Positions 1 through 64,000 of a stretch of DNA of 64,000 bases are shown one piece after another. The translations under genes and the position numbers were made by a program. The notes below the pieces were generated by a model that had not been told where the DNA came from, ran no database searches, and saw nothing but the letters and a program-made list of their open reading frames with translations. This DNA is from Afipia massiliensis (GTDB lineage Bacteria > Pseudomonadota > Alphaproteobacteria > Rhizobiales > Xanthobacteraceae): the NCBI RefSeq assembly GCF_014203115.1, contig NZ_JACHIJ010000002.1:310001-374000 (forward strand), written 5' to 3'. The first letter of the stretch is position 1, and the number at the start of each line of letters is the position of its first letter.

Positions 1-1095
1 ATCGCCGCGTGTTTGTTCACGCTCGCACTGATGCTGCTGATCGCCGTGAGCCGCCGCGCCAGCACCTGGCGTCCACTCGCGCTCGCGGGCGCGGCCGCGC
101 TGTGCGTGCTCGGATTGCAGAACAAGGTTCAGATCATTCTGCTGATCGCGGGACTCCCATTGATGATGCTGCCGTTCGGTACGCCGGAGAGCATCAGCAC
201 AGCGTTCTGGAACAACTCGGCTCGGGCATGGATCGCGACGCTCGGTGCAGCCGTTGTCGCGGCTTTGATGCTCAGCCTTGCGTGGCCGCTGATTGCCGCG
301 GGGCTCGAGCCGGAATCGATGGACATTGCCCAGCTTAACGCGCTGATCGGCGGCAAATTCGGGGTGTATCAGGTTGCCCTGCTCTGCTGGATCGGCCTCG
401 CCATGATCGTCTACGCAGCGATTTGGCGGATCAGCCTCACCGAAACGCTGACGTCGATGTTCGCGGTTATCGCCGGCGCGTCACTCGGACTGCTCACGCT
501 CTATCTGCAGTATGATCCGCAGAACGCGGTCGCGGTGATCAATCCCATCGAGAAAATGCTGGTATTTGCGGACGCGCCGGCGACCACGGCGACCGAAGGC
601 GGCAAGATTCTAGCGGCCATCAGCCTGCTGTTCGACGGCGTCATTTCCGTACTCAAGCGGTATACGTTCGTCCTGTTCACGTCACCGCGCCCGACCGTGT
701 TCCTGACATGGCTGGTCATTCCCGGCATCGTTTATGCGTGGCTCAAAGGCGAACGACAGGTCGCAATCCAGGCGATGCTGCTGCTACTGTCAGCCATCGG
801 CATCGATGCGCTTGGCGTGCGGCGCAACCTCAAGGCCGAATACTTTATTCTGACCGATCCGCTCATCATTCTGGCCGGCGGACTCCTGCTGGAAAAGCTG
901 AACGACCTGCGGTGGAGCAAATGGGCCTATCCGATCGGCGCGGCGCTGATCGTCGCCCATGTGGCTATCAGCCAGGCCGAGCCAGTGAAGCATGTCATGA
1001 AGCGCAGCGGCCCCGAATACATCTGCGAGTGGAACGAGTACTACGAACCGGAATTGCCGATGCCATGGTGCGACAAGCCGCCAAAGCGTCCGTGA
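1..1095 (+). CDS. Polytopic membrane protein, 5' end outside window
   Basis: The frame is open from base 1 with no stop upstream, so the gene begins before the window; a TTG at 13 could be mistaken for its start. About 364 codons are visible. They contain roughly eight long hydrophobic segments typical of a multi-pass inner-membrane protein. These are followed by a polar C-terminal tail of about 40 residues with two cysteines (CEWNEYYEPELP and WCDKPPK). I do not recognise a family; the many helices with a short soluble tail resemble membrane proteins of cell-surface polysaccharide loci, but no catalytic motif can be named. The next gene lies 76 bases downstream on the same strand and is unrelated. 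Confidence 0.6.
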   Translation: MAACLFTLALMLLIAVSRRASTWRPLALAGAAALCVLGLQNKVQIILLIAGLPLMMLPFGTPESISTAFWNNSARAWIATLGAAVVAALMLSLAWPLIAAGLEPESMDIAQLNALIGGKFGVYQVALLCWIGLAMIVYAAIWRISLTETLTSMFAVIAGASLGLLTLYLQYDPQNAVAVINPIEKMLVFADAPATTATEGGKILAAISLLFDGVISVLKRYTFVLFTSPRPTVFLTWLVIPGIVYAWLKGERQVAIQAMLLLLSAIGIDALGVRRNLKAEYFILTDPLIILAGGLLLEKLNDLRWSKWAYPIGAALIVAHVAISQAEPVKHVMKRSGPEYICEWNEYYEPELPMPWCDKPPKRP

Positions 1096-1171
1096 GAACT
1101 GTCACGGCTTCTTGAAACTTGGGACGGCGGCAATCCGTTATCTTGAGCGACAGTCTCTCAGGGAGCGCATC

Positions 1172-1744
1172 ATGATCGACCGCCGAAGTGTGATAACGGC
1201 CATTGCGGCTGGCGCAGCACTCCCGCTCGCGACGCGATCCGTCTTCGCGCAGGCTGCGATGAGCCGCATGACCGCCTACGGCTTTTCATTCCAGAGCCTG
1301 AAGGGCGGCGACATCCGCCTCGCCGACTTCGCGGGCAAGCCGCTGCTGGTGGTCAACACCGCCTCGCTCTGCGGCTTCACTCCGCAATATGCGGGACTGC
1401 AGGAGATCTGGACGAAGTTTCGCGACCGCGGCCTGACTGTCATCGGCGTCCCCTCCAACGACTTCGGTGCGCAGGAGCCCGGCGGCGCAAGCGACATCAC
1501 GCACACCGCCGAGCAGACCTACCACGTCAGCTTCCCGATCACGGCCAAGACCTCCGTGAAAGGACCGAACGCCCATCCGTTCTACAAATGGGCAGCGACC
1601 GAGCGCCCGGCCGATCTGCCAGGCTGGAATTTTCACAAGTATCTCGTCGGCCGTGACGGCCATATCGCCGATGCGTTTTCCTCCCGCGTCGAGCCGACCG
1701 ACACGCGCGTCGTGACCGCGATTGCCCGCGCCCTGACAGCCTGA
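1172..1744 (+). CDS. Exported glutathione peroxidase family protein
   Basis: A 190-residue thiol peroxidase of the GPx family, expected to reduce hydroperoxides with thioredoxin or glutathione. ATG 1172 is chosen because it begins a clean export signal: DRRSVIT at residues 3-9 looks like a Tat motif, followed by a hydrophobic core and a likely cleavage near FAQA (residue 28). Family motifs are present: NTASLCGFTPQY with peroxidatic Cys67, FGAQEPGG with Gln101, and WNFHKYL with Trp152-Asn153. The second block reads VPSNDFG where many bacterial homologues have a resolving cysteine (PCNQFG), so the resolving Cys appears to be Ser. Predicted periplasmic location is inference from the signal. An in-frame start at 1112 is less likely because it would bury the signal. 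Confidence 0.88.
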   Translation: MIDRRSVITAIAAGAALPLATRSVFAQAAMSRMTAYGFSFQSLKGGDIRLADFAGKPLLVVNTASLCGFTPQYAGLQEIWTKFRDRGLTVIGVPSNDFGAQEPGGASDITHTAEQTYHVSFPITAKTSVKGPNAHPFYKWAATERPADLPGWNFHKYLVGRDGHIADAFSSRVEPTDTRVVTAIARALTA

Positions 1745-1894
1745 CGGAACTCTCAAGTCTCCAGAATTAACCCTGCCAACGCGCCGGTTGAAAATCGATT
1801 GGCGCGATAAACGATGTGGGTCTAGGCTCATGTCCGGGACTACGGCAGCGTCCGCCGGGCCGGACGCGAGGATTTTGCGTTCGGGGGTATTTCC

Positions 1895-2872
1895 ATGCGC
1901 ATCAAGGCAACCGTTTTCGCCGCCAGTGTCATCTCGGTCTGCGCCTTCACCAGCGTCTGGTCACAGGCCCTCATCCCGCAGCGCACCACCCCACCGCCGG
2001 CCAAAGCCACAGCTCCAACGCCGGCGCCGGCCGCGACAACTGCAACCGCACCCGCGCCAACGCCTGCACCAACACCGATAAAGGCCAATTGCGCTAACCC
2101 GAACGCCATCGGCGTATCGCGCGTGGTGCAGATCGACACCACCGGTGGCCCCGGCTTCGGCTTCGAACATTTCAAACAGCTCGACTTCCTGCGCGACAAG
2201 GAAGTGGTGCTAACGTTCGATGACGGTCCATGGCCGGTGAACACGCCATCGGTTCTCAAGACGCTTGCCGACGAATGCGTCAAGGCGATCTTCTTCCCGA
2301 TCGGCAAGCATGCGACCTACTATCCCGAGATTCTCAAGCAGGTCGCCGCGGAAGGTCACACCATCGGCGCGCATACGTGGTCGCACGCCAACCTCGCCAA
2401 CAAGAAGCTGACCGACGACCAGCGCAAGGACGAAATCGAGAAGGGGTTCAGCGCCGTGAAGTGGGCGCTGGGAGCCGCGCCCTCACCGCTGTTCCGGTTT
2501 CCCGCGCTCCAGCATCCGCCTGCGATGGTGACGTATCTCGGCGAGCGCAACATTTCGATCTGGTCGTGCGATCTCGACTCGTTCGACTTCAAGGCCAGCA
2601 AGGCCGAGAAGATCATCGAGAACGTGATGAACAAGCTCGAGAAGAACGGCAAGGGCATCGTACTGATGCACGACTTCCAGAAGCATACCGCAGAAGCGCT
2701 GCCCGAGTTGATGAAGCGGCTGAAGGCAGGCGGCTACAAGGTGGTACAGGTCAAGGCCAAGGCGCCGATGCAGACCATCGCGAAATACGACGAGGAGTTG
2801 GTCAAGGACGTGAAGCTACCGACGGTCAGCGCGCGCCCGGTCAACAGCGTCGTGCAGACCATTTCGGAATAG
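1895..2872 (+). CDS. Secreted polysaccharide deacetylase (NodB domain)
   Basis: A 325-residue carbohydrate esterase family 4 protein that removes N- or O-acetyl groups from a polysaccharide; the substrate is not predictable. It has an N-terminal signal (residues 1-25), a Pro/Ala/Thr-rich linker (about 30-62) and a NodB homology domain from about residue 100. Visible motifs are TFDDGP (107-112, catalytic Asp and metal Asp), GAHTWSH (metal His160 and His164) and FRFP. The low-complexity linker suggests the catalytic domain is held away from a membrane or wall anchor. ATG 1895 starts the signal peptide. Neighbours give no pathway hint. Confidence 0.88.
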   Translation: MRIKATVFAASVISVCAFTSVWSQALIPQRTTPPPAKATAPTPAPAATTATAPAPTPAPTPIKANCANPNAIGVSRVVQIDTTGGPGFGFEHFKQLDFLRDKEVVLTFDDGPWPVNTPSVLKTLADECVKAIFFPIGKHATYYPEILKQVAAEGHTIGAHTWSHANLANKKLTDDQRKDEIEKGFSAVKWALGAAPSPLFRFPALQHPPAMVTYLGERNISIWSCDLDSFDFKASKAEKIIENVMNKLEKNGKGIVLMHDFQKHTAEALPELMKRLKAGGYKVVQVKAKAPMQTIAKYDEELVKDVKLPTVSARPVNSVVQTISE

Positions 2873-2903
2873 CAGCAAACCCGCACTTGCGGCTTTTCCG
2901 AAA

Positions 2904-3467
2904 ATGGCTAAACCGCATCTCATGCGCATCGAAGGCTATGTGATCCTTTCCGCCGACGGCATGCTCGCGGACGCCAGTGGTATCATGCCGCCGGAACTGA
3001 AGTTCGAGGCCGATCAAAGGTTTTTCGAATCCGCCCTCGATGCGGCGGACCTGATCGTGCATGGACGAAACTCATTCGAGGATCAGCCGCGCTCGCCCGA
3101 CCGCACGCGCATCGTGCTGACGCGAACCGTACCGGACCTCGCCCGCGATCCCGCTAATCCCAAGGCGACGTTGTGGAATCCCGCCGGCGCTTCGTTCGAA
3201 GACGCCTGCCGCAAGAGCGGCGTGACGACCGGAACCGCGGCGATCATCGGCGGCCCCGTTGTGTTCGAGATGTTCATGGACCGCTTCGATACGTTCTGGC
3301 TGTCGCAGGCGCACAACGTGACGATCCCCCGCGGGATGGGCGGATTTCTCGAGATACCGTCGCGTTCGCCGCAGACCATTCTGGCCGCCCACGGCCTCAA
3401 GGCTGACGAGGTCCGCGTGCTCGACGCGGAACGGCGCGTCGATGTAACGGCGTGGCGGCGGAGCTAG
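2904..3467 (+). CDS. Dihydrofolate reductase family protein (RibD C-terminal-like)
   Basis: A 187-residue protein with the DHFR/RibD reductase fold. It opens with GYVILSADGMLAD, typical of this family, followed by a DLIVHGRNSFED segment (nucleotide-binding region) and AAIIGGPVVFEMFMDRFD, matching the family's glycine-containing loop near the NADPH site. It is shorter than fused RibD and lacks the deaminase half, so it is a stand-alone reductase-like protein of unknown substrate. It is transcribed 31 bases after the deacetylase and overlaps the convergent DoxX gene by 4 bases. ATG 2904 is used; an in-frame ATG at 2922 (MRIEGYV) is possible. Confidence 0.78.
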   Translation: MAKPHLMRIEGYVILSADGMLADASGIMPPELKFEADQRFFESALDAADLIVHGRNSFEDQPRSPDRTRIVLTRTVPDLARDPANPKATLWNPAGASFEDACRKSGVTTGTAAIIGGPVVFEMFMDRFDTFWLSQAHNVTIPRGMGGFLEIPSRSPQTILAAHGLKADEVRVLDAERRVDVTAWRRS

Positions 3468-3919
3468 ACGTCCGTATATCGGCCGCTGTCTTCCATCGCG
3501 ACCGGACGCGGGTACCCTGCGATCACCAGCAGCCCGCCGATCACTGAGAGATTCTTCAGCGCATGGATCATGTTGTTGATTCGATCGGCGCCGGTCATAT
3601 CCCAGAAATTATGGAAGTAGAACGTCGCCAGTGCGACGAACAGCACCAGCACCCAGGCGAAGAACCGCGTGCCGAAATTCAGCGCGATGAACAATCCGGC
3701 GGCGACTTCCAGGACGCCGGCCAAAATTGCCAGCATCTGCGCGGTCGCCATCCCGGTGATGCCCTCAAGCTGGGTGGTGTATTGCGTCAGCATCGCCGGA
3801 AGGACGACCTTCTCGGTGATCGCCTGCGTGGTCGATGCGATATCGAATAGCTTGGAGGCCCCGGAAAACACAAACAGGACGACGAACAGAACACGTCCGA
3901 CTGTGACTATGGCTGGCAT
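3464..3919 (-). CDS. DoxX family membrane protein
   Basis: A 151-residue integral membrane protein with four hydrophobic helices. FSGASKLFD in the first segment and LEVAAGLFIALNFGTRFFAW in the middle are characteristic of the DoxX/SURF4-like family. Biochemical roles of most members are unknown; some partner with redox proteins. It overlaps the 3' end of the convergent reductase gene by 4 bases. No operon partner is evident. Confidence 0.8.
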   Translation of the reverse strand: MPAIVTVGRVLFVVLFVFSGASKLFDIASTTQAITEKVVLPAMLTQYTTQLEGITGMATAQMLAILAGVLEVAAGLFIALNFGTRFFAWVLVLFVALATFYFHNFWDMTGADRINNMIHALKNLSVIGGLLVIAGYPRPVAMEDSGRYTDV

Positions 3920-3968
3920 TTATCGCCCCTGCTGAAATCCCGCGAACAGGACTATACAGGAGTTACCG

Positions 3969-6278
3969 TCAACCGAACAGCGTCGGCTGTTGCCGTCCCG
4001 CCCGCTCCTGCGCCTCGACCGCGGCGACCGCCGTCATGTTGAGAATGCCCCGCGCTGTCACCGACGGCGTCAGGATATGGGCCGGACGCGTGGGTCCGAT
4101 CAGGATTGGCCCGACAGGAAGTGCGTCGGCGAGAATCTTGATCATCTGATACGCGATATTGGCCGCGTCCAGGTTCGGCATGATCAGGATGTTGGCCGAC
4201 CCTTCGAGCCGCGAATGCGGCAGCACGAGCTTGCGCGACAGCTCGGTCAGCGCGGAATCGCCGTGCATCTCGCCGTCGGCTTCGATCTCGGGGTGGTCAT
4301 TCACCAGTATCTCGGTCGCGCGCCGCATCTTCTGTGCCGACGCTGAATCGTAGCTGCCAAAGTCCGAATGCGACAGGAAGGCCACCTTCGGCTTGATGCC
4401 GAACCGCTGGACGTGCACGGCGGCGAGCGCCGCCATTTCCGCCAGTTCTTCCGCGGTCGGGTTGGGACGAATCTGGGTATCGGCGATGAAGTACGCGCCC
4501 TTGCTGGTGATGACCAGCGCCAGCGCCGAATAGTCCGCAAGGCCCGGCGTGACCCCGATGATCTCGCGAATGCGCCGCAGATGGCTCATGTAGCGGCCAT
4601 CGACGCCGCACAGCATGGCGTCGGCCTCGCCGCGTGCCACCGCAAGCGCCGCGATCACGGTCGCATTGGTACGCACCAGCGTCCGTGCGGCTTCCGGTGT
4701 GATGCCGTGCCGCCCGGCCAGATCGATGTAGGTTTGCACGTAGGAGCGATAACGCGGATCGTCCTCTGGATTGATCAGATCGAAATCGCTGCCGGGGTTG
4801 ATCGAAAGACCGAACCGCTTGATGCGCGTTGCGACCACCGACGGACGTCCGACCAGAATGGGGCGCGCCAGCTTTTCCTCAAGCACGACTTGAACAGCAC
4901 GCAACACGCGCTCGTCCTCGCCCTCGGCGTAGATCACGCGGACTGGTTGGGTCTTGGCCTTCGCGAACACCGGCTTCATGACCAGACCGGAGCGGAACGC
5001 GAAGCGGTCGAGCTGTTCGATATAGGCGTCGAAATCGGTGATCGGCCGCGTCGCGACGCCGGAGTCCATCGCCGCCTGCGCCACCGCGGGCGCGACGCGC
5101 AGGATCAGCCGCGGATCGAACGGGCTCGGGATCAACGAGCCGGGACCGAATCCCTGCGTCTCACCGCCATCGAACCGCACCACGACATCGGACGGTGGAT
5201 CGCGCGCAAGCTGCGCCAGCGCATCCACTGCCGCACGCTTCATCTCCTCGTTGATCGCGGTCGCACCAACATCGAGCGCGCCCCGGAAGATAAACGGGAA
5301 GCAGAGAACGTTGTTCACCTGATTGGGAAAATCGGAACGCCCGGTGCAGATCATTGCGTCGGGGCGCACTTTGCGCGCCTCGTCCGGCATGATCTCCGGC
5401 GTCGGATTGGCGAGCGCCATCACCAGCGGCTTGTCCGCCATCTCCTTGACCATCTCGGGCTTGAGCACGCCGCCGGCCGACACACCGAGGAACACGTCCG
5501 CGCCGCCGATGACATCGGCCAGCGTGCGCTTGTCGGTCTTCTGCGCGTAGACCGCCTTCCACTTGTCCATCAGCGTATTGCGGCCTTCATAGACAAGGCC
5601 GTCGATGTCGCAGACCCAGATGTTCTTGCGCTGTGCGCCGAGCGACACGAGCAGATTCAGGCAGGCGATCGCTGCAGCACCCGCGCCGGACGCGACGATC
5701 TTGATGTCTTCGATCTTCTTGCCGGTCAGCATCAGCGCGTTGCGGATCGCTGCGCAGACGATGATCGCAGTGCCGTGCTGGTCGTCGTGGAAGACCGGGA
5801 TTTTCATCCGCGCCTTGAGCTGCTCCTCGATCTCGAAGCACTCCGGGCCTTTGATGTCCTCAAGGTTGATGCCGCCGAACGTCGGCTCCAGCGCCGCCAC
5901 CGTCTCCACCACGCGCGCGATGGTGTCGGCGGCGATCTCGATGTCGAACACATCGATGCCGGCGAATTTCTTGAACAGGACCGCCTTGCCTTCCATCACG
6001 GGCTTGGACGCGAGCGGACCGATATTGCCGAGGCCAAGCACGGCGGTGCCGTTGCTGACGACGGCAACAAGATTGGAGCGGGTCGTAAGTTCGGCAGCCA
6101 TCGCCGGATCGGCGGCAATCGCCTCGCAGGCCGCGGCAACACCCGGCGAATAGGCCAGCGCGAGATCGCGCTGGTTGGCAAGCGGCTTGGTCGCCTGAAT
6201 CTCGAGTTTACCGGGCCGTGGAAGGCGATGGTAAGCCAACGCCGCGAGGCGAAGTTCTTCAGACAAGTTAGACGCCAT
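3969..6278 (-). CDS. maeB: NADP-dependent malic enzyme with C-terminal PTA-like domain
   Basis: A 769-residue MaeB-type enzyme that oxidatively decarboxylates malate to pyruvate. Residues 1 to about 430 form the malic enzyme part: [36 protein letters not shown], the substrate block [20 protein letters not shown], and an NAD(P) Rossmann segment ([18 protein letters not shown]). The rest is a phosphotransacetylase-like domain that is usually regulatory and inactive in these hybrids ([29 protein letters not shown]). ATG 6278 is chosen because GAGGAATTGAGT lies just upstream; a TTG two codons earlier has no better support. Length matches the family (about 750-770). Confidence 0.95.
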
Positions 6279-6310
6279 ACTCAATTCCTCACGCGTCCCA
6301 AGTAGGATCG

Positions 6311-7243
6311 CTACCTACGGATCAGGAGCGCCACAGATGCCGCAATAATCGCAGAAAGCACTGTCGCTACCGCAGTAACCAACGCCGCATTGCGCTCTAT
6401 CCAAGTCTTGTCGCTATTGCTTTGGTTCGAACCCTGCGCAGTCAATTCGTTCCGGGGAAGCGTTATCACGTATACTGGTCGGTAGGCTCCATCAGCCCTA
6501 ATATACTCAACATCTGCCTCCAACACAGATTGTCTTTGACGTGGCACCGGCAAAGACCTTGGTTTTTCGCGACCGTTATCGTTTGAAATCGAAGTCGCAG
6601 CGCTATGAACTTCCAACAATTGCGTCGCTAGCTTTTCTTTCAGCAACGATTCCATTTCGGAGACATTGATTTCGCCCTTCTCAAATGCACGATCTGCAGC
6701 TTCGAGCGCTGCATAATAGGGCTGTTTGTTAGCTGCTATTTGTTCAGGAATAGTTGTAGTACCTGGTACGCGATATCCCAGTCTCGCGCACAACAACATG
6801 TACGACACTATTCTCGCCGTTCTTCCATTTCCATCTGCAAAAGGATGAATCCAATTCAACCGCCATAGCGCATATGCAGCCAGATGGACCGCACTTTTTT
6901 GCGAATTTTCATTTATGTATTCGCAAAAGTCCTCGATAAAGATCGGGACTTGCGTAGGATCAGGTGGCTCGTGCTTCGATCCACTTATTTTGATAGGCGT
7001 GGATCTAAATGTCCCAGCGTATCTATTGATACCTTCTAAGACTACGCGGTTGAGTATCAAAAGATTGCTGATCTTGAGCTTGTATTTTTCTGCAGCAAGC
7101 CATTGATCGAGAATTTCCATTCCCACGTCAAATTGACGCAAGGCATTACGAGCTTCCGCTAGAGCCAGTTCCGCAGGGTCATGGATCAGAACCGGCTCGC
7201 CAGCTTCGCTATGCCGGTCACCGTCTGACACGTTGCTGGTCAT
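6311..7243 (-). CDS. Fic family protein with C-terminal membrane anchor (toxin candidate)
   Basis: A 310-residue Fic-domain protein. The catalytic motif HPFADGNGRTAR at residues 133-144 is complete (His133, acidic Asp137, GNGR, final Arg144), predicting active AMP- or NMP-transfer to a hydroxyl of a target protein. A helical region before it (about 25-125) is typical of Fic cores. After about residue 185 comes a polar linker, then a single hydrophobic segment at about 286-308 ending in RR, which would anchor the protein to the inner membrane. The preceding gene, 4 bases upstream on the same strand, encodes a small protein with the Fic inhibitory motif, so this looks like the toxin of a class I Fic module. 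Lower GC than the flanking maeB and aspS suggests horizontal acquisition. Confidence 0.85.
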   Translation of the reverse strand: MTSNVSDGDRHSEAGEPVLIHDPAELALAEARNALRQFDVGMEILDQWLAAEKYKLKISNLLILNRVVLEGINRYAGTFRSTPIKISGSKHEPPDPTQVPIFIEDFCEYINENSQKSAVHLAAYALWRLNWIHPFADGNGRTARIVSYMLLCARLGYRVPGTTTIPEQIAANKQPYYAALEAADRAFEKGEINVSEMESLLKEKLATQLLEVHSAATSISNDNGREKPRSLPVPRQRQSVLEADVEYIRADGAYRPVYVITLPRNELTAQGSNQSNSDKTWIERNAALVTAVATVLSAIIAASVALLIRR

Positions 7244-7247
7244 AATC

Positions 7248-7469
7248 TTACTTGGTCAGAGGACTAGGAGCTGCAGTCCGTTCATCAACAATTTGTTTTC
7301 GACCTGCCGCAATCTCATCGGCGGCCCGTCTAATGAATTCTCGAGTTACATCGCTATTTTCTATAGCCGCACTCCCATAAGCAAAGCTTCGCCGCTGCTG
7401 CTCTTGCTCTTCTGCAGACATCCTAACATTTCGGGCAAATTCCATAAGCTTTTCAAGGCTGCTCGTCAT
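7248..7469 (-). CDS. Fic-inhibiting antitoxin (VbhA/FicA-like)
   Basis: A 73-residue, mostly helical, charged protein directly upstream of the Fic gene. It contains SAAIEN at residues 33-38, fitting the established class I inhibitory motif [S/T]xxxE[G/N]. In characterised VbhA- and FicA-type antitoxins, the Glu of this motif pairs with the last Arg of the Fic motif and blocks ATP binding. ATG 7469 is preferred because GAAGG sits 6 bases upstream; a longer TTG-initiated form (7508) is possible. Gene order (antitoxin then toxin, 4-base gap) matches known class I modules. The assignment rests on motif, size and position. Confidence 0.75.
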   Translation of the reverse strand: MTSSLEKLMEFARNVRMSAEEQEQQRRSFAYGSAAIENSDVTREFIRRAADEIAAGRKQIVDERTAAPSPLTK

Positions 7470-7507
7470 GGGGAACCTTCGATTCTTGGTATTCGAGTTT
7501 TGACCCA

Positions 7508-7544
7508 AAGTTTCTGCGAAGTCTTAACGCTTTGCAAGAAACTT
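7508..7544. promoter_or_regulatory. Inverted repeat between aspS and the Fic module
   Basis: Arms AAGTTTC and GAAACTT, extended by a further GC/GC pair after one or two unpaired bases, are separated by about 17 bases. The repeat lies between the aspS stop (it overlaps the last base) and the antitoxin start. It could be an operator for the toxin-antitoxin pair or a hairpin downstream of aspS. There is no U-tract, so a simple terminator is less likely. Confidence 0.35.
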
Positions 7545-9316
7545 CAGTTTTGCGGCAGATTGAGCCTGATATGAAGCTCGCGCAACTGCTTGAGCGCGAC
7601 TTCCGATGGCGCGCCCATGAGCAAATCTTCAGCACGCTGGTTCATCGGGAAAAGCGAAATTTCGCGCAGGTTGTTCGTGCCGCAAAGCAGCATGACGATA
7701 CGATCGACACCTGCAGCCATGCCGCCATGCGGCGGAGCGCCGTACTGGAACGCGCGATACATGCCGCCGAAACGCTCAATGACCGTTTCCTCGCCATAAC
7801 CGGCGATTTCGAACGCCTTCACCATCGCGTCTGGGCGATGGTTGCGAATGCCGCCCGACGCAATCTCGTAACCGTTGCAGGCGATGTCGTACTGAAACGC
7901 ATTGATCGTGAGCGGATCCTGCGTCTGCAACGCTTCCATGCCACCTTGCGGCATCGAGAACGGGTTGTGCGAGAAGTCGACCTTCTTGTCTTCCTCGTTG
8001 TATTCGTACATCGGGAAGTCGACGATCCAGGCGAGTTCGAACCGGTCCTTGTCGATCAGGTTCAGCTCTTCGCCGAGCTTGGTGCGCGCGAGACCTGCGA
8101 ACTTCCAGAATTTCTGCGGATCGCCGGCGACGAAGAACGCCGCATCGCCTTCCTTGAGGCCAAGCTGTTCGCGGATTGCAGCGGTGCGCTCCGGGCCGAT
8201 GTTGTTGGCGAGCGGGCCTGCCCCCTCACCGCCTTCGCGCCACATGATGTAGCCAAGGCCCGGCTGGCCTTCACCCTGCGCCCACGAGTTCATGCGATCG
8301 CAGAATGCGCGCGAACCGCCGCCCGGTCCGGGGATCGCCCAGACCTGATTGGTCGCGTCTTCGAGCATGCGCGCGAACACCTTGAAGCCCGAACCACGGA
8401 AATGCTCGGACACATCCTGCATCACCAGCGGATTGCGCAGGTCCGGCTTGTCGGTGCCGTATTTGCGCAGCGATTCGGCGAACGGAATGCGCGGCCACTT
8501 CTTGGTGACCGGCTTGCCCTTGGCGAAATCCTCGAACACACCGGTAATCACCGGCTCCATCGCCGCGAAAACATCGTCCTGCGTGACGAAGCTCATCTCA
8601 ACGTCGAGCTGATAGAACTCGCCCGGCAGACGGTCTGCGCGCGGGTCTTCGTCGCGAAAGCATGGCGCGATCTGGAAGTAACGGTCGAAGCCCGACATCA
8701 TCAGCAATTGCTTGTACTGCTGCGGGGCCTGCGGCAGCGCGTAGAACTTGCCGGGATGAATCCGTGACGGCACCAGAAAGTCGCGCGCGCCTTCCGGTGA
8801 CGACGCGGTGAGGATCGGCGTCTGGAATTCAAAGAAGCCGGCCGTTTTCATCCGCGCGCGCATCGAGTCGACGATAGCGCCGCGCGTCATGATGTTCTGG
8901 TGCAGCTTCTCGCGGCGCAGATCGAGGAAGCGGTACTTGAGGCGGATTTCCTCGGGATACTCCTGATCGCCGAACACCGGCATCGGCAGTTCACCCGCCT
9001 CGCCCAGCACTTCGATGTCCGCGATGAACAGTTCGACCATGCCGGTCGGCAGGTCGGCATTGTCCGTGCCCTCAGGGCGGCGGCGCACTTTGCCGTCAAT
9101 CTTCACCACCCACTCAGCGCGCAGCTTTTCGGCCAGACCGAATGCCTTCGAATCCGGATCGACCACGCATTGCGTCATTCCGTAATGGTCGCGCAGGTCG
9201 ATGAACAGCAGTCCACCGTGGTCGCGGATGCGGTGACACCAGCCGGACAGCCGGACCTCTTGACCAATGTCGGCTTCGCGGAGCGCGCCGCAGGTGTGGG
9301 AACGATAACGATGCAT
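7544..9316 (-). CDS. aspS: Aspartyl-tRNA synthetase
   Basis: A 590-residue class IIb synthetase that charges tRNA-Asp (and often tRNA-Asn in alphaproteobacteria). The N-terminal OB-fold anticodon-binding domain starts [18 protein letters not shown]. Class II motif 2 is seen as [19 protein letters not shown] and motif 3 as [18 protein letters not shown], with the bacterial GAD insertion between. Start ATG 9316 fits the conserved N-terminus and has AGGA upstream; in-frame extension to 9346 is not conserved sequence. Length is typical (about 590). Confidence 0.97.
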
Positions 9317-9507
9317 GGAAATCCTGGAAAACGGCGTCAGAGACAAGAATCAGGGGATATGGGCGCTAGTGGTGCGCGCGCAGGGTTTACCCGAGCGAAG
9401 GGAACGCGGCAACCGCATGGTGCCGGTTACCCTCCCGTATGGCGGGAAAAAGCTTAATAAAAACAATGTACCCGCTGCCCCGGTCGCAGATGGGCCATCA
9501 ACTGTCG

Positions 9508-10356
9508 CTAGGGCTCCCGCTGGCCCTGCTGGATCACGATGGTCGGCACCCCGAATGTGCCGGTCCGCACCGTGAAGACCCGGGTGCCCGGTTTGCGTCC
9601 CTCTCGCGGCTCGGAGACGTCCAGCCCCGCCCCGAGAAGCCGCGCCCGGGTGGCCTCAATGTCTGCCACGCGCCAGGACACGCCGTAGATCTTGTCCGGG
9701 CCGTCCCCTCTGCCGTCCTTGGTGCGATGGATGACCTCGAAGACCAGACCGCCGGTTTTAAAGAACAGAAAGCGCGTACCTAATGCGGCAATGGTCCGGT
9801 CCAGCTTCATGTCGAGGCCGAGCCGCGCGCCGTACAGCGCCGCTGTGCGCTCGGGATCGGGCGTCGCTATCACCAGATGATCGAGCGAAGTGACCGGCGC
9901 CGGGGCTGTCTCTGGCGACCGCGCCAGCCGTTCCGCGCGCTCAAGAAAGAACAGCCGGATACCGTGGGTCGACTCCGCCGACGCGCGCGTCCGCTTCCAC
10001 GCCAGCGAGCGGTGGGATGCAAGATCATTGCTGGCGCCGTTGCTGATGTCGTCCGGTGCAAGGCCGAGCCGCGTGAGGCGATGATGCGCCTTTGCGATGT
10101 CGTCGACACCGAAAGCAAGACTGGCGAGCCCCTCGCCTTGCTTGTCGAGCGCGGCGCGCACGCGATCGGCGGCTTCGCCTTCACCCGCAGGCGCCATCAG
10201 TTCGAGCGACGTGTTGTCGAGCACGAAAATAGCGATGGCTGCACCATTGCTTTGCGCGCGCCACATCGGCGCACGGCCAAGCAGCGTTTGATAACCAGCG
10301 ACACCCGCTTCGATGTCGCGAACCAGAACGACGGCGTGATCAAGTCCAGTAATCAT
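9508..10356 (-). CDS. VOC family (glyoxalase-like) protein
   Basis: A 282-residue protein with two vicinal-oxygen-chelate modules. The first begins GLDHAVVLVRDIEAGVAGYQ and the second, about residue 140, begins SLDHLVIATPDPERTAALYG; both include typical beta-alpha-beta elements and a possible metal His near each start. This resembles the glyoxalase-like domain family (dioxygenase, lyase or isomerase functions); the substrate cannot be assigned. It sits alone between aspS and a small periplasmic protein gene on the same strand. Confidence 0.78.
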   Translation of the reverse strand: MITGLDHAVVLVRDIEAGVAGYQTLLGRAPMWRAQSNGAAIAIFVLDNTSLELMAPAGEGEAADRVRAALDKQGEGLASLAFGVDDIAKAHHRLTRLGLAPDDISNGASNDLASHRSLAWKRTRASAESTHGIRLFFLERAERLARSPETAPAPVTSLDHLVIATPDPERTAALYGARLGLDMKLDRTIAALGTRFLFFKTGGLVFEVIHRTKDGRGDGPDKIYGVSWRVADIEATRARLLGAGLDVSEPREGRKPGTRVFTVRTGTFGVPTIVIQQGQREP

Positions 10357-10461
10357 GATGGTGCTCGCATGTGGAGCCGCACCTAATCATGCTCGCGCGT
10401 GCAATGCAGCCCCCTTGCGGCTGCGCATGCCTCCCTTGATTTCACCTTGCGGAATGTTGCG

Positions 10462-10725
10462 CTAACGATCCTGCCGGCAGCGCCACTCGCGCTTGCCCTT
10501 CGTCTTGATGCGTTGGTCGGCACGGCAGGCTTCGGATAGGTCGAGATCGTGAAACGTGCGGGCCTTCACGCCGAGATTGATCGTCGCGTTGAGATTGACG
10601 TGGGGTCGCATCGGGATGTGGGTGCCGGTGTTGACCGCGAGGTTATTCGCCATGGCCATGACGGGAACCAGCGATGCGATCAGGAAGCCCGCGGCTCCCA
10701 CACCGACAAGAGATTTTCCGGCCAT
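10462..10725 (-). CDS. Small exported hypothetical protein
   Basis: An 87-residue protein starting MAGKSLVGVGAAGFLIA, a signal peptide of about 28 residues that likely cleaves after AMA. The mature part is short, basic and contains one Cys-Arg pair near each end of a C-terminal segment (EACRADQR, EWRCRQDR), suggesting a disulfide. ATG 10725 has AGGGAG upstream and is preferred to the longer frame from 10806. No family recognised. It is divergent from rnd. Confidence 0.55.
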   Translation of the reverse strand: MAGKSLVGVGAAGFLIASLVPVMAMANNLAVNTGTHIPMRPHVNLNATINLGVKARTFHDLDLSEACRADQRIKTKGKREWRCRQDR

Positions 10726-10893
10726 GACAATTGCTCCCTGAAATAGTGCATTGCGGCAATGACCTATTGGTCGTACGGCGTGCATCCCCGGTTCAGCGGT
10801 GGACAAAAGATGTCCCGGGCCATGACCTATGGGCTTGCCCGATCAGCCGATTTTCGCATGGAAAATTCCGTTCAAGGCGTCCATAACCCCCGC

Positions 10894-12042
10894 ATGGAAA
10901 TGATCACCACCACGGACGAACTCGCCGCAATCTGCAATCGCCTCGCCAAACACCACGTTATCACTGTCGATACCGAGTTTTTGCGCGAAACCACCTACTA
11001 TCCGCTCCTCTGCGTCGTGCAGATGGCCAGTGCGGATGAGGCTGTCGTTGTAGATACCCTCGCCGAGGGAATCGACCTCAAGCCGTTCTTTGACCTGATG
11101 GCCAACGAGAACGTGCTCAAGGTGTTCCATGCCGCGCGGCAGGACATCGAAATCATCTTTCATCGCGCCGGCATCATCCCGCATCCGGTGTTCGACACCC
11201 AGGTCGCCGCCATGGTCCTCGGCTATGGCGATTCCATTGCCTACGATCAGCTGGTCGAGCGCATCACCGGGCATCGTCCCGACAAGACCCACCGCTTCAC
11301 CGACTGGTCGAACCGTCCGCTCACGCAGGATCAGGTCACCTACGCCCTCGCCGATGTCACCCATCTACGCGACGTGTTTGCTGCACTCGACGCCGACCTC
11401 AAGAAGCGCGGCCGCAGCGAATGGGTCAGCGAGGAGATGGAAATCCTCACCTCGCCGAAGACCTACGACTTCCATCCTGAGCGCGCGTGGGAGCGTCTCA
11501 AGACCCGCGTCCGCAAGCCGAAAGAACTCGCCGTGCTGATGGAAGTCGCGGCGTGGCGCGAACAGGAAGCGCAAAGCCGCGACGTGCCGCGCTCGCGCGT
11601 GCTGAAGGACGACGCCATCGGCGACATTGCCACCCACGCGCCCACCAGCCTCGAGCGGCTCGCAGGTCTGCGTTCGCTGCCGAAAGGTTTCGACAAATCG
11701 AAATGGGGACAGGACATCGTCGCAGCGGTGAAACGCGGGACTGCACGCGACCTGTCGACATTGCCCAAGCTCGACAAGCCGCGCGGCAACACCAACGGCG
11801 CAGCAACGGTTGAACTGCTCAAGGTACTGTTGCGCATGACGTCGGAACGGCACGCCGTCGCCAGCAAGGTGATCGCGACCGTAGACGACCTCGAACAGAT
11901 CGCAGCCGACGACAATGCCGATGTCGGTGCGTTACACGGCTGGCGTCGCGAACTGTTCGGCGAAGCAGCGCTGGCTTTGAAGAAAGGCCGCCTTGCGCTG
12001 GCCATCGACAAGGGACGTGTCGTACGGGTCGACCGGGAGTAA
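10894..12042 (+). CDS. rnd: Ribonuclease D
   Basis: A 382-residue 3'-5' exoribonuclease of the DEDDy family that trims tRNA and other small RNAs. Exo motifs are visible: [12 protein letters not shown] (Asp and Glu), [11 protein letters not shown] (Asp), and [13 protein letters not shown] (Tyr and Asp). An HRDC-like helical domain follows (about 205-290). ATG 10894 ([12 protein letters not shown]) matches where the conserved domain begins; the upstream in-frame extension to 10759 lacks domain character, although an ATG at 10858 cannot be excluded. Length agrees with the family. Confidence 0.93.
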
Positions 12043-12064
12043 AGCTTCCGACTCGTCCTTTCTC

Positions 12065-12139
12065 CGCTCATTCCCGCGCAAGCGGGAATCCAGTTCTTGC
12101 CCTGGGTCCCCGCCTTCGCGGGGACGAACGGAATGAGCG
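12065..12139. repeat. REP-like palindromic element (two hairpins)
   Basis: Outer arms CGCTCATTCC and GGAATGAGCG enclose two inner hairpins, TTCCCGCGCAAGCGGGAA and GTCCCCGCCTTCGCGGGGAC. It lies between the convergent rnd and alkB genes, where it may also end both transcripts. The sequence type matches dispersed extragenic palindromes common in proteobacteria. Confidence 0.7.
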
Positions 12140-12177
12140 TGTCTTGCGGCGTCAACGCATCTTCCGGCAAAAGCGCT

Positions 12178-12828
12178 TTAGCGCGTCTTGCGAAACGTCA
12201 GGTTGATGCGCTGATTGCCGAGCAGCGGATGCTCGCCGTCCGCCAGCGGCATCACGCCGTGATAAGCCAGCCGCGCTGGACCGCCCCACGCCACAACATC
12301 GCCATGCGTGAGCCGATAGCGCGCCGTCTTGTCGGATCGGTTCAAGCCGCCGAACAGAAATGTCGCGGGCAATCCCAGCGACACCGACACGATCGGCGCG
12401 TTGAAATCCAGTTCGTCCTTGTCCTGATGCAGCGAGAGCTTCGCGCCCGGCTCATAGCGATTGATGAGACAGGCATCGGGGCGGAAATCGGCGAAGCCTG
12501 CCTTGGCGGCTGCCTGTGCAGCCAGTCCCGCGAACACGTCCGGCATCTGCGGCCACGGGTTGCCGCTTTCGGGATCGATGGCGTCGTAGCGATAGCCGCC
12601 GCGGTCGCTGACCCACCCCACCCTGCCGCAATTGGTCATTGCCACCGACATCCGGTGACCGCTGGGCGTAATCAGATGACGAAACGGCGCGCGCGCGATG
12701 ATGGCGTTCACCGCCTCAATCAGCGGCGCTTCTAGCGGCCGCGCGAAGCCTGCGAGCAGCATCGCACCCGGCGCGAGTTGCACATCACGCAATTCCGCAA
12801 CATCGCCGTCAAACAGGTCGCGCATCAT
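12178..12828 (-). CDS. alkB: AlkB-type 2-oxoglutarate/Fe(II) DNA dealkylase
   Basis: A 216-residue protein matching E. coli AlkB in length and motifs. The iron facial triad is visible as LHQDKDE (His and Asp) and AYHGVMP (distal His), and the 2-oxoglutarate Arg lies in the terminal RINLTFRKTR. The nucleotide-recognition region contains PWPQMP. It oxidatively removes methyl groups from 1-meA and 3-meC in DNA or RNA. No Ada gene is adjacent, so induction by an adaptive response is not evident here. ATG 12825 immediately after 12828 is equally possible. Confidence 0.92.
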   Translation of the reverse strand: MMRDLFDGDVAELRDVQLAPGAMLLAGFARPLEAPLIEAVNAIIARAPFRHLITPSGHRMSVAMTNCGRVGWVSDRGGYRYDAIDPESGNPWPQMPDVFAGLAAQAAAKAGFADFRPDACLINRYEPGAKLSLHQDKDELDFNAPIVSVSLGLPATFLFGGLNRSDKTARYRLTHGDVVAWGGPARLAYHGVMPLADGEHPLLGNQRINLTFRKTR

Positions 12829-12930
12829 CGGGGCCCGAAGTGAACGACGCAGCCTCGCCGCGCCTGCCTCACCTCACATGAACCGATTCACGGCGCTTCT
12901 TCCACCCGGTTTCCGGGGACCGCGCCCGCA

Positions 12931-12968
12931 AAAGAAAAGCCGGGCGGAAGCGTAAGCTTCCGTCCGGC
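12931..12968 (-). terminator. Rho-independent terminator of glnII
   Basis: Read on the minus strand, a GC-rich stem (GCCGGACGGAAGC paired with GCTTCCGCCCGGC, loop TTAC) is followed by TTTTCTTTT. It lies 67 bases past the glnII stop codon. Confidence 0.85.
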
Positions 12969-13035
12969 ACTAACTTGAACCAAAAGGGGTAACTCATGGC
13001 TCAAGCTATCTCTGGATAGCTTAGCCTTGAGGCCC

Positions 13036-14073
13036 TCAGGCCGCCGCCTTCTTGGCACCCGTCGGAACTTCGGAGATCGTCTTCAGGATCTGCGAAGCGA
13101 TCTGGTAGGGGTCGCCCTGCGAGTTCGGGCGGCGGTCTTCCAGGTAACCCTTATAGTCGTTGTTGACGAAGGAATGCGGAACGCGGATCGAAGCACCGCG
13201 ATCGGCAACGCCGTAGCTGAACTTGTTCCACGGCGCGGTCTCGTGCTTGCCGGTCAAACGCTTGTCGTTGTCCGGGCCGTAGACGGCGATGTGGTCCATG
13301 AGGTTCTTGTCGAACTGCTTCATCAGCGCTTCGAAGTAGTCCTTGCCGCCGACCGTGCGCATATACTCGGTCGAGAAGTTGGCGTGCATGCCCGAGCCGT
13401 TCCAGTCGGTGTCGCCGAGCGGCTTGCAGTGGAATTCGATGTCGATGCCGTACTTTTCGGTGAGACGCAGAAGCAGGTAACGCGCGATCCACATTTCGTC
13501 AGCGGCCTTCTTGGAGCCCTTGCCGAAAATCTGGAACTCCCACTGGCCCTTCGCCACTTCGGCGTTGATGCCTTCGTGGTTGATGCCGGCAGCGAGACAC
13601 AGGTTGAGGTGCTCTTCGACGATCTCGCGGGCGACCGAACCGACGTTGCTGTAGCCGACGCCGGTGTAGTACGGGCCCTGCGGTGCTGGATAACCAGCCT
13701 CAGGGAAGCCGAGCGGGCGGCCGTCCTGGTAGAAGAAGTATTCCTGCTCGAAGCCGAACCAGGCGCCGGCGTCATCGAGAACAGTGGCGCGCTTGTTGGA
13801 CACGTGCGGGGTCTTGCCGTCCGGCATCATGACTTCGCACATCACCAGAGCGCCGTTGATGCGCGTGGCATCGGGATAGATGGCAACGGGCTTCAGAACG
13901 CAATCCGAACTGTGGCCTTCGGCCTGCATGGTCGAGCTTCCGTCGAAGCCCCACAGCGGGAGCTGCTCGAGCGTCGGAAACGCATCGAATTCCTTGATCT
14001 GTGTTTTTCCGCGGAGGTTAGGTGTTGGGGTGTATCCGTCGAGCCAGATGTACTCGAGCTTATACTTTGTCAT
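13036..14073 (-). CDS. glnII: Glutamine synthetase type II (eukaryotic-type)
   Basis: A 345-residue GSII, shorter than GlnA-type GSI (about 470). It converts glutamate and ammonia to glutamine with ATP. Diagnostic blocks are YIWLDGYTPTPNLRGKT, WGFDGSSTMQAEGHSSD, FGFEQEYFFYQDGRPLGFP, NHEGINAEVAKGQWEFQIF, and the ATP-site region GMHANFSTE. GSII is the second, nitrogen-regulated glutamine synthetase of rhizobia and relatives and is not adenylylated. A sigma-54-type promoter lies 90-107 bases upstream of the start, consistent with NtrC control. A DUF2735 gene is divergent upstream, a common neighbour in this group. It has its own terminator at 12931-12968. Confidence 0.97.
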   Translation of the reverse strand: MTKYKLEYIWLDGYTPTPNLRGKTQIKEFDAFPTLEQLPLWGFDGSSTMQAEGHSSDCVLKPVAIYPDATRINGALVMCEVMMPDGKTPHVSNKRATVLDDAGAWFGFEQEYFFYQDGRPLGFPEAGYPAPQGPYYTGVGYSNVGSVAREIVEEHLNLCLAAGINHEGINAEVAKGQWEFQIFGKGSKKAADEMWIARYLLLRLTEKYGIDIEFHCKPLGDTDWNGSGMHANFSTEYMRTVGGKDYFEALMKQFDKNLMDHIAVYGPDNDKRLTGKHETAPWNKFSYGVADRGASIRVPHSFVNNDYKGYLEDRRPNSQGDPYQIASQILKTISEVPTGAKKAAA

Positions 14074-14162
14074 TGCGATCTCTCGTGAGTGAACGATTGC
14101 GTGCTAAGTTCCCGGCCGGTTTAGCCACCGGGGAACCCGGCCGCAAACGGCTGGCCCTTAAT

Positions 14163-14180
14163 AAGCATTTAACATGCCAA
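14163..14180 (-). promoter_or_regulatory. Sigma-54 (-24/-12) promoter of glnII
   Basis: On the minus strand the sequence reads TTGGCATGTTAAATGCTT, matching the sigma-54 consensus TTGGCACG-N4-TTGCW with exact GG-N10-GC spacing and two mismatches. It predicts a start near 14151 and a leader of about 77 bases. NtrC-dependent sigma-54 transcription of glnII is established in Bradyrhizobium. A possible half-site (TTGCACCA, 14238-14245) lies upstream, but a full NtrC palindrome is not clear. The remaining sequence of the 448-base divergent gap (14074-14521) shows no gene. Confidence 0.75.
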
Positions 14181-14521
14181 CCGGGCCCCTGGCGGGACGC
14201 TGTCCACAGCGGGTCAGGTCCCCCTCGTCCCATCCATTGCACCAGACTGATTCGCCAGTACCGCTCAGCCATGTGCGCGTTTTCGCATCAGTTTTCCCGC
14301 CTGCCTCGTTTGGCGGCGGTCCGATTCAAGCTGGTCCGATCCTGAAACCCTTCAGGTGTGGGTGCGTTAACGCTTCGAGCGCATGCTGAGTGAAGGCGCA
14401 GAATCGCGGATGCGCAAATTGTATGCAAACGCCTGCTTTTTATAGGGCAAACCGCGCAAAAGACGTGCGTTCCACTTACATTATCTCGAAGCGCTGACGC
14501 GCCCACCGAGAGGAGACCGGA

Positions 14522-14698
14522 ATGACACCCAATTCGACCCAGCCGACGGCCAAAATCTACCAATTCCCCGTGGGCGGCCGAGCCGCGCTCAGCAGCCGAA
14601 GCGAGCCCGCCAAGCCGACACTCGACTACGCAGTCTCCGGCAGCGGCTGGTACCACGAAGCCGCCATCGAAGACGCCAAGCGGGGCAGCGAACATTGA
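14522..14698 (+). CDS. DUF2735 family small protein
   Basis: A 58-residue protein starting MTPNSTQPTAKIYQFPVGGR and ending in an acidic/basic tail with GSGWYHEAAIEDA. The TAKIYQFP start and the WYH motif are features of DUF2735, a family of small rhizobial proteins repeatedly found next to glnII. A strong ribosome site (GAGAGGAGA) precedes ATG 14522. Function is unknown; its position divergent from glnII suggests a nitrogen-linked role. A terminator follows 59 bases later. Confidence 0.78.
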   Translation: MTPNSTQPTAKIYQFPVGGRAALSSRSEPAKPTLDYAVSGSGWYHEAAIEDAKRGSEH

Positions 14699-14757
14699 TG
14701 CCGCCGGCCGGCATGACGCCCGGGTGGCAGGTCCGCCCGGTGGATAACGACGTCGAA

Positions 14758-14795
14758 TAAAAGGGTCGAAGCATCAAGCTTCGGCCCTTTTGCTT
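14758..14795 (+). terminator. Rho-independent terminator after the DUF2735 gene
   Basis: Stem AAAGGGTCGAAGC / GCTTCGGCCCTTTT with loop ATCAA, followed by a T-rich stretch. It ends the short DUF2735 transcript and also separates it from the convergent glutaminase gene. Confidence 0.85.
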
Positions 14796-14823
14796 TGGGG
14801 GCTCGCGAAGCGCGTCACGCCCG

Positions 14824-15759
14824 TCACGCGCCGAAGATCGACCATCCCATCCGCTTGCTGAGGTTTTCAAGGGCGTCGCGGCCAAGCCGGGAATTGCCGT
14901 TCGAGTCGAGGCCCGGCGACCAGACCGCGATGGACGCCTTGCCCGGCGCGATGGCCAGGATGCCGCCCCCGACGCCGCTTTTGCCCGGCAGACCCACCCG
15001 ATAGGCGAATTCTCCGGACCCGTCGTAATGCCCGCATGTCAGCATCACGGCGTTGATGCGCAGCGCCCGCTCCGGCGGAACCACCAGGAATCCCGTCGAG
15101 GGATTGCGTCCGGAATGAGCGAGAAACCGCCCCGCCAGCGCAAGCTGACGGCACGACATGGCAATGGCGCATTGATGGAAATAAACCCCGAGCGTGAGCT
15201 CCGCCGCATTCTCGACGACGCGGAACGACTTCATGTAGTTCGCCAGCGCGATGTTGCGAAAGCCGGTGCGCTGCTCCGAGGCCGCGACCGCCTCATCGAT
15301 CGTGATCGACGAGTCGCCGGAGAGAAATTGCATGAATCTGAGGATTTCGCCGAGCGTCTCCTTGGGCTGATGCCCGGACAGGATGGCATCGGTCACCGCA
15401 ATCGCACCGGCGTTGATGAACGGATTGCGCGGAATGCCGCGTTCGCGTTCGAGCTGAACGATCGAATTGAACGGGCTGCCCGACGGCTCGCGCCCTACCC
15501 TCTGCCACAGCTTGTCGCCGATCATGCCCAGCGCCAGCGTCAGCGTGAACACCTTGGAAATGCTTTGAATCGAGAACGTCGTGTCGGCGTCCCCGCCTGC
15601 CGCGACGTGTCCATTGGAATCGACCACGACGAGACCGAACGAGTTGACGTCGACGCCAGCCAGTTCCGGAATATAGGTGGCGACCTCTCCACGATCCTTT
15701 CGTTCCATCATCTCGTCGGTGATTTCCTTCACGACGCGATCCAGGGTGGCATTGCTCAT
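14824..15759 (-). CDS. glsA: Glutaminase A
   Basis: A 311-residue serine-dependent glutaminase that hydrolyses glutamine to glutamate and ammonia. Motifs of the beta-lactamase-like fold are visible: SIQSISKVF (catalytic Ser and Lys), [13 protein letters not shown], and near the C-terminus [17 protein letters not shown] 15759 ([10 protein letters not shown]) is where the family similarity starts; the frame extends upstream to 15840 through the repeats at 15808-15857, which is unlikely to be coding. Its location next to glnII and the sigma-54-like repeats suggests nitrogen-status control (inference). Confidence 0.94.
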
Positions 15760-15807
15760 ATCGGGTTCGGCTTCTCGTTGCGGGCACACGTGTCGATGTC
15801 GTCTTAT

Positions 15808-15857
15808 GCGACAAATGTGCCAACGCGACAAATGTGCCAAAGCGACAAACCTGCCAG
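15808..15857 (-). repeat. Three tandem 17-bp repeats upstream of glsA, sigma-54-like
   Basis: On the minus strand the copies read TTGGCACATTTGTCGC twice (15825-15840, 15808-15823) and CTGGCAGGTTTGTCGC once (15842-15857), at exact 17-base period. Each keeps GG-N10-GC spacing and two have the perfect -24 block TTGGCAC; the -12 block is TCGC instead of TTGC. The copy nearest glsA would place a transcription start about 40 bases before its ATG. They may be stacked promoters, regulator sites, or a variable-number repeat. Confidence 0.55.
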
Positions 15858-15885
15858 ACGTCGAGCCCCGAACCCGCCCGTGCTC

Positions 15886-16626
15886 CTATTTGGCGTCGTG
15901 GAAAATGATCCCGACGGTATGGCGGTGGCCAGACCGGAGCTGGCTGACACCGTGCCGGAGATTGACGCGGTAGGTCCCACGGGTGCCCTGTACCGGACGC
16001 TGATGAACCGCAAACACCACCGCATCGCCCTGACGCAGCGGCACCACCGCCGCGCGCGACTGCATGCGCGGGCGCTGCTCGGTCAGCACGAACTCGCCGC
16101 CGGTAAAGTCGCGCTCCGGCTCCGACAGCAGGATCGCGACCTGCAGCGGAAACACATGCTCGCCGTACAGATCCTGATGCAGGCAGTTGTAGTCGCCCGC
16201 GGTGTACTGGAGCAGCAGCGGCGTCGGCCGCGTCTGACCGGCCTTGTGGCAGCGCTTGATGAAGTCGGCATGCACGGCCGGATAGCGCACATCGATCCCC
16301 ATCGACTCGTTCCATCGGTTGGCGATCGGCGCGAGTTGCGGATACAGCGCCGTCCGCAGATCGGCGATGATGTCCGGCAGCGGATAGGAAAAGTACTTGT
16401 ATTCGCCTCGTCCGAAGCCATGCCGGCCCATGATGATGTGGCTGCGGAAGATGCTCTCTTCGCCATAGAGCCCGGCGATTGCGCCGCATTCCTCCGGCGA
16501 CAGCAAGCGCGGCAACACGGCCCAGCCGTTACCGTCGAGATGCGTGGCGATGCCCGGCCAATCCATGGCCTCGACGCGGGATGAATCGGACGACGCGGTA
16601 ACCCTGGGTTTAGCTACAACTGTCAT
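15886..16626 (-). CDS. 2OG-Fe(II) oxygenase
   Basis: A 246-residue soluble dioxygenase. The iron ligands appear as LHQDLYGEHVFP (His and Asp) and GHRHTVGIIFHDA (distal His), with the 2-oxoglutarate Arg in the same C-terminal strands. A DSBH core with GGEFVLTEQRPRMQSRA and QGDAVVF is typical of the prolyl-4-hydroxylase-like superfamily. Substrate unknown. ATG 16626 has GAGGAGC upstream. It lies upstream of glsA on the same strand, separated by the tandem repeats, so co-transcription is uncertain. Confidence 0.8.
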   Translation of the reverse strand: MTVVAKPRVTASSDSSRVEAMDWPGIATHLDGNGWAVLPRLLSPEECGAIAGLYGEESIFRSHIIMGRHGFGRGEYKYFSYPLPDIIADLRTALYPQLAPIANRWNESMGIDVRYPAVHADFIKRCHKAGQTRPTPLLLQYTAGDYNCLHQDLYGEHVFPLQVAILLSEPERDFTGGEFVLTEQRPRMQSRAAVVPLRQGDAVVFAVHQRPVQGTRGTYRVNLRHGVSQLRSGHRHTVGIIFHDAK

Positions 16627-16703
16627 ACAAAGCTCCTCTTTGGAGCCCAGAGCTACGTTGCGAACGATGAACCATCCACCCGATTTCTGACGTTAACGGC
16701 GCT

Positions 16704-18299
16704 CTATCGCTTCACAGCCGCTGCGGGCGCTGATGTTACCCGATAGAGAACTGCGTAACCGTTGGAAACCACAGGCATCAGACCAGACGGCGGAGGCTGC
16801 AACCGCGTCGGCGGATCGATCAGCAGGACATAATCGAAGTTTGCCCGCCAGTCCGGCAGATAGCGCGCTGCGGTGAGGTCTTTCGGAGTAAACCGGTCCT
16901 GATGCAACACAGGCCAATCCACCGGCTCTGCGAGCGGATGGGCGATCCGGTCATAGGGGGGCTTCACCATCAAGGGCTGCTGGGCAGGATCGGCGAACAT
17001 CAGCGGCCAGAACGCGCGCCGTTCTATCACAAGCAGCGCACCGAGGTGTCCATCAAGCCTGTACATTCCCGGCAGCGCCCGCTCCGGCGGCGAGACGCCG
17101 GCTGTTTTGTGCCCCGGCTGGCCTCGCGCCACCAACACCCGAGAACCTGACTTCACCTCTGCAATGGCAGACCTGACATCTGCGACGTCATGCCGATGAT
17201 CGATCCAGGCCCACGCAACATAGCCTGTGCGAATGCCGATCAACGCCGCGAAGACCAGACCCGCCAGCAAGCCCTGACGTGGCGTGATCCGCGGCTGCAT
17301 GCCTGCGAAAATCAGCAGCGCAAACATCAACGCCAGCCGTCCGTCAACGAACGTGCCGTTCTTGATTGTCGATGGTGCTACGGCGAACACCAATCCCAAT
17401 ACCGCAAGCGCCAGCGGGGCGCCCGGCGCGAAGACGGCATGACGCCAGACGAGAACGAGAAAAGAAAAGAAAACAACTCCGGTCGCCACTGTCAGGACCG
17501 TGCTGTAGACAGTGAAAGGCGCAAACGCCACGAAGACCTTTTGCAGGCCGTCCCATGTGCCGGGAGTGGAATCGCCCGACAAAGGTGACGCCAGATAGAG
17601 CGCGACCGCCGGGCTCAGAGTCAGCGCGATCAGAAGGCAGGTTCGCAACCCCTCACCCAAGGTCAACGCTCCGTCTCGCCTCAGATCGAGAAGGCGAGCC
17701 AGTTCGTATGAACCGATCAGGAGCGCCGTGAGCAACACACCGAAGATATGGCAGAAGAAAATCACAGCCACAGCGCCCGCGAGAAGCACGGCCGCGCTCC
17801 ATCGTTGACCGCGCCGAACCAGCATCGTCCAAAGCGCGGCAGCGCCGAAGGCAAGTCCCACCGACAGCAGGAAGTTCATGAACCCCAGAAAGAAGACAGC
17901 GTTCCAGGCGACGAGCCCGGAGGCCAACGGCCAATAGGTGAAGCGCCCGAAAGCCACTCGGCTATACGCAACAACTCCCAACACCGGCACAAAGAGGCTC
18001 AAGGCCAGTATCAATCGACCGCCAAAATGCGGTTCGACAAATTTCAGCAAGCTCACGCCGAGAACATCCATGCCGACATTCGGCAGGATGCCCCAGCGCG
18101 GCGCGTACATTTGCGAAAGAAATGGATCGTTCGGATGGGCGAGAACAAAGTAGCGCGCGAGGTGGTTCGGATAATCCAGAACCGGAGGCAGATCGACGAG
18201 AAAGAACGGAGCTGCCAAGCCTGCAACGAGCGCCAGCGCCGTCGCATACCACAATGGACCGGGATCGAGCCTGCCGAGAGATCCAGCAGACGCGCGCAT
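16704..18299 (-). CDS. Polytopic membrane protein of unknown function
   Basis: A 531-residue protein with about ten hydrophobic segments and a C-terminal soluble domain of about 150 residues. The first periplasmic loop after helix 1 contains LPPVLDYPNHLARYFVL, with an Asp in the position where GT-C glycosyltransferases place a catalytic acid; this makes a GT-C-like enzyme possible but unproven. It begins 2 bases after the ppx stop codon, so it is probably the third gene of the ppk-ppx transcript. Confidence 0.65.
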   Translation of the reverse strand: MRASAGSLGRLDPGPLWYATALALVAGLAAPFFLVDLPPVLDYPNHLARYFVLAHPNDPFLSQMYAPRWGILPNVGMDVLGVSLLKFVEPHFGGRLILALSLFVPVLGVVAYSRVAFGRFTYWPLASGLVAWNAVFFLGFMNFLLSVGLAFGAAALWTMLVRRGQRWSAAVLLAGAVAVIFFCHIFGVLLTALLIGSYELARLLDLRRDGALTLGEGLRTCLLIALTLSPAVALYLASPLSGDSTPGTWDGLQKVFVAFAPFTVYSTVLTVATGVVFFSFLVLVWRHAVFAPGAPLALAVLGLVFAVAPSTIKNGTFVDGRLALMFALLIFAGMQPRITPRQGLLAGLVFAALIGIRTGYVAWAWIDHRHDVADVRSAIAEVKSGSRVLVARGQPGHKTAGVSPPERALPGMYRLDGHLGALLVIERRAFWPLMFADPAQQPLMVKPPYDRIAHPLAEPVDWPVLHQDRFTPKDLTAARYLPDWRANFDYVLLIDPPTRLQPPPSGLMPVVSNGYAVLYRVTSAPAAAVKR

Positions 18300-18301
18300 C
18301 C

Positions 18302-19909
18302 CTATTGTTTTACGATCGTGCCGGTGCGCCCGATCAGGCGCGCGAGCTGCTTGAAGCGATTGGTGACGCGGTCGGCGGCAAGGTCGGTGGCCCGCTTGTC
18401 GAATACCAGGATGAGCTTGCGGCCCTGATTGCGGAAATGCGTGTGGGGCAGCACGCCGCGCTGCGCCGCGGAGATCATGAAAGCAACGCGGAACGTCGCG
18501 CCGATCAGACGCGCGCGCTCGACCATCGCGGGCGGAATGAGCGCGCGCACGGCTTCCGGCGCCTCGTTCTCCGGGTTCAATCCGGCGTAACGATAGAAAG
18601 CCGCGAGCGCGAGAAACACCCTGCCCTCATGCGTCACCGCGCCGAAATTTCCGTTGATGATGAAATCGAGCGATTGTTCGCCGCGATGATCCGGATGGGC
18701 GCGCCAGGCTGCATCGGACAGCCAGCAAGCCGCATGACGCAGCCGCTTCTCGTCGTCGGTTTCGCGCAGGCCCGCGACCCGGAACAGCTTGTCGGTCCAC
18801 ATGATCAGATCGTCGGCGTGGCGCGGCGAACGCGAGCGCAACTCGTTCATCGTCTGCGCCGTGGCGATCAACCCGTCCTTGCGCTGCTCCTTTTCGGGCA
18901 GCATCTCGTAGAGCAATCCTTCGCGAACACCGTAGGTCGAGAACACGATGGTCTTCGGCTTCGCGACACGAATGATATATTCCAGCACCAGCGCCGCATA
19001 GGTCAGCAGCGGACGGCGGGCATCGGCCACGGTCTCGATGTCGGCAAGCGTATTGCTCGCGGCGAGACGGCGAAGCCGCCGCGCAAAGTCGAGCGCTTCG
19101 GCCGCCGGAATGCTGTAGCCGTGCATGACGCGCAGCGGATAACCGCTTTGAATGATGTGGATGCGCGCCAGCGCGCGCCATGTGCCGCCGACCGCATAAA
19201 ATGTCCGTCCTGTGCCCGCCTTGAGTTGCGGGAGTCCGGTCAACTGACTGGCGACGAGTCGTTCCGCTTTCTTCAGCGATTTCTGCGACGCGTCCTGCAA
19301 TGCGAGGCCGCCGAGCGGCAGCGTCGTTCCGGTGCGGATGCGATGACCGCGTACATCAATAAGTTCAAGCGAGCCGCCGCCGAGGTCGCCAACCACCCCG
19401 TCCGGCTTGTAGACACCCGAGGCCACGCCAAGCGCGGACAGCTTCGCTTCGCGCGCGCCGGACAGAATGTCGATGGGGCAGCCGCAGATGCGTTCGGCCT
19501 TGGCGATGAAGTCCGGACCGTTGGTGGCATCGCGGCAGGCTGCCGTCGCGATCGCATGAACCTCGCCGACTTTCATCACCTTGCAGAGCGCCTTGAAGCG
19601 CTTCAGCGCAACGAGCGCCTTCTCGACGGCGTCGGCGGCGAGCAGCCCGGTGGACTGCACTTCGCGGCCGAGGCCGCACAGCGTTTTCTCGTTGAAGATG
19701 GGCGCGAGGTTGCGCGTCTTATCTTCGTAGACAACAAGACGAACCGAGTTCGATCCGATGTCGATGACCGCGACGCTCTTGGAAACCTTGCGCACGTTGC
19801 GATGACGTTCGCGAACGGCTGCGGGGGCCACGGATTCGTTCTTCGTGCCGCTAACGCTCCGAACGGCGCGTAAGACGACGTGGCGAAGATTCTTTAAGCG
19901 ACTTTCCAC
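18302..19909 (-). CDS. ppx: Exopolyphosphatase (Ppx/GppA family)
   Basis: A 535-residue ASKHA-fold phosphatase that degrades polyphosphate from its ends and may hydrolyse pppGpp. Signature blocks: [16 protein letters not shown] (phosphate 1 loop), [24 protein letters not shown], and [14 protein letters not shown] (phosphate 2 loop). A C-terminal helical domain (about 350-535) follows. The GTG start at 19909 lies inside ppk, giving a 59-base overlap; codons 1-45 are poorly conserved, so a later start is possible. The pairing with ppk is the common polyphosphate cycle arrangement. Confidence 0.92.
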
Positions 19910-22037
19910 GGCCTGACAGACTCGGATTCGTCATGAAATAATTGTGCACGTTGAAAGGTTCCTCGCCCTTCGCGGCCTTCATACGCGTTGACGACCCATC
20001 CGGCAACAACTGCCAGCTTTGTTCGTTGTCTTTCAGGTTCGCGACCATGATTTGCTCGAGAACCTGCTGATGAACCGTAGGATTTTGCAGCGGGCACAGG
20101 ACCTCGACGCGGCGGTCGAGGTTACGCGGCATCATGTCGGCTGACGAGATATACACAGCCGCCTTCGCACTCGGCAGGCCGTGCCCCATACCAAAGCAGT
20201 AGACCCGTCCGTGTTCCAGGAACCGGCCGATGATCGATTTGACGCGAATGTTCTCCGACAATCCGGGAACACCGGGACGCAGACAGCAGATTCCGCGGAT
20301 CACCAGATCGATCGACACACCGGCCTGTGAGGCCTCATAGAGCGCGTCGATGATCTCGGGATCGACCAGCGAATTCATTTTCAGCCAGATCGCCGCCGGC
20401 TTGCCGTGACGCGCGTGATTGCTCTCGGCGTGAATGTGCTCGATCATCCGCTTGCGCAGCGTCAGCGGCGACACGCCCATCTTCTCGATGTCGCGCGGCT
20501 CGGCGTAGCCGGTGATGTAGTTGAACACGCGCGCGGCATCGCGCGCGATCACCGGGTCCGAGGTGAAATACGACAGGTCCGTGTAGATGCGCGCCGTGAC
20601 AGGATGGTAGTTGCCGGTGCCGGCGTGAACGTAAGTCGTGAGGCCTGCTCCTTCCCGGCGTACCACCAGCGACAGCTTGGCGTGGGTCTTGAGCTCCAGG
20701 AACCCGTAGACCACCTGCACGCCCGCGCGCTCGAGATCGCGCGCCCAGCGAATGTTGGCTTCTTCGTCGAACCGCGCCTTGAGTTCGATCAGCGCCGTCA
20801 CCGACTTGCCGGCTTCGGCAGCTTCGACAAGCGTTCGCACGATCGGTGAATCGCGCGAGGTGCGATAGAGCGTCTGCTTGATGGCGACGACGTCAGGATC
20901 GCGCGCCGCCTGCTGCAGGAACTGCACGACGACGTCGAACGATTCATACGGATGGTGGACGACGAGATCCTTCTGCCGGATCGCTGCAAAGATGTCGCCG
21001 CCGTGATCGCGGACACGCTCGGGGTGACGCGGCACGTAAGGCGTGAATTCGAGATCGGGACGATCCAGCCGAGTCAGTTGCGACAGCTCGTTCATGGCGA
21101 GCACGCCGTCGACCAGCAATACGTCGTCGTCCGGCACCGACAGCGCGCGCTGCACGAAGGCGCGCAGTTCGTCGGGCATATGCGCTTCGATTTCGAGGCG
21201 GATCACCGACCCGCGGCGGCGGCGCTTCAGCGCCGACTCGAACAAGCGAACGAGATCCTCGGCTTCTTCCTCGATTTCCAGTTCGGAGTCGCGGATGATG
21301 CGGAATGCACCCTGCCCCTTGACGGTGTAACCCGGGAACAGGCGGCCAATGAACAGACCGGTGGCCTGCTCAAGGGTGATGAGACGCACCGAGCCGTCCT
21401 TGCCGGCCGGCAACTTGATGAAGCGGTCGATCTTGCCCGGCATGCGGATCAGCGCATTCATCGCCTTGCCGTCGGACACGCGCGCCAGATGCAGCGCGAT
21501 GGTGAAGCCGAGACTCGGAATGAACGGGAACGGATGGGCCGGGTCGATCGCCAGCGGCGTCAGCAGCGGAAAAATGTTGTGAAGGAAGTGATCCTCGATC
21601 CAGCTGCCTTCGGCCTTGGTGACGTCCTTGCCGTCGACCAGAACGATCCCGACATCGGACAGCACATGGCGTAGATCGCGCCAGATCTCCTGCTGGTCGC
21701 TGGCGAGCTTCGAGACGGTCTCGTTGATCTTGGCGAGCTGTTCGGTGGGCGTCGAGCCGTCGGGGCTGCGCTCGGCGATGCCTTCGCGGACCTGCGCCTT
21801 GAGGCCCGCGACGCGGACCATGAAGAACTCATCAAGGTTATTGGCGGAAATCGACAGGAACCGGACCCGCTCCAGCGCCGGATGATTGAGATTGACCGAC
21901 TCTTCCAGCACGCGGCGATTGAAATGGAGCCACGACAATTCGCGATTGATGAAGCGCTCGGGGCTCGACCCAATCGACGACACGCTTACGATTTCTTCAT
22001 TTTCGTCTTTTTTTACAACAGCTTGCGCGGCGTCCAT
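19851..22037 (-). CDS. ppk1: Polyphosphate kinase 1
   Basis: A 728-residue PPK1 that polymerises the gamma-phosphate of ATP into polyphosphate. The N-terminal domain begins [20 protein letters not shown], followed by [19 protein letters not shown]. The catalytic His of the PLD-like fold is seen in the [15 protein letters not shown] region, with a second HGRVYCFG block near the C-terminus. ATG 22037 is preferred because TGAGGTC precedes it; ATG 22052 adds five codons without a ribosome site. It is followed by ppx with translational overlap. Confidence 0.95.
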
Positions 22038-22208
22038 AAAGCGAGACCTCATATCGTGTCATCAGACCGGACCTTAGGCCCGTTCCACAGAGACAATGTG
22101 CCAGTGTCATGACAGTTCGATGACATGATGAGCCAGGACCGGTTAATGACCAAGTCCCTGCGCGGTCAGGCCGCAGTACCCGCAGCGCCGAACGACTAGT
22201 GGTCGAAG

Positions 22209-22410
22209 TTATCGGTCAGAGAGGACGTATCGACAGGCTCGCCCGACGACCCACACCAGAATCGCAGGCGCAAAGACAAAGATAAAAAATCCTAATCGGC
22301 GATCACCGGTGTCGATTAACACCCATGTTGCTCCGGCAAAAAGTATCAACGAGACGATGTTCCCTGCCCAGTAAAGCACGTCCCCCCAGCCGCGACATCG
22401 CCCCGCTCAT
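22209..22410 (-). pseudogene. Small two-helix membrane protein with apparent frameshift
   Basis: On the minus strand, GAGGTGGAA precedes ATG 22410, which starts MSGAMSRLG; the frame then hits a run of six G (22382-22387 as C on the plus strand). If one G is removed, the frame continues as GDVLYWAGNIVSLILF, with a second helix GFFIFVFAPAILVWVVG, and ends at 22209 as a 66-residue protein. Without correction, the membrane frame could begin only at GTG 22379 (56 residues). The pattern suggests a genuine small inner-membrane protein interrupted by a homopolymer error or mutation. Confidence 0.55.
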
Positions 22411-22582
22411 TTCCACCTCGTCATGCTTCGACGCACGTGTCCGACTTGTCGATGCGTGTACTAGTCGTGCATCCTTCCGGGGCCGGAAAGCGTATTGTTT
22501 CAATCTTATGTTTGACTTTCAACCTTGATCTGCGCGTCACCGAGCCCCCCTAAGCCTCCGGCTTGCCTAACAAAGGGGGGTG

Positions 22583-23266
22583 TCAGGCCGCAGTGTCTTT
22601 CAGCACTTCCGCCGCCAGCGCGCGGGTCACCGGGCGGCGCTGCCGAAGCGCCTCTTCGTCGAGCTGTTCGACCGCTCGCCGCGCCGCCGCGAACGAGCGT
22701 TCGATGCGGGTCGCGAGATAGCTGACAATGCTCTCGTCCACACTCATCTGCCGGTCGGCGCAGAACTTGACGATCAGCGCGCGAAACAGCTGATCGTCCG
22801 GTGGCGTCAGCGTCACCACCGGCACCGCCCGCAGCCGCGACCGCAAATCGTGCAACGTCACCGCGAACGAGGACGGCTGCGCCCGCCCCGTCATCAGGAT
22901 GTAGGCCTCGTCTTCGCGTGCGAGGTTGAGCAGGTGAAACAGCGCGCGATCGTCGAATGACGCGGGGTCAAGATCGTCCACAACCAGCGCGCCGGTCGCG
23001 AGTTCGCCCGGCACGTTGTCCGGCGTCAGCGTATGGGCTGCGACGGACCGCGCGCCCGCCTCATCCGCCCAGATCGACGCGAGGTGGCTTTTGCCGCTGC
23101 CCTCGGGTCCCACCAGCATCATCACGCGGTTGGGCCAATCCGGCCACGCATTGATCAAGGCAAGTGCCTGCGCGTTCGCGGAACCTTCCAGAAAATTGTC
23201 GCGCGTCAGGCTCTCCGCGTGCGGCAACGCAAGGGCCAACTGACGAGGGCGGACGCGGACTACCAC
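22583..23266 (-). CDS. hdaA: HdaA, DnaA-related replication regulator
   Basis: A roughly 227-residue AAA+ protein lacking DnaA's DNA-binding domain, as expected for Hda/HdaA. It stimulates ATP hydrolysis by DnaA with the sliding clamp. Seen: clamp-binding start PRQLALALPH, Walker A GPEGSGKSHLA, Walker B ALVVDDLD, and a sensor-like arginine region RRAVEQLDEEALRQRR. GTG 23266 is chosen because GGAG lies upstream and the clamp motif then starts near residue 7; the frame runs on to ATG 23305, directly after the pgsA-like stop. It shares a transcript with the pgsA-like gene. Confidence 0.88.
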   Translation of the reverse strand: MVVRVRPRQLALALPHAESLTRDNFLEGSANAQALALINAWPDWPNRVMMLVGPEGSGKSHLASIWADEAGARSVAAHTLTPDNVPGELATGALVVDDLDPASFDDRALFHLLNLAREDEAYILMTGRAQPSSFAVTLHDLRSRLRAVPVVTLTPPDDQLFRALIVKFCADRQMSVDESIVSYLATRIERSFAAARRAVEQLDEEALRQRRPVTRALAAEVLKDTAA

Positions 23267-23305
23267 GCAGTCACTCCAGGTACGCAATACGCGGCCATAC
23301 CGCAT

Positions 23306-23932
23306 TCAGGACGTGGGAGCGCCCGCATTCATGTGTCGTGCCCACTCGACGAGATAGAAGGACACCGAAAGCAGCGTCAAGACCGTGACACACAACATCA
23401 ACGCGATCTCGTAAGGCCATGTACTGAAACCGAAACCAAGCGAGGCCAGAACCAGCGCTGCGAACGACACCTGCGCCACGGTGTTGAGCTTGGAGACCAT
23501 CAGCGGCTTCATCGGAACGGGATTGTCGAGAATCCACGAGATGATCACCGCACCCACAATCATGAAATCGCGCGACACCACCAGGATCACCAGCCAGCGC
23601 GGAATGTCCCCCGAGATTCCGAGTGCGACATAGATCGACACCAGCAGCGCCTTGTCGGCGACCGGATCGAGCAGAGCCCCGATTTCGGTCCGCATGTTGA
23701 AGCGCTTGGCGAGGAACCCGTCGACGGCATCGCTGACCCCCGCCACGACGAAGATCACAAAGGCGATGGTCATCTGGTTCGAGGCTATCGCCCAGACGAT
23801 GACCGGCACCAGCAAGATGCGGCCAAGAGTGATGATGTTCGGCAGATTCACGCGACTTTTTCCCGGCTCTTCATCTTTTAGCGGCCCCCCACAGCCTTGC
23901 ATAGGATGTGGCGAGCGGTCGGATTCCGGCAT
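23306..23932 (-). CDS. CDP-alcohol phosphatidyltransferase (PgsA-like)
   Basis: A 208-residue integral membrane enzyme of the CDP-alcohol family, probably making phosphatidylglycerophosphate or a related phospholipid. The signature is present at about residues 70-92 as DG-x2-AK-x8-G-x3-D-x3-D, with Lys where most members have Arg. NLPNIITLGRILLVPVIV is the usual first helix. The first 25 residues are not conserved, so GTG 23851 just before NLPN is an alternative start. It is upstream of hdaA with no gap. Confidence 0.85.
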   Translation of the reverse strand: MPESDRSPHPMQGCGGPLKDEEPGKSRVNLPNIITLGRILLVPVIVWAIASNQMTIAFVIFVVAGVSDAVDGFLAKRFNMRTEIGALLDPVADKALLVSIYVALGISGDIPRWLVILVVSRDFMIVGAVIISWILDNPVPMKPLMVSKLNTVAQVSFAALVLASLGFGFSTWPYEIALMLCVTVLTLLSVSFYLVEWARHMNAGAPTS

Positions 23933-24199
23933 TTGGCGTCGCGTTTCAGTGGACGCCTTTGCGAATGTTAGAATCGAAGGACCATTGGCAAATATAAGCT
24001 TTCAGAGGAGTTTTGGGTCTGACATTCGCAATGCGCGCTTGCAGCGAAGCGAAGTGCGAATATCAAATCCACTCCAGAAGGCCCACCGCCGGAAGTCCCG
24101 TTCTCCTAGCTATGCACAGCCCGTCCGCCAGCCATTGCGCCAGCGCAAAATCCGACGTAACCACCGGCTAACTCACGGAAACCTGGTGTGGTGGTTAGT

Positions 24200-25273
24200 A
24201 TGACCGATCAAAAATCCGGCCTGACCTACTCCTCCGCCGGCGTCGATATCGACGCCGGAAACCGGCTGGTGGACCTCATCAAGCCCATGGTGCGCGCCAC
24301 CGCACGGCCGGGCGCCGACGCCGAAATCGGTGGATTCGGCGGGCTGTTCGACCTCAAGGCTGCGGGTTTCAAGGACCCCGTGCTGGTCGCGGCGACCGAT
24401 GGGGTCGGCACCAAGGTCAAGATCGCCATCGAGACCGGGATCCACGGCGGCATCGGCATCGACCTTGTGGCGATGTCGGTCAACGATCTCGTGGTTCAGG
24501 GTGCGGAACCGCTGTTCTTTCTGGACTACTTCGCCTGCGGCAAACTCGACCCCGAGGCCACCGCCTCGATTGTGGCGGGCGTCGCCGAGGGCTGCCGTGA
24601 ATCCGGCTGTGCGCTGATCGGCGGCGAGACCGCCGAAATGCCCGGCCTCTACAAGGACGGCGACTATGACCTCGCAGGCTTCGCGGTCGGCGCGGCCGAA
24701 CGCGGCACGCTGCTGCCGCACAAGAACATCGGTCCCGGCGACGCGGTGATCGGCCTCGCCTCCTCCGGCGTTCATTCCAACGGCTTCTCGCTGGTGCGCA
24801 AGGTCGTCGAGAAGTCCGGCGTGACGTTCGACGCGCCGGCCCCCTTCGCGCCCGTGATGACGCTCGGCGGTGCACTGCTCACGCCGACCAAGCTCTATGT
24901 GAAGTCCTGCCTGCAGGCGATCCGGCAGACCGGCGCTGTGAAAGGTCTGGCCCACATCACCGGCGGCGGCTTCACCGACAACATTCCGCGCGTGCTGCCG
25001 AAACATCTCGGCGTCCGCATCGATCTGACCGCCGTGCCGGTGTTGCCGGTGTTCAAGTGGCTGGCGCGCGAAGGCAATATCGCCGAGCTCGAATTGCTGC
25101 GCACCTTCAACTGCGGCATCGGCATGATCGCGATCGTCAAGCGCGAACAACTCGTTGAGGTGATGGACGTGTTCGCGCAGAATGGCGAGAACGTCGTGAA
25201 TCTCGGCGAAGTGGTCGAAGCATCAGGCGACGAGCGCGTGATTTACGACGGCCACCTCAACCTGGCGGATTGA
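24200..25273 (+). CDS. purM: Phosphoribosylformylglycinamidine cyclo-ligase
   Basis: A 357-residue AIR synthetase, step 5 of purine synthesis. Motifs: [18 protein letters not shown] at the N-terminus, [50 protein letters not shown], and the C-terminal [17 protein letters not shown] 24200 fits the conserved N-terminus; the frame opens 12 bases earlier at a GTG. It is followed by purN with one base between stop and start, a common arrangement, and is divergent from pgsA-hdaA. The 267-base divergent gap shows no further gene. Confidence 0.96.
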
Positions 25274-25274
25274 G

Positions 25275-25928
25275 ATGGCACGACGCCGCGTCGCCATTCT
25301 GATTTCGGGCCGCGGCTCGAACATGACCGCGCTGATCGAAGCCGCGAAGGCCAAGGACTATCCCGCAGAGATCGTTCTGGTGATCTCCAACATCGCGGGC
25401 GCCGGCGGACTGGCGAAGGCGAGCGACGCCGGGATCGAGATCGCGACCGTCGAAAGCAAGCCGTTCGGCAAGGACCGCGAAGCATTCGAGCGCAAGCTTC
25501 ATGACGTGCTCGTGGCCCACAACATCGAACTGGTTTGCCTTGCAGGATTTTTGCGTCTGCTGACGCCGTGGTTCGTCAAGCAGTGGGAGGGCCGGATGCT
25601 CAACATCCACCCGGCCCTGCTGCCCTCCTATCGCGGCCTGCATACCCACGAGCGGGCGCTGGCCGACGGCGTCAAAATTCACGGCGCGACGGTTCATTTC
25701 GTGGTGCCGGAAATGGACTCCGGTCCGATCGTCATGCAGGGCGCGGTCGCGGTGCATGACGACGATACGCCGGACACGCTCGCGCTGCGTGTCCTCGGCG
25801 TCGAGCATCGGATTTATCCGGATGCGCTGCGCCTCGTCGCCAGCGGCGGCACGCGGCTCGAGAACGGCTCCTGCAAGACCGGCAATGCAGGTTCTGACAC
25901 TGCGCTGATCGTGCCGGCGATTACCTAG
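25275..25928 (+). CDS. purN: Phosphoribosylglycinamide formyltransferase
   Basis: A 217-residue GAR transformylase, step 3 of purine synthesis, using 10-formyl-THF. Motifs: VAILISGRGSNMTALIEAA (phosphate site), AGFLRLLTPWFVKQWEGRM, and NIHPALLPSYRGLHTHERAL with catalytic Asn-His, then HFVVPEMDSGPIVMQG (catalytic Asp). The last 25 residues are a non-conserved tail. It is translated right after purM and overlaps the convergent next gene by 8 bases. Confidence 0.95.
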   Translation: MARRRVAILISGRGSNMTALIEAAKAKDYPAEIVLVISNIAGAGGLAKASDAGIEIATVESKPFGKDREAFERKLHDVLVAHNIELVCLAGFLRLLTPWFVKQWEGRMLNIHPALLPSYRGLHTHERALADGVKIHGATVHFVVPEMDSGPIVMQGAVAVHDDDTPDTLALRVLGVEHRIYPDALRLVASGGTRLENGSCKTGNAGSDTALIVPAIT

Positions 25929-27255
25929 ACGCGGACTTCGCGGCGGGCGTCACGCGCCACACGACATTGCCGACGTCGTCGGCCACCAGCAGCGCGCCCC
26001 GCTTGTCGATCGCCACGCCCACCGGCCTGCCGCGCGCTTCGCCCTGGTCGTTGAGAAATCCGGTGAGGATATCCTGCGGCTTGCCGGACGGCATACCGTC
26101 CTTGAACGGCACGAAGATCACCTTGTAGCCGCTGCGCGGATTCCTGTTCCACGATCCGTGCTGGCCGACGAACGCGCCATTCTTGAACGACTCTGGAAAC
26201 AGATCGCCCTGATAGAACGTCAGTCCGAGCGACGCGGTGTGCGGCCCGAGCGCATAGTCCGGCACGATCGCCTTGGCGACGAGGTCCGGACGCGGCGGGC
26301 TGACGCGCACATCCACATGCTGGCCAAAGTAGCTGTAAGGCCAGCCGTAGAACCCGCCGTCCTTCACCGACGTCATGTAATCCGGAACGAGATCGCTGCC
26401 GATTTCGTCGCGCTCATTGACCACAACCCAAAGCGCGCCGCTCTGCGGCTGCCACGCGGGACCGTTCGGATTACGTAATCCCGACGCGAACACGCGCGAC
26501 GAACCTGTCGCGATGTCGATTTCGAGAACCGCCGCGCGATCCTTCTCTGCCTCCATGCCGTTTTCGCCGACATTGCTGTTGGAGCCGACCGTTGCATAGA
26601 GCTTCGTCCCATCGGGACCGGCGATCAGATCCTTGGTCCAGTGATGATTGCGCCGGCCGCCTGGCAAATCCGCCACCTTGGTGCCGGCCGTCGTGATCCT
26701 AGTGTCGCCGTCGCGGTACGTAAACTTCATGATCGCATCGGTGTTGGCGACGTAGAAATCGTTACCCACCAGCGCCATGCCGAACGGCGAATTTAGATTC
26801 TCTATAAACACGGATTTCGTCTCGGCCTTGCCATCGCCGTCCGCGTCACGCAGCAACGTGATGCGGTTCGCGCTCGGCACACCTGCGCCTGCACGTCCCA
26901 TCACCTTCTTGGTTACCCACCCTTTGATCCCGCCGCCGTCATCGGGCTTCGGCGGGGCATTGGTTTCAGCGACCAGAACGTCGCCGTTCGGCAGCACGAA
27001 CAAGGTACGTGGATGATTGAGGCCGGACGCGAGCGCCGTCACTGAAAAACCGTCCGCTGCCGTCGGCTTTTCACCGGATGGCCAACCCGTGGCGGTGGCG
27101 ATCTTGACCGTCGGTATCCACGAACTCTTCGGCTCCGGCAACGTCGGCTTGGGGCCGTAACCCTGCTCAATGGGGACGTTCGCCTGCTCATTGCAGGCGG
27201 CCAAGGTCAGGGCCAGCGCCCCGACGAGAAGGATGGTCCGGCTATTGCTGTACAT
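25921..27255 (-). CDS. Sorbosone dehydrogenase-like beta-propeller lipoprotein
   Basis: A 444-residue exported protein of the glucose/sorbosone dehydrogenase (PQQ-type) beta-propeller family. ATG 27255 has GAGGATCAAT upstream and starts a lipoprotein signal with lipobox LAAC (Cys about residue 21). Propeller features: LNHPRTLFVLPNGDVLVAET, LRDADGDGKAET, NRNPRSGYKVIFVPF. Members oxidise sugars or aldehydes with PQQ; substrate and even activity are unproven here. Lipid anchoring suggests a periplasmic, membrane-bound location. Confidence 0.82.
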   Translation of the reverse strand: MYSNSRTILLVGALALTLAACNEQANVPIEQGYGPKPTLPEPKSSWIPTVKIATATGWPSGEKPTAADGFSVTALASGLNHPRTLFVLPNGDVLVAETNAPPKPDDGGGIKGWVTKKVMGRAGAGVPSANRITLLRDADGDGKAETKSVFIENLNSPFGMALVGNDFYVANTDAIMKFTYRDGDTRITTAGTKVADLPGGRRNHHWTKDLIAGPDGTKLYATVGSNSNVGENGMEAEKDRAAVLEIDIATGSSRVFASGLRNPNGPAWQPQSGALWVVVNERDEIGSDLVPDYMTSVKDGGFYGWPYSYFGQHVDVRVSPPRPDLVAKAIVPDYALGPHTASLGLTFYQGDLFPESFKNGAFVGQHGSWNRNPRSGYKVIFVPFKDGMPSGKPQDILTGFLNDQGEARGRPVGVAIDKRGALLVADDVGNVVWRVTPAAKSASR

Positions 27256-27361
27256 ATTGATCCTCAGTGTCCTCTGGCAACGCACAGGCCAGCCAACCGT
27301 TCAAGGTACGAAACAGCGATCACGCAGAATTCACGCTCTGCGCCGCCGAACTCGAAGGCAC

Positions 27362-27391
27362 AAACAAAAACCCCCGGCTGGTGGCCGGGGG
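27362..27391 (-). terminator. Rho-independent terminator of the cold-shock gene
   Basis: On the minus strand, stem CCCCCGGC / GCCGGGGG with loop CACCA is followed by TTTTTGTTTG, 26 bases after the cold-shock stop codon. Confidence 0.9.
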
Positions 27392-27417
27392 AGCATCGCA
27401 TTCCCGTTATGTCGCGA

Positions 27418-27621
27418 TCAGGACACTTTCAGGTTTTCCGCGGATGACTTGCCGCGATTATCCACGAGATCGTATTCGACAGTCTGGTTTTCGTTGAGGG
27501 TGGAAAGCCCTGCGCGTTCCACCGCCGAGATGTGAACGAACACGTCCTTGTCACCGACCACCGGTTTGATGAACCCATAGCCTTTGGTCGGGTTGAACCA
27601 CTTCACCGTACCTTTTGCCAA
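27418..27621 (-). CDS. cspA: Cold-shock domain protein (CspA family)
   Basis: A 67-residue single cold-shock domain protein that binds single-stranded nucleic acid and melts RNA structure. RNP1 is seen as KGYGFIKP and RNP2 as DVFVHIS, after the usual MAKGTVKWFNPTKG. Length is exactly typical. It has its own terminator. Which family paralogue it is, and whether it responds to cold, cannot be told from sequence. Confidence 0.95.
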   Translation of the reverse strand: MAKGTVKWFNPTKGYGFIKPVVGDKDVFVHISAVERAGLSTLNENQTVEYDLVDNRGKSSAENLKVS

Positions 27622-27976
27622 CGTCCGTCTCCTCGTCCAGATATAAAAAAGACGCGGTCACGCTCATCGCGTGCCACGCCGCTAGCGGGCTTCAAATGTT
27701 TTGCAGGATATCGCGTCTTCCAAGTGCACAGCCGAACGACCCAAATCCGATTGCAGCAACAATCCCAACACGAAAATTTCGTCTTAGCAAGACGGTACGA
27801 AGCCACAAAATGCCTGTGGCGCGAGCACCACAGAGGGTGCGAATGGCCCCGGTCTGCGCGGCGGCACGTTGACGCAAGCTTTGGATTCGGGGCTAATCGC
27901 GGGACGCGGTTGCAGCAAATCCATTTTGAGTTCCCTTTTTATGAGAATGACAGCATCGCGACCGGGCTTGAGGCGC
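27622..27976. other. Divergent intergenic region, no gene seen
   Basis: The 355 bases between the cold-shock gene and the autotransporter gene hold the upstream regions of both. An in-frame extension of the autotransporter reaches 27869, but its sequence is not signal-peptide-like until 27977. No convincing promoter, repeat or RNA gene was recognised. Confidence 0.5.
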
Positions 27977-29026
27977 ATGAAGGTGCTGCACGCAACTGTG
28001 GCCGGCCTGACCGCGATGTGCGCGGCCTCAAACGCCAGCGCACAATTCGTACCGACCGTCCCGGGCGTCACTGACAACAACTCCCAATTCTCGGTCAACG
28101 CCGCGCAGTTCGACATCGGCAGCAGCTTTCTGCAACGTCTCGCACGTGAGGCGACCTACGGATACGCAGCGCGGGATAATTCCGGCGGCGGTGGCGCGTC
28201 GCAAAGCACCGTCGAGCCGCTGTACCGGACATGGGCGGAAACCTACGGCATCCGCGCGCGCACGGCCGCACAGGGCACCTTCGTCGGCGACAAGCGCGGG
28301 ACGCTTGGGATCGTCGGCGGCATCGGCACCACCATTGCGCCCGGCCTGAACGTCGGCTTCTCGGTCGATCAGAGCCACACCTGGATCGATGTGCCGCTCG
28401 CGCTGCAATCCGCAACGCTCGGCATGACGCAGCTTGGCGTCAACGCATCATACGTTACCGGCCCGTGGACGGTGGCGATGGCGGCGGTCCATGGTTTCGC
28501 GCGGATCAGTTCGACCCGCACCACGCTGCTCGGCGGCGCGCTCGCGAACTATCGCGGCAGCATCGACGGAGTGCTCGGCGAACTCAACTATACCTACTCC
28601 TTCGGCCAGAGTCGGATCGTGCCCAAGGTCGCGCTCGAATACGTCTCGGCGCGCACAGATAGTTTCTCGGAGGTCGGCGGCTTTAATCCGGTGACGGTCG
28701 CCGCCGGACACGGAGAGCGCGCCCGTGTGCTGGCTGGCGCGGAAGTCGGCCATTACTGGATCGTCGGCCAGCAGGCGATCGACGTGTCGGTCTATGGCAA
28801 GTTCGTCGATAACTTCACGCAGAACATCGGCGCGGTTCAGGTCAGCCTCGGCAACAACGCGATCAGTGTGCAAGGCATTCGCGAAAGCCGGAACGGTGCC
28901 GACGCGGGTGCTGCGGCGTCCTGGATCTTCAGCAACACGGGGCGGCTTTATGCCAACTACGATGGCCGGTTCCGCGACGGATACCAGTCGCACCAGGGGA
29001 CGCTGGGCGTCGAGTTGAAGTGGTAA
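27977..29026 (+). CDS. Autotransporter beta-domain outer-membrane protein
   Basis: A 349-residue protein: signal peptide (MKVLHATVAGLTAMCAASNASA), short unique region, then about 270 residues of alternating beta strands as in autotransporter translocator barrels (RTWAETYGIRARTAAQG, ASYVTGPWTVAMAAVHG, ELNYTYSFGQSRIVP). It ends LGVELKW, the aromatic terminus recognised by the outer-membrane assembly machinery. There is no long passenger domain, so this may be a barrel with a minimal or lost passenger. ATG 27977 has TTGAGG upstream; ATG 27941 would add 12 residues. Confidence 0.75.
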   Translation: MKVLHATVAGLTAMCAASNASAQFVPTVPGVTDNNSQFSVNAAQFDIGSSFLQRLAREATYGYAARDNSGGGGASQSTVEPLYRTWAETYGIRARTAAQGTFVGDKRGTLGIVGGIGTTIAPGLNVGFSVDQSHTWIDVPLALQSATLGMTQLGVNASYVTGPWTVAMAAVHGFARISSTRTTLLGGALANYRGSIDGVLGELNYTYSFGQSRIVPKVALEYVSARTDSFSEVGGFNPVTVAAGHGERARVLAGAEVGHYWIVGQQAIDVSVYGKFVDNFTQNIGAVQVSLGNNAISVQGIRESRNGADAGAAASWIFSNTGRLYANYDGRFRDGYQSHQGTLGVELKW

Positions 29027-29059
29027 GCGGCTGAGCGTGGCGAGGCGCGATCCCACAGC

Positions 29060-29180
29060 GTCGTCCCGGCGAAGGCCGGGACCCATAACCACCGGCCCCT
29101 CATTTGAGCGTGGGTGTTGAACATATCTTCGTAAGATAACGTCGACAGGGCTGATGGGTCCCGGCCTTCGCCGGGACGAC
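29060..29180. repeat. REP-like element with perfect 27-bp inverted ends
   Basis: Arms at 29060-29086 and 29154-29180 are exact inverse complements (27 bp, including GTCCCGGCCTTCGCCGGGAC) and each is itself a small hairpin. The 67-base centre is unrelated sequence. It lies between the autotransporter and terC, which converge. It resembles the dispersed extragenic palindromes of this bacterial family. Confidence 0.75.
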
Positions 29181-29201
29181 CTCAAGAATTTGTTACAATC
29201 G

Positions 29202-30041
29202 CTATGCAGCCGCGGCAGCCGCTTCGTGTTCGCGCAACGCGCGGCGGCGCCAGATCGACCCCACCGCCAGCACCACGATCACACCGAGCAGTGCGAGCGC
29301 GATCTCGCCGATCTCGCCATCGAACTTGAGATGCCTGGCGAAGCCGAACATCGTCGAGGTGGTATCGAGATCGAGCACGACGTGGCCGTTAAGCGCACTG
29401 TGCAGCAAGGGCACAACGGCGGGATCGGTGGCGATCACCTCGCCCGCGATCCAGCCCAGCAGCGCTGCGCCCAGCCAGATCAGGGCCGGCATGCGGTCGA
29501 GCAGCGCCATGATCAGCGCGGCGCCGGCCACGATCATCGGAATGCTGATCGCAAGGCCGAGCACCATCAGCACAATGCTGCCGTTGGCGGCGGCGGCGAC
29601 CGCGATGACATTGTCGAGGCTCATGATGATGTCGGCGATGGCGACGATGCGCACCGCCGCCCACAGGTGGGCCGCGGCCTGCACGCCATCCTCGTCTTCC
29701 TTTTCAGGCACGAGGAGTTTCGCCGCGATGACGATCAGCGCCAGTCCGCCGATCAGCTTGAGGAACGGAATCGTCATCAGCGTCACGACGATGAAGGTGA
29801 AGATGATGCGCAGGAAAACCGCGACACCCGCACCCAGCACCATGCCCCATACGCGCTGACTGGGTTGCAGTCCGCGGCACGCCAGCGCAATCACCAGCGC
29901 GTTGTCGCCGGACAACAGTACGTTGATCCAGATGATCTTGGTCAGGGCGACCCAGAACTGGGGGTGCTGAATCTCACTCTCGAACTGAGTGATGAGGCCG
30001 CCGATGGAGGCGGGATCGAAGATCTGCGCAATCCAGTTCAC
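29202..30041 (-). CDS. TerC family membrane protein (possible metal exporter)
   Basis: A 279-residue protein with eight or nine hydrophobic helices and the paired acidic motifs of TerC: IIWINVLLSGDNALVIALAC near the first helices and IADIIMSLDNVIAVAAAA in the second half. The LSGDNA and SLDN motifs are the putative metal-binding sites; YjbE-type relatives export manganese. N-terminal and C-terminal ends extend beyond the core. The substrate is not determined. No yybP-ykoY riboswitch is visible upstream, only 37 bases from ndk. Confidence 0.85.
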   Translation of the reverse strand: MNWIAQIFDPASIGGLITQFESEIQHPQFWVALTKIIWINVLLSGDNALVIALACRGLQPSQRVWGMVLGAGVAVFLRIIFTFIVVTLMTIPFLKLIGGLALIVIAAKLLVPEKEDEDGVQAAAHLWAAVRIVAIADIIMSLDNVIAVAAAANGSIVLMVLGLAISIPMIVAGAALIMALLDRMPALIWLGAALLGWIAGEVIATDPAVVPLLHSALNGHVVLDLDTTSTMFGFARHLKFDGEIGEIALALLGVIVVLAVGSIWRRRALREHEAAAAAA

Positions 30042-30078
30042 GTCAACGGCCCCCCGGCCAATTTAGTGCGGCTGTTCC

Positions 30079-30501
30079 TCAGCCGACGATTTCATTTCCT
30101 GCAAAGAACTGCGCGATCTCGATCGCCGCGGTCTCAGTGGCGTCCGAACCATGCACCGAGTTCTCGCCGATCGACTTGGCGTGCGCCTTGCGGATGGTGC
30201 CGTCAGCGGCCTTCGACGGATCGGTCGCGCCCATCACGTCGCGATACTTCAGGATGGCGCCCTCGCCTTCGAGGACCTGGACCACCACCGGGCCGGAAAT
30301 CATGAAATCGACCAGTTCGCCGAAGAACGGGCGCGCCTTGTGCACGGCGTAGAACGTCTCGGCCTGGGCGCGGGTCATCAGGATGCGCTTTTGCGCAACG
30401 ATCTTCAGTCCGGCCTTTTCGATGATGGCGTTGACGGCGCCGGTCAGATTACGCGCGGTCGCGTCCGGCTTGATAATCGAAAAGGTGCGCTCAATCGCCA
30501 T
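30079..30501 (-). CDS. ndk: Nucleoside diphosphate kinase
   Basis: A 140-residue NDK that transfers phosphate among NTPs and NDPs through a phospho-histidine. The active site NSVHGSD is intact, and [11 protein letters not shown] opens the conserved fold. Length is typical. It is upstream of terC on the same strand with a 37-base gap, so the two may be co-transcribed. Confidence 0.97.
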
Positions 30502-30830
30502 GATAACTGTCCTTGGAAAGCAGGTCTGTTGGAAGGGTTGCCGCGCTTATAACGGCGCGGTGATGCGACGGCAAGCTGGTATACCAGAGCCCGCCCGGGA
30601 TGGACGACATCACGCCCCCGATACCCCCGCAGCGCGCTCCTGCCAAGCCCTGCTTCGATTTTATCAACCCATGCCAAGGCTTACTTCCAAGGCTTACTCC
30701 GATTTCATCAACATGAACGCTGACTGACCCGGCCAGCACGGTCAGGTTCAGGATCGCGGGTCTAACTTTATGAGAGCAGCGAGGTTTCGCGAATCCTGCC
30801 CACGCCTCGCAGTGAACTCAAGGAGATGAC
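30502..30830. other. Divergent intergenic region, no gene seen
   Basis: The 329 bases between ndk and the first His-rich gene contain a small GC hairpin (CCGCGC/GCGCGG around 30540-30559) and no open frame with coding character. It must carry the promoters of both neighbours; none is obvious by eye. Confidence 0.5.
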
Positions 30831-31142
30831 ATGTTTCGCAAACTCGCACTTGTATGCATCGCGGCAGCAGCTCTCGGTGCGGCTGCATTGACGCCCTCCG
30901 CTGCCTCGGCGCGGGAATGGCGCAGCGTCGGTGTCTTGGGTGGCGGCGGACACGGCGGCTGGCACGGTGGACATAGCGGCTGGCATGGCGGTCATCACCA
31001 CCATCATCATCGTGGCTGGGGCGGTCGCGGCTGGGGCGCTCCGAGCTACTTTGCGGGTGGCGGTTACGGCGGCTGCTATGTTCGCCGCCTGGTTCCCACG
31101 CCCTACGGCTATCGGGAGCGGCTGGTAAATCGCTGCTACTGA
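30831..31142 (+). CDS. Small secreted His/Gly-rich protein, paralogue 1
   Basis: A 103-residue protein with a clear signal peptide (MFRKLALVCIAAAALG, cleavage near ASA). The mature part is Gly/His/Trp-rich and includes a run of six His (HHHHHH). It ends with GGCYVRRLVPTPYGYRERLV and a final NRCY, shared with the next gene. The two C-terminal cysteines probably form a disulfide; the His run is likely to bind transition metals (inference). Start has AAGGAG upstream. A strong terminator follows at 31183-31213. Confidence 0.7.
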   Translation: MFRKLALVCIAAAALGAAALTPSAASAREWRSVGVLGGGGHGGWHGGHSGWHGGHHHHHHRGWGGRGWGAPSYFAGGGYGGCYVRRLVPTPYGYRERLVNRCY

Positions 31143-31182
31143 TCAAGCTTCCCGGACTTCTCCGAATCCGGTTCCCGGACTT

Positions 31183-31213
31183 GACCGGCCGCCAAAAGCG
31201 GCCGGTCTTTTTT
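31183..31213 (+). terminator. Rho-independent terminator after His-rich gene 1
   Basis: Stem GACCGGCCGC / GCGGCCGGTC with loop CAAAA, followed by TTTTTTG. It separates the two paralogous genes, so the second gene needs its own promoter or read-through. Confidence 0.92.
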
Positions 31214-31307
31214 GTCGCACCGGCGGATCGAACCATCCGCGGGCACGCATCGACAGACATGCAGGGACACATCAAGGCGCCCCGCGCCAAACCGAAGGAG
31301 ACTTGTC

Positions 31308-31568
31308 ATGTTGCGCAAACTCGTTCTTGGACTGGCTGCTGTCGCTGCTCTGTCCACCACCGCCATGCTTCCCACCGCCGCTTCAGCCAAGGGCAAGGGC
31401 TGGCATCATCACCATCATCATGGTCACCATCACGGCCACGGCCACTGGGGTGGCGGGTACGGCTTCTTCGCCGGCGGTTACGGCGGCGGCTACGGCGGCT
31501 GCTACGTGAAGCGCCTGGTCGATACGCCGTATGGCCTGCGCTATCGCGTGGTGAACGTCTGCTACTAA
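31308..31568 (+). CDS. Small secreted His/Gly-rich protein, paralogue 2
   Basis: An 86-residue relative of the gene 166 bases upstream: signal peptide MLRKLVLGLAAVAALSTTAM with cleavage near ASA, then a central HHHHHHGHHHGHGHW tract and Gly-rich segment. It ends GGCYVKRLVDTPYGLRYRVV and a final NVCY. The C-terminal block (GGCYVxRLVxTPYG...VNxCY) is the most conserved part and suggests a small disulfide-bonded fold. ATG 31308 has GAAGGAG upstream; the frame opens much earlier, but that part is not signal-like. Confidence 0.7.
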   Translation: MLRKLVLGLAAVAALSTTAMLPTAASAKGKGWHHHHHHGHHHGHGHWGGGYGFFAGGYGGGYGGCYVKRLVDTPYGLRYRVVNVCY

Positions 31569-31600
31569 GCAGATCGCAATCCGCTTCTCCCAGACTTCAG

Positions 31601-31635
31601 GCCCCCGGCAGGTGACACTGTTCGGGGGCTTTCTT
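31601..31635 (+). terminator. Rho-independent terminator after His-rich gene 2
   Basis: Stem GCCCCCG / CGGGGGC with a 15-base loop followed by TTTCTT, 32 bases after the stop codon. Confidence 0.75.
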
Positions 31636-31789
31636 CGTCCTCATCGCAAGTTCCCGGTTCCCGGCATTAGATTTTTACCGATTTCAAACCATGCGCGAAG
31701 AAGGCGCGAACTCATCCACGGCCACCGCATTATCCCGTGGTATTGATTAGAACTTGAAGCGAATTGGAACAGCCGGATTGGAATAGATC

Positions 31790-31996
31790 ATGGCGACTCG
31801 ATTGAACGCTCCTGATGTCCATCTTGATCACATCCACTGCGAGGCCGTCTGGCAAGGCATCGGCGAAAAGCTGCGCGATGCGCTCAATCGCGAGTCGCCG
31901 GACATGTCGCAGCGCCTGCGCGCGGTGATCGCACGTTTGCCCGAGCTCGATGGCGAAAAGGCTCCCTCGCTGGTGCCGGACATGCAAACGCGCTAG
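31790..31996 (+). CDS. Small hypothetical protein
   Basis: A 68-residue cytoplasmic protein (MATRLNAPDVHLDHIHCEAV) with no signal or membrane segment and predicted helices (IGEKLRDALNR, LRAVIARLPELDG). Codon use and the compact, charged composition look coding. I do not recognise a named family. It lies 108 bases before the ABC-F gene on the same strand; a functional link is not shown. Confidence 0.6.
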   Translation: MATRLNAPDVHLDHIHCEAVWQGIGEKLRDALNRESPDMSQRLRAVIARLPELDGEKAPSLVPDMQTR

Positions 31997-32104
31997 CGCG
32001 TTTCCTCCAATAGCCGGGTCGCGCACGCCAAAAGCGCCGCGATCCGTCACAATTCGACCTGACAAAGCAGTTGCGTTCGGCGGCCTGTTTCGTAAAAGCC
32101 CGCT

Positions 32105-33979
32105 ATGCTCTCCATCAATGACATCTCCATCCGGATCGCCGGACGCCTTTTGATCGACCAAAGCACGGTGCAAATCGTGCCGGGCGCGCGCGTTGGCTTC
32201 GTTGGCCGCAACGGCGTCGGCAAATCGACGCTGTTTCACGCCATTCGGGGCGAATTGCCGACGGAAACCGGCTCAATTTCGATTCCGCCGCGCTGGCGCG
32301 TGGGCAGCCTCGCGCAGGAGGCGCCCGATGGCCCGGAGAGCCTGATCGACGTGGTTCTCAAGGCGGATCTAGAACGCGCCGCGCTGCTGCATGAGGCGGA
32401 CACCGCCCACGATCCGCACCGCATCGCTGACATCCAGACCCGGCTCGTGGACATCGACGCGCATTCCGCCCCGGCCCGCGCCGCGGCCATTCTCTCCGGC
32501 CTCGGTTTCTCCGCCGCCGATCAGTTGCGCTCGTGCTCGGAATTCTCCGGCGGCTGGCGCATGCGCGTGGCGCTGGCGGCGACGCTGTTCGCGGCACCTG
32601 ACCTTCTTCTGCTCGACGAGCCGACCAACTACCTCGATCTCGAAGGCACGCTCTGGCTCGAGGATCATCTTGCTAACTATCCACGCACCGTGATTGTCAT
32701 CAGCCACGACCGCGACCTGCTCGATACGTCCGTCGATCAGATCCTACATCTCGATCGCGGCAAGCTCACGCTCTACAAGGGCACCTATTCGTCGTTCGAG
32801 GAACAGCGCGCCACCCGCGAGATGCTCGACGCCAAGCATGCCAAGAAGCAGATGGACGAGCGCAAGCGGTTGCAGGCGTTCGTCGATCGCTTCAAGGCGA
32901 AGGCTTCGAAAGCAAAGCAGGCGCAATCGCGCGTGAAAATGCTGGAGCGGATGAAGCCGGTCACGGCTCTCGTGACGCAGGACGTTCGCGAGATCACGTT
33001 TCCGACGCCTGACAAAATCCTGTCGCCGCCCATCATCGCAGTGGACGGCGTGTCGGTCGGATACGATCCGGCAAAGCCGGTGCTCAATAACGTCACGCTG
33101 CGCATCGACGACGATGACCGCATCGCGCTGCTCGGCTCCAACGGCAACGGCAAATCGACGCTGGTGAAACTGCTCGCCGGCAAGCTGCCACCATTTTCCG
33201 GCAAGGTCGTGCGCGCCGACAAGCTGTCGGTTGGATACTTCGCACAGCATCAGACCGACGAACTCGATCTCGAGGGCTCGGCTTACGATCATCTGCGCAG
33301 GCTGATGCCGCACGAGACCGAAACCAAAGTGCGCGCGCGCACCGGCGCCATCGGGTTTTCCGGCAAGGCTGGGGACACGAAGGTCAGTTCGCTGTCCGGC
33401 GGCGAGAAGGCACGGCTTTTGCTCGGGCTTGCGACATTCTACGGCCCGAACATGATCATCCTCGACGAGCCGACCAACCATCTGGATATCGACAGCCGCG
33501 CAGCGCTCGCGGAAGCCATCAACGACTTCCCCGGCGCGATCATCATGGTCTCGCATGATCGCTACCTGATCGAGGCCTGCGCCGATCAGTTGTGGGTGGT
33601 GGCCGACCGCGCCGTGACGCCCTACGACGGCGACCTCGACGACTATCGCCGCTCGGTGCTGACCGCGCGCGGCATGCGCGCTTCAAGCCGCGACCGCACC
33701 GGCAATGAGCGTGGCAACGGCCGCGACAAACCGCAGCGTCCCAAGGAAAAACGCGTCCCGCTCAAGCAGAAAATCTCGAACGCGGAAAGCGAGATCGCGC
33801 GGATCACCGGCATCATCGAGAAGATCGATGCCGCGCTCGCCCTGCCCGATCTGTTCAAGCGCGATCCGAAACAGGCGACGCAACTCACCAAGGCCCGCGC
33901 AAGCGCGGCGGATGCACTGCAACGCGCGGAAGACGAGTGGCTGGAAGCAAGCTCGTCCTACGATGAAGCGGCAGGCTGA
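32105..33979 (+). CDS. ABC-F family ATPase (Uup/YheS-like)
   Basis: A 624-residue protein with two ABC cassettes and no membrane domain, as in ribosome-associated ABC-F proteins. Cassette 1: Walker A GRNGVGKST (35-43), signature FSGGW, Walker B LLLLDEPTNYLD. Cassette 2: Walker A GSNGNGKST, signature LSGGE, Walker B MIILDEPTNHLD. A charged linker of the P-site tRNA interaction motif type lies between (EMLDAKHAKKQMDERKRLQ), and a coiled-coil C-terminus follows (about 545-620). The family acts on stalled or paused ribosomes; the exact role of this member is unknown. Confidence 0.92.
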   Translation: MLSINDISIRIAGRLLIDQSTVQIVPGARVGFVGRNGVGKSTLFHAIRGELPTETGSISIPPRWRVGSLAQEAPDGPESLIDVVLKADLERAALLHEADTAHDPHRIADIQTRLVDIDAHSAPARAAAILSGLGFSAADQLRSCSEFSGGWRMRVALAATLFAAPDLLLLDEPTNYLDLEGTLWLEDHLANYPRTVIVISHDRDLLDTSVDQILHLDRGKLTLYKGTYSSFEEQRATREMLDAKHAKKQMDERKRLQAFVDRFKAKASKAKQAQSRVKMLERMKPVTALVTQDVREITFPTPDKILSPPIIAVDGVSVGYDPAKPVLNNVTLRIDDDDRIALLGSNGNGKSTLVKLLAGKLPPFSGKVVRADKLSVGYFAQHQTDELDLEGSAYDHLRRLMPHETETKVRARTGAIGFSGKAGDTKVSSLSGGEKARLLLGLATFYGPNMIILDEPTNHLDIDSRAALAEAINDFPGAIIMVSHDRYLIEACADQLWVVADRAVTPYDGDLDDYRRSVLTARGMRASSRDRTGNERGNGRDKPQRPKEKRVPLKQKISNAESEIARITGIIEKIDAALALPDLFKRDPKQATQLTKARASAADALQRAEDEWLEASSSYDEAAG

Positions 33980-33983
33980 AAAT

Positions 33984-34526
33984 TTAGGAGCGCTTCTTGG
34001 TCCCGCGCGCGGGCTTCTCGGGCGGCGGCACATCGACACGTTCGATCGACGTCAGGCGGCCGGACGTGAACGTATAGGCGCCGGGGCGCGGTCCGCTCCG
34101 CCAGGTAATGAGCGCGACGCGATCACCGCGCGCATTGTTCGACAGGTTGACGTTGTCGGGCGCGACAGGAATCGCACGCGCGACATCGCATTCGGTATGC
34201 CCCAGCGCGACCGGAGCCACGGAGACCTGACCTTCCGACGATGCGTTGGCATCGGCAGGCGCGCCGGCTGCAGGCATGCCCGGACATTGACCATCTGACG
34301 AAATCAGGTCGCTCTGCGAGACTTCCTTCGACGAACTCAGCGGCGGCGTTTCAATCGCGCTATTGCCACCTTTGAAAATCCTGCCGGGCCGCGCGAACCA
34401 TTCCTGGTCCTTGAGCGAGAAGTCGGAAATCCCGCCGCAGCCAGCCATCATGGGGGCCAGGATCACAAGGGCCGCCAACTGCCGGACATGGATGCTTTTA
34501 CGCAGGACGCTCAAATTCGTTCTCAC
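33984..34526 (-). CDS. Hypothetical lipoprotein
   Basis: A 180-residue exported protein with a lipobox MAGC (Cys at about residue 30) after a short hydrophobic stretch (LAALVILAPMMAGC). The mature part has a conserved-looking C-terminal block (GHTECDVARAIPVAPDNVN, LITWRSGPRPGAYTFTSGRL) resembling small SmpA/OmlA-fold lipoproteins, though this is only a resemblance. It starts at GTG 34526 without a clear ribosome site. It converges on the ABC-F gene 4 bases away. Confidence 0.65.
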   Translation of the reverse strand: MRTNLSVLRKSIHVRQLAALVILAPMMAGCGGISDFSLKDQEWFARPGRIFKGGNSAIETPPLSSSKEVSQSDLISSDGQCPGMPAAGAPADANASSEGQVSVAPVALGHTECDVARAIPVAPDNVNLSNNARGDRVALITWRSGPRPGAYTFTSGRLTSIERVDVPPPEKPARGTKKRS

Positions 34527-34786
34527 ACCAACTTCAGCGCTTGCTGCGCGTTTCGGAACCAGGACATCACTTAAAGCAAATGCCTAAAGAATCATTTGCG
34601 CGTCTTTGGGCGACAAGATGGAACACTCGCCGATCACTGCGCTCGTCTGGCCTTCCACCACCCCTTTGCGGCACCATGGTGGCTAACCGCCGGTCTGGTC
34701 AACGAAAAAAGACTGTATTGTTAACGCGGACCGGCGCGCGGCACGGCGAGAGAAGCCGCGTTACGCAATTGTCATCGTGCTTCGGC

Positions 34787-35239
34787 TTACGCCCGCTTCT
34801 GCCATTTGCCGCGTTCATCGGTCTGCCAGTAGGTCAGATCCAGACCGCGCGATTTGCCGTCCGCCCAAGCCGCGCGAGCGACGCTGAGAGCTTCATCGTC
34901 GTCGCCGTTGAAAACGAGAACCACGCGGTCATATGTCGCGCAATCCTTGGGCAGACCCGCAGCATCGACGATAAACCTGACATTGGCATTGTTCGGATTG
35001 CCGTCATCAACAGTGAGAACGATCGGCTGGTTCGCGACGTCGCTCTCCCGCCATGTGCTGTGCGGCAAAAATGAATCGTCACGATACGTCCACAGATGCG
35101 CGTCGAGCACTTCCGCACGCTCCTCCGATCCGGTCTGCACAGCGACGCGCCATCCGCGCTCAAGCGATTTCTCAAGCAGTGGCGGCAACACCTTCTCAAG
35201 TGCCGTATCTTGCAGATGATAGAACAGGACTTCGGTCAT
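34787..35239 (-). CDS. holC: DNA polymerase III subunit chi
   Basis: A 150-residue chi subunit that links the clamp-loader to SSB. It begins MTEVLFYHLQDTALEKVLPPL and includes EVLDAHLWTYRDDSFLPH and DRVVLVFNGDDDEAL, all typical. The position downstream of pepA on the same strand is the widespread pepA-holC arrangement; here a 121-base REP-like element (35262-35382) sits between them. Length agrees with the family. Confidence 0.93.
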   Translation of the reverse strand: MTEVLFYHLQDTALEKVLPPLLEKSLERGWRVAVQTGSEERAEVLDAHLWTYRDDSFLPHSTWRESDVANQPIVLTVDDGNPNNANVRFIVDAAGLPKDCATYDRVVLVFNGDDDEALSVARAAWADGKSRGLDLTYWQTDERGKWQKRA

Positions 35240-35261
35240 CGCGTGCCGCCAGGTTGCAAGT

Positions 35262-35382
35262 CGTCATTGCGAGCCAACGGGTCGGCGCAAAGCGCCGCCC
35301 GATGACAGGCTCCGCGAAGCAATCCAGCCTTGGAAACAGCAAGAACTGGATTGCTTCGTAGCAAGTGCTCCTCGCAATGACG
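35262..35382. repeat. REP-like inverted repeat between pepA and holC
   Basis: The element starts with CGTCATTGCGAG and ends with CTCGCAATGACG; inside it GAAGCAATCCAG and CTGGATTGCTTC form a second pair of inverted arms. The left part also contains an additional GC-rich hairpin (GGCGCAAAGCGCC). A shorter copy of the same family occurs at 63891-63968. Confidence 0.75.
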
Positions 35383-35393
35383 CCGAAGGGCCT

Positions 35394-36896
35394 TCAGCGC
35401 TTCGCCTCGTAGTTGTCCGCCACCAGCTTGTTCAGCAAGCGCACGCCGTATCCCGATCCCCAGCTGCGGTTCAGATCCGACGCGGGAACCCCCATCGCCG
35501 TACCGGCGATATCGAGATGCGCCCACGGCGTATCGTCGACGAAACGCTGCAGGAACTGCGCAGCAGTGATCGAACCGCCGTTGCGGCTGCCGGTGTTCTT
35601 CATGTCGGCGAACTGCGAGTCGATCTGCTTGTCGTATTCGGGACCGAGCGGCATGCGCCACACGCGCTCGCCGGTCTCCTTCCCCGCAGCTGTCAGACGC
35701 TCCGCGAGCTTGTCGTCGTTCGAGAACATGCCAGCATAATCAACGCCAAGCGCCACCATGATCGCGCCGGTGAGCGTCGCCAGATCGACCATGAACTTCG
35801 GCTTGTGCTTTTTCGCCACATACCAAAGCACGTCGGCCAGCACGAGGCGGCCTTCGGCATCGGTGTTGATGATCTCGATGGTCTGTCCCGACATCGACGT
35901 AACAATGTCACCAGGCCGCTGCGCGTTGCCGTCCGGCATGTTTTCAACGAGGCCGATCGCGCCGACCACATTCACCTTCGCCTTGCGTGCGGCCAGCGCG
36001 TGCATCAGGCCAACGACGCAGGCCGCGCCGCCCATGTCGCCCTTCATGTCTTCCATGCTGCCGGCCGGCTTGATCGAAATGCCGCCGGTGTCGAAGCACA
36101 CGCCCTTGCCGACGAAAGCGATCGGCTGCTCACCGGCCTTGCCGCCGTTCCAGCGCATGATGACCATGCGGCCGTCGTGTTCCGAACCTTGCGAGACGCC
36201 GAGCAGCGCGCCCATGCCGAGTTTCGTCATCGCCTTGACGTCGAGAATCTCGACCTTGACGCCGAGTTTCCGCAGCAGTGCTGCACGCCGCGCGAATTCC
36301 GCGGGGAACAGCACGTTCGGCGGTTCATTGACGAGATCGCGCGCGACCAGCACGCCGTCCACAATATGATTCTCCGGCGTAAACGCCTTGCGTGCCGCGG
36401 CGACATCGGCGACCGCAACCGAGAACTGCGCGCGCAGCGGCGCATTGTCGCCGTCCTTTTTCGTGGTCTTGTAGCGGTTGAACCGATAGGCGCGCAGCCG
36501 GACGCCCGACGCGATCGAGGCGGCCTGCGATCCCTTCATCGCGCCCGACGAAAGCTCGGCGAGAATCGTAACGGCCTCCGTGCCGGCGGTGATCTTGGCG
36601 GCGATCTTGCCGCCGAATTTCAGGAAGTCGCTGTCCTTCAGCGAAGCCGTCTTGCCGGCGCTGAGGACGATCAGGCGACCGGCCTTGAGGCCTTCCGGCG
36701 CCAGGATATCCATCGTGGAGCCGCTTTTCGCCTTGAACTGGTTTGTGGCCGCCGCGCGCTTGACCGCGTTTGCCGCCGGCCCCAGCGCCTTGATCGTCGC
36801 GGGCCCGAACTTGAGCGTTTCGTCGCAGAACACCACCAGAACGCCGCGTGGGGCAGCGGAAAACGGTACGAAGCCGACCTTCACGGCGTCGGTCAT
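35394..36896 (-). CDS. pepA: Leucyl aminopeptidase
   Basis: A 500-residue M17 aminopeptidase that removes N-terminal residues from peptides. The metal and active-site blocks are intact: [16 protein letters not shown] (Lys and Asp), [19 protein letters not shown], and [16 protein letters not shown] (Asp, Glu, Arg). ATG 36896 is chosen because GGAGG lies 8 bases upstream; the frame opens two codons earlier at TTG. It is divergent from the lpt genes, a conserved neighbourhood in alphaproteobacteria. Confidence 0.95.
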
Positions 36897-37255
36897 AAGC
36901 AAATCCTCCAGATAGTCGCGGCTTGCGCAGCAAAGGGACCAGAATCCGGCGGACGCTCAGATTCGGGACATGAGACGGCGCACTATGACGCGTTCCGGCG
37001 TGCGCTGCCAAGCGCGCCGCAATCAAGCCCGCCTACGGCAGCAGCCGGTTGCCCCCGGAGTGGCCCCAAAGCAACGATGATGTTTTATTAACCACAGTTG
37101 GCACCCAGCCTCAGGTCGGCCATTTTGTTGACCAATCAAAGGGATGCTATGAAATAAGAATGTGCCGGAAAGCTCGATTCCGCGCCTGGGGGAACTTCGC
37201 AAGAGGTTTGGGCGCGCTCACGAAATCCGGCTGGAGTTGGGGATACAACTGCCCG
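36897..37255. other. Divergent region between pepA and the lptF position
   Basis: A 359-base gap. A plausible sigma-70-type promoter for the plus strand (TTGTTG, 17 bases, TATGAA) lies at about 37124-37152, followed by about 100 bases before the lptF-remnant ATG. No gene is evident; open frames here lack coding character and ribosome sites. Confidence 0.4.
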
Positions 37256-37354
37256 ATGGGCTCGATCGATACCACTGTTGCCCGGACGGCAATGCCGTCG
37301 TCCGCCCGGACTATCGCGACCGCACGGCTCGTCCGGCGGTGGGCGTTGGCGTGA
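37256..37354 (+). pseudogene. lptF: lptF remnant (apparent in-frame internal deletion)
   Basis: In alphaproteobacteria the LPS exporter permease gene lptF normally precedes lptG and encodes about 390 residues. Here only 32 codons remain. They start MGSID, the N-terminus I associate with LptF in this bacterial family, and end ARLVRRWALA with a stop 13 bases before the lptG ATG, as expected at a normal lptF-lptG junction. All transmembrane segments and the periplasmic jellyroll are missing. It could be a real deletion, an assembly error, or an unrelated small frame; a complete lptF is not present in this window. Confidence 0.45.
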
Positions 37355-37367
37355 GGCGGAAGCGCGC

Positions 37368-38456
37368 ATGGTGACGACAATTCTCGCACGCTATTTCGCC
37401 GCCCGTTTCGTGATCGCATCGGTCATGACCTTCGGCGCGATCTTCGTGCTGGTCATTACCGTCGACTACATCGAACTGATGCGCCGCGCCGGAAGCGTGC
37501 CGAATCTGTCGGGTCTCTTTGTCGCGCAGACCGCGCTGTTTCGCGTGCCGCTGTCGCTCGAGAAACTGATGCCGTTTTGCATTCTGATCGGTGCAATGGT
37601 GTCGTTCCTCGCCTTGTCGCGGCGGCTTGAACTCGTTGTGGCGCGCGCCTCCGGCATCTCGGCCTGGCAGTTCATAACTCCTGCTCTGCTCAGCGCACTC
37701 ATCCTCGGTGTCCTTGCAACTGTGCTCTACAATCCGATGTCGGCGGAGATGCTCGAACGCGCCAAGAGCATGGAGACCAAGATCTTCACCGATGGTGCGC
37801 CAGCGAACCCGGATGGCGCAGGCTTCTGGCTCAATCAATCGACCAGCGAAGGACAGAGCATCATCAACGCCGCCCGGAGCCAGGGACAAGGCGCGCTCCT
37901 GACCGGCATCACGGTATTCAGATACGACACGTCCGGCGTTTTCAGGGAACGAATCGAGGCGAAGGAAGCCACCCTTGAACCCGGCCAGTGGGTGTTCAAA
38001 CAGGTACGCAGGTACAAGCTCGATAGCCCGCCAGAGGAGCAAGATACCTTCACACTGGTCACGAGCCTCACCCCGGCCCAGGTCCGGAACAGCTTCTCCA
38101 CTCCCGAAACCGTGTCATTTTGGCAACTCCCGGACTACATCAGGTCGTCCGAGAACTCCGGCCAGGCCACAGCCGGTTACCGCCTGCAGTACCAGAAGCT
38201 CATCGCGCGCCCATTTTTATTGGCTGCAATGGTGATGCTCGCAGCCGCTGTGAGTTTGCGGTTCTTCCGCTTCGGCGGCGTGCAAAAGATGGTTTTGAGT
38301 GGCGTTGCAGCAGGGTTTCTGCTCTATGTCCTCTCGAAAGTAACTGAAGATTTAAGCAAGGCCGAGTTGATGCATCCGCTCGCTGCCGCGTGGTTGCCCG
38401 TTTGCGTGGGCGGCCTCTCGGGATTTTTGGCTTTGCTGTACCAGGAGGACGGGTAG
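37368..38456 (+). CDS. lptG: LPS export ABC transporter permease LptG
   Basis: A 362-residue permease of the LptB2FG complex, which extracts LPS from the inner membrane. Six transmembrane helices are seen, with the N-terminal TILARYFAARFVIASVMTFG and the coupling-helix-like segment LSRRLELVVARASGISAWQF after helix 3. A periplasmic beta-jellyroll spans about residues 130-260. The C-terminal helices include FLLAAMVMLAAAVSLRFFRFG. The stop overlaps the lptD GTG by one base. Its partner LptF is only a remnant directly upstream. Confidence 0.93.
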   Translation: MVTTILARYFAARFVIASVMTFGAIFVLVITVDYIELMRRAGSVPNLSGLFVAQTALFRVPLSLEKLMPFCILIGAMVSFLALSRRLELVVARASGISAWQFITPALLSALILGVLATVLYNPMSAEMLERAKSMETKIFTDGAPANPDGAGFWLNQSTSEGQSIINAARSQGQGALLTGITVFRYDTSGVFRERIEAKEATLEPGQWVFKQVRRYKLDSPPEEQDTFTLVTSLTPAQVRNSFSTPETVSFWQLPDYIRSSENSGQATAGYRLQYQKLIARPFLLAAMVMLAAAVSLRFFRFGGVQKMVLSGVAAGFLLYVLSKVTEDLSKAELMHPLAAAWLPVCVGGLSGFLALLYQEDG

Positions 38457-40936
38457 TGGCCGTTGTCGCCGCCCTCCAAGGACGGACGCCTGCGTTCAGG
38501 CGGCGCATTCGTTTGCGCCGTCAAAGCTTGGTCATGTCTGCAGTTCTGGGGCTTGGCCTGGCAGCCGGCTTCGGTAACGCGGGTGTGACACCCGCATCGG
38601 CCCAGCAATCCTTCCGATACAATCCCCAGCCGCCCAAGCCGCCCAGGCAGAAGCCCGCCCAGCAGGCCAATGACGGGCAGATGCTCGTGCAGGCCGCCGA
38701 GGTCAACTACGACTACAACAATTCGCGCGTCTCGGCGGTCGGCAGCGTCCAGATCTACTACAACGGATCGACGCTCGAGGCCGACAAGGTCATCTATGAC
38801 CAGAAGACCAAGCGCCTGCATGCCGAAGGCAACGTCCGGCTGACCGACCCTGACGGCAAGATCACTTACGCCAACCTGCTCGACCTGTCGGACGATTACC
38901 GTGACGGCTTCGTCGATTCGCTGCGGCTCGACACCGCCGATCAGACCCGCATGGCGGCGACGCGCGCGGATCGCACCGGCGGCGAGGTCACGATTTTCCA
39001 GAACGGCGTCTACACCGCCTGCGCAGCCTGTAAGGACAATCCGAAGAAACCGCCGCTGTGGCAGGTCAAGGGTGCGCGCATCATCCACAACCAGACCGAG
39101 AAGATGCTGTACTTCGAGGACGCGCGCCTCGAATTCTTCGGCCAACCGATCGCGTATCTGCCGTTCTTCTCGACGCCGGACCCGACGGTCAAGCGCAAGA
39201 GCGGCTTCCTGATTCCGAACTATTCGTCGAGCACGCGCTACGGTGTCGGCATCGAGGTGCCCTATTACTTCGCGCTGGCTCCGGACTACGACGCGACCGT
39301 GTCGCCGCGCTACACCACCAAGCAGGGCCTGTTGTTGCAGGGCGAATTCCGTCAGCGCCTGATCAATGGCGCTTACGAAATCCGTGGCTATGGCATTCGC
39401 CAGAACGATCAAAAGCAGTTCAACGGCGAACCCGGCGATCGCGAGTTCCGCGGCGGCATTGATACCAAAGGCCAGTTCGCGTTGAACGACAAATGGGTCT
39501 GGGGTTGGGATGCGGTCGCCGTCTCGGATAAATCGTTCTTCTTTGACTACGGCTTGGGCCCATACAAGAACGCGCTCAACGCGTTCCTGCTGACCCCGGA
39601 CACGGGCCTGTCGCAAATCTATCTTACCGGCGTCGGCAACCGCAGCTATTTCGACGCGCGCGTGATGCACTTCCTCGGCTATTCGGCCGCCGACGATCAA
39701 AGCACAATTCCGATCGTTCATCCGGTGATCGATTATTCCAACGTGCTCAACCGCAACGTTCTCGGCGGCGAGTTCAGCTATAAGGCGAACTTCACCAGCC
39801 TGAGCCGCCAGACCGCCTCGTTTGACGCGATCAACCCGACAGCATTCGCCGCCGGGTATTGCCTGCCGACCTCGGCCGACCCGCTGGCGAGAACCCGATC
39901 GCAATGCCTCCTGCGCGGTATTCCCGGCGACTACACGCGGCTTACAGCCGAGGTGGAATGGCGCCGGTCGTTCACCGATTCCATTGGGCAGATCTTCACG
40001 CCGTTCGCGTCGCTACGCGGTGACGTGATCAGCGCCAACATCGACAACCAGCCTGGCGTTTCCAATTACCTGCCGATCGGCTCGACGCAGACAGCGCGCC
40101 TGATGCCGACGGTCGGACTTGAGTATCGCTATCCATTCATCAACGTGCAGCCATGGGGCACGACGACGATCGAACCGATCGGCCAGTTGATCATCCGGCC
40201 GAACGAACCGAGCGCCGGCCGCCTTCCCAACGAAGACGCACAGAGCTTCACGTTTGACGACAGCAATCTGTTCCGCGTCGATAAATTCTCCGGCTACGAT
40301 CGCGTCGAAGGCGGCGGCCGCGCCAACGTTGGCGTCCAGGCGACGACGCAGTTCGACCGTGGCGGCTTCGTCAATGTGTTGTTCGGACAGTCCTATCAAC
40401 TGTTCGGCCTGAACTCGTTCGCCGTGCAGGATCCCACCAACACCGGCATCGGCAGTGGCCTTGAAACCGCCCGCTCCGACTATGTCGCTCGCATCGCCTA
40501 TCAGCCCAACAGAATTTACAGTCTGATCGCCCGCACCCGACTCGACGAGGCAACGGGAACTGTGCGGCGTTTCGAACTCGAAGGCCGGGCTAATTTCGAC
40601 CGCTTCGGGGTGAGCCTGCTGTACGGCAACTACGACGCACAACCTGAACTCGGCTTCCTCACGCGCCGCGAAGGCGTCGTGGCAACCGGATCGGTCAAGG
40701 TGGCCACCAACTGGATGCTGTCAGGCGCACTGCGCTACGACATCTCGAACCAGACGATCAATCAGTACATCGTCGGCGCGGGCTACGTAGACGACTGCTT
40801 CATCATTGCAGCCAACTACATCACGGACTACGCATATACCTCGAAGAGCTACACGAGTCCCGTCACCGATCACCGCATCATGTTGCAGATCGGCCTGCGC
40901 ACCATCGGCGGCACGTCGTTTAGCGCTGCTCAGTAA
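38456..40936 (+). CDS. lptD: LPS-assembly outer-membrane protein LptD
   Basis: An 826-residue protein that inserts LPS into the outer leaflet. GTG 38456 is chosen because GGAGG lies 7 bases upstream and the lptG stop overlaps it. A signal peptide ends near PASAQQ. An N-terminal OstA/jellyroll domain follows (about 65-190: VSAVGSVQIYYNGSTLEADKV), then the beta-barrel domain with RKSGFLIPNYSSSTRYGVGIEVPYY split as usual. The cysteine pattern near CAACKDNP in the N-domain suggests disulfides. Length is typical for the family. Confidence 0.94.
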   Translation: MAVVAALQGRTPAFRRRIRLRRQSLVMSAVLGLGLAAGFGNAGVTPASAQQSFRYNPQPPKPPRQKPAQQANDGQMLVQAAEVNYDYNNSRVSAVGSVQIYYNGSTLEADKVIYDQKTKRLHAEGNVRLTDPDGKITYANLLDLSDDYRDGFVDSLRLDTADQTRMAATRADRTGGEVTIFQNGVYTACAACKDNPKKPPLWQVKGARIIHNQTEKMLYFEDARLEFFGQPIAYLPFFSTPDPTVKRKSGFLIPNYSSSTRYGVGIEVPYYFALAPDYDATVSPRYTTKQGLLLQGEFRQRLINGAYEIRGYGIRQNDQKQFNGEPGDREFRGGIDTKGQFALNDKWVWGWDAVAVSDKSFFFDYGLGPYKNALNAFLLTPDTGLSQIYLTGVGNRSYFDARVMHFLGYSAADDQSTIPIVHPVIDYSNVLNRNVLGGEFSYKANFTSLSRQTASFDAINPTAFAAGYCLPTSADPLARTRSQCLLRGIPGDYTRLTAEVEWRRSFTDSIGQIFTPFASLRGDVISANIDNQPGVSNYLPIGSTQTARLMPTVGLEYRYPFINVQPWGTTTIEPIGQLIIRPNEPSAGRLPNEDAQSFTFDDSNLFRVDKFSGYDRVEGGGRANVGVQATTQFDRGGFVNVLFGQSYQLFGLNSFAVQDPTNTGIGSGLETARSDYVARIAYQPNRIYSLIARTRLDEATGTVRRFELEGRANFDRFGVSLLYGNYDAQPELGFLTRREGVVATGSVKVATNWMLSGALRYDISNQTINQYIVGAGYVDDCFIIAANYITDYAYTSKSYTSPVTDHRIMLQIGLRTIGGTSFSAAQ

Positions 40937-41108
40937 TATTCCGGTAGCGGGGTGGTGCAGCCAACTCGATTTGCAGGTTTCAGGGCGCGCGCCGTATAGT
41001 CACGGGAACCGCCGGGAGTTCATCGGATGCGCGTATTAACGCCGTAAACTCGGGGTTGATGTTGCTGAATACGCGCTGGAATCTCCAGCCTCCGCCGAGA
41101 CCGGTTTG

Positions 41109-42050
41109 ATGACGGGTTTGAATATGATTGCTACTTTTCTTCGCTACGCACGAACAGCTTCGCTCGCGGCCGCCCTGCTCGCCGTGTCGAGTTTCGGCTC
41201 GACTGTCATGGCGCAATCCGTCGCAGCGATGGTGAATGGCGAGGCCATTACCAATTTCGATATCGAGCAGCGCATCAAGCTGACCAAGCTTACGACGCAG
41301 AAAGCGGTCTCGCGGCAGGAAGCGCTCGAAGAACTGATCGACGACAAGCTCAAGGTCAAGGAAGCCAAGCGATACGGCCTCGACATGTCGTCGTCGGACA
41401 TCGACGGCGCGTACGGCAACATGGCGTCGCGCATGCGCATGAATCCCGAGCAGTTGTCGAAAACGTTGGAGGGCCACGGCATCCGTCCCGAGACGCTCAA
41501 AAACCGCATCAAAGCCGACATGACATGGGGCAACCTGGTACGCGGGCGGTTTCAGTCGAACCTGCTGGTGCCGGAGAAGGACCTCGCCGGCATCGAACCG
41601 TCCGACACCAAGGAAGGCGAAAGCTTCGAGTATCTCGTTCGTCCGATCGTCCTGATCGTGCCGCGCGGCTCGCCGTCGAGCGCCATCGAAGCACGCCGCA
41701 AGGAAGCGGAATTGCTTCGCAGCCGGATCCAGAGTTGCGATGAAGCGCAGTCGCTGTTCCGTTCGATGCGCGATGCCGCGATCCGCGATCAACTGACCAA
41801 GACCTCGGCGGATCTGCCGCCGGCCTTGCGTGAACTGCTCGACAAAACACCTGTGGGCAAACTGACTCCGCCGGAAGTCACCAAGCAAGGCGTCGAAATG
41901 GTGGCGCTGTGCAGCCGCAAGCCGACCAAGGCGGACACACCGGCCAAGCGCGCGGCGCGCGAGAAAATTTACAACCAGAAGTACGAAGCCAAATCCAAGT
42001 CGTATCTTCAGGAAGTCCGCAAGGGCGCGATGATCGAGATACGCAAATAA
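41109..42050 (+). CDS. surA: SurA-like periplasmic chaperone
   Basis: A 313-residue exported protein with a signal peptide (cleavage near VMAQS) and a SurA N-terminal domain (VAAMVNGEAITNFDIEQRIK, ELIDDKLKVKEAKRYGLD). The second half (EYLVRPIVLIV to GVEMVALCSRKP) resembles a single, divergent parvulin domain; E. coli SurA has two. It helps fold outer-membrane proteins. Order lptD-surA-pdxA-rsmA is conserved in proteobacteria. Start could also be ATG 41124. Confidence 0.88.
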   Translation: MTGLNMIATFLRYARTASLAAALLAVSSFGSTVMAQSVAAMVNGEAITNFDIEQRIKLTKLTTQKAVSRQEALEELIDDKLKVKEAKRYGLDMSSSDIDGAYGNMASRMRMNPEQLSKTLEGHGIRPETLKNRIKADMTWGNLVRGRFQSNLLVPEKDLAGIEPSDTKEGESFEYLVRPIVLIVPRGSPSSAIEARRKEAELLRSRIQSCDEAQSLFRSMRDAAIRDQLTKTSADLPPALRELLDKTPVGKLTPPEVTKQGVEMVALCSRKPTKADTPAKRAAREKIYNQKYEAKSKSYLQEVRKGAMIEIRK

Positions 42051-42076
42051 ATGAGCTCAACCGCGACAGCGCTGCC

Positions 42077-43099
42077 ATGATCAGAGCCGCCATGAGCAAA
42101 GCGCTGGCGCTGACGCTCGGCGAGCCCGCAGGCATCGGTCCCGATATCGCGATCGCGGCATGGCTGAATCGCCGCGAACTCGACCTTCCCGCATTCTACC
42201 TGATCGGCGACAGCGCGTTCATCACGGAGCGCGCCCGCGTGCTGGGCGCAACTATCGCAGTCGCCGATGCGAGCGCCGAGGATGCCGCCGAACTCTTCGC
42301 CGATGCGCTTCCGATCGTCAAAACAGGCATCGCGGCAACTGCGAAACCCGGCCATCCCGACGACAGCAGCGCACCGGCGGCCATCGCATCGATCCGTCAT
42401 GCCGTCGCGGATGTGATTTCCGGACGCGCCAGCGCGGTGGTCACCAATCCGATCGCCAAGAGCGTGCTTTATCGCGCGGGCTTTTCCCACCCGGGTCATA
42501 CCGAATTTCTCGCGCAGCTTTCCGCAGCCGTGAACGGCACTGTGCCGCATCCGGTGATGATGCTGTGGTCGCACGAGCTTGCCGTCGTGCCGGTAACAAT
42601 CCATCTGCCGCTGCGCGACGCCATCGCGCAACTCACCAGCGATCTGATTGTTCGGACCGGACGCATCGTCGCGGCGGACTTGAAAGCGCGGCTTGGCATT
42701 GCCCGCCCGCGCCTTGCGATATCCGGGCTCAATCCGCATGCCGGCGAGGACGGCACCCTCGGCACCGAGGATCAATCGATCATCGCACCGGCCGTTGCCA
42801 TACTCCAGCAGGACGGCATCGACGTGCGCGGCCCGCTGCCAGCCGACACGATGTTTCACGAAGCCGCGCGAAAAACCTACGATTGCGCAATCTGCATGTA
42901 CCACGATCAGGCATTGATCCCGATCAAGACCATCGCATTCGACGACGGCGTCAACGTTACGCTGGGCTTGCCGTTCATCCGCACCTCGCCGGATCACGGC
43001 ACCGCATTCGATATCGCAGGCACCGGCCGCGCCAATCCGTCCAGCCTGATCGCGGCGCTTCGCCTTGCCGCGCAAATGGCGGCGGCATCAAGCACATGA
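42077..43099 (+). CDS. pdxA: 4-hydroxythreonine-4-phosphate dehydrogenase
   Basis: A 340-residue enzyme of pyridoxal-phosphate synthesis. Motifs: [40 protein letters not shown] (substrate and metal His), [35 protein letters not shown] (metal His and Asp), and [13 protein letters not shown] 42077 or 42092 (MSKALALT) may be the start; the latter gives 335 residues. Its stop overlaps the rsmA start by ATGA, indicating translational coupling. Confidence 0.95.
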
Positions 43100-43962
43100 C
43101 CGCCATCGACGACCTGCCGCCGCTCAGCGACGTAATCCGCCGCTTTGAACTCTCCGCGCGCAAATCGCTTGGCCAGAATTTCCTGCTCGATCTCAACCTG
43201 ACATCACGCATCGCGCGTGCAGCTGCACCGCTGGAAGACGCCACCATTGTCGAAATCGGCCCCGGCCCCGGAGGGCTGACCCGCGCGTTGCTTGCACAGG
43301 GCGTCAAGCGCGTGATCGCTGTGGAGCGCGACGAGCGCGCGATCCCTGCCCTTGAGGAAATCGCGCAGCGTTACCCCGGCCGCCTCACCATCGTGAACGA
43401 CGATGCGATGACATTCGATCCGAGCCCGCACCTCAACGGCGAGCGCGCCAAGATCGTCGCCAATCTGCCCTACAATATCGCCACCGTATTGCTGATCGAC
43501 TGGCTGTGCGCCGAGCCGTGGCCACCGTGGTACGACATGATGGTGCTGATGTTTCAGCGCGAAGTCGCCGAGCGCATCGTTGCGCGCGAAAACGACGATG
43601 CCTATGGGCGGCTCGGCGTGCTGGCGAACTGGCGCGCCGAAACCAAGATCCTGTTCGATATCGCGCCCGGCGCCTTCGTGCCGCCGCCCAAAGTCACGTC
43701 GTCCGTGGTGCGGCTGATCCCGCGCCCCGCGCCCGAGCCCTGCGACCGGCGTGCGCTGGAGCGGGTCGCCGCGGCGGCATTCGGCCAGCGCAGAAAGATG
43801 CTGCGGCAGAGCCTCAAATCGCTCGGCGCCGATCCGGCCGCCCTTGCCGCCGCGGCAGGCGTCGAACCGACCCGCCGGGCCGAGACTATTCCGGTGTCCG
43901 GCTTTGTTGCCATGGCGCGCGAATTGGCTGATATAGCAGCCGCAAAATCAAAAACACCGTAA
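43096..43962 (+). CDS. rsmA: 16S rRNA dimethyladenosine transferase
   Basis: A 288-residue KsgA/RsmA methyltransferase that dimethylates two adenosines near the 3' end of 16S rRNA. Motifs: [31 protein letters not shown] (SAM motif I), and [11 protein letters not shown] (catalytic NLPY). The C-terminal domain has [20 protein letters not shown] 43096 overlaps the pdxA stop. Length matches (about 280). Confidence 0.96.
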
Positions 43963-43975
43963 CGGAGAAAGCCCA

Positions 43976-45034
43976 ATGGCCCAGATGCGCCGCCAATCTC
44001 TTGTGAAGTTCGATGCTCCGCTCTGCGAAACCATCGTGGAGACCCCGAAGCCGCAAGGCCGGGAAGTTCTGGTGCGCATCGAGCGCTGCGGCCTGTGCCA
44101 TTCGGACCTGCACATCCAGGACGGTTATGCGGATCTGGGCGGCGGCAAGAAGCTCGACACCACACGCGGCATGGTTCTGCCGTTTACGCTCGGGCATGAG
44201 ATCGCAGGCGTCGTCGATGAAGTCGGTCCCGATGTGGACAAGGCGCTGATCGGCGCGAAGCGCGCCGTTTTCCCCTGGATCGGCTGCGGCCAGTGCCGCG
44301 ACTGTCAGAACGGCGACGAAAACCTGTGCGCCAAGCAGCGCTTCCTCGGCGTCTCGATCGACGGCGGCTTTGCCACCCACGTTCTGGTGCCGGATGCGAA
44401 GTATCTGCTCGAGTACGATCCGCTGCCGGTCAACATCGCGGCGACCCTGATGTGCTCGGGTGTCACGGCCTATGGCGCGCTCAAGCGCCTTGTCGATCGT
44501 CCGCGCCAGCGCAACATCCTGCTGATCGGCCTTGGCGGCGTCGGCATGATGGGTCTTTCGTTTGCCGGTGCGATGTTCAAGCAGCCAATCTCGGTGGCCG
44601 ACCTGAGCCCCGCCGCACGCGAGACCGCGCTCAAGAACGGCGCATCGGTGGCCTACGATCCGTCCGAAGCCGACATCGTCAAGCGCATCCTGAAGGAAAC
44701 CGACGGCGGGTTCGATGAAGTGGTCGATTTCGCGGGCAACGAGAAGTCCATGGCATTCGCGATGGCGGTGCTTGCGCGCGGCGGCAAGATCGTGGTGTCG
44801 GGCCTGATGGGCGGAAACTTCAGCGTGCCGATGGTGCAATGGATCTACAAGCGCATGACCATCGAAGGTTTCATGGTCGGCACGCTCGCGGAAAGCCATG
44901 AGCTGATGGCGCTGGCCCGTTCCGGCAAGATCAAGCCGACGCCGATGCAGGAAGAGCCGATGGCCGATGCACAGAAGTGGATCGATCAGTTGCGCGCCGG
45001 CAAGGTCGTCGGCCGTATCATGCTGAAAAACTGA
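43976..45034 (+). CDS. Zinc-dependent alcohol dehydrogenase
   Basis: A 352-residue medium-chain dehydrogenase. The catalytic zinc site is seen as CGLCHSDLHIQDG and GHEIAGVVDEVG, the structural zinc loop as CGQCRDCQNGDENLC (four Cys), and the NAD(P) Rossmann motif as GLGGVGMMG. Substrate unknown. It begins 13 bases after rsmA, so may be part of that transcript. Confidence 0.9.
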   Translation: MAQMRRQSLVKFDAPLCETIVETPKPQGREVLVRIERCGLCHSDLHIQDGYADLGGGKKLDTTRGMVLPFTLGHEIAGVVDEVGPDVDKALIGAKRAVFPWIGCGQCRDCQNGDENLCAKQRFLGVSIDGGFATHVLVPDAKYLLEYDPLPVNIAATLMCSGVTAYGALKRLVDRPRQRNILLIGLGGVGMMGLSFAGAMFKQPISVADLSPAARETALKNGASVAYDPSEADIVKRILKETDGGFDEVVDFAGNEKSMAFAMAVLARGGKIVVSGLMGGNFSVPMVQWIYKRMTIEGFMVGTLAESHELMALARSGKIKPTPMQEEPMADAQKWIDQLRAGKVVGRIMLKN

Positions 45035-45048
45035 CGTCCAGCATCGGA

Positions 45049-45723
45049 CTAATCGGGCCGAACCGCAGTCCAGATCACGTGGCGCGCGCCGCCGCGTGGT
45101 CCGTTGGCTCGAACCGGAACCTCGTTCACATCGAAGCCGGCCTTGCGCAGCCGCTGGGTAAAACGCGGGTTGGGTCCTGACGACCACACGGCCAGAACGC
45201 CGCCGGGCCGCAGCGCCGCGCGCGCCGCAGTCAGCCCTTTCAGATCATACAGCGCATCGTTGGACTCGCGCGTCAGGCCCTCCGGGCCGTTATCGACGTC
45301 GAGCAGGATGGTGTCGTAAGTCGCACGTGCGGACCGGATGATCTGGCTGACATCCTCTTCGCGGATCGTGACGCGCGGATCCGTCAGACTGCTGCCGAAC
45401 ATCTCCGCCATCTCGACTCGCGCCCACGCCACGACGGACGGCACCAGTTCGGCGACAACGATCTCGGCCTTGGAGCCAAGCACGGCAAGCGCCGCACGCA
45501 GCGTAAATCCCATGCCGAGACCGCCAATCAGCATGCGTGGCCGTTCGCGTGTCTGGATACGTCTGCACGCGAGCGTGGCCAGCGCCTGCTCCGAGCCGCT
45601 GAGGCGGCTGTTCATCAGTTCGTTCTGGCCGAGCTTGATGGAGAATTCAGTTCCGCGGCGCATCAGGCGAAGCTCGCCGCCGCCGGGAATTTGCGCGGTA
45701 TCCAGCAGGGTCCAGGGGATCAA
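45049..45723 (-). CDS. Spermidine synthase-like protein
   Basis: A 224-residue Rossmann methyltransferase-fold protein of the spermidine-synthase-like type. Seen: ELMNSRLSGSEQALATLAC, the glycine loop MLIGGLGMGFTLRAAL, and YDTILLDVDNGPEG (an Asp pair near the active site). It lacks the N-terminal beta domain of typical SpeE. The TTG at 45723 (IPWTLLDTA follows) is preferred, with GAGG 10 bases upstream; TTG 45738 is the longer option. It is convergent with adh. Confidence 0.75.
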   Translation of the reverse strand: MIPWTLLDTAQIPGGGELRLMRRGTEFSIKLGQNELMNSRLSGSEQALATLACRRIQTRERPRMLIGGLGMGFTLRAALAVLGSKAEIVVAELVPSVVAWARVEMAEMFGSSLTDPRVTIREEDVSQIIRSARATYDTILLDVDNGPEGLTRESNDALYDLKGLTAARAALRPGGVLAVWSSGPNPRFTQRLRKAGFDVNEVPVRANGPRGGARHVIWTAVRPD

Positions 45724-45935
45724 CGATCGAGTCCTCAAATATTCAGCGCGACGCGCAGCACATGCTCTCGTTACGCCATGCAGGTTCCCGAATGCCAGCC
45801 AGAATTGAGCAAATGGCCGCCTGCGCGCCCGCCCGAATTAAGCCTTAGCCTGTCCGGATTTGCGGCCTATTCCGACCCAACTTGTCACCGAGAAGCTAAC
45901 GCGAGAATGAGTTCGTGTTGCGTAAGGGGGACAGA

Positions 45936-47024
45936 ATGTCAAACCGCACCGCCGCAATTGCTTTTGCCGCCATCACCGGCTGCGTTTCAACTTTCGGCAT
46001 CACATCGGCATCGGCAAATCCCGCCAGTGCGGCAGCGGGAACCGCCGCCAGCGCGGCATCCGGAAGCGCCGCCAATGCCGCCGACGAGTGCCTCGCCGGT
46101 CCAAAAGCCACGACACCGGCGGGCGCACACTGGTATTACCGCGTCGAGAAAGGCACCAAGCGCAAGTGCTGGTATCTCGGAGAGGCGGGCGCGAAGACGA
46201 AAAAGACAGCGGCGACTGCGCCAACGTCATCAGACACCGCTGAAAAGGATGTGCCTCCTCCGACACAGATCGCGCCTGCATCAAAGCAGGACGCCGCGAA
46301 GAAGCCGATGCAAAAATCCATTGCGAATGCGCGGGCGGAGTTGACCGCAGGAACGCCGGATGAAGATCCGTCGCTTGCGGAAACAACGTGGCCGCCGATG
46401 CCGGGCCCTTCCGCCAACGCCGATGTCCGCAACGATAACCAAGCGGCTGCGATACAGCCCGCTCCTGCTCCGGGCGCAAACAAGCAAGGCTGGAACGTCG
46501 CGACGCGCTGGCCCGACCCAGCCGCAGCCGCTACTGCCAGCGACCAGCCCGCCGCTATGCCGCAACCTGCGCAAGCAACTCCGGCTCTCACGGCGGAGCG
46601 TCTCGCCACCGCCGCTGCAACGCCGGCCCCGTCGCCCGCGCCTGCGATGACGACAGGCGCAGCGTCGCCGCAACCACAGCAATCCACGGCCGCTGCGGAA
46701 ACCGAGGGCATGTCTATCAGGATACTGTTGAGCATTCTCGTCGGCGTGCTGGCGCTCGCCGCGATCCTCGGCCCGTTGCTGTTCAAGTACTTCCGGCCGA
46801 AGCCGCGTGAAGACGACCGCACCTACGGTCAGCGCCGCCCAATCTGGGACCTGAACGTGTCCAACGAGACACTTCTGCAGGACAATCCACCGCTCGTGAT
46901 ACCGCTCAACCACGCGCACGCCCTGCCCCAGCCCCGCGTGCTGGAAGAGCCGCGCATGCTGGACGATACCGCCGACGAGATCGAGCAATTGCTGTCGCGC
47001 GCCTCGAAGCGTTCGGCGGCGTAA
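45936..47024 (+). CDS. Hypothetical exported protein with C-terminal membrane anchor
   Basis: A 362-residue protein with a signal peptide (cleavage near SASA), an Ala-rich stretch, and a small domain with two cysteines (DECLAGP, KCWYLGE). A long Pro/Ala/Thr-rich, probably disordered region follows (about 85-245). One transmembrane helix (ILLSILVGVLALAAILGPLL, about 262-281) leads to a cytoplasmic tail of about 80 residues. This topology suggests a periplasmic sensor or scaffold; no known family recognised. ATG 45936 has AAGGGGGA upstream. Confidence 0.65.
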   Translation: MSNRTAAIAFAAITGCVSTFGITSASANPASAAAGTAASAASGSAANAADECLAGPKATTPAGAHWYYRVEKGTKRKCWYLGEAGAKTKKTAATAPTSSDTAEKDVPPPTQIAPASKQDAAKKPMQKSIANARAELTAGTPDEDPSLAETTWPPMPGPSANADVRNDNQAAAIQPAPAPGANKQGWNVATRWPDPAAAATASDQPAAMPQPAQATPALTAERLATAAATPAPSPAPAMTTGAASPQPQQSTAAAETEGMSIRILLSILVGVLALAAILGPLLFKYFRPKPREDDRTYGQRRPIWDLNVSNETLLQDNPPLVIPLNHAHALPQPRVLEEPRMLDDTADEIEQLLSRASKRSAA

Positions 47025-47038
47025 GCTGCCTGCTTCAT

Positions 47039-47063
47039 AAGCGGCGGGCACAACCCGCCGCTT
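47039..47063. terminator. Hairpin between convergent genes
   Basis: A perfect stem AAGCGGCGGG / CCCGCCGCTT with loop CACAA overlaps the gmk stop codon. No U-tract follows on either strand, so termination efficiency is uncertain. Confidence 0.4.
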
Positions 47064-47718
47064 ACTTGTCCAATTGCTTTTGCAATTCGCGGACGAAGGC
47101 CGACAGGCCGGTCTGGCGTTCGCGCTTGAGCCGCTCGGCCTTAAGGATGGTCACGACCTGCGAATACGCCTCGTCGAGATCGCTGTTGGTGACGACGTAG
47201 TCGTATTCCGCCCAGTGGCTGAGTTCGTGGCTAGCGCGGCTCATGCGGCCGCGGATAACTTCATCCGAATCCTGCGCGCGGGTATGCAGCCGCTTCTCAA
47301 GATCCGCTGCCGACGGCGGCAGAATGAAAACGCTGACGACATCGGCGCGGGCCTTCTCGCGCAATTGCTGCGTGCCCTGCCAGTCGATATCGAACAGCAC
47401 ATCCTGACCTGAGGTCAGCGCATCCTCCACCGGCTTGCGCGGGGTGCCGTAGAAATTGTCGAACACCGGCGCATGTTCGAGCAGTTCGTTGCCCTTCACC
47501 ATGGCGTCGAACTTCGGCTTGTCGATGAAGTAATAATGCTCGCCGTCAACTTCGCCGGGACGCTTCGCGCGCGTTGTCACCGACACCGACATCCGCAGAT
47601 CGTGGATCTTGTCGATCAGCATACGCGCCAGGGTGGATTTGCCTGCGCCCGATGGCGACGACAGCACGAACATCAGCCCGCGCCGCTCACCGTCTCTCAA
47701 GGTGCCCCCCGCCGCCAT
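47062..47718 (-). CDS. gmk: Guanylate kinase
   Basis: A 218-residue GMP kinase. P-loop SSPSGAGKSTLARML, GMP-binding SVTTRAKRPGEVDGEHYYFI, and DIDWQGTQQLREKA are intact. It begins 6 bases after yicC on the same strand, and this fab-mltG-yicC-gmk order is common in alphaproteobacteria. The N-terminal 15 residues are not conserved, so a start nearer GLMFVLSSPSG is possible. Confidence 0.94.
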   Translation of the reverse strand: MAAGGTLRDGERRGLMFVLSSPSGAGKSTLARMLIDKIHDLRMSVSVTTRAKRPGEVDGEHYYFIDKPKFDAMVKGNELLEHAPVFDNFYGTPRKPVEDALTSGQDVLFDIDWQGTQQLREKARADVVSVFILPPSAADLEKRLHTRAQDSDEVIRGRMSRASHELSHWAEYDYVVTNSDLDEAYSQVVTILKAERLKRERQTGLSAFVRELQKQLDK

Positions 47719-47724
47719 GTCCGC

Positions 47725-48612
47725 TTACTCCAGATTCTGGACCTGCTCGCGAAACTGCTCGACAACACTCTTCATCTCAAGCCCGGTGTTGGTCAGTTCG
47801 ATATCGTTCGACTTCGAGCAGGTGGTGTTGACCTCGCGGTTGAATTCCTGCGCCAGAAAATCGAGACGCCGTCCCACCGCCCCGCCCTTGCCGAGCAGTT
47901 CGCGGGTCTGCGCGATATGCGAGGCGATGCGGTCGAGTTCTTCGCGAATGTCGGCCTTGGCCGCGATCATCAGCGCTTCCTGGCTGAGCCGGTCGGCGTC
48001 GAAGCGATCCGATGTCTCAAGCAATACCGCGATTTGCTCGGCGAGCCGCGCACGGATCGCCTCGGGCTTTCGGCCGGGCGCCGCTTCCGCCCGCTGCGCG
48101 AGACGTTCGATCTCGTCCATCCGCTGGGTCAGTATCTGGCCGAGGGATGTGCCTTCGCGCTTGCGCATGTCGATCAGGCTTTGCAGCGCCTGCTCGAACG
48201 ACGCCGAGACGGCGGCGCGTGCGGTCTGCATTTCAGTCTCGTCGCTCTCCGGCTCGACGACTTCGAGGACGCCCTTGATCCCGAGCAATCCATCGACGCT
48301 TGGCGCGACGGCATCGGTGCGCGCGGAAATCTCGCCCGCGACTTTCAGAATCGAGGACAGAACGTCCTCGTTGATGCGCACGACCGACGCCGCACCGGTG
48401 CGTTTCACTGTGAGGTTGGCGTAGACGGTGCCGCGCGACAGCAGTTCGGTGGCGCGCTTGCGGGCTGCGGTCTCGACGTCGTCCCACCCTGCGGGCACCC
48501 GTAGCCGGAAATCAAAGCCTTTGGCGTTGACCGATTTCAATTCCCATTCGAACGCATAGGGTCCGCTGGTGCCGTGGCTTCGCGCAAAGCCGGTCATGCT
48601 CGACAGCGCCAT
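47725..48612 (-). CDS. YicC/YloC family endoribonuclease
   Basis: A 295-residue protein starting MALSSMTGFARSHG, the hallmark N-terminus of the YicC family, with the C-terminal DUF1732-type end KSNDIELTNTGLEMKSVVEQFREQVQNLE represented in two parts. YicC from E. coli is an endoribonuclease affecting sRNA stability. It lies between mltG and gmk on the same strand. Length is typical. Confidence 0.92.
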   Translation of the reverse strand: MALSSMTGFARSHGTSGPYAFEWELKSVNAKGFDFRLRVPAGWDDVETAARKRATELLSRGTVYANLTVKRTGAASVVRINEDVLSSILKVAGEISARTDAVAPSVDGLLGIKGVLEVVEPESDETEMQTARAAVSASFEQALQSLIDMRKREGTSLGQILTQRMDEIERLAQRAEAAPGRKPEAIRARLAEQIAVLLETSDRFDADRLSQEALMIAAKADIREELDRIASHIAQTRELLGKGGAVGRRLDFLAQEFNREVNTTCSKSNDIELTNTGLEMKSVVEQFREQVQNLE

Positions 48613-48730
48613 CGCGAAAGTGTCTCCGTCTCTGGTGTTCAGAACAATGCAGATTGCGAGCCGGTCAACCGGCTCACGTCAGGACTGAGCTTGTCCCTGA
48701 AATCGGCAAGGCACGCAAGAGAGGGCCGCG

Positions 48731-50074
48731 CTACTGCGTCTTCTCTTCTTCGGGCTCCGGCTCGGCGGGTGCCGCAGCCGGGGCGCGCTTTGCGGTGCGT
48801 TTGCGCGAGGCCGCGTCCGCCACCGGCTCGTTGGCGATGATGCTGGCGGGCGCCGAGGCCTTCGGGGCTGCGGCCTTCGGAGCGGCCTTCGGAGGCGCGC
48901 TCGGCTTGGCGGGAGCCGCCGCAGGCGCGCCTGTTGCGGGCGCCGGCACAGCAGCAACCGGAGGCTGGTCGTCGGCATCCACCGTGTCGTTCTGCTGCTG
49001 GCGCTCCATCGCGCGCAGCTTGGCGACGCCCTTCTGGTGCTGGTCGTAGGTTTCGGTGAACGAATGGCCGCCGGTGCCGTCCGCTACGAAGAACAGATCG
49101 CGGGTCCGCGCCGGATTGGCGGTGGCTTCGAGCGATGCGCGGCCGGGATTGGCGATCGGTCCCGGCGGAAGTGCGTCGATCACATAGGTGTTGTACGGCG
49201 ACGGTTGCGTGATCTCGCTGCGCTTGATCGGCCGGCCGAGCGTGCCCTTGCCGCCGACCAGGCCGTAAATGATGGTCGGATCGGACTGAAGCTTGATCCG
49301 CTGACGCAAACGGTTGGTGAAAACGGCGGCGACGCGGCTGCGCTCGTCGGCCCGGCCGGTTTCCTTTTCGACGATGGACGCCAGCGTGACGAGTTGCTCG
49401 GGCGAGCGGACAGGAATGTCGGGATTGCGGCGCGCCCAGACTTCGGCAAGCACCTTCTTCTGCGCCTGCTGCATGCGGTGGATCACCTGATCGCGCGGCG
49501 TGCCGCGCGGGAAATTGTAGGTGTCGGGCAGCAGTGTGCCTTCGCGCGGCTGCTCTTTCAGCGAGCCCGCGAAAATATCGTTCTCCTGAAGCCGGGCGAC
49601 GATCTGCTCAGACGTCAGGCCTTCCGGAATGGTGATGGAATGCTGCACCACCTTGCCTTCGACAATGGTGCCGATGACGTCGCGCAGGCTGGCGTTCTTC
49701 TGGAACAGATACTCGCCGGACTTCAGACCCGACCGCGCATTGAGCGCCAGGACGCTGCCGATGAATGTCCAGCGGTCGGCCGTGATCACGCCGTTGCGCT
49801 GAAGGATGTCGCCGATATCGGTCATGCCCGCGCGCGGGGGAATGTTGACGACCTTGTCTTCCGCCAGCGGGCCTTTGGCCTCGATCGTCTTCTTGCCGTA
49901 GAAGAAGACGCCGCCAGCCAGCAACATTGCGACAATCAGGAACGTAAAGATCGCGTTCCCGACCACAACGAGCGTGCTTCGTGCGCGCTGCGAATGCTTT
50001 GGCGGCTGCGGCACCTGTTCGGGCTCGAGCGCCGCGCGCGGACTGCGGGGCGCAATGGGAGGTCTCTGGCTCAT
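48731..50074 (-). CDS. mltG: Endolytic murein transglycosylase MltG
   Basis: A 447-residue inner-membrane enzyme that cleaves nascent glycan strands and sets their length. One N-terminal transmembrane helix (FTFLIVAMLLAGGVFF) is followed by a LysM-like region and the YceG catalytic domain. The active-site region holds VTLASIVEKETG (catalytic Glu) and QSDPTIIYGL, then PSPYNTYVIDALPPGPIANPG. A poorly conserved Ala/Pro-rich C-terminal tail of about 90 residues extends it. It follows fabF on the same strand. Confidence 0.93.
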   Translation of the reverse strand: MSQRPPIAPRSPRAALEPEQVPQPPKHSQRARSTLVVVGNAIFTFLIVAMLLAGGVFFYGKKTIEAKGPLAEDKVVNIPPRAGMTDIGDILQRNGVITADRWTFIGSVLALNARSGLKSGEYLFQKNASLRDVIGTIVEGKVVQHSITIPEGLTSEQIVARLQENDIFAGSLKEQPREGTLLPDTYNFPRGTPRDQVIHRMQQAQKKVLAEVWARRNPDIPVRSPEQLVTLASIVEKETGRADERSRVAAVFTNRLRQRIKLQSDPTIIYGLVGGKGTLGRPIKRSEITQPSPYNTYVIDALPPGPIANPGRASLEATANPARTRDLFFVADGTGGHSFTETYDQHQKGVAKLRAMERQQQNDTVDADDQPPVAAVPAPATGAPAAAPAKPSAPPKAAPKAAAPKASAPASIIANEPVADAASRKRTAKRAPAAAPAEPEPEEEKTQ

Positions 50075-50158
50075 CGAAGCAACCTGAATTCTGCCGGCGG
50101 TTTAAATATTATTGATTCAGTAATTATACGCGCAGTCGTGAGAGAAATTATGTCCGAA

Positions 50159-50190
50159 TGAGGCAAAACCGTGAAGACAGTTTTGCCTCA
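50159..50190. terminator. Hairpin downstream of fabF
   Basis: Stem TGAGGCAAAAC / GTTTTGCCTCA with a 10-base loop in the fabF-mltG gap, about 40 bases after the fabF stop on the minus strand. The T-rich tract after the stem is weak on both strands, so it may attenuate rather than fully terminate. Confidence 0.5.
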
Positions 50191-50229
50191 TTTCTACAGC
50201 CTTTAAGTCTTCTCTTTAGCTCGAGACGC

Positions 50230-51495
50230 TTAGTTTGCCAGACGCCGGACGACCAGCGAAGCGTTGGTGCCGCCGAATCCGAATGAGTTCGACAGGGCCA
50301 CGTTGATCTCGCGTGGCCTTGCCTTGTTCGGGACGAGATCGATCGCCGTCTCGACGGAGGGATTGTCGAGATTGATCGTCGGCGGCGCGACATTATCCCG
50401 AATCGCGAGAACGCAGAAAATCGCTTCGATGGCGCCTGCCGCACCGAGCAGATGGCCGGTGGACGACTTGGTCGATGACATCGAAACCTTCGACGCCGCA
50501 TTGCCAAGCAGACGTTGCGCTGCGCCAAGCTCGATCTCGTCGCCGAGCGGCGTCGAGGTTCCGTGTGCGTTGATGTAGTCGATGTCGGAGGCCGTCACGC
50601 CCGCACGCTTCATCGCAGCGCTCATGCAGCGGTACGCGCCGTCGCCGTCTTCGGCCGGAGCGGTAATGTGATAAGCATCGCCGGACAGGCCATAGCCCAC
50701 GACCTCGGCGTAAATCTTTGCGCCGCGCTTTTTTGCGTGCTCGTATTCCTCGAGCACCACGACGCCGGCGCCCTCGCCCATCACGAAGCCATCGCGATCC
50801 TTGTCATAAGGACGCGAGGCGATGGTCGGATTATCGTTGTACTTGGTGGCCATCGCGCGCAACGCACAGAAACCGCCCATGGCGAGGCGGTTGACGGCGG
50901 ACTCGGCGCCACCCGCGACCATCACGTCGGCATCGCCGAAGGCGATCAGGCGGCTGGCGTCGCCGATGGCGTGTGCGCCGGTCGAGCAAGCGGTCACAAC
51001 CGCATGGTTCGGGCCTTTGAGACCGTGCTTGATCGAAACGTAACCCGACGCGAGATTGATCAGACGGCCGGGAATGAAGAACGGCGACAGCTTGCGCGGC
51101 CCACGCTCCTTCAGGATCACGGCGGCTTCGCCGATGCCCTCGATGCCGCCGATGCCGGAACCGATCATGGTGCCGGTAGCGCAGCGGTCTTCCTCGGTGG
51201 CCGGATGCCAGTTGGCGTCGTCGAGCGCCTGGCTCGCGGCCGCCATCGCGAAAATGATGAAATCGTCGACCTTGCGCTGCTCCTTCGGCTCCATCCAGTC
51301 GTCAGGATTGAAGGTGCCGTTGGTGCCGTCGCCGCGCGGAACCATGCATGCGATCTGGCAGGTCAGATCGGAAACTTCGAACTTCTCGATACGGCTAGCG
51401 CCGCTATCGCCATTGAGGATGCGTTTCCAGGTCTGCTCGACACCATTCGCGAGCGGCGAAACCATGCCCAGACCCGTGACGACAACCCTCCGCAT
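50230..51495 (-). CDS. fabF: 3-oxoacyl-ACP synthase II
   Basis: A 421-residue condensing enzyme of fatty-acid elongation. Catalytic Cys is in ACSTGAHAIGDA; the two active-site His are in NAHGTSTPLGD and SSTGHLLGAAG; the C-terminal SFGFGGTNASLVVRR is typical. ATG 51495 has GGAGAAG upstream, preferred to the 12-residue longer frame. It is downstream of acpP and fabG on the same strand. Confidence 0.97.
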   Translation of the reverse strand: MRRVVVTGLGMVSPLANGVEQTWKRILNGDSGASRIEKFEVSDLTCQIACMVPRGDGTNGTFNPDDWMEPKEQRKVDDFIIFAMAAASQALDDANWHPATEEDRCATGTMIGSGIGGIEGIGEAAVILKERGPRKLSPFFIPGRLINLASGYVSIKHGLKGPNHAVVTACSTGAHAIGDASRLIAFGDADVMVAGGAESAVNRLAMGGFCALRAMATKYNDNPTIASRPYDKDRDGFVMGEGAGVVVLEEYEHAKKRGAKIYAEVVGYGLSGDAYHITAPAEDGDGAYRCMSAAMKRAGVTASDIDYINAHGTSTPLGDEIELGAAQRLLGNAASKVSMSSTKSSTGHLLGAAGAIEAIFCVLAIRDNVAPPTINLDNPSVETAIDLVPNKARPREINVALSNSFGFGGTNASLVVRRLAN

Positions 51496-51605
51496 ACGTT
51501 CTTCTCCGGTACGATCGGCGAACGCCAACAAACGCCGCTATGACAGCAAGACGGCGGGTCGTTCGATTACAACCCGCCGCTCGTCGTCATGGCTGCGCGG
51601 TGGCG

Positions 51606-51845
51606 TCAGCTCTTTGCGTTTTTCTCGAGAAACTTGGTGGCGTCGCCCACGGTGAGAATGGTTTCCGCGGCATCGTCTGGAATTTCGCAGCCGAATTCCT
51701 CTTCGAACGCCATCACGAGTTCGACGGTATCGAGGCTGTCTGCGCCGAGATCGTCGATGAAGCTGGCAGCATCCACAACCTTCTCTGGCTCGACACCAAG
51801 GTGCTCGACCACAATCTTCTTAACTCGCTCGCCAATCTCACTCAT
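51606..51845 (-). CDS. acpP: Acyl carrier protein
   Basis: A 79-residue acidic carrier protein. The phosphopantetheine attachment Ser is in [20 protein letters not shown]. It carries growing acyl chains for the neighbouring fab enzymes. The arrangement fabG-acpP-fabF is conserved. Confidence 0.97.
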
Positions 51846-52147
51846 CGTTTAACCTCGTGCTTGTTCCATTAAACTCGACCGCAAAACGATACGAGCCCCT
51901 CGCGGTGCGAAAAAATGCGAATTCGTGCCGTCCGTACCACGCGTCCCCGTACCTTCGCCATAGCGGCGAAGTGACCGAAAACGGCGGCTGGCGCCGGAAC
52001 GGCAATATACGGGGTTTGGCGATCCTGCAATGGCGTTTTCCCCAACCGAGTGCCGTTCGGTTACCATACTTCCCCGGAGTTGACCACAAGGCCCCGGCTC
52101 CCGTCCACCGGCCTGTCCCGCTTGACAAAATCCCCGCGAAACGGGCC
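51846..52147. other. Intergenic region between fabG and acpP, no gene seen
   Basis: About 300 bases that probably hold the acpP promoter and leader. A TATATT sequence on the minus strand near 52010 is a possible -10 element, but a well-spaced -35 box is not convincing. No small gene or strong hairpin with U-tract was recognised. Confidence 0.4.
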
Positions 52148-52885
52148 TTAAATCATGGCCATACCGCCGTTGACATGGATGGTCTGGCCAGTCACGTAGG
52201 CCGCCTCGTTGGATGCGAGATAGACCGCCGCCGCAGCGATATCTTCCGGCGTTCCGAGCCGCCCGGCGGGCACCTTGGCCAGCACCCCTTCGCGTTGCTT
52301 TTCATTCAAAACGTCCGTCATGGGCGTCGCAATGAAGCCGGGTGCAATGCAGTTGGCTGTCACATTGCGGCGGGCGTATTCCGCGCCCACGGACTTCATC
52401 ATTCCGATCAGGCCGGCCTTGGATGCCGCGTAATTCCCCTGCCCGGCATTGCCGGTCACGCCGACCACCGAGGTGATCGCGATGATTCGGCCGAACCGCT
52501 TGCGCATCATCAGCTTGGTCGCGGCGCGCGCCAGCCGGAACGTCGCGGTGAGATTCACCCGGATGACGTCGTCGAAGTCCTCGTCGCGCAACTGGACAAA
52601 AAGGTTGTCCCGCGTGATGCCCGCATTGGCCACGAGAATATCGAGCTGACCCATCGCCTTTTCAGCGGCGGGAACCAGTGCTTCGACCTCGGTCATGTCA
52701 GAGAGATTGCACGGCAGCACATGCACGCGCTCTTTCAGTTCGCCTGCGAGGGTATCGAGCGCCTCGCGCCGGGTGCCCGAGATCGCGACCGTGGCGCCCT
52801 GTGCATGCAACGCCCGCGCGATCGCGCCGCCGATGCCGCCGGTCGCTCCGGTCACGAGCGCCGTCCTGCCTGTCAAATCGAACAT
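52148..52885 (-). CDS. fabG: 3-oxoacyl-ACP reductase
   Basis: A 245-residue short-chain dehydrogenase. NADP site TGATGGIGGAIARAL, NNAG-equivalent LVANAGITRDN, catalytic Ser in ITSVVGVTGNAGQGNYAASKAG (with YxxxK), and the C-terminal VTGQTIHVNGGMAMI are diagnostic of FabG. ATG 52885 has AAGGGGG upstream. It is usually adjacent to fabD; here eutBC and ssrA lie between. Confidence 0.96.
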   Translation of the reverse strand: MFDLTGRTALVTGATGGIGGAIARALHAQGATVAISGTRREALDTLAGELKERVHVLPCNLSDMTEVEALVPAAEKAMGQLDILVANAGITRDNLFVQLRDEDFDDVIRVNLTATFRLARAATKLMMRKRFGRIIAITSVVGVTGNAGQGNYAASKAGLIGMMKSVGAEYARRNVTANCIAPGFIATPMTDVLNEKQREGVLAKVPAGRLGTPEDIAAAAVYLASNEAAYVTGQTIHVNGGMAMI

Positions 52886-53132
52886 GTTGCCCCCTTGGGA
52901 GAAGTCCCGGGTATGGGTCAAAGATTGCGCTTCGTTTGCCGCAAGAAAACGCCGTTCGTCAATGACCCCTGCCCGGTCTCCTGCCACAAAAACGCCCCTG
53001 CCGGTCGGCTGCGCGGTCCCGCGGCACTGCCCTTGCCTGTTTTCAGGGCGAACCGGCGGCTCCTACGCCACGACCGGGTTTGATGGTATCCTGTCCGTCA
53101 CGCCCTCAAGGAAGCAGCGGAGAGAGACACCG

Positions 53133-54527
53133 ATGCGCTATCGCACCGCCATCGCGTCACAGCTCTTCGCGTTCGACGACCTCAAGCAGGTGATGGCCTA
53201 TGCCAGCCCCGCGCGCTCGGGCGATACCCTCGCAGGCATCGGCGCGGCCACGGCGCAGGAACGGATGGCGGCGCGTCATGTGCTGGCGGACGTACCGCTC
53301 AAGCAGTTCCTCACCGAGGCGATGGTTCCCTACGAGGACGACAACATCACGCGGCTGATCATCGACAGCCACGATGCGGCCGCGTTCGCGCCGGTGTCGC
53401 ACATGACCGTCGGCGATTTCCGCAACTGGCTGCTGTCCGAACAGGCCACGACCGAGGCGCTCGCAGCGCTGGCGCCGGGCCTCACGCCGGAAATGGTCGC
53501 AGCCGTTTCCAAGATCATGCGCAATCAGGACCTGATCGCGGTGGCGCGCAAGTGCCGCGTCATCACCCGCTTCCGCGACACCATCGGGCTCGAAGGACAT
53601 CTGTCGGTGCGCCTGCAACCGAACCACCCTACCGACGATTTGCGCGGCGTGGCGGCATCGACCCTCGATGGCCTGCTGATGGGATCGGGCGACGCCGTGA
53701 TCGGCATCAATCCCGTCTCCGACAGCATGCCGGTGCTCGGCAACCTGCTGCGCATGCTGGACGAGGTGATTCAGCGTTTCGAAATCCCGACGCAGAGCTG
53801 CGTGCTCACCCACGTCACCAACACCATCCATCTGGCGGAGGCCGGCGCACCGGTGGATCTCGTATTCCAATCGATCGGCGGCACCGAGAAGACCAACCTC
53901 TCCTTCGGCGTGACGCCCGAGCTTCTGGATGAAGCACGGGATGCCGCCCTGTCGCTGAAGCGCGGCACCGTCGGCGACAACGTGATGTACTTCGAAACCG
54001 GTCAGGGCAGCGCGCTGTCGGCGGACGCGAACTTCGGCGTCGACCAGCAGACCTGCGAGGCGCGCGCCTACGCGCTGGCGCGGCGCTACAAGCCACTGCT
54101 GATCAACACCGTGGTTGGTTTCATCGGCCCCGAATATCTCTACGACGGCAAGCAGATCATCCGCGCCGGTCTGGAGGATCATTTCTGCGGCAAGCTGCTC
54201 GGTCTGCCGCTGGGTTGCGACATTTGCTACACCAACCACGCCGAAGCCGATCAGGACGACATGGACACGCTGCTGGTGCTGCTCGGGGCCGCAGGCATCA
54301 GCTTCATCATGGGCGTTCCCGGCGCGGACGACGTCATGCTCAACTACCAGAGCACGTCGTTTCACGATGCCCTATTCCTGCGCGAAACCATGGGCCTCAA
54401 GCGCGCGCCCGAGTTTGAAGCGTGGCTGCAGCGCATGCAGATCACCGACGCCGACGGGCGGTTGCGCCCCCCCTCACCCAACGCGCTGCTCGGCGGCATG
54501 GGCAATCTCAAGTCGCTGGTCGCATGA
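53133..54527 (+). CDS. eutB: Ethanolamine ammonia-lyase large subunit
   Basis: A 464-residue EutB, the catalytic subunit of the adenosylcobalamin-dependent enzyme that converts ethanolamine to acetaldehyde and ammonia. Characteristic sequences: RDTIGLEGHLSVRLQPNHPTDD, GDAVIGINPVSD, FQSIGGTEKTNLSFG, and GQGSALSADANFGVDQQTCE. ATG 53133 fits the domain. It is followed by eutC with ATGA overlap. No microcompartment, EutA or transporter genes are near, suggesting a minimal ethanolamine pathway for nitrogen supply (inference). Confidence 0.96.
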   Translation: MRYRTAIASQLFAFDDLKQVMAYASPARSGDTLAGIGAATAQERMAARHVLADVPLKQFLTEAMVPYEDDNITRLIIDSHDAAAFAPVSHMTVGDFRNWLLSEQATTEALAALAPGLTPEMVAAVSKIMRNQDLIAVARKCRVITRFRDTIGLEGHLSVRLQPNHPTDDLRGVAASTLDGLLMGSGDAVIGINPVSDSMPVLGNLLRMLDEVIQRFEIPTQSCVLTHVTNTIHLAEAGAPVDLVFQSIGGTEKTNLSFGVTPELLDEARDAALSLKRGTVGDNVMYFETGQGSALSADANFGVDQQTCEARAYALARRYKPLLINTVVGFIGPEYLYDGKQIIRAGLEDHFCGKLLGLPLGCDICYTNHAEADQDDMDTLLVLLGAAGISFIMGVPGADDVMLNYQSTSFHDALFLRETMGLKRAPEFEAWLQRMQITDADGRLRPPSPNALLGGMGNLKSLVA

Positions 54528-55330
54528 CGGATAGGAAAGACACCGAGAGCAACGTCACGGAAAGTCCCTGGAGCGAGTGGCGCAGCGTCACGCCGGCGCG
54601 GCTGGCGCTTGGGCGCGTCGGTGCGGGCATGCCGACCGACGAGGTGTTACGCTTTGGCTGGGCGCATGCGATGGCACGCGATGCGATTCATGCCGCGCTC
54701 GACGTACCAAAACTCGAAGCAGCATTACACGCGCAAGGATGGACCGTTGCGCATGTCCATAGCCGCGCGCCGGACCGCACCACCTATCTGCGGCGGCCGG
54801 ATCTGGGGCGTGTGATCGATCCGGACGAGATTGCAAAACTGCGCACCGCTCCGTTCAAACCGAGCGACATCTGCATCGTGATCGGCGACGGGCTGTCGTC
54901 GCTGGCGGTCGACCGTCACGCCGCGCCTCTGCTCGCCGCGTTGAAACCGCTGCTTGCGGATGAACTGAAGCGAGCGCCGGTTGTCATCGCCGCGCAGGCG
55001 CGCGTGGCGCTGGCCGACGAGATCGCAGAACTGTTGCAGGCGAAGCTATCGATCATGCTGATCGGCGAGCGACCGGGCCTGAGTTCGCCGGATAGCCTCG
55101 GCATCTACATCACCCACGCACCGTTCCGCGGGCGCAACGATGCCGGACGCAACTGCATTTCCAACGTGCGGCCCGAAGGACTGAGCTACGCCGCCGCCGC
55201 GTTCAAGCTCGCGTGGCTGGTGCGCGAATCGCTCACGCGCAGGCTGACCGGCGTGGACCTCAAGGATGAAAGCGATCTGGCCCTGCTCGCGGCAAACGCG
55301 AACGCGGTTCGCTTGCCGCCATCGAGATAA
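54524..55330 (+). CDS. eutC: Ethanolamine ammonia-lyase small subunit
   Basis: A 268-residue EutC that helps bind the cobalamin cofactor. Typical blocks: TPARLALGRVGAGMPTDEVLRF, VHSRAPDRTTYLRRPDLGR, VIGDGLSS, and ERPGLSSPDSLGIYITHAP with GRNDAGRNCISNVRPEGLSY. ATG 54524 overlaps the eutB stop. Length is typical. Confidence 0.95.
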   Translation: MTDRKDTESNVTESPWSEWRSVTPARLALGRVGAGMPTDEVLRFGWAHAMARDAIHAALDVPKLEAALHAQGWTVAHVHSRAPDRTTYLRRPDLGRVIDPDEIAKLRTAPFKPSDICIVIGDGLSSLAVDRHAAPLLAALKPLLADELKRAPVVIAAQARVALADEIAELLQAKLSIMLIGERPGLSSPDSLGIYITHAPFRGRNDAGRNCISNVRPEGLSYAAAAFKLAWLVRESLTRRLTGVDLKDESDLALLAANANAVRLPPSR

Positions 55331-55362
55331 ATAAAAGCCGCGTCACCCGAAGGTGACGCGGC
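55331..55362 (-). terminator. Rho-independent terminator of ssrA
   Basis: On the minus strand, stem GCCGCGTCACC / GGTGACGCGGC with loop TTCG is followed by TTTTAT. It ends the tmRNA transcript one base after the convergent eutC stop. Confidence 0.9.
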
Positions 55363-55648
55363 CATGGCCGTTCTGTTGCTAGGTGGACCTACCCCGAATG
55401 GTTACGCCGCGAGGCGCACTTCATTCATGCGAACGTTATCGTTTGCATTTAGGTTTTGACCCGATAACGGCGGTATCATGCCGGGCACACTTCAAGGCTT
55501 CATAACAAGCATCGAACCTATTTCGCCCCCATCAGAAACGGTTCACAATCGAACCTTCAGTCTAACCGCTTCTGGTGGAGGCGCCGGGGTACTGCCCCCC
55601 GGGTCTACTTATTGTCCGCGTTGAGATTCAGCGCCATCGTCTTGCGAC
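55334..55648 (-). ncRNA. ssrA: Circularly permuted tmRNA (two-piece ssrA)
   Basis: A transfer-messenger RNA that rescues stalled ribosomes. Read on the minus strand, the acceptor piece comes first and ends GCGCCTCCACCA (3' CCA at 55573). A 42-base intervening segment follows, then the coding piece beginning GGGGGCGAAATAGGTTCGA (mature 5' end at 55530). GGGGGCG pairs with CGCCTCC to form the acceptor stem. The tag frame at 55402-55446 reads ANDNVRMNEVRLAA and stops with TAA. This order is the permuted layout known from alphaproteobacteria, where processing yields two RNAs. The 5' end near 55648 is inferred from the promoter. Confidence 0.93.
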
Positions 55649-55654
55649 AGTACC

Positions 55655-55683
55655 AATATATGCGAGATTTCCGGTTTTGTAAG
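55655..55683 (-). promoter_or_regulatory. Probable ssrA promoter
   Basis: On the minus strand, CTTACA and TATATT are separated by 17 bases, an acceptable sigma-70 type promoter immediately before the acceptor piece of ssrA. It is placed between the fabD stop and ssrA, so ssrA need not depend on fabD transcription. Confidence 0.55.
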
Positions 55684-55723
55684 GTGCAAAAACAAGCCCT
55701 TCCGGATCATCAACCGACAAGCG

Positions 55724-56686
55724 TTAGGAACTCATTTTCGCCGCCGCGATCGCCGCCTTCGCAGCCTCGATATCGCCCGGTCCGCCGACCGATACGCCCA
55801 CCGCGCCATCGGCGATACGCTTGACCAGACCGGACAGCACCTTGCCGGCACCGATCTCGAGGAAGTGCGTCACGCCGTTGCTGGCCATGTACGCAACGCT
55901 CTCGCGCCAGCGCACGGTGCCGGTGACCTGCTCGACCAGCCGCTTGCGGATTTCGTCCGGATCGGTGATCGCGGAGGCCAGCACGTTGGACACCAGCGGT
56001 GCCTTCGGCTTGTTGATGGTCACACCGGCCAGCGCCTGCGCCATCGCGTCCGCCGCAGGCTGCATCAGGCGGCAATGGAACGGCGCGGATACCGGCAGCA
56101 GCATCGCGCGCTTGGCGCCCTTGGTCTTGGCGATCTCAAGTGCTCGCTCGACGGCAGCCTTGTCGCCCGAGACGACCACCTGCCCGCCGCCATTGTCGTT
56201 GGCGGCCTGACAGACCTCGTTCTGCGCAGCTTCTTCCGCCACCGCAACCGCAGCCTCATAATCGAGGCCAAGCAGCGCAGCCATCGCGCCGACGCCCACC
56301 GGTACGGCCTTCTGCATGGCGAGACCGCGCGTGCGCAGCAGCTTCGCCGTGTCGCTGATCGAGAAACTGCCAGCAGCCGCCAGCGCGGAATACTCGCCGA
56401 GTGAATGCCCCGCGACGAACGCCGCGTCGCGCGCGATGTCGATGCCCGCCTCGGTCTCCAGCACGCGTAGCGTCGCCAGCGACACCGCCATCAGCGCCGG
56501 CTGGGCGTTCTCGGTGAGCTGCAGCGTTTCCGCAGGTCCCTCCCAGATAATCGCCGTCAGCTTTTGTCCCAACGCCGCATCGACTTCGTCGAATACGGCC
56601 CTGGCTGCCGGAAATGCATCGGCGAGCGCTTTGCCCATGCCGACCGTCTGCGATCCCTGTCCCGGAAAGGTGAATGCTGCTGTCAT
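55724..56686 (-). CDS. fabD: Malonyl-CoA-ACP transacylase
   Basis: A 320-residue enzyme that loads malonyl groups onto ACP. The catalytic Ser is in AGHSLGEYSALAA, the N-terminus FTFPGQGSQTVGMG forms the oxyanion site, and the His is in SAPFHCRLMQPA. ATG 56686 has a GGGGACCTCC upstream and fits the domain start better than 56740. Normally adjacent to fabG; here ssrA and eutBC intervene. Confidence 0.96.
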   Translation of the reverse strand: MTAAFTFPGQGSQTVGMGKALADAFPAARAVFDEVDAALGQKLTAIIWEGPAETLQLTENAQPALMAVSLATLRVLETEAGIDIARDAAFVAGHSLGEYSALAAAGSFSISDTAKLLRTRGLAMQKAVPVGVGAMAALLGLDYEAAVAVAEEAAQNEVCQAANDNGGGQVVVSGDKAAVERALEIAKTKGAKRAMLLPVSAPFHCRLMQPAADAMAQALAGVTINKPKAPLVSNVLASAITDPDEIRKRLVEQVTGTVRWRESVAYMASNGVTHFLEIGAGKVLSGLVKRIADGAVGVSVGGPGDIEAAKAAIAAAKMSS

Positions 56687-56993
56687 GGAGGTCCCCTTAA
56701 AAGATAGGCCGTAAGACACCGCCGGGACGGCGGGTGTCAAGCTGCGGCGCGGCGGAGCCGATATGAGCCGGCGCGTTGCAGGCCCCTGACCGCCCGGTCA
56801 ACAGGCCAGTCGGCCAATGAACCACCCGAATTACCGGCTCATTGCCGAATTTACTGCGACATCAGAAACCACGACGTCCCACCTGAAAGGGTGTATTGCG
56901 TGCCTCTATTTGCCTCACAATGCTCGGCATTAGCCGCCAACCTCCGTGATACCATGCGCTTATTTTGCAAGTTATTTTTCCGAAAGCATAAAA
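56687..56993. other. Divergent gap between fabD and the kinase-GT2 gene
   Basis: About 307 bases carrying both upstream regions. The half nearest the fusion gene is visibly less GC-rich than the surroundings (for example around 56960-56995). No gene, hairpin or clear operator was recognised. Confidence 0.4.
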
Positions 56994-58958
56994 ATGAACT
57001 GGCGACCGGTGAATATTGCCCCGAATGAACTCGGTTTTGAAACAAGGGGGATCGTTGAAAGATTTCATGAGGCATGCCGTCGCCTGAATGTTCGGCCGGT
57101 CACAGCGGACATCAATGGTGGCTACGCCGGACGCACTGCCGGAGGGCGTGTTGAAACGGCAGACGGCCGCCAGTTGTGGCTCAGAGTCGCCGGAGCAGAG
57201 TCAATCGACAACCGGCTGCTTAAGGCCGACATTGCGGCGGATAAGATAACCGGCATTCCAAAACCTGTACTTGTCGAGCGAAACGATTGGGTAAACGGAA
57301 ACATTCATTGGACTGCACGGCTTATCACGCTCACTGACGCCGCCGTTGAAGCGAATCCGTGGGCAGGCCCATCTGCCGCCAGCGTTACGGACGACTGGAT
57401 CGGCGATCTCAAACAAGCGCTCGATGGTTTGGCCAGCAAGACATCCGCGCAAATTCATGTTTCGCCCGAAGCTTTGCAAAAATGGCTTTCCGATACAAAT
57501 CAGATCGAGCATGAGTTTCCGCAGAGCGAATGGCGGCTGTCTCACAATGATCTGAACTGGAGCAATCTGACCGCTCCAAAACTGTCGATTTTGGACTGGG
57601 AATGGCATGGGCTTTCACCCACAGGCTTTGATCCTGGCCTGCTGATTGCCTACTCGTGCAGGAATGAAGAACTCGTGCGCCGCCTGGAACGTGCGTTCGA
57701 ACCGTATTTCGAAACGTTCACCGGTCGCGTGGCACGCGCCTTCGCCACCGACCAGCTCCGGAGCGCGGCCGCCGGGGGCTGGCTTGATCCGGCAATGCTT
57801 CGGCATCTCGACGCGATGCTTGAGCGGCTCAATAGCCAGGTCCTGCTGGCGTATCACAATACGGAGAAGCGTTCGCGGAAAACCGTTTCGACTGCGGACA
57901 CGGGCCTTGGCCTCGATGTCGCGACGGGACACGCAGGGCATGGCATGGATGCCGCCGTGGATGGATACAAAATCGCAGCCGTCATTCCGCTCTACAACGG
58001 TGCCAGCTATATTCGCACCGCGCTCGAAAGCGTCCTGGCGCAGGAACGCAAGGCTGACGAGATTATCGTTGTTGACGATGGTTCAACCGACAGCGGCCCC
58101 TCCATTGTCGCAAGCATGGCCGCAGCCAATCCGACGATAAGGCTCCTCTCAAAAAAGAACGGCGGCCAGGGATCGGCGCGGAATTTTGGCGTGCGGCATT
58201 CGGCGGCGGACCTGATCGCTTTCCTCGACCAGGACGACATTTGGTATGCGGATCATCTGACAGAGCTTGAGAAACCGTTTTTGCGGAAATCGCGGTTGCC
58301 GCTTGGCTGGACCTATTCAAATCTCGATGAGATCAACGGCAACGGCCGGATGGTGTGCCATTCGGTTCTCGATACCCAGAAAAACGAACATCCCAAGCGG
58401 ACCCTGCAGTGCTGCCTCCAACAGGATATGTTCATCCTGCCGGGGGCATCGTTGATATCAAGGGACGCGTTCGACGCAGTGGGAGGCTTCGACGAACAGT
58501 TCATGGGCTATGAAGACGACGATCTTTTCCTGCGGATGTTCTGCCGCGGCTATCGCAGCGTCTATATCGACCAGCCATTGACGATATGGCGCATTCACAC
58601 CGCATCGACGTCATATGGAAAACTGATGGCGCAATCGCGCATGAAGTATTTCAGCAAACTCGTTGCCACGTTCCCGGATGAACCCGAACTGCACCGCTTT
58701 TTTGCCCGGCAGTTTTTTGCGCCCCGGTTCGTACGGAGCGTCCTGGCGGATCTTCGCAGCGGAATTACTCTGGATAATCACGAGCGCGTGGTGATCGCCT
58801 GCTCTCATCTGTGGGAGTTGAGCGGCCACCTCTCGATGCGGCAAAAAATCCCCCTCAGAATGCTGGCTATCCTCGCGCGTTTTCCGATGGCTGGACGACT
58901 GGCCCGGAGACTGCCGGATGGAGCGGCGAACGGGGTGCGGAGTGTCTTCGGGGTGTGA
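56994..58958 (+). CDS. APH-fold phosphotransferase fused to GT2 glycosyltransferase
   Basis: A 654-residue two-domain cytoplasmic protein. Residues 1 to about 295 form an aminoglycoside-phosphotransferase/choline-kinase-like domain: Brenner motif LSHNDLNWSNL (182-192, catalytic Asp186, Asn191) and Mg ligand DWEW (201-204). The N-lobe has LWLRVAG where an ATP-binding Lys is usual. After a linker (about 296-325), a family 2 glycosyltransferase domain follows: AAVIPLYNGASY (328-339), IIVVDDGSTD (357-366), and DQDD (412-415, DxD metal site), with GYEDDDLFLRM as acceptor-side acids. Such a kinase-GT2 fusion suggests phosphorylation and glycosyl transfer on one surface glycan or small molecule (inference). 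ATG 56994 has GAAAG upstream. Confidence 0.82.
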   Translation: MNWRPVNIAPNELGFETRGIVERFHEACRRLNVRPVTADINGGYAGRTAGGRVETADGRQLWLRVAGAESIDNRLLKADIAADKITGIPKPVLVERNDWVNGNIHWTARLITLTDAAVEANPWAGPSAASVTDDWIGDLKQALDGLASKTSAQIHVSPEALQKWLSDTNQIEHEFPQSEWRLSHNDLNWSNLTAPKLSILDWEWHGLSPTGFDPGLLIAYSCRNEELVRRLERAFEPYFETFTGRVARAFATDQLRSAAAGGWLDPAMLRHLDAMLERLNSQVLLAYHNTEKRSRKTVSTADTGLGLDVATGHAGHGMDAAVDGYKIAAVIPLYNGASYIRTALESVLAQERKADEIIVVDDGSTDSGPSIVASMAAANPTIRLLSKKNGGQGSARNFGVRHSAADLIAFLDQDDIWYADHLTELEKPFLRKSRLPLGWTYSNLDEINGNGRMVCHSVLDTQKNEHPKRTLQCCLQQDMFILPGASLISRDAFDAVGGFDEQFMGYEDDDLFLRMFCRGYRSVYIDQPLTIWRIHTASTSYGKLMAQSRMKYFSKLVATFPDEPELHRFFARQFFAPRFVRSVLADLRSGITLDNHERVVIACSHLWELSGHLSMRQKIPLRMLAILARFPMAGRLARRLPDGAANGVRSVFGV

Positions 58959-59069
58959 CACCCGTCGTGGCTGTGTTGCGCAAGCCCGATCAGCCGCGGA
59001 CCTGTCGATCAGATGGAACTCTGACCCCGCGTGCGCGTTTTCCGTTGGGGCGCTCAGTGGAGTGCGCAC

Positions 59070-59267
59070 ATGGAAGAAAACCCTCGCAAGCCACAAACAT
59101 TAGCCTTGGCACCTGTCCTGATCTTCGCGGCCGTTCTCCTTGCGGTGTTCGGAGCAGCGCTGGTGACCGCGATCGACACCAGCCCAACCGTCGTCGCCAC
59201 CACGGACAAGGCACCGCCTGGAACGACAGGTCTGGCGAGGCCGCATTCGACATCGGAACAGCGTTAA
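59070..59267 (+). CDS. Small single-helix membrane protein
   Basis: A 65-residue protein: short polar N-terminus, one hydrophobic helix (LALAPVLIFAAVLLAVFGAALV, seen as parts of 11-32), and a polar Thr/Pro-rich tail. GGAG lies 8 bases before ATG 59070. No family assigned. It ends just before a tandem repeat and faces the desaturase gene. Confidence 0.5.
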   Translation: MEENPRKPQTLALAPVLIFAAVLLAVFGAALVTAIDTSPTVVATTDKAPPGTTGLARPHSTSEQR

Positions 59268-59270
59268 GCC

Positions 59271-59338
59271 GCTTGTCCGAGGCTAAGCCGTTAACCCGCT
59301 GTCCGAGGCTAAGCCGTTAACCCGCTGTCCGAGGCTAA
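59271..59338. repeat. Tandem repeat of about 26 bp, 2.6 copies
   Basis: Copies start at 59271 (27 bp, with one extra T), 59298 (26 bp) and 59324 (partial). The shared core is GTCCGAGGCTAAGCCGTTAA. The last copy runs into the desaturase stop codon. It lies between two convergent genes. Confidence 0.85.
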
Positions 59339-60360
59339 AAGCCTGACGCCGCCTGGTTGCCGTCAACCACCGCGCCGGTACGCGCGCGCCGCACGTTGCT
59401 GACAAGCTCGCCCGGCCGATCCTGATCCTTCGGACGCGACGTCGCGAGCCGCAGCACAGCGGCGTAGCTCGGCTGCACTTCCATCCGCCCGGCATGCGGA
59501 CCGCGCGTCAGGATTTCGTGCACGCGACGCAGGTTGTAGCAAGGCACGTAGAACAGCAGATGGTGTTCGAGATGGTAGTTGACGTAATACGGCGCGACGA
59601 ACAGCCGTTCGAGGAAGCCTGCACGCGTGGTGCGCGTGTTGCGTAGCGGATCGTTGCTGTCCGGCACGACGGCGTGTTCCGCGATGTTGCGGACGCGGGT
59701 GATCACCATCATCCATGTCATCAGAGGGGTGAGCCAGAGCAACGGATAGGCCCACCACACGCCTGCCGCCGCGAGTCCTGCGAACAAAATCGCATTGACC
59801 ACGATCTGCGGGCCGAGCTTCTCCCAGAAATTCGCAGCGCGCTGCCGCAACGGCCATGTGGACTCGCCAATCGCATTCAGAAACTGCGCCTTGCGCTGCT
59901 GGTAGCCGGTCTGGCCGGTGATATCGCGCCAGAATTTCCGCCGGTAGCTGGGCTGCGTGATCGGAAACGGCGCGGACAGGATCAGGTCCGGATCGTTGTC
60001 CTGCTGCGTGTGGGCGTGATGCTGAAGATGATAGCGGCGATAGGCCCGCGTCTCCGCGAAAACCGGATAGGCGCAGAACCACTGGCTGAGAAACATGTTC
60101 AGTTTGTCGCCGTTCGCGAGACTGCCATGGGCTCCGTCGTGCATCAGGATCGCAAGGCCAAGCTGACGCGAGCCGATGATGCCGACCGCCAGCAGAAACG
60201 TGAATGGATTCGGCCAGACTGCAACCATCGCAATCGATCCAAGGATCAGCGCCCACGCATGAGCGATCAGCGCAACACCCTTCCACGTCGAACGCGTGCG
60301 CACCTCCATCAATTCCTGCTCGGTCATCAGGTCACGTGCACGGATGCGTGGAGCAGTCAT
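59335..60360 (-). CDS. Membrane fatty acid desaturase
   Basis: A 341-residue di-iron desaturase of the FA_desaturase fold. The three histidine boxes are present: HDGAHGS (HxxxH), HLQHHAHT (HxxHH) and HLEHHLLFYVP (HxxHH), with four or five hydrophobic helices between. It introduces double bonds into acyl chains or acts on a related substrate such as a carotenoid or sphingolipid. The start ATG overlaps the TetR stop, so the two form an operon. Confidence 0.9.
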   Translation of the reverse strand: MTAPRIRARDLMTEQELMEVRTRSTWKGVALIAHAWALILGSIAMVAVWPNPFTFLLAVGIIGSRQLGLAILMHDGAHGSLANGDKLNMFLSQWFCAYPVFAETRAYRRYHLQHHAHTQQDNDPDLILSAPFPITQPSYRRKFWRDITGQTGYQQRKAQFLNAIGESTWPLRQRAANFWEKLGPQIVVNAILFAGLAAAGVWWAYPLLWLTPLMTWMMVITRVRNIAEHAVVPDSNDPLRNTRTTRAGFLERLFVAPYYVNYHLEHHLLFYVPCYNLRRVHEILTRGPHAGRMEVQPSYAAVLRLATSRPKDQDRPGELVSNVRRARTGAVVDGNQAASGF

Positions 60361-61067
60361 TGGCGTTTCTCCTTGTTATCGGATGACGGTTGTTCGGCGG
60401 AATCCGCCGCGCCGACGAGCCGGAGCCGCGCGCCATCGGCGGCGACATCGGCCTGGGGTCCAAGCAGGCGCAGCATCTCGGCGACGAGATCCTCGGAGGA
60501 TCGCCCCATCGCGTGTCCCTCGATGGTCACACCGATCGTGATCGCCCAGAAGCGCCGCGCGCTCGTTTCCGGATCGAGGCGCGAATGCCATCCGCGCGCG
60601 ATCATCTCCGCGGCGTAGGCCCGCAACCCTTCGGAGTGCAGCCGCTCGACGGTGCGCTCCACCAGCGGAGCGAGATCCTGACGGCGGCGGGTCAACGTCA
60701 TCGCTTCGACGAAGAATCCGACGGCGTCCGTCCGCATCACGCTTTCGACCAGCGAACGGGTGTAGTCATTCGGTGAAAGCTGCTTGCCGGCGTTCTGCTC
60801 GGCGGCACGGGCGACATACAGCACGTCTCGGCAGGCTGCCTCGACGAACAGAGCCTCCTTGGTGCGGAAGTAGTACGTGATCTGGCTCGGGAAGGCGTCT
60901 GCCGCTGCTGCGATGTCGGCGATCGAAACGCCCGCCACCCCACGTTCCTTGAACAGCCTGCTGGCCGCATCGAGCAGCCGCGACCGCATTTGCCGCCCCG
61001 CCGTGCGGGTCGCACGGGATGCGTGCTTTGGATCGCGAATACCACCCTTGGGAGATATGGCTTTCAT
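60357..61067 (-). CDS. TetR/AcrR family regulator
   Basis: A 236-residue repressor type. The N-terminal HTH is seen as MRSRLLDAASRLFKERGVAG, VSIADIAAAADAFPSQITYY and FRTKEALF, followed by a ligand-binding helical domain. ATG 61067 is preferred (MKAISPKGG, with GAGAG upstream) over the frame start at 61130, which would put the palindrome inside the gene. Its stop overlaps the desaturase start, so it probably controls that gene and itself, like DesT/FabR-type regulators (inference). Confidence 0.88.
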   Translation of the reverse strand: MKAISPKGGIRDPKHASRATRTAGRQMRSRLLDAASRLFKERGVAGVSIADIAAAADAFPSQITYYFRTKEALFVEAACRDVLYVARAAEQNAGKQLSPNDYTRSLVESVMRTDAVGFFVEAMTLTRRRQDLAPLVERTVERLHSEGLRAYAAEMIARGWHSRLDPETSARRFWAITIGVTIEGHAMGRSSEDLVAEMLRLLGPQADVAADGARLRLVGAADSAEQPSSDNKEKRQ

Positions 61068-61115
61068 CTCGCGCTCTCGCAGCCGGGTCATCCGGGACCA
61101 TTCGAAGCGATCTAA

Positions 61116-61130
61116 TTGTATGTCATACAA
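61116..61130. promoter_or_regulatory. Perfect palindromic operator of the TetR-desaturase operon
   Basis: TTGTATGTCATACAA, 7-base arms around one central base, 49 bases upstream of the TetR start. Outer arms ATCTA and TAGAT extend the symmetry asymmetrically. Size and position fit a TetR-family dimer site. Confidence 0.7.
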
Positions 61131-61178
61131 ACAACTAGATCAAGGCAGATTTGGCGGCTGTCCGGCGCGTCCAGCGTC

Positions 61179-61206
61179 TTGCAAACACCCTCAGAATCCT
61201 TATAAC
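61179..61206 (+). promoter_or_regulatory. Probable rpsF promoter
   Basis: TTGCAA and TATAAC separated by 16 bases, matching sigma-70 boxes. Start of transcription would be near 61213, leaving a leader of about 186 bases before rpsF. Confidence 0.6.
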
Positions 61207-61398
61207 CGTGCCATCCGTGGATCCCGGCCGGGAGCTGAACGGACGGTCTCACCAGTCTGACATTCCAGTTTGATTGATGCGGCAGGGCCAGTCGGTCCGT
61301 CGTCCCGTGCTTCCGCCTTCTGAGCAATATCGAGTCCTTTCCGAAGGGTCTCGAAGGGCTTGCCGCCAGGAACCGCGCTAACATTGGAAAGGACTCCC

Positions 61399-61875
61399 AT
61401 GCCTCTTTACGAGCATGTTTTTCTCGCGCGTCAGGATGCGAGCGCCCAGCAGGTCGAAGAATTCACCACGCAGATTACCGGCGTGATCGAAGGTCTCGGC
61501 GGCAAGGTCACCAAGACCGAGAACTGGGGCGTGCGCTCCCTCACCTACCGCATGAACAAGAACCGCAAGGCTCACTTCATGCTGCTCAACATCGACGGCC
61601 CCGCAGCGGTGGTCGCCGAGATCGAGCGTCAGGAACGTATCAACGAAGACGTCATCCGTTACATCACCGTCCGCGTCGATGAGTTGGAGGAAGGCCCCTC
61701 CGCCATGATGCGCAAGGCCGAGCGTGACCGCGACGAGCGCGGTGGCGGCGGCTTCCGTGGCGACCGCGAAGGCGGTGGCTTCCGTGGCGGCGACCGCGAA
61801 GGCGGTGGTTTCCGTGGTGATCGTGGTCCGCGCCGTCCGCGCGACGAAGACGCAACTGCAGCGGTTGAGGAGTAA
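61399..61875 (+). CDS. rpsF: Ribosomal protein bS6
   Basis: A 158-residue S6 ([37 protein letters not shown]) with an unusual C-terminal tail of about 50 residues containing three GGGFRGD-type repeats (Gly, Arg, Asp and Glu rich) and ending ATAAVEE. S6 binds S18 in the 30S platform. ATG 61399 has GGAAAGGA upstream. First gene of rpsF-rpsR-DUF2232-rplI. Confidence 0.97.
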
Positions 61876-61880
61876 GACAC

Positions 61881-62120
61881 ATGGCTGAAGCAGGTGCACG
61901 CCGTCCGTTCTTCCGCCGCCGTAAAACGTGCCCGTTCACGGGCCCGAACGCGCCGAAGATCGACTACAAGGATTCGAAGCTGCTGATGCGTTACGTGTCC
62001 GAGCGCGGCAAGATCGTGCCGAGCCGCATCACGGCCGTGTCGGCAAAGAAGCAGCGTGAGCTCGCCCGCGCCATCAAGCGCTCGCGGTTCCTCGGCCTTC
62101 TGCCTTACGTGATCCGCTAA
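61881..62120 (+). CDS. rpsR: Ribosomal protein bS18
   Basis: A 79-residue S18 ([55 protein letters not shown]). Five bases after rpsF, co-transcribed. Partner of S6 in the 30S platform. Confidence 0.97.
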
Positions 62121-62255
62121 ACGATACAGCGAGCGCGCGGCCTCCGCGCGCTCGCAACTCTCTTGATTTTAATCTCATAACACTGCGGGGTCGTCCCACG
62201 GTGGATGGTTGGGGTCTTAGGGGCCTCTAACCGCTCGAAAGGAGCGGGACAGCTG

Positions 62256-63221
62256 ATGATGACGAGCATCCTCATAGCAGTCGCGGCCGGCCTTGCGTCG
62301 GCATTGATGTTCGCGTCGATAGTGTCCGGCGCGCTGATCTCGATTGTGCTGTTTTACCTTGCGCCGCTGCCGTTAATGGTCGCTGCGCTGGGCTGGGGAT
62401 CGGCCACCGCACTGATCGGCGGGATTGTCGCTGCGCTCGGCCTCGGTGGCATTTTCGGTTTCCCCTATATGGCAGCGTTCGCGCTGAGCATCGCCCTGCC
62501 CGCATGGTGGCTTGGATATCTGACTCTGCTGGCGCGTCCGGTCTCGAACGATCCACAACTGGCAAATCTCGCACCGGCGCTCGACTGGTATCCGACCGGT
62601 CGCATCCTGATGTGGATCGCGGCATTCGCCACCCTCACCACGATCAGCGCACTGCTCACATTGGGCAGCGACGCAGAGAGTATCAACGGCGCGCTGCGCC
62701 GCGGCCTGCTGCGCATCATCGGGCGCGGGGCTGTCACGCCTGCAGGTGAAAGCGAACGGGTGGTCGACGCACTGGTGGCGGTTGCGCCAGGTGCCGCAAC
62801 GATCATCGCGATGGTGACGCTGACACTCAATCTGTGGCTCTCCGCCAAGATCACGACCACATCCGGCCGCCTGATGCGACCATGGCCCGACCTGCGCACC
62901 ACCACACTGCCGAGGATGGTGCTGGGCGCGCTGCTGGCCGCAGTCGTGCTCTGCTTTACCGGCGGGCTGCTGGCGATGCTGGCACAGATCGTCAGCGCGG
63001 CACTGCTGATGGCCTACGCGATCACGGGGTTTGCGGTGCTGCATACCGTGACGCAGGCGTTTTCGGGCCGCGCTTTCGTGCTCGGCGCCGCCTATGCCGG
63101 GACTCTGTTCATCGGCTGGCCGCTGATTGGAATGATCGGCCTCGGCCTCGCCGATGCTGTTCTTGGAATTCGACAAGCCTACTGGAACCGACGCGGGCCA
63201 CCGCCCCTGCCGAGTTCCTGA
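62256..63221 (+). CDS. DUF2232 membrane protein
   Basis: A 321-residue protein with eight or more hydrophobic helices, located between rpsR and rplI. Such a DUF2232 (YybS-related) gene at this site is conserved in alphaproteobacteria. Its function is unknown. ATG 62256 has AAAGGAGCGGGA upstream; a second ATG follows directly. Confidence 0.85.
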
Positions 63222-63273
63222 TCTTCAACCTGAACGCAACATCAACTCAACTCAGACTCAACGGAGAACTCAA

Positions 63274-63879
63274 ATGGAAGTCATTCTGCTGGAACGCGTG
63301 GCCAAGCTCGGCCAGATGGGCGATGTGGTCAAAGTTAAGGACGGGTTCGCCCGTAACTTCCTGCTCAAGCGCAACAAGGCGCTGCGCGCGACCAAGGAAA
63401 ACCGCGAGAAGTACGACGGCATGAAGGCCGATCTCGAGGCCAAGAACATTCAGGCCAAGGGTGAAGCCACCAAGGTCGCCGAGAAGATCGACGGCCGCAA
63501 CGTCGTCATCATCCGTCAGGCGTCGGAAACCGGCCAGCTTTACGGCTCGGTGTCGGTGCGCGACATCATGGCCGCCCTCGAAGCCGACGGCGTTTCGCTG
63601 AACCGTCAGCAGGTGCTGCTCGACGCGCCGATCAAGACCATCGGCCAGCACAAGATCACCATCGCTGTGCATCCTGAAGTCGAAGTCCACGTATCGACGA
63701 CGGTTGCTCGCTCCGAAGCGGAAGCCGAGCGCATCAACCGCGGCGAAGACGTCAACAGCCGTCAGGAAGATCGCGACGCAGCTGCCGAAGCCATCGCCGC
63801 CGCCGGCGAGTTCTTCGATCCGGAAGCGCAGCACGACGAAGCTGCCGAACCGGCAGAAACTCCTGCCGAAGAGAAGTAA
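63274..63879 (+). CDS. rplI: Ribosomal protein bL9
   Basis: A 201-residue L9 with the usual N-terminal domain ([37 protein letters not shown]), connecting helix and C-terminal domain ([19 protein letters not shown]). An acidic tail of about 50 residues extends it beyond the common 150. ATG 63274 has CGGAGAA upstream. Last gene of the operon in this window. Confidence 0.97.
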
Positions 63880-63890
63880 GGCTCCAATCC

Positions 63891-63968
63891 GTCATTGCGA
63901 GCGAAGCGAAGCAATCCAGAATTTTCAAACAAACTGGATTGCTTCGTCGCTACGCTCCTCGCAATGAC
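63891..63968. repeat. REP-like inverted repeat after rplI
   Basis: Left arm at 63891-63919 (starts GTCATTGCGAGCGAAGCG) and right arm at 63934-63968 (ends CTCCTCGCAATGAC) are inverse complements apart from a 6-base insertion on the right; both end in the same CAATCCAG/CTGGATTG pair. It is the same family as the element at 35262-35382. Confidence 0.8.
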
Positions 63969-64000
63969 AATCAGCGACACAAGCCCGGTCTCATCGAGAC

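What the first reader, a model, noticed from the sequence alone, without database searches (positions are those of the whole stretch)
37256..37368. lptF appears to be internally deleted next to intact lptG-lptD
At the place where lptF is expected there are only 32 codons, starting MGSID (N-terminus I associate with LptF in this bacterial family) and ending 13 bases before lptG like a normal junction. LptF and LptG are both needed in LptB2FG. Either lptF lies elsewhere, the exporter works without it, or the assembly collapsed here.
Basis: partly seen in the sequence, partly recalled or inferred. Interest (0 to 1): 0.75.

Follow-up and report, generated by a model that had tools for sequence, protein, structure and literature searches.

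The report
Gutted lptF kept as leader
In this Afipia-type bacterium an intact copy of the LPS-export gene lptF sits 133 kb away, while its old place before lptG holds a 32-codon stub made of the gene's two ends, which is likely kept so that ribosomes translating it can start lptG.

Summary
At 37256-37354, between divergent pepA and lptG, a 32-codon ORF stops 13 nt before lptG. Its first 18 codons match the start of lptF from relatives with pepA-lptF-lptG, and its last ~13 codons match the end: an internally deleted lptF. A full-length lptF lies 133 kb away beside O-antigen genes. It is no assembly collapse: 25 of 29 held Afipia genomes show the split, five of them on one contig. In 15 the stub has the same length, no gaps and a kept stop (TGA, TAA or TAG), while codons 7-32 drift freely (pN/pS 1.1; lptG 0.15). 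In 9 more the same start motif opens a 36-50-codon ORF that overlaps the lptG start. I infer that the open frame, not the peptide, is kept: a leader that couples translation to lptG, made from the husk of the gene once there. Translation is untested. Against it: most clade-A lptG starts have their own Shine-Dalgarno, and conserved hairpins may explain part of the constraint. lptF and lptG are also apart in four other genera; one Bradyrhizobium has an operon lptF and a spare one. A new variant of a known kind.

The parts
35394..36896 (-). pepA (leucyl aminopeptidase, label from sequence similarity across relatives), divergent upstream neighbour
   Evidence: ORF; conserved beside lptF or lptG in relatives
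37186..37212 (+). leader hairpin upstream of the stub
   Evidence: 5 of 6 pairs with changes on both sides in 15 genomes; model match at the same place before intact lptF in 3 of 28 loci
37238..37245 (+). conserved start-region motif TGGGGATA, 10 nt before the stub ATG
   Evidence: motif plus ATG found once upstream of lptG in 24 of 25 split Afipia genomes; similar sequence before intact lptF
37256..37354 (+). 32-codon stub ORF, internally deleted lptF: codons 1-18 from the lptF start (37256-37309), codons ~20-32 plus stop from the lptF end (37313-37354)
37283..37304 (+). hairpin inside the stub
   Evidence: 93.3% of cells paired, 2 of 8 pairs with changes on both sides
37355..37367 (+). 13-nt spacer between stub stop and lptG, same length as in six intact relatives
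37368..38456 (+). lptG, intact, 362 aa
   Evidence: PF03739 E 4.7e-61 over 1-351 of 353
   Evidence: ORF, sequence

Best explanation
The 32-codon ORF is an internally deleted lptF, made of the first ~18 and last ~13 codons of the gene, likely kept as a leader whose translation would deliver ribosomes to the lptG start 13 nt downstream. Shown: an intact lptF exists 133 kb away beside O-antigen genes; the stub carries lptF's start motif, start, end and junction; in 15 genomes it keeps length, frame and stop while most of its codons drift. Inferred: lptF was first duplicated, the distant copy took over the protein function, and the operon copy lost its middle in frame. Inferred and untested: the stub is translated, and lptG translation depends on it by termination-reinitiation, as it would have depended on full-length lptF before.
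For: Full-length distant lptF. Both ends of the stub fit lptF. 15 of 15 clade-A genomes: 99 nt, no alignment gap from stub ATG to lptG ATG, stop kept with three different stop codons, codons 7-32 without amino-acid constraint. In 2,000 neutral simulations the stop is kept in all 15 in 0.1% and together with no internal stop in 0.05%. Start motif with ATG in 24 of 25 split Afipia genomes, and all 24 ORFs end -7 to +13 nt from lptG. Stub start region has the same anti-SD energy (-5.5) in 24 of 24, while lptG's own is near background (-3.1 or weaker; background mean -2.2) in 9 of 24. A Bradyrhizobium with operon lptF plus an unlinked intact copy shows that the intermediate exists.
Against: No expression data. 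lptG has its own SD-like site in 12 of 15 clade-A genomes (-5.6 to -8.4), mostly stronger than the stub's, so coupling may not be needed there. At +14 nt coupling in E. coli pairs fell by 40-80% (PMC10666635, passages). Lack of internal stops alone is not striking (15.2% of simulations). 572 of 1,250 positions, and 47 of 69 start codons, 100-150 nt upstream also read into the -10..+15 range. Conserved hairpins could explain the lack of gaps. G003 lacks the motif, and in g63 G146 the remnant has no ATG, so the stub can be lost.
Confidence: 0.55

Rival explanations
1. The leader is kept as RNA structure: the hairpins upstream of and inside the stub regulate the lptG mRNA (attenuation, stability or protein binding), and the open frame is incidental.
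For: Upstream hairpin with changes on both sides in 5 of 6 pairs; 94.0% of cells paired against 88.8% in shuffles, covariation score 0.288 against 0.191, reached by 0 of 500 shuffles. It also sits before intact lptF in 3 of 28 such loci searched.
Against: Does not explain why a stop is kept at the same place by three different stop codons. Helix 3 has no pair with changes on both sides. No Rfam match.
Confidence: 0.22
2. The stub is an unconstrained scar: the deletion happened once in the ancestor of clade A, and its constant form is chance or too little time.
For: Codons 7-32 drift freely, pN/pS 1.11. No internal stop in 15.2% of neutral simulations. In g63 the remnant has lost its ATG in G146.
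Against: Mean pairwise difference 0.34 in codons 7-32 shows that time was long enough to change a third of the sites; stop kept in 15 of 15 in only 2 of 2,000 simulations; no gaps in the stub while the leader upstream has gaps; start motif in 24 of 25.
Confidence: 0.15
3. The stub encodes a small protein with a function of its own.
For: Codons 2-6 are conserved at positions 1 and 2 (0.08, 0.10) but not at position 3 (0.34).
Against: No amino-acid constraint in codons 7-32; different length and sequence in 9 other Afipia genomes; no Pfam match.
Confidence: 0.05
4. Assembly collapse of a normal lptF at this junction.
For: None beyond the look of the site.
Against: Same arrangement in 25 genomes, including single-contig G007, G013, G014, G016 and G028; intact lptF found elsewhere.
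Confidence: 0.01

Closest known systems
Short upstream ORF that only delivers ribosomes to a coupled downstream gene (review PMC12548453, passages read)
   Same: Short ORF ending close to the start of the next gene, peptide not conserved
   Different: Here the ORF is the gutted remnant of the gene that stood in that place; translation not shown
lptF-lptG pair of the family (intact in Bradyrhizobium, Tardiphaga, Rhodopseudomonas representatives)
   Same: Same upstream neighbour pepA, start motif and junction
   Different: lptF there is full length and next to lptG
Termination-reinitiation pairs that encode subunits of one complex (PMC10666635, abstract and passages)
   Same: LptF and LptG are partners in LptB2FG (recalled); short distance between the ORFs
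   Different: The upstream partner's protein is now made elsewhere
Operon pseudogene
   Same: Most of the gene is deleted
   Different: Start, frame and stop held constant in 15 genomes

Membership tests
LptF (distant gene C2:480491-481645) | Full-length LptF/LptG permease domain | tested here: met
   PF03739 1-352 of 353, E 7e-74
LptF (distant gene C2:480491-481645) | Closer to LptF than to LptG of relatives | tested here: met
   62.7% identical to the operon LptF of G004; groups with LptF of the family (that tree held LptF only)
LptF (distant gene C2:480491-481645) | Works in LptB2FG | not testable with these tools
   Needs experiment
translational-coupling leader ORF | Own start region | tested here: met
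   Motif plus ATG in 24 of 25; anti-SD energy -5.5 in 24 of 24
translational-coupling leader ORF | Stop within coupling distance of the next start | tested here: met
   +13 in 15, -7 in 8, -4 in 1 of 24; +13 is at the weak end
translational-coupling leader ORF | Frame kept but peptide free to vary | tested here: met
   clade A only
translational-coupling leader ORF | Downstream gene poor in its own initiation signals | tested here: inconclusive
   lptG SD near background in 9 of 24, clear in 12 of 15 clade-A genomes
translational-coupling leader ORF | Translation of the leader raises translation of the next gene | not testable with these tools
   Needs reporter or ribosome profiling
amino-acid attenuator leader peptide | Conserved run of regulatory codons | tested here: not met
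   No such run in the codon-by-codon listing of 15 genomes

The most novel reading that the evidence does not exclude
When an operon gene departs, its start and stop can be retained by selection as a coupling leader for the gene behind it: a gene husk exapted into a translation device. lptF has left lptG in five genera of this family, so it may have happened more than once, which would make it a general birth route for coupling leader ORFs.
Probability: 0.45. Interest if true: 0.68.

Novelty: new variant of a known kind. Interest (0 to 1): 0.52.

Why it matters
It turns an apparent loss of an LPS-export gene into a case where what selection seems to keep at an operon site is a ribosome route rather than a protein. 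The family offers intact, duplicated, gutted and decaying states side by side for testing how coupling leaders arise, and it shows that LptF and LptG, partners in one complex, need not be encoded together.

Tried and rejected
Rfam on 36800-37500: nothing up to E 1. RNA-unfolding version of coupling: predicted accessibility of the lptG start is higher without the leader in 12 of 15 genomes, equal in 1 and lower in 2, by 0.10 or more in 5; mild support at most, and the two folds differ in length, so I did not choose between unfolding and reinitiation on it. Replacement of lptF by a foreign gene: the distant LptF groups within the family, so not supported. All relocated LptF of Afipia and g63 form one clade (support 1.0), sister to the operon LptF of G004 (0.978); in the smaller tree G004 grouped with G033 and G035 instead. 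The LptG+PepA tree does not unite the split genomes. Ancient duplication with differential loss, or recovery of an operon copy in G004, both remain open. The 3' ends of leaders outside clade A show no clear lptF match, so I claim the two-ended stub for clade A only. Peptide-level match of the clade-A C-terminus is weak (mean 21.9; shuffled 17.5, sd 3.7); the DNA offset scan carries that claim. A thought that some lptF-lptG are fused ORFs came from a large open-frame column and was dropped, because in G030 a stop with a 12-nt gap lies between them. The family-wide search of 252 genomes was not used for adjacency, because its match list was cut. Paper searches: listings only apart from the passages; no listed title concerned an lptF remnant, and no paper held both Afipia and lptF.

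Full report
What is there. The window lies at C2:310001-374000 of its genome. At 37256-37354 a 32-codon ORF is followed by 13 nt and then the lptG ATG at 37368. pepA lies divergently upstream.

lptF is not missing. A search of the whole genome with PF03739 gives two full matches: lptG here, and a gene at C2:480578-481630 on the minus strand. From its MSAID start this gene has 384 codons, C2:480491-481645. It matches 1-352 of 353 profile positions with E 7e-74 and lies between a GDP-mannose dehydratase gene and an O-antigen ligase gene. It is 62.7% identical to LptF in the intact operon of G004.

Who else. Named contigs with the same lengths as those of some relatives are Afipia: A. clevelandensis (G014), A. 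birgiae (G020), Afipia sp. OHSU_II-C1 (G015). All 29 held genomes of the genus were searched. In 25 lptF and lptG are apart, in one (G004) they are adjacent, and in three drafts of 84-85% completeness (G006, G024, G026) only lptF was found. Of 36 further genomes from 36 other genera of the family, 32 have the two side by side and 4 do not: G032, G061, G072 and G090 (my reading of the coordinates). In G072 no pepA was found beside lptG. Four more members of the genus of G061 and two more of that of G090 are split too. Neighbours of the distant lptF differ between clades. In the window's own clade they are an O-antigen ligase and gmd, in that of G007 a glycosyltransferase-like gene; in G005, G016 and G017 I recognised no sugar gene next to it (names other than the Pfam hits are my reading of the sequences).

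What the stub is. In 15 of the 25 split Afipia genomes (clade A) the old site holds a 99-nt ORF ending 13 nt before lptG. Among twelve near relatives with intact lptF, the gap is 13 nt in six (G004, G035, G093, G068, G078, G092) and 1-2 nt in six. Sliding the clade-A stubs along intact lptF of the six 13-nt relatives, codons 1-18 score best at the true start in 6 of 6; codons 7-18 alone rank 1 in 4, 2 in one and 17 in one. Codons 20-32 plus stop and spacer score best at the true end in 4 of 6, second in G035, and 96th of 1,132 in G092; without stop and spacer the ranks are 1, 8, 1, 2, 2 and 276. The stub is therefore best read as lptF with about 350 codons removed in frame.

What is kept. Over the 15 genomes the alignment has no gap from the stub ATG to the lptG ATG, while gaps occur in the leader upstream. 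Codons 7-32 differ about equally at the three positions (0.36, 0.35, 0.32) with pN/pS 1.11, against 0.15 in the start of lptG; codons 2-6 are conserved at positions 1 and 2 only. The stop is kept in 15 of 15 as TGA, TAA or TAG. The other two forward frames of the stub region carry stops in 5 and 6 of 15 genomes. In 2,000 neutral simulations on an lptG tree scaled to the observed divergence, no internal stop in any taxon occurs in 15.2%, the stop kept in all in 0.1%, and both in 0.05%. These figures depend on that tree, a simple substitution model and a consensus root.

Other Afipia. The start motif (GGGGAY, then 9-12 nt, then ATG) occurs exactly once upstream of lptG in 24 of 25 split genomes; G003 has none. 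From all 24 sites the ORF ends near the lptG start: +13 nt in 15, -7 in 8, -4 in 1, with lengths of 32, 36, 44, 45, 47 and 50 codons. As a control, 572 of 1,250 positions and 47 of 69 start codons 100-150 nt upstream also read into the -10 to +15 range (clade-A stub frames included), so this is supporting evidence only. In g63, G132 has a clear start remnant in a 49-codon ORF with a 5-nt gap, G146 a remnant without ATG, and G090 is unclear.

Leader structure. A hairpin upstream of the stub has changes on both sides in 5 of 6 pairs; of the two inside the stub one has 2 of 8 and the other 0 of 6. A covariance model from 13 clade-A sequences, searched over 48 other loci, gave 15 matches up to E 10. 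Six of the seven best lie 34-95 nt upstream of the start on the right strand: three before Afipia leaders (L040, L042, L054, of 10 such loci) and three before intact lptF (L129, L036, L125; E 0.011, 0.066 and 0.46, of 28 such loci). This suggests, without proving it, that the leader too came from lptF.

How it likely works. Coupling by termination-reinitiation needs short distances; in E. coli pairs +14 nt reduced it by 40-80%, and the last 15 nt of the upstream gene suffice (PMC10666635, abstract and passages). A review names short upstream ORFs whose only role is to deliver ribosomes (PMC12548453, passages). The stub fits that role: a start region of constant anti-SD energy (-5.5 in 24 of 24) before lptG starts whose own site is near background in 9 of 24. 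Against it, the lptG site is clear in 12 of 15 clade-A genomes, and in ten of these stronger than in the stub by a wide margin or overlapping the stub's stop. Translation and dependence are not shown.

History. The relocated LptF of Afipia and g63 form one clade. Bradyrhizobium G218 carries an operon lptF and an unlinked intact copy, 95.1% and 90.7% identical to LptF of the Bradyrhizobium G075. Duplication, take-over by the distant copy and in-frame gutting of the operon copy is the simplest route; it is inferred. Whether operon lptF was lost once or several times is unresolved.

Noticed in passing
window 30831-31142 and 31212-31568: Two neighbouring ORFs encode small Gly/His-rich proteins with similar C-termini (GCYVRRLV.TPYG / GCYVKRLV.TPYG), likely a tandem pair.
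   Followed up: no
L097 (G019:C5:109000-117500): G019 has, besides its lptF and lptG, an extra adjacent pair of divergent LptF/LptG-family genes (E 3.9e-27 and 8.7e-25).
   Followed up: no
L248 5161-6330 (G218): A Bradyrhizobium genome with a second, unlinked, intact lptF next to none of the LPS genes I could recognise, besides its operon copy.
   Followed up: partly
window 37186-37212; L129 2888-2937; L036 3116-3163; L125 2842-2890: A leader hairpin with compensatory changes upstream of the stub and, in three relatives, of intact lptF; no Rfam family matches it in the window.
   Followed up: partly
L100-L105 and L061 (genera g34, g45, g5): Further genomes in which lptF is not beside lptG; G032 has an MGSF... 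ORF ending 26 nt before lptG.
   Followed up: partly
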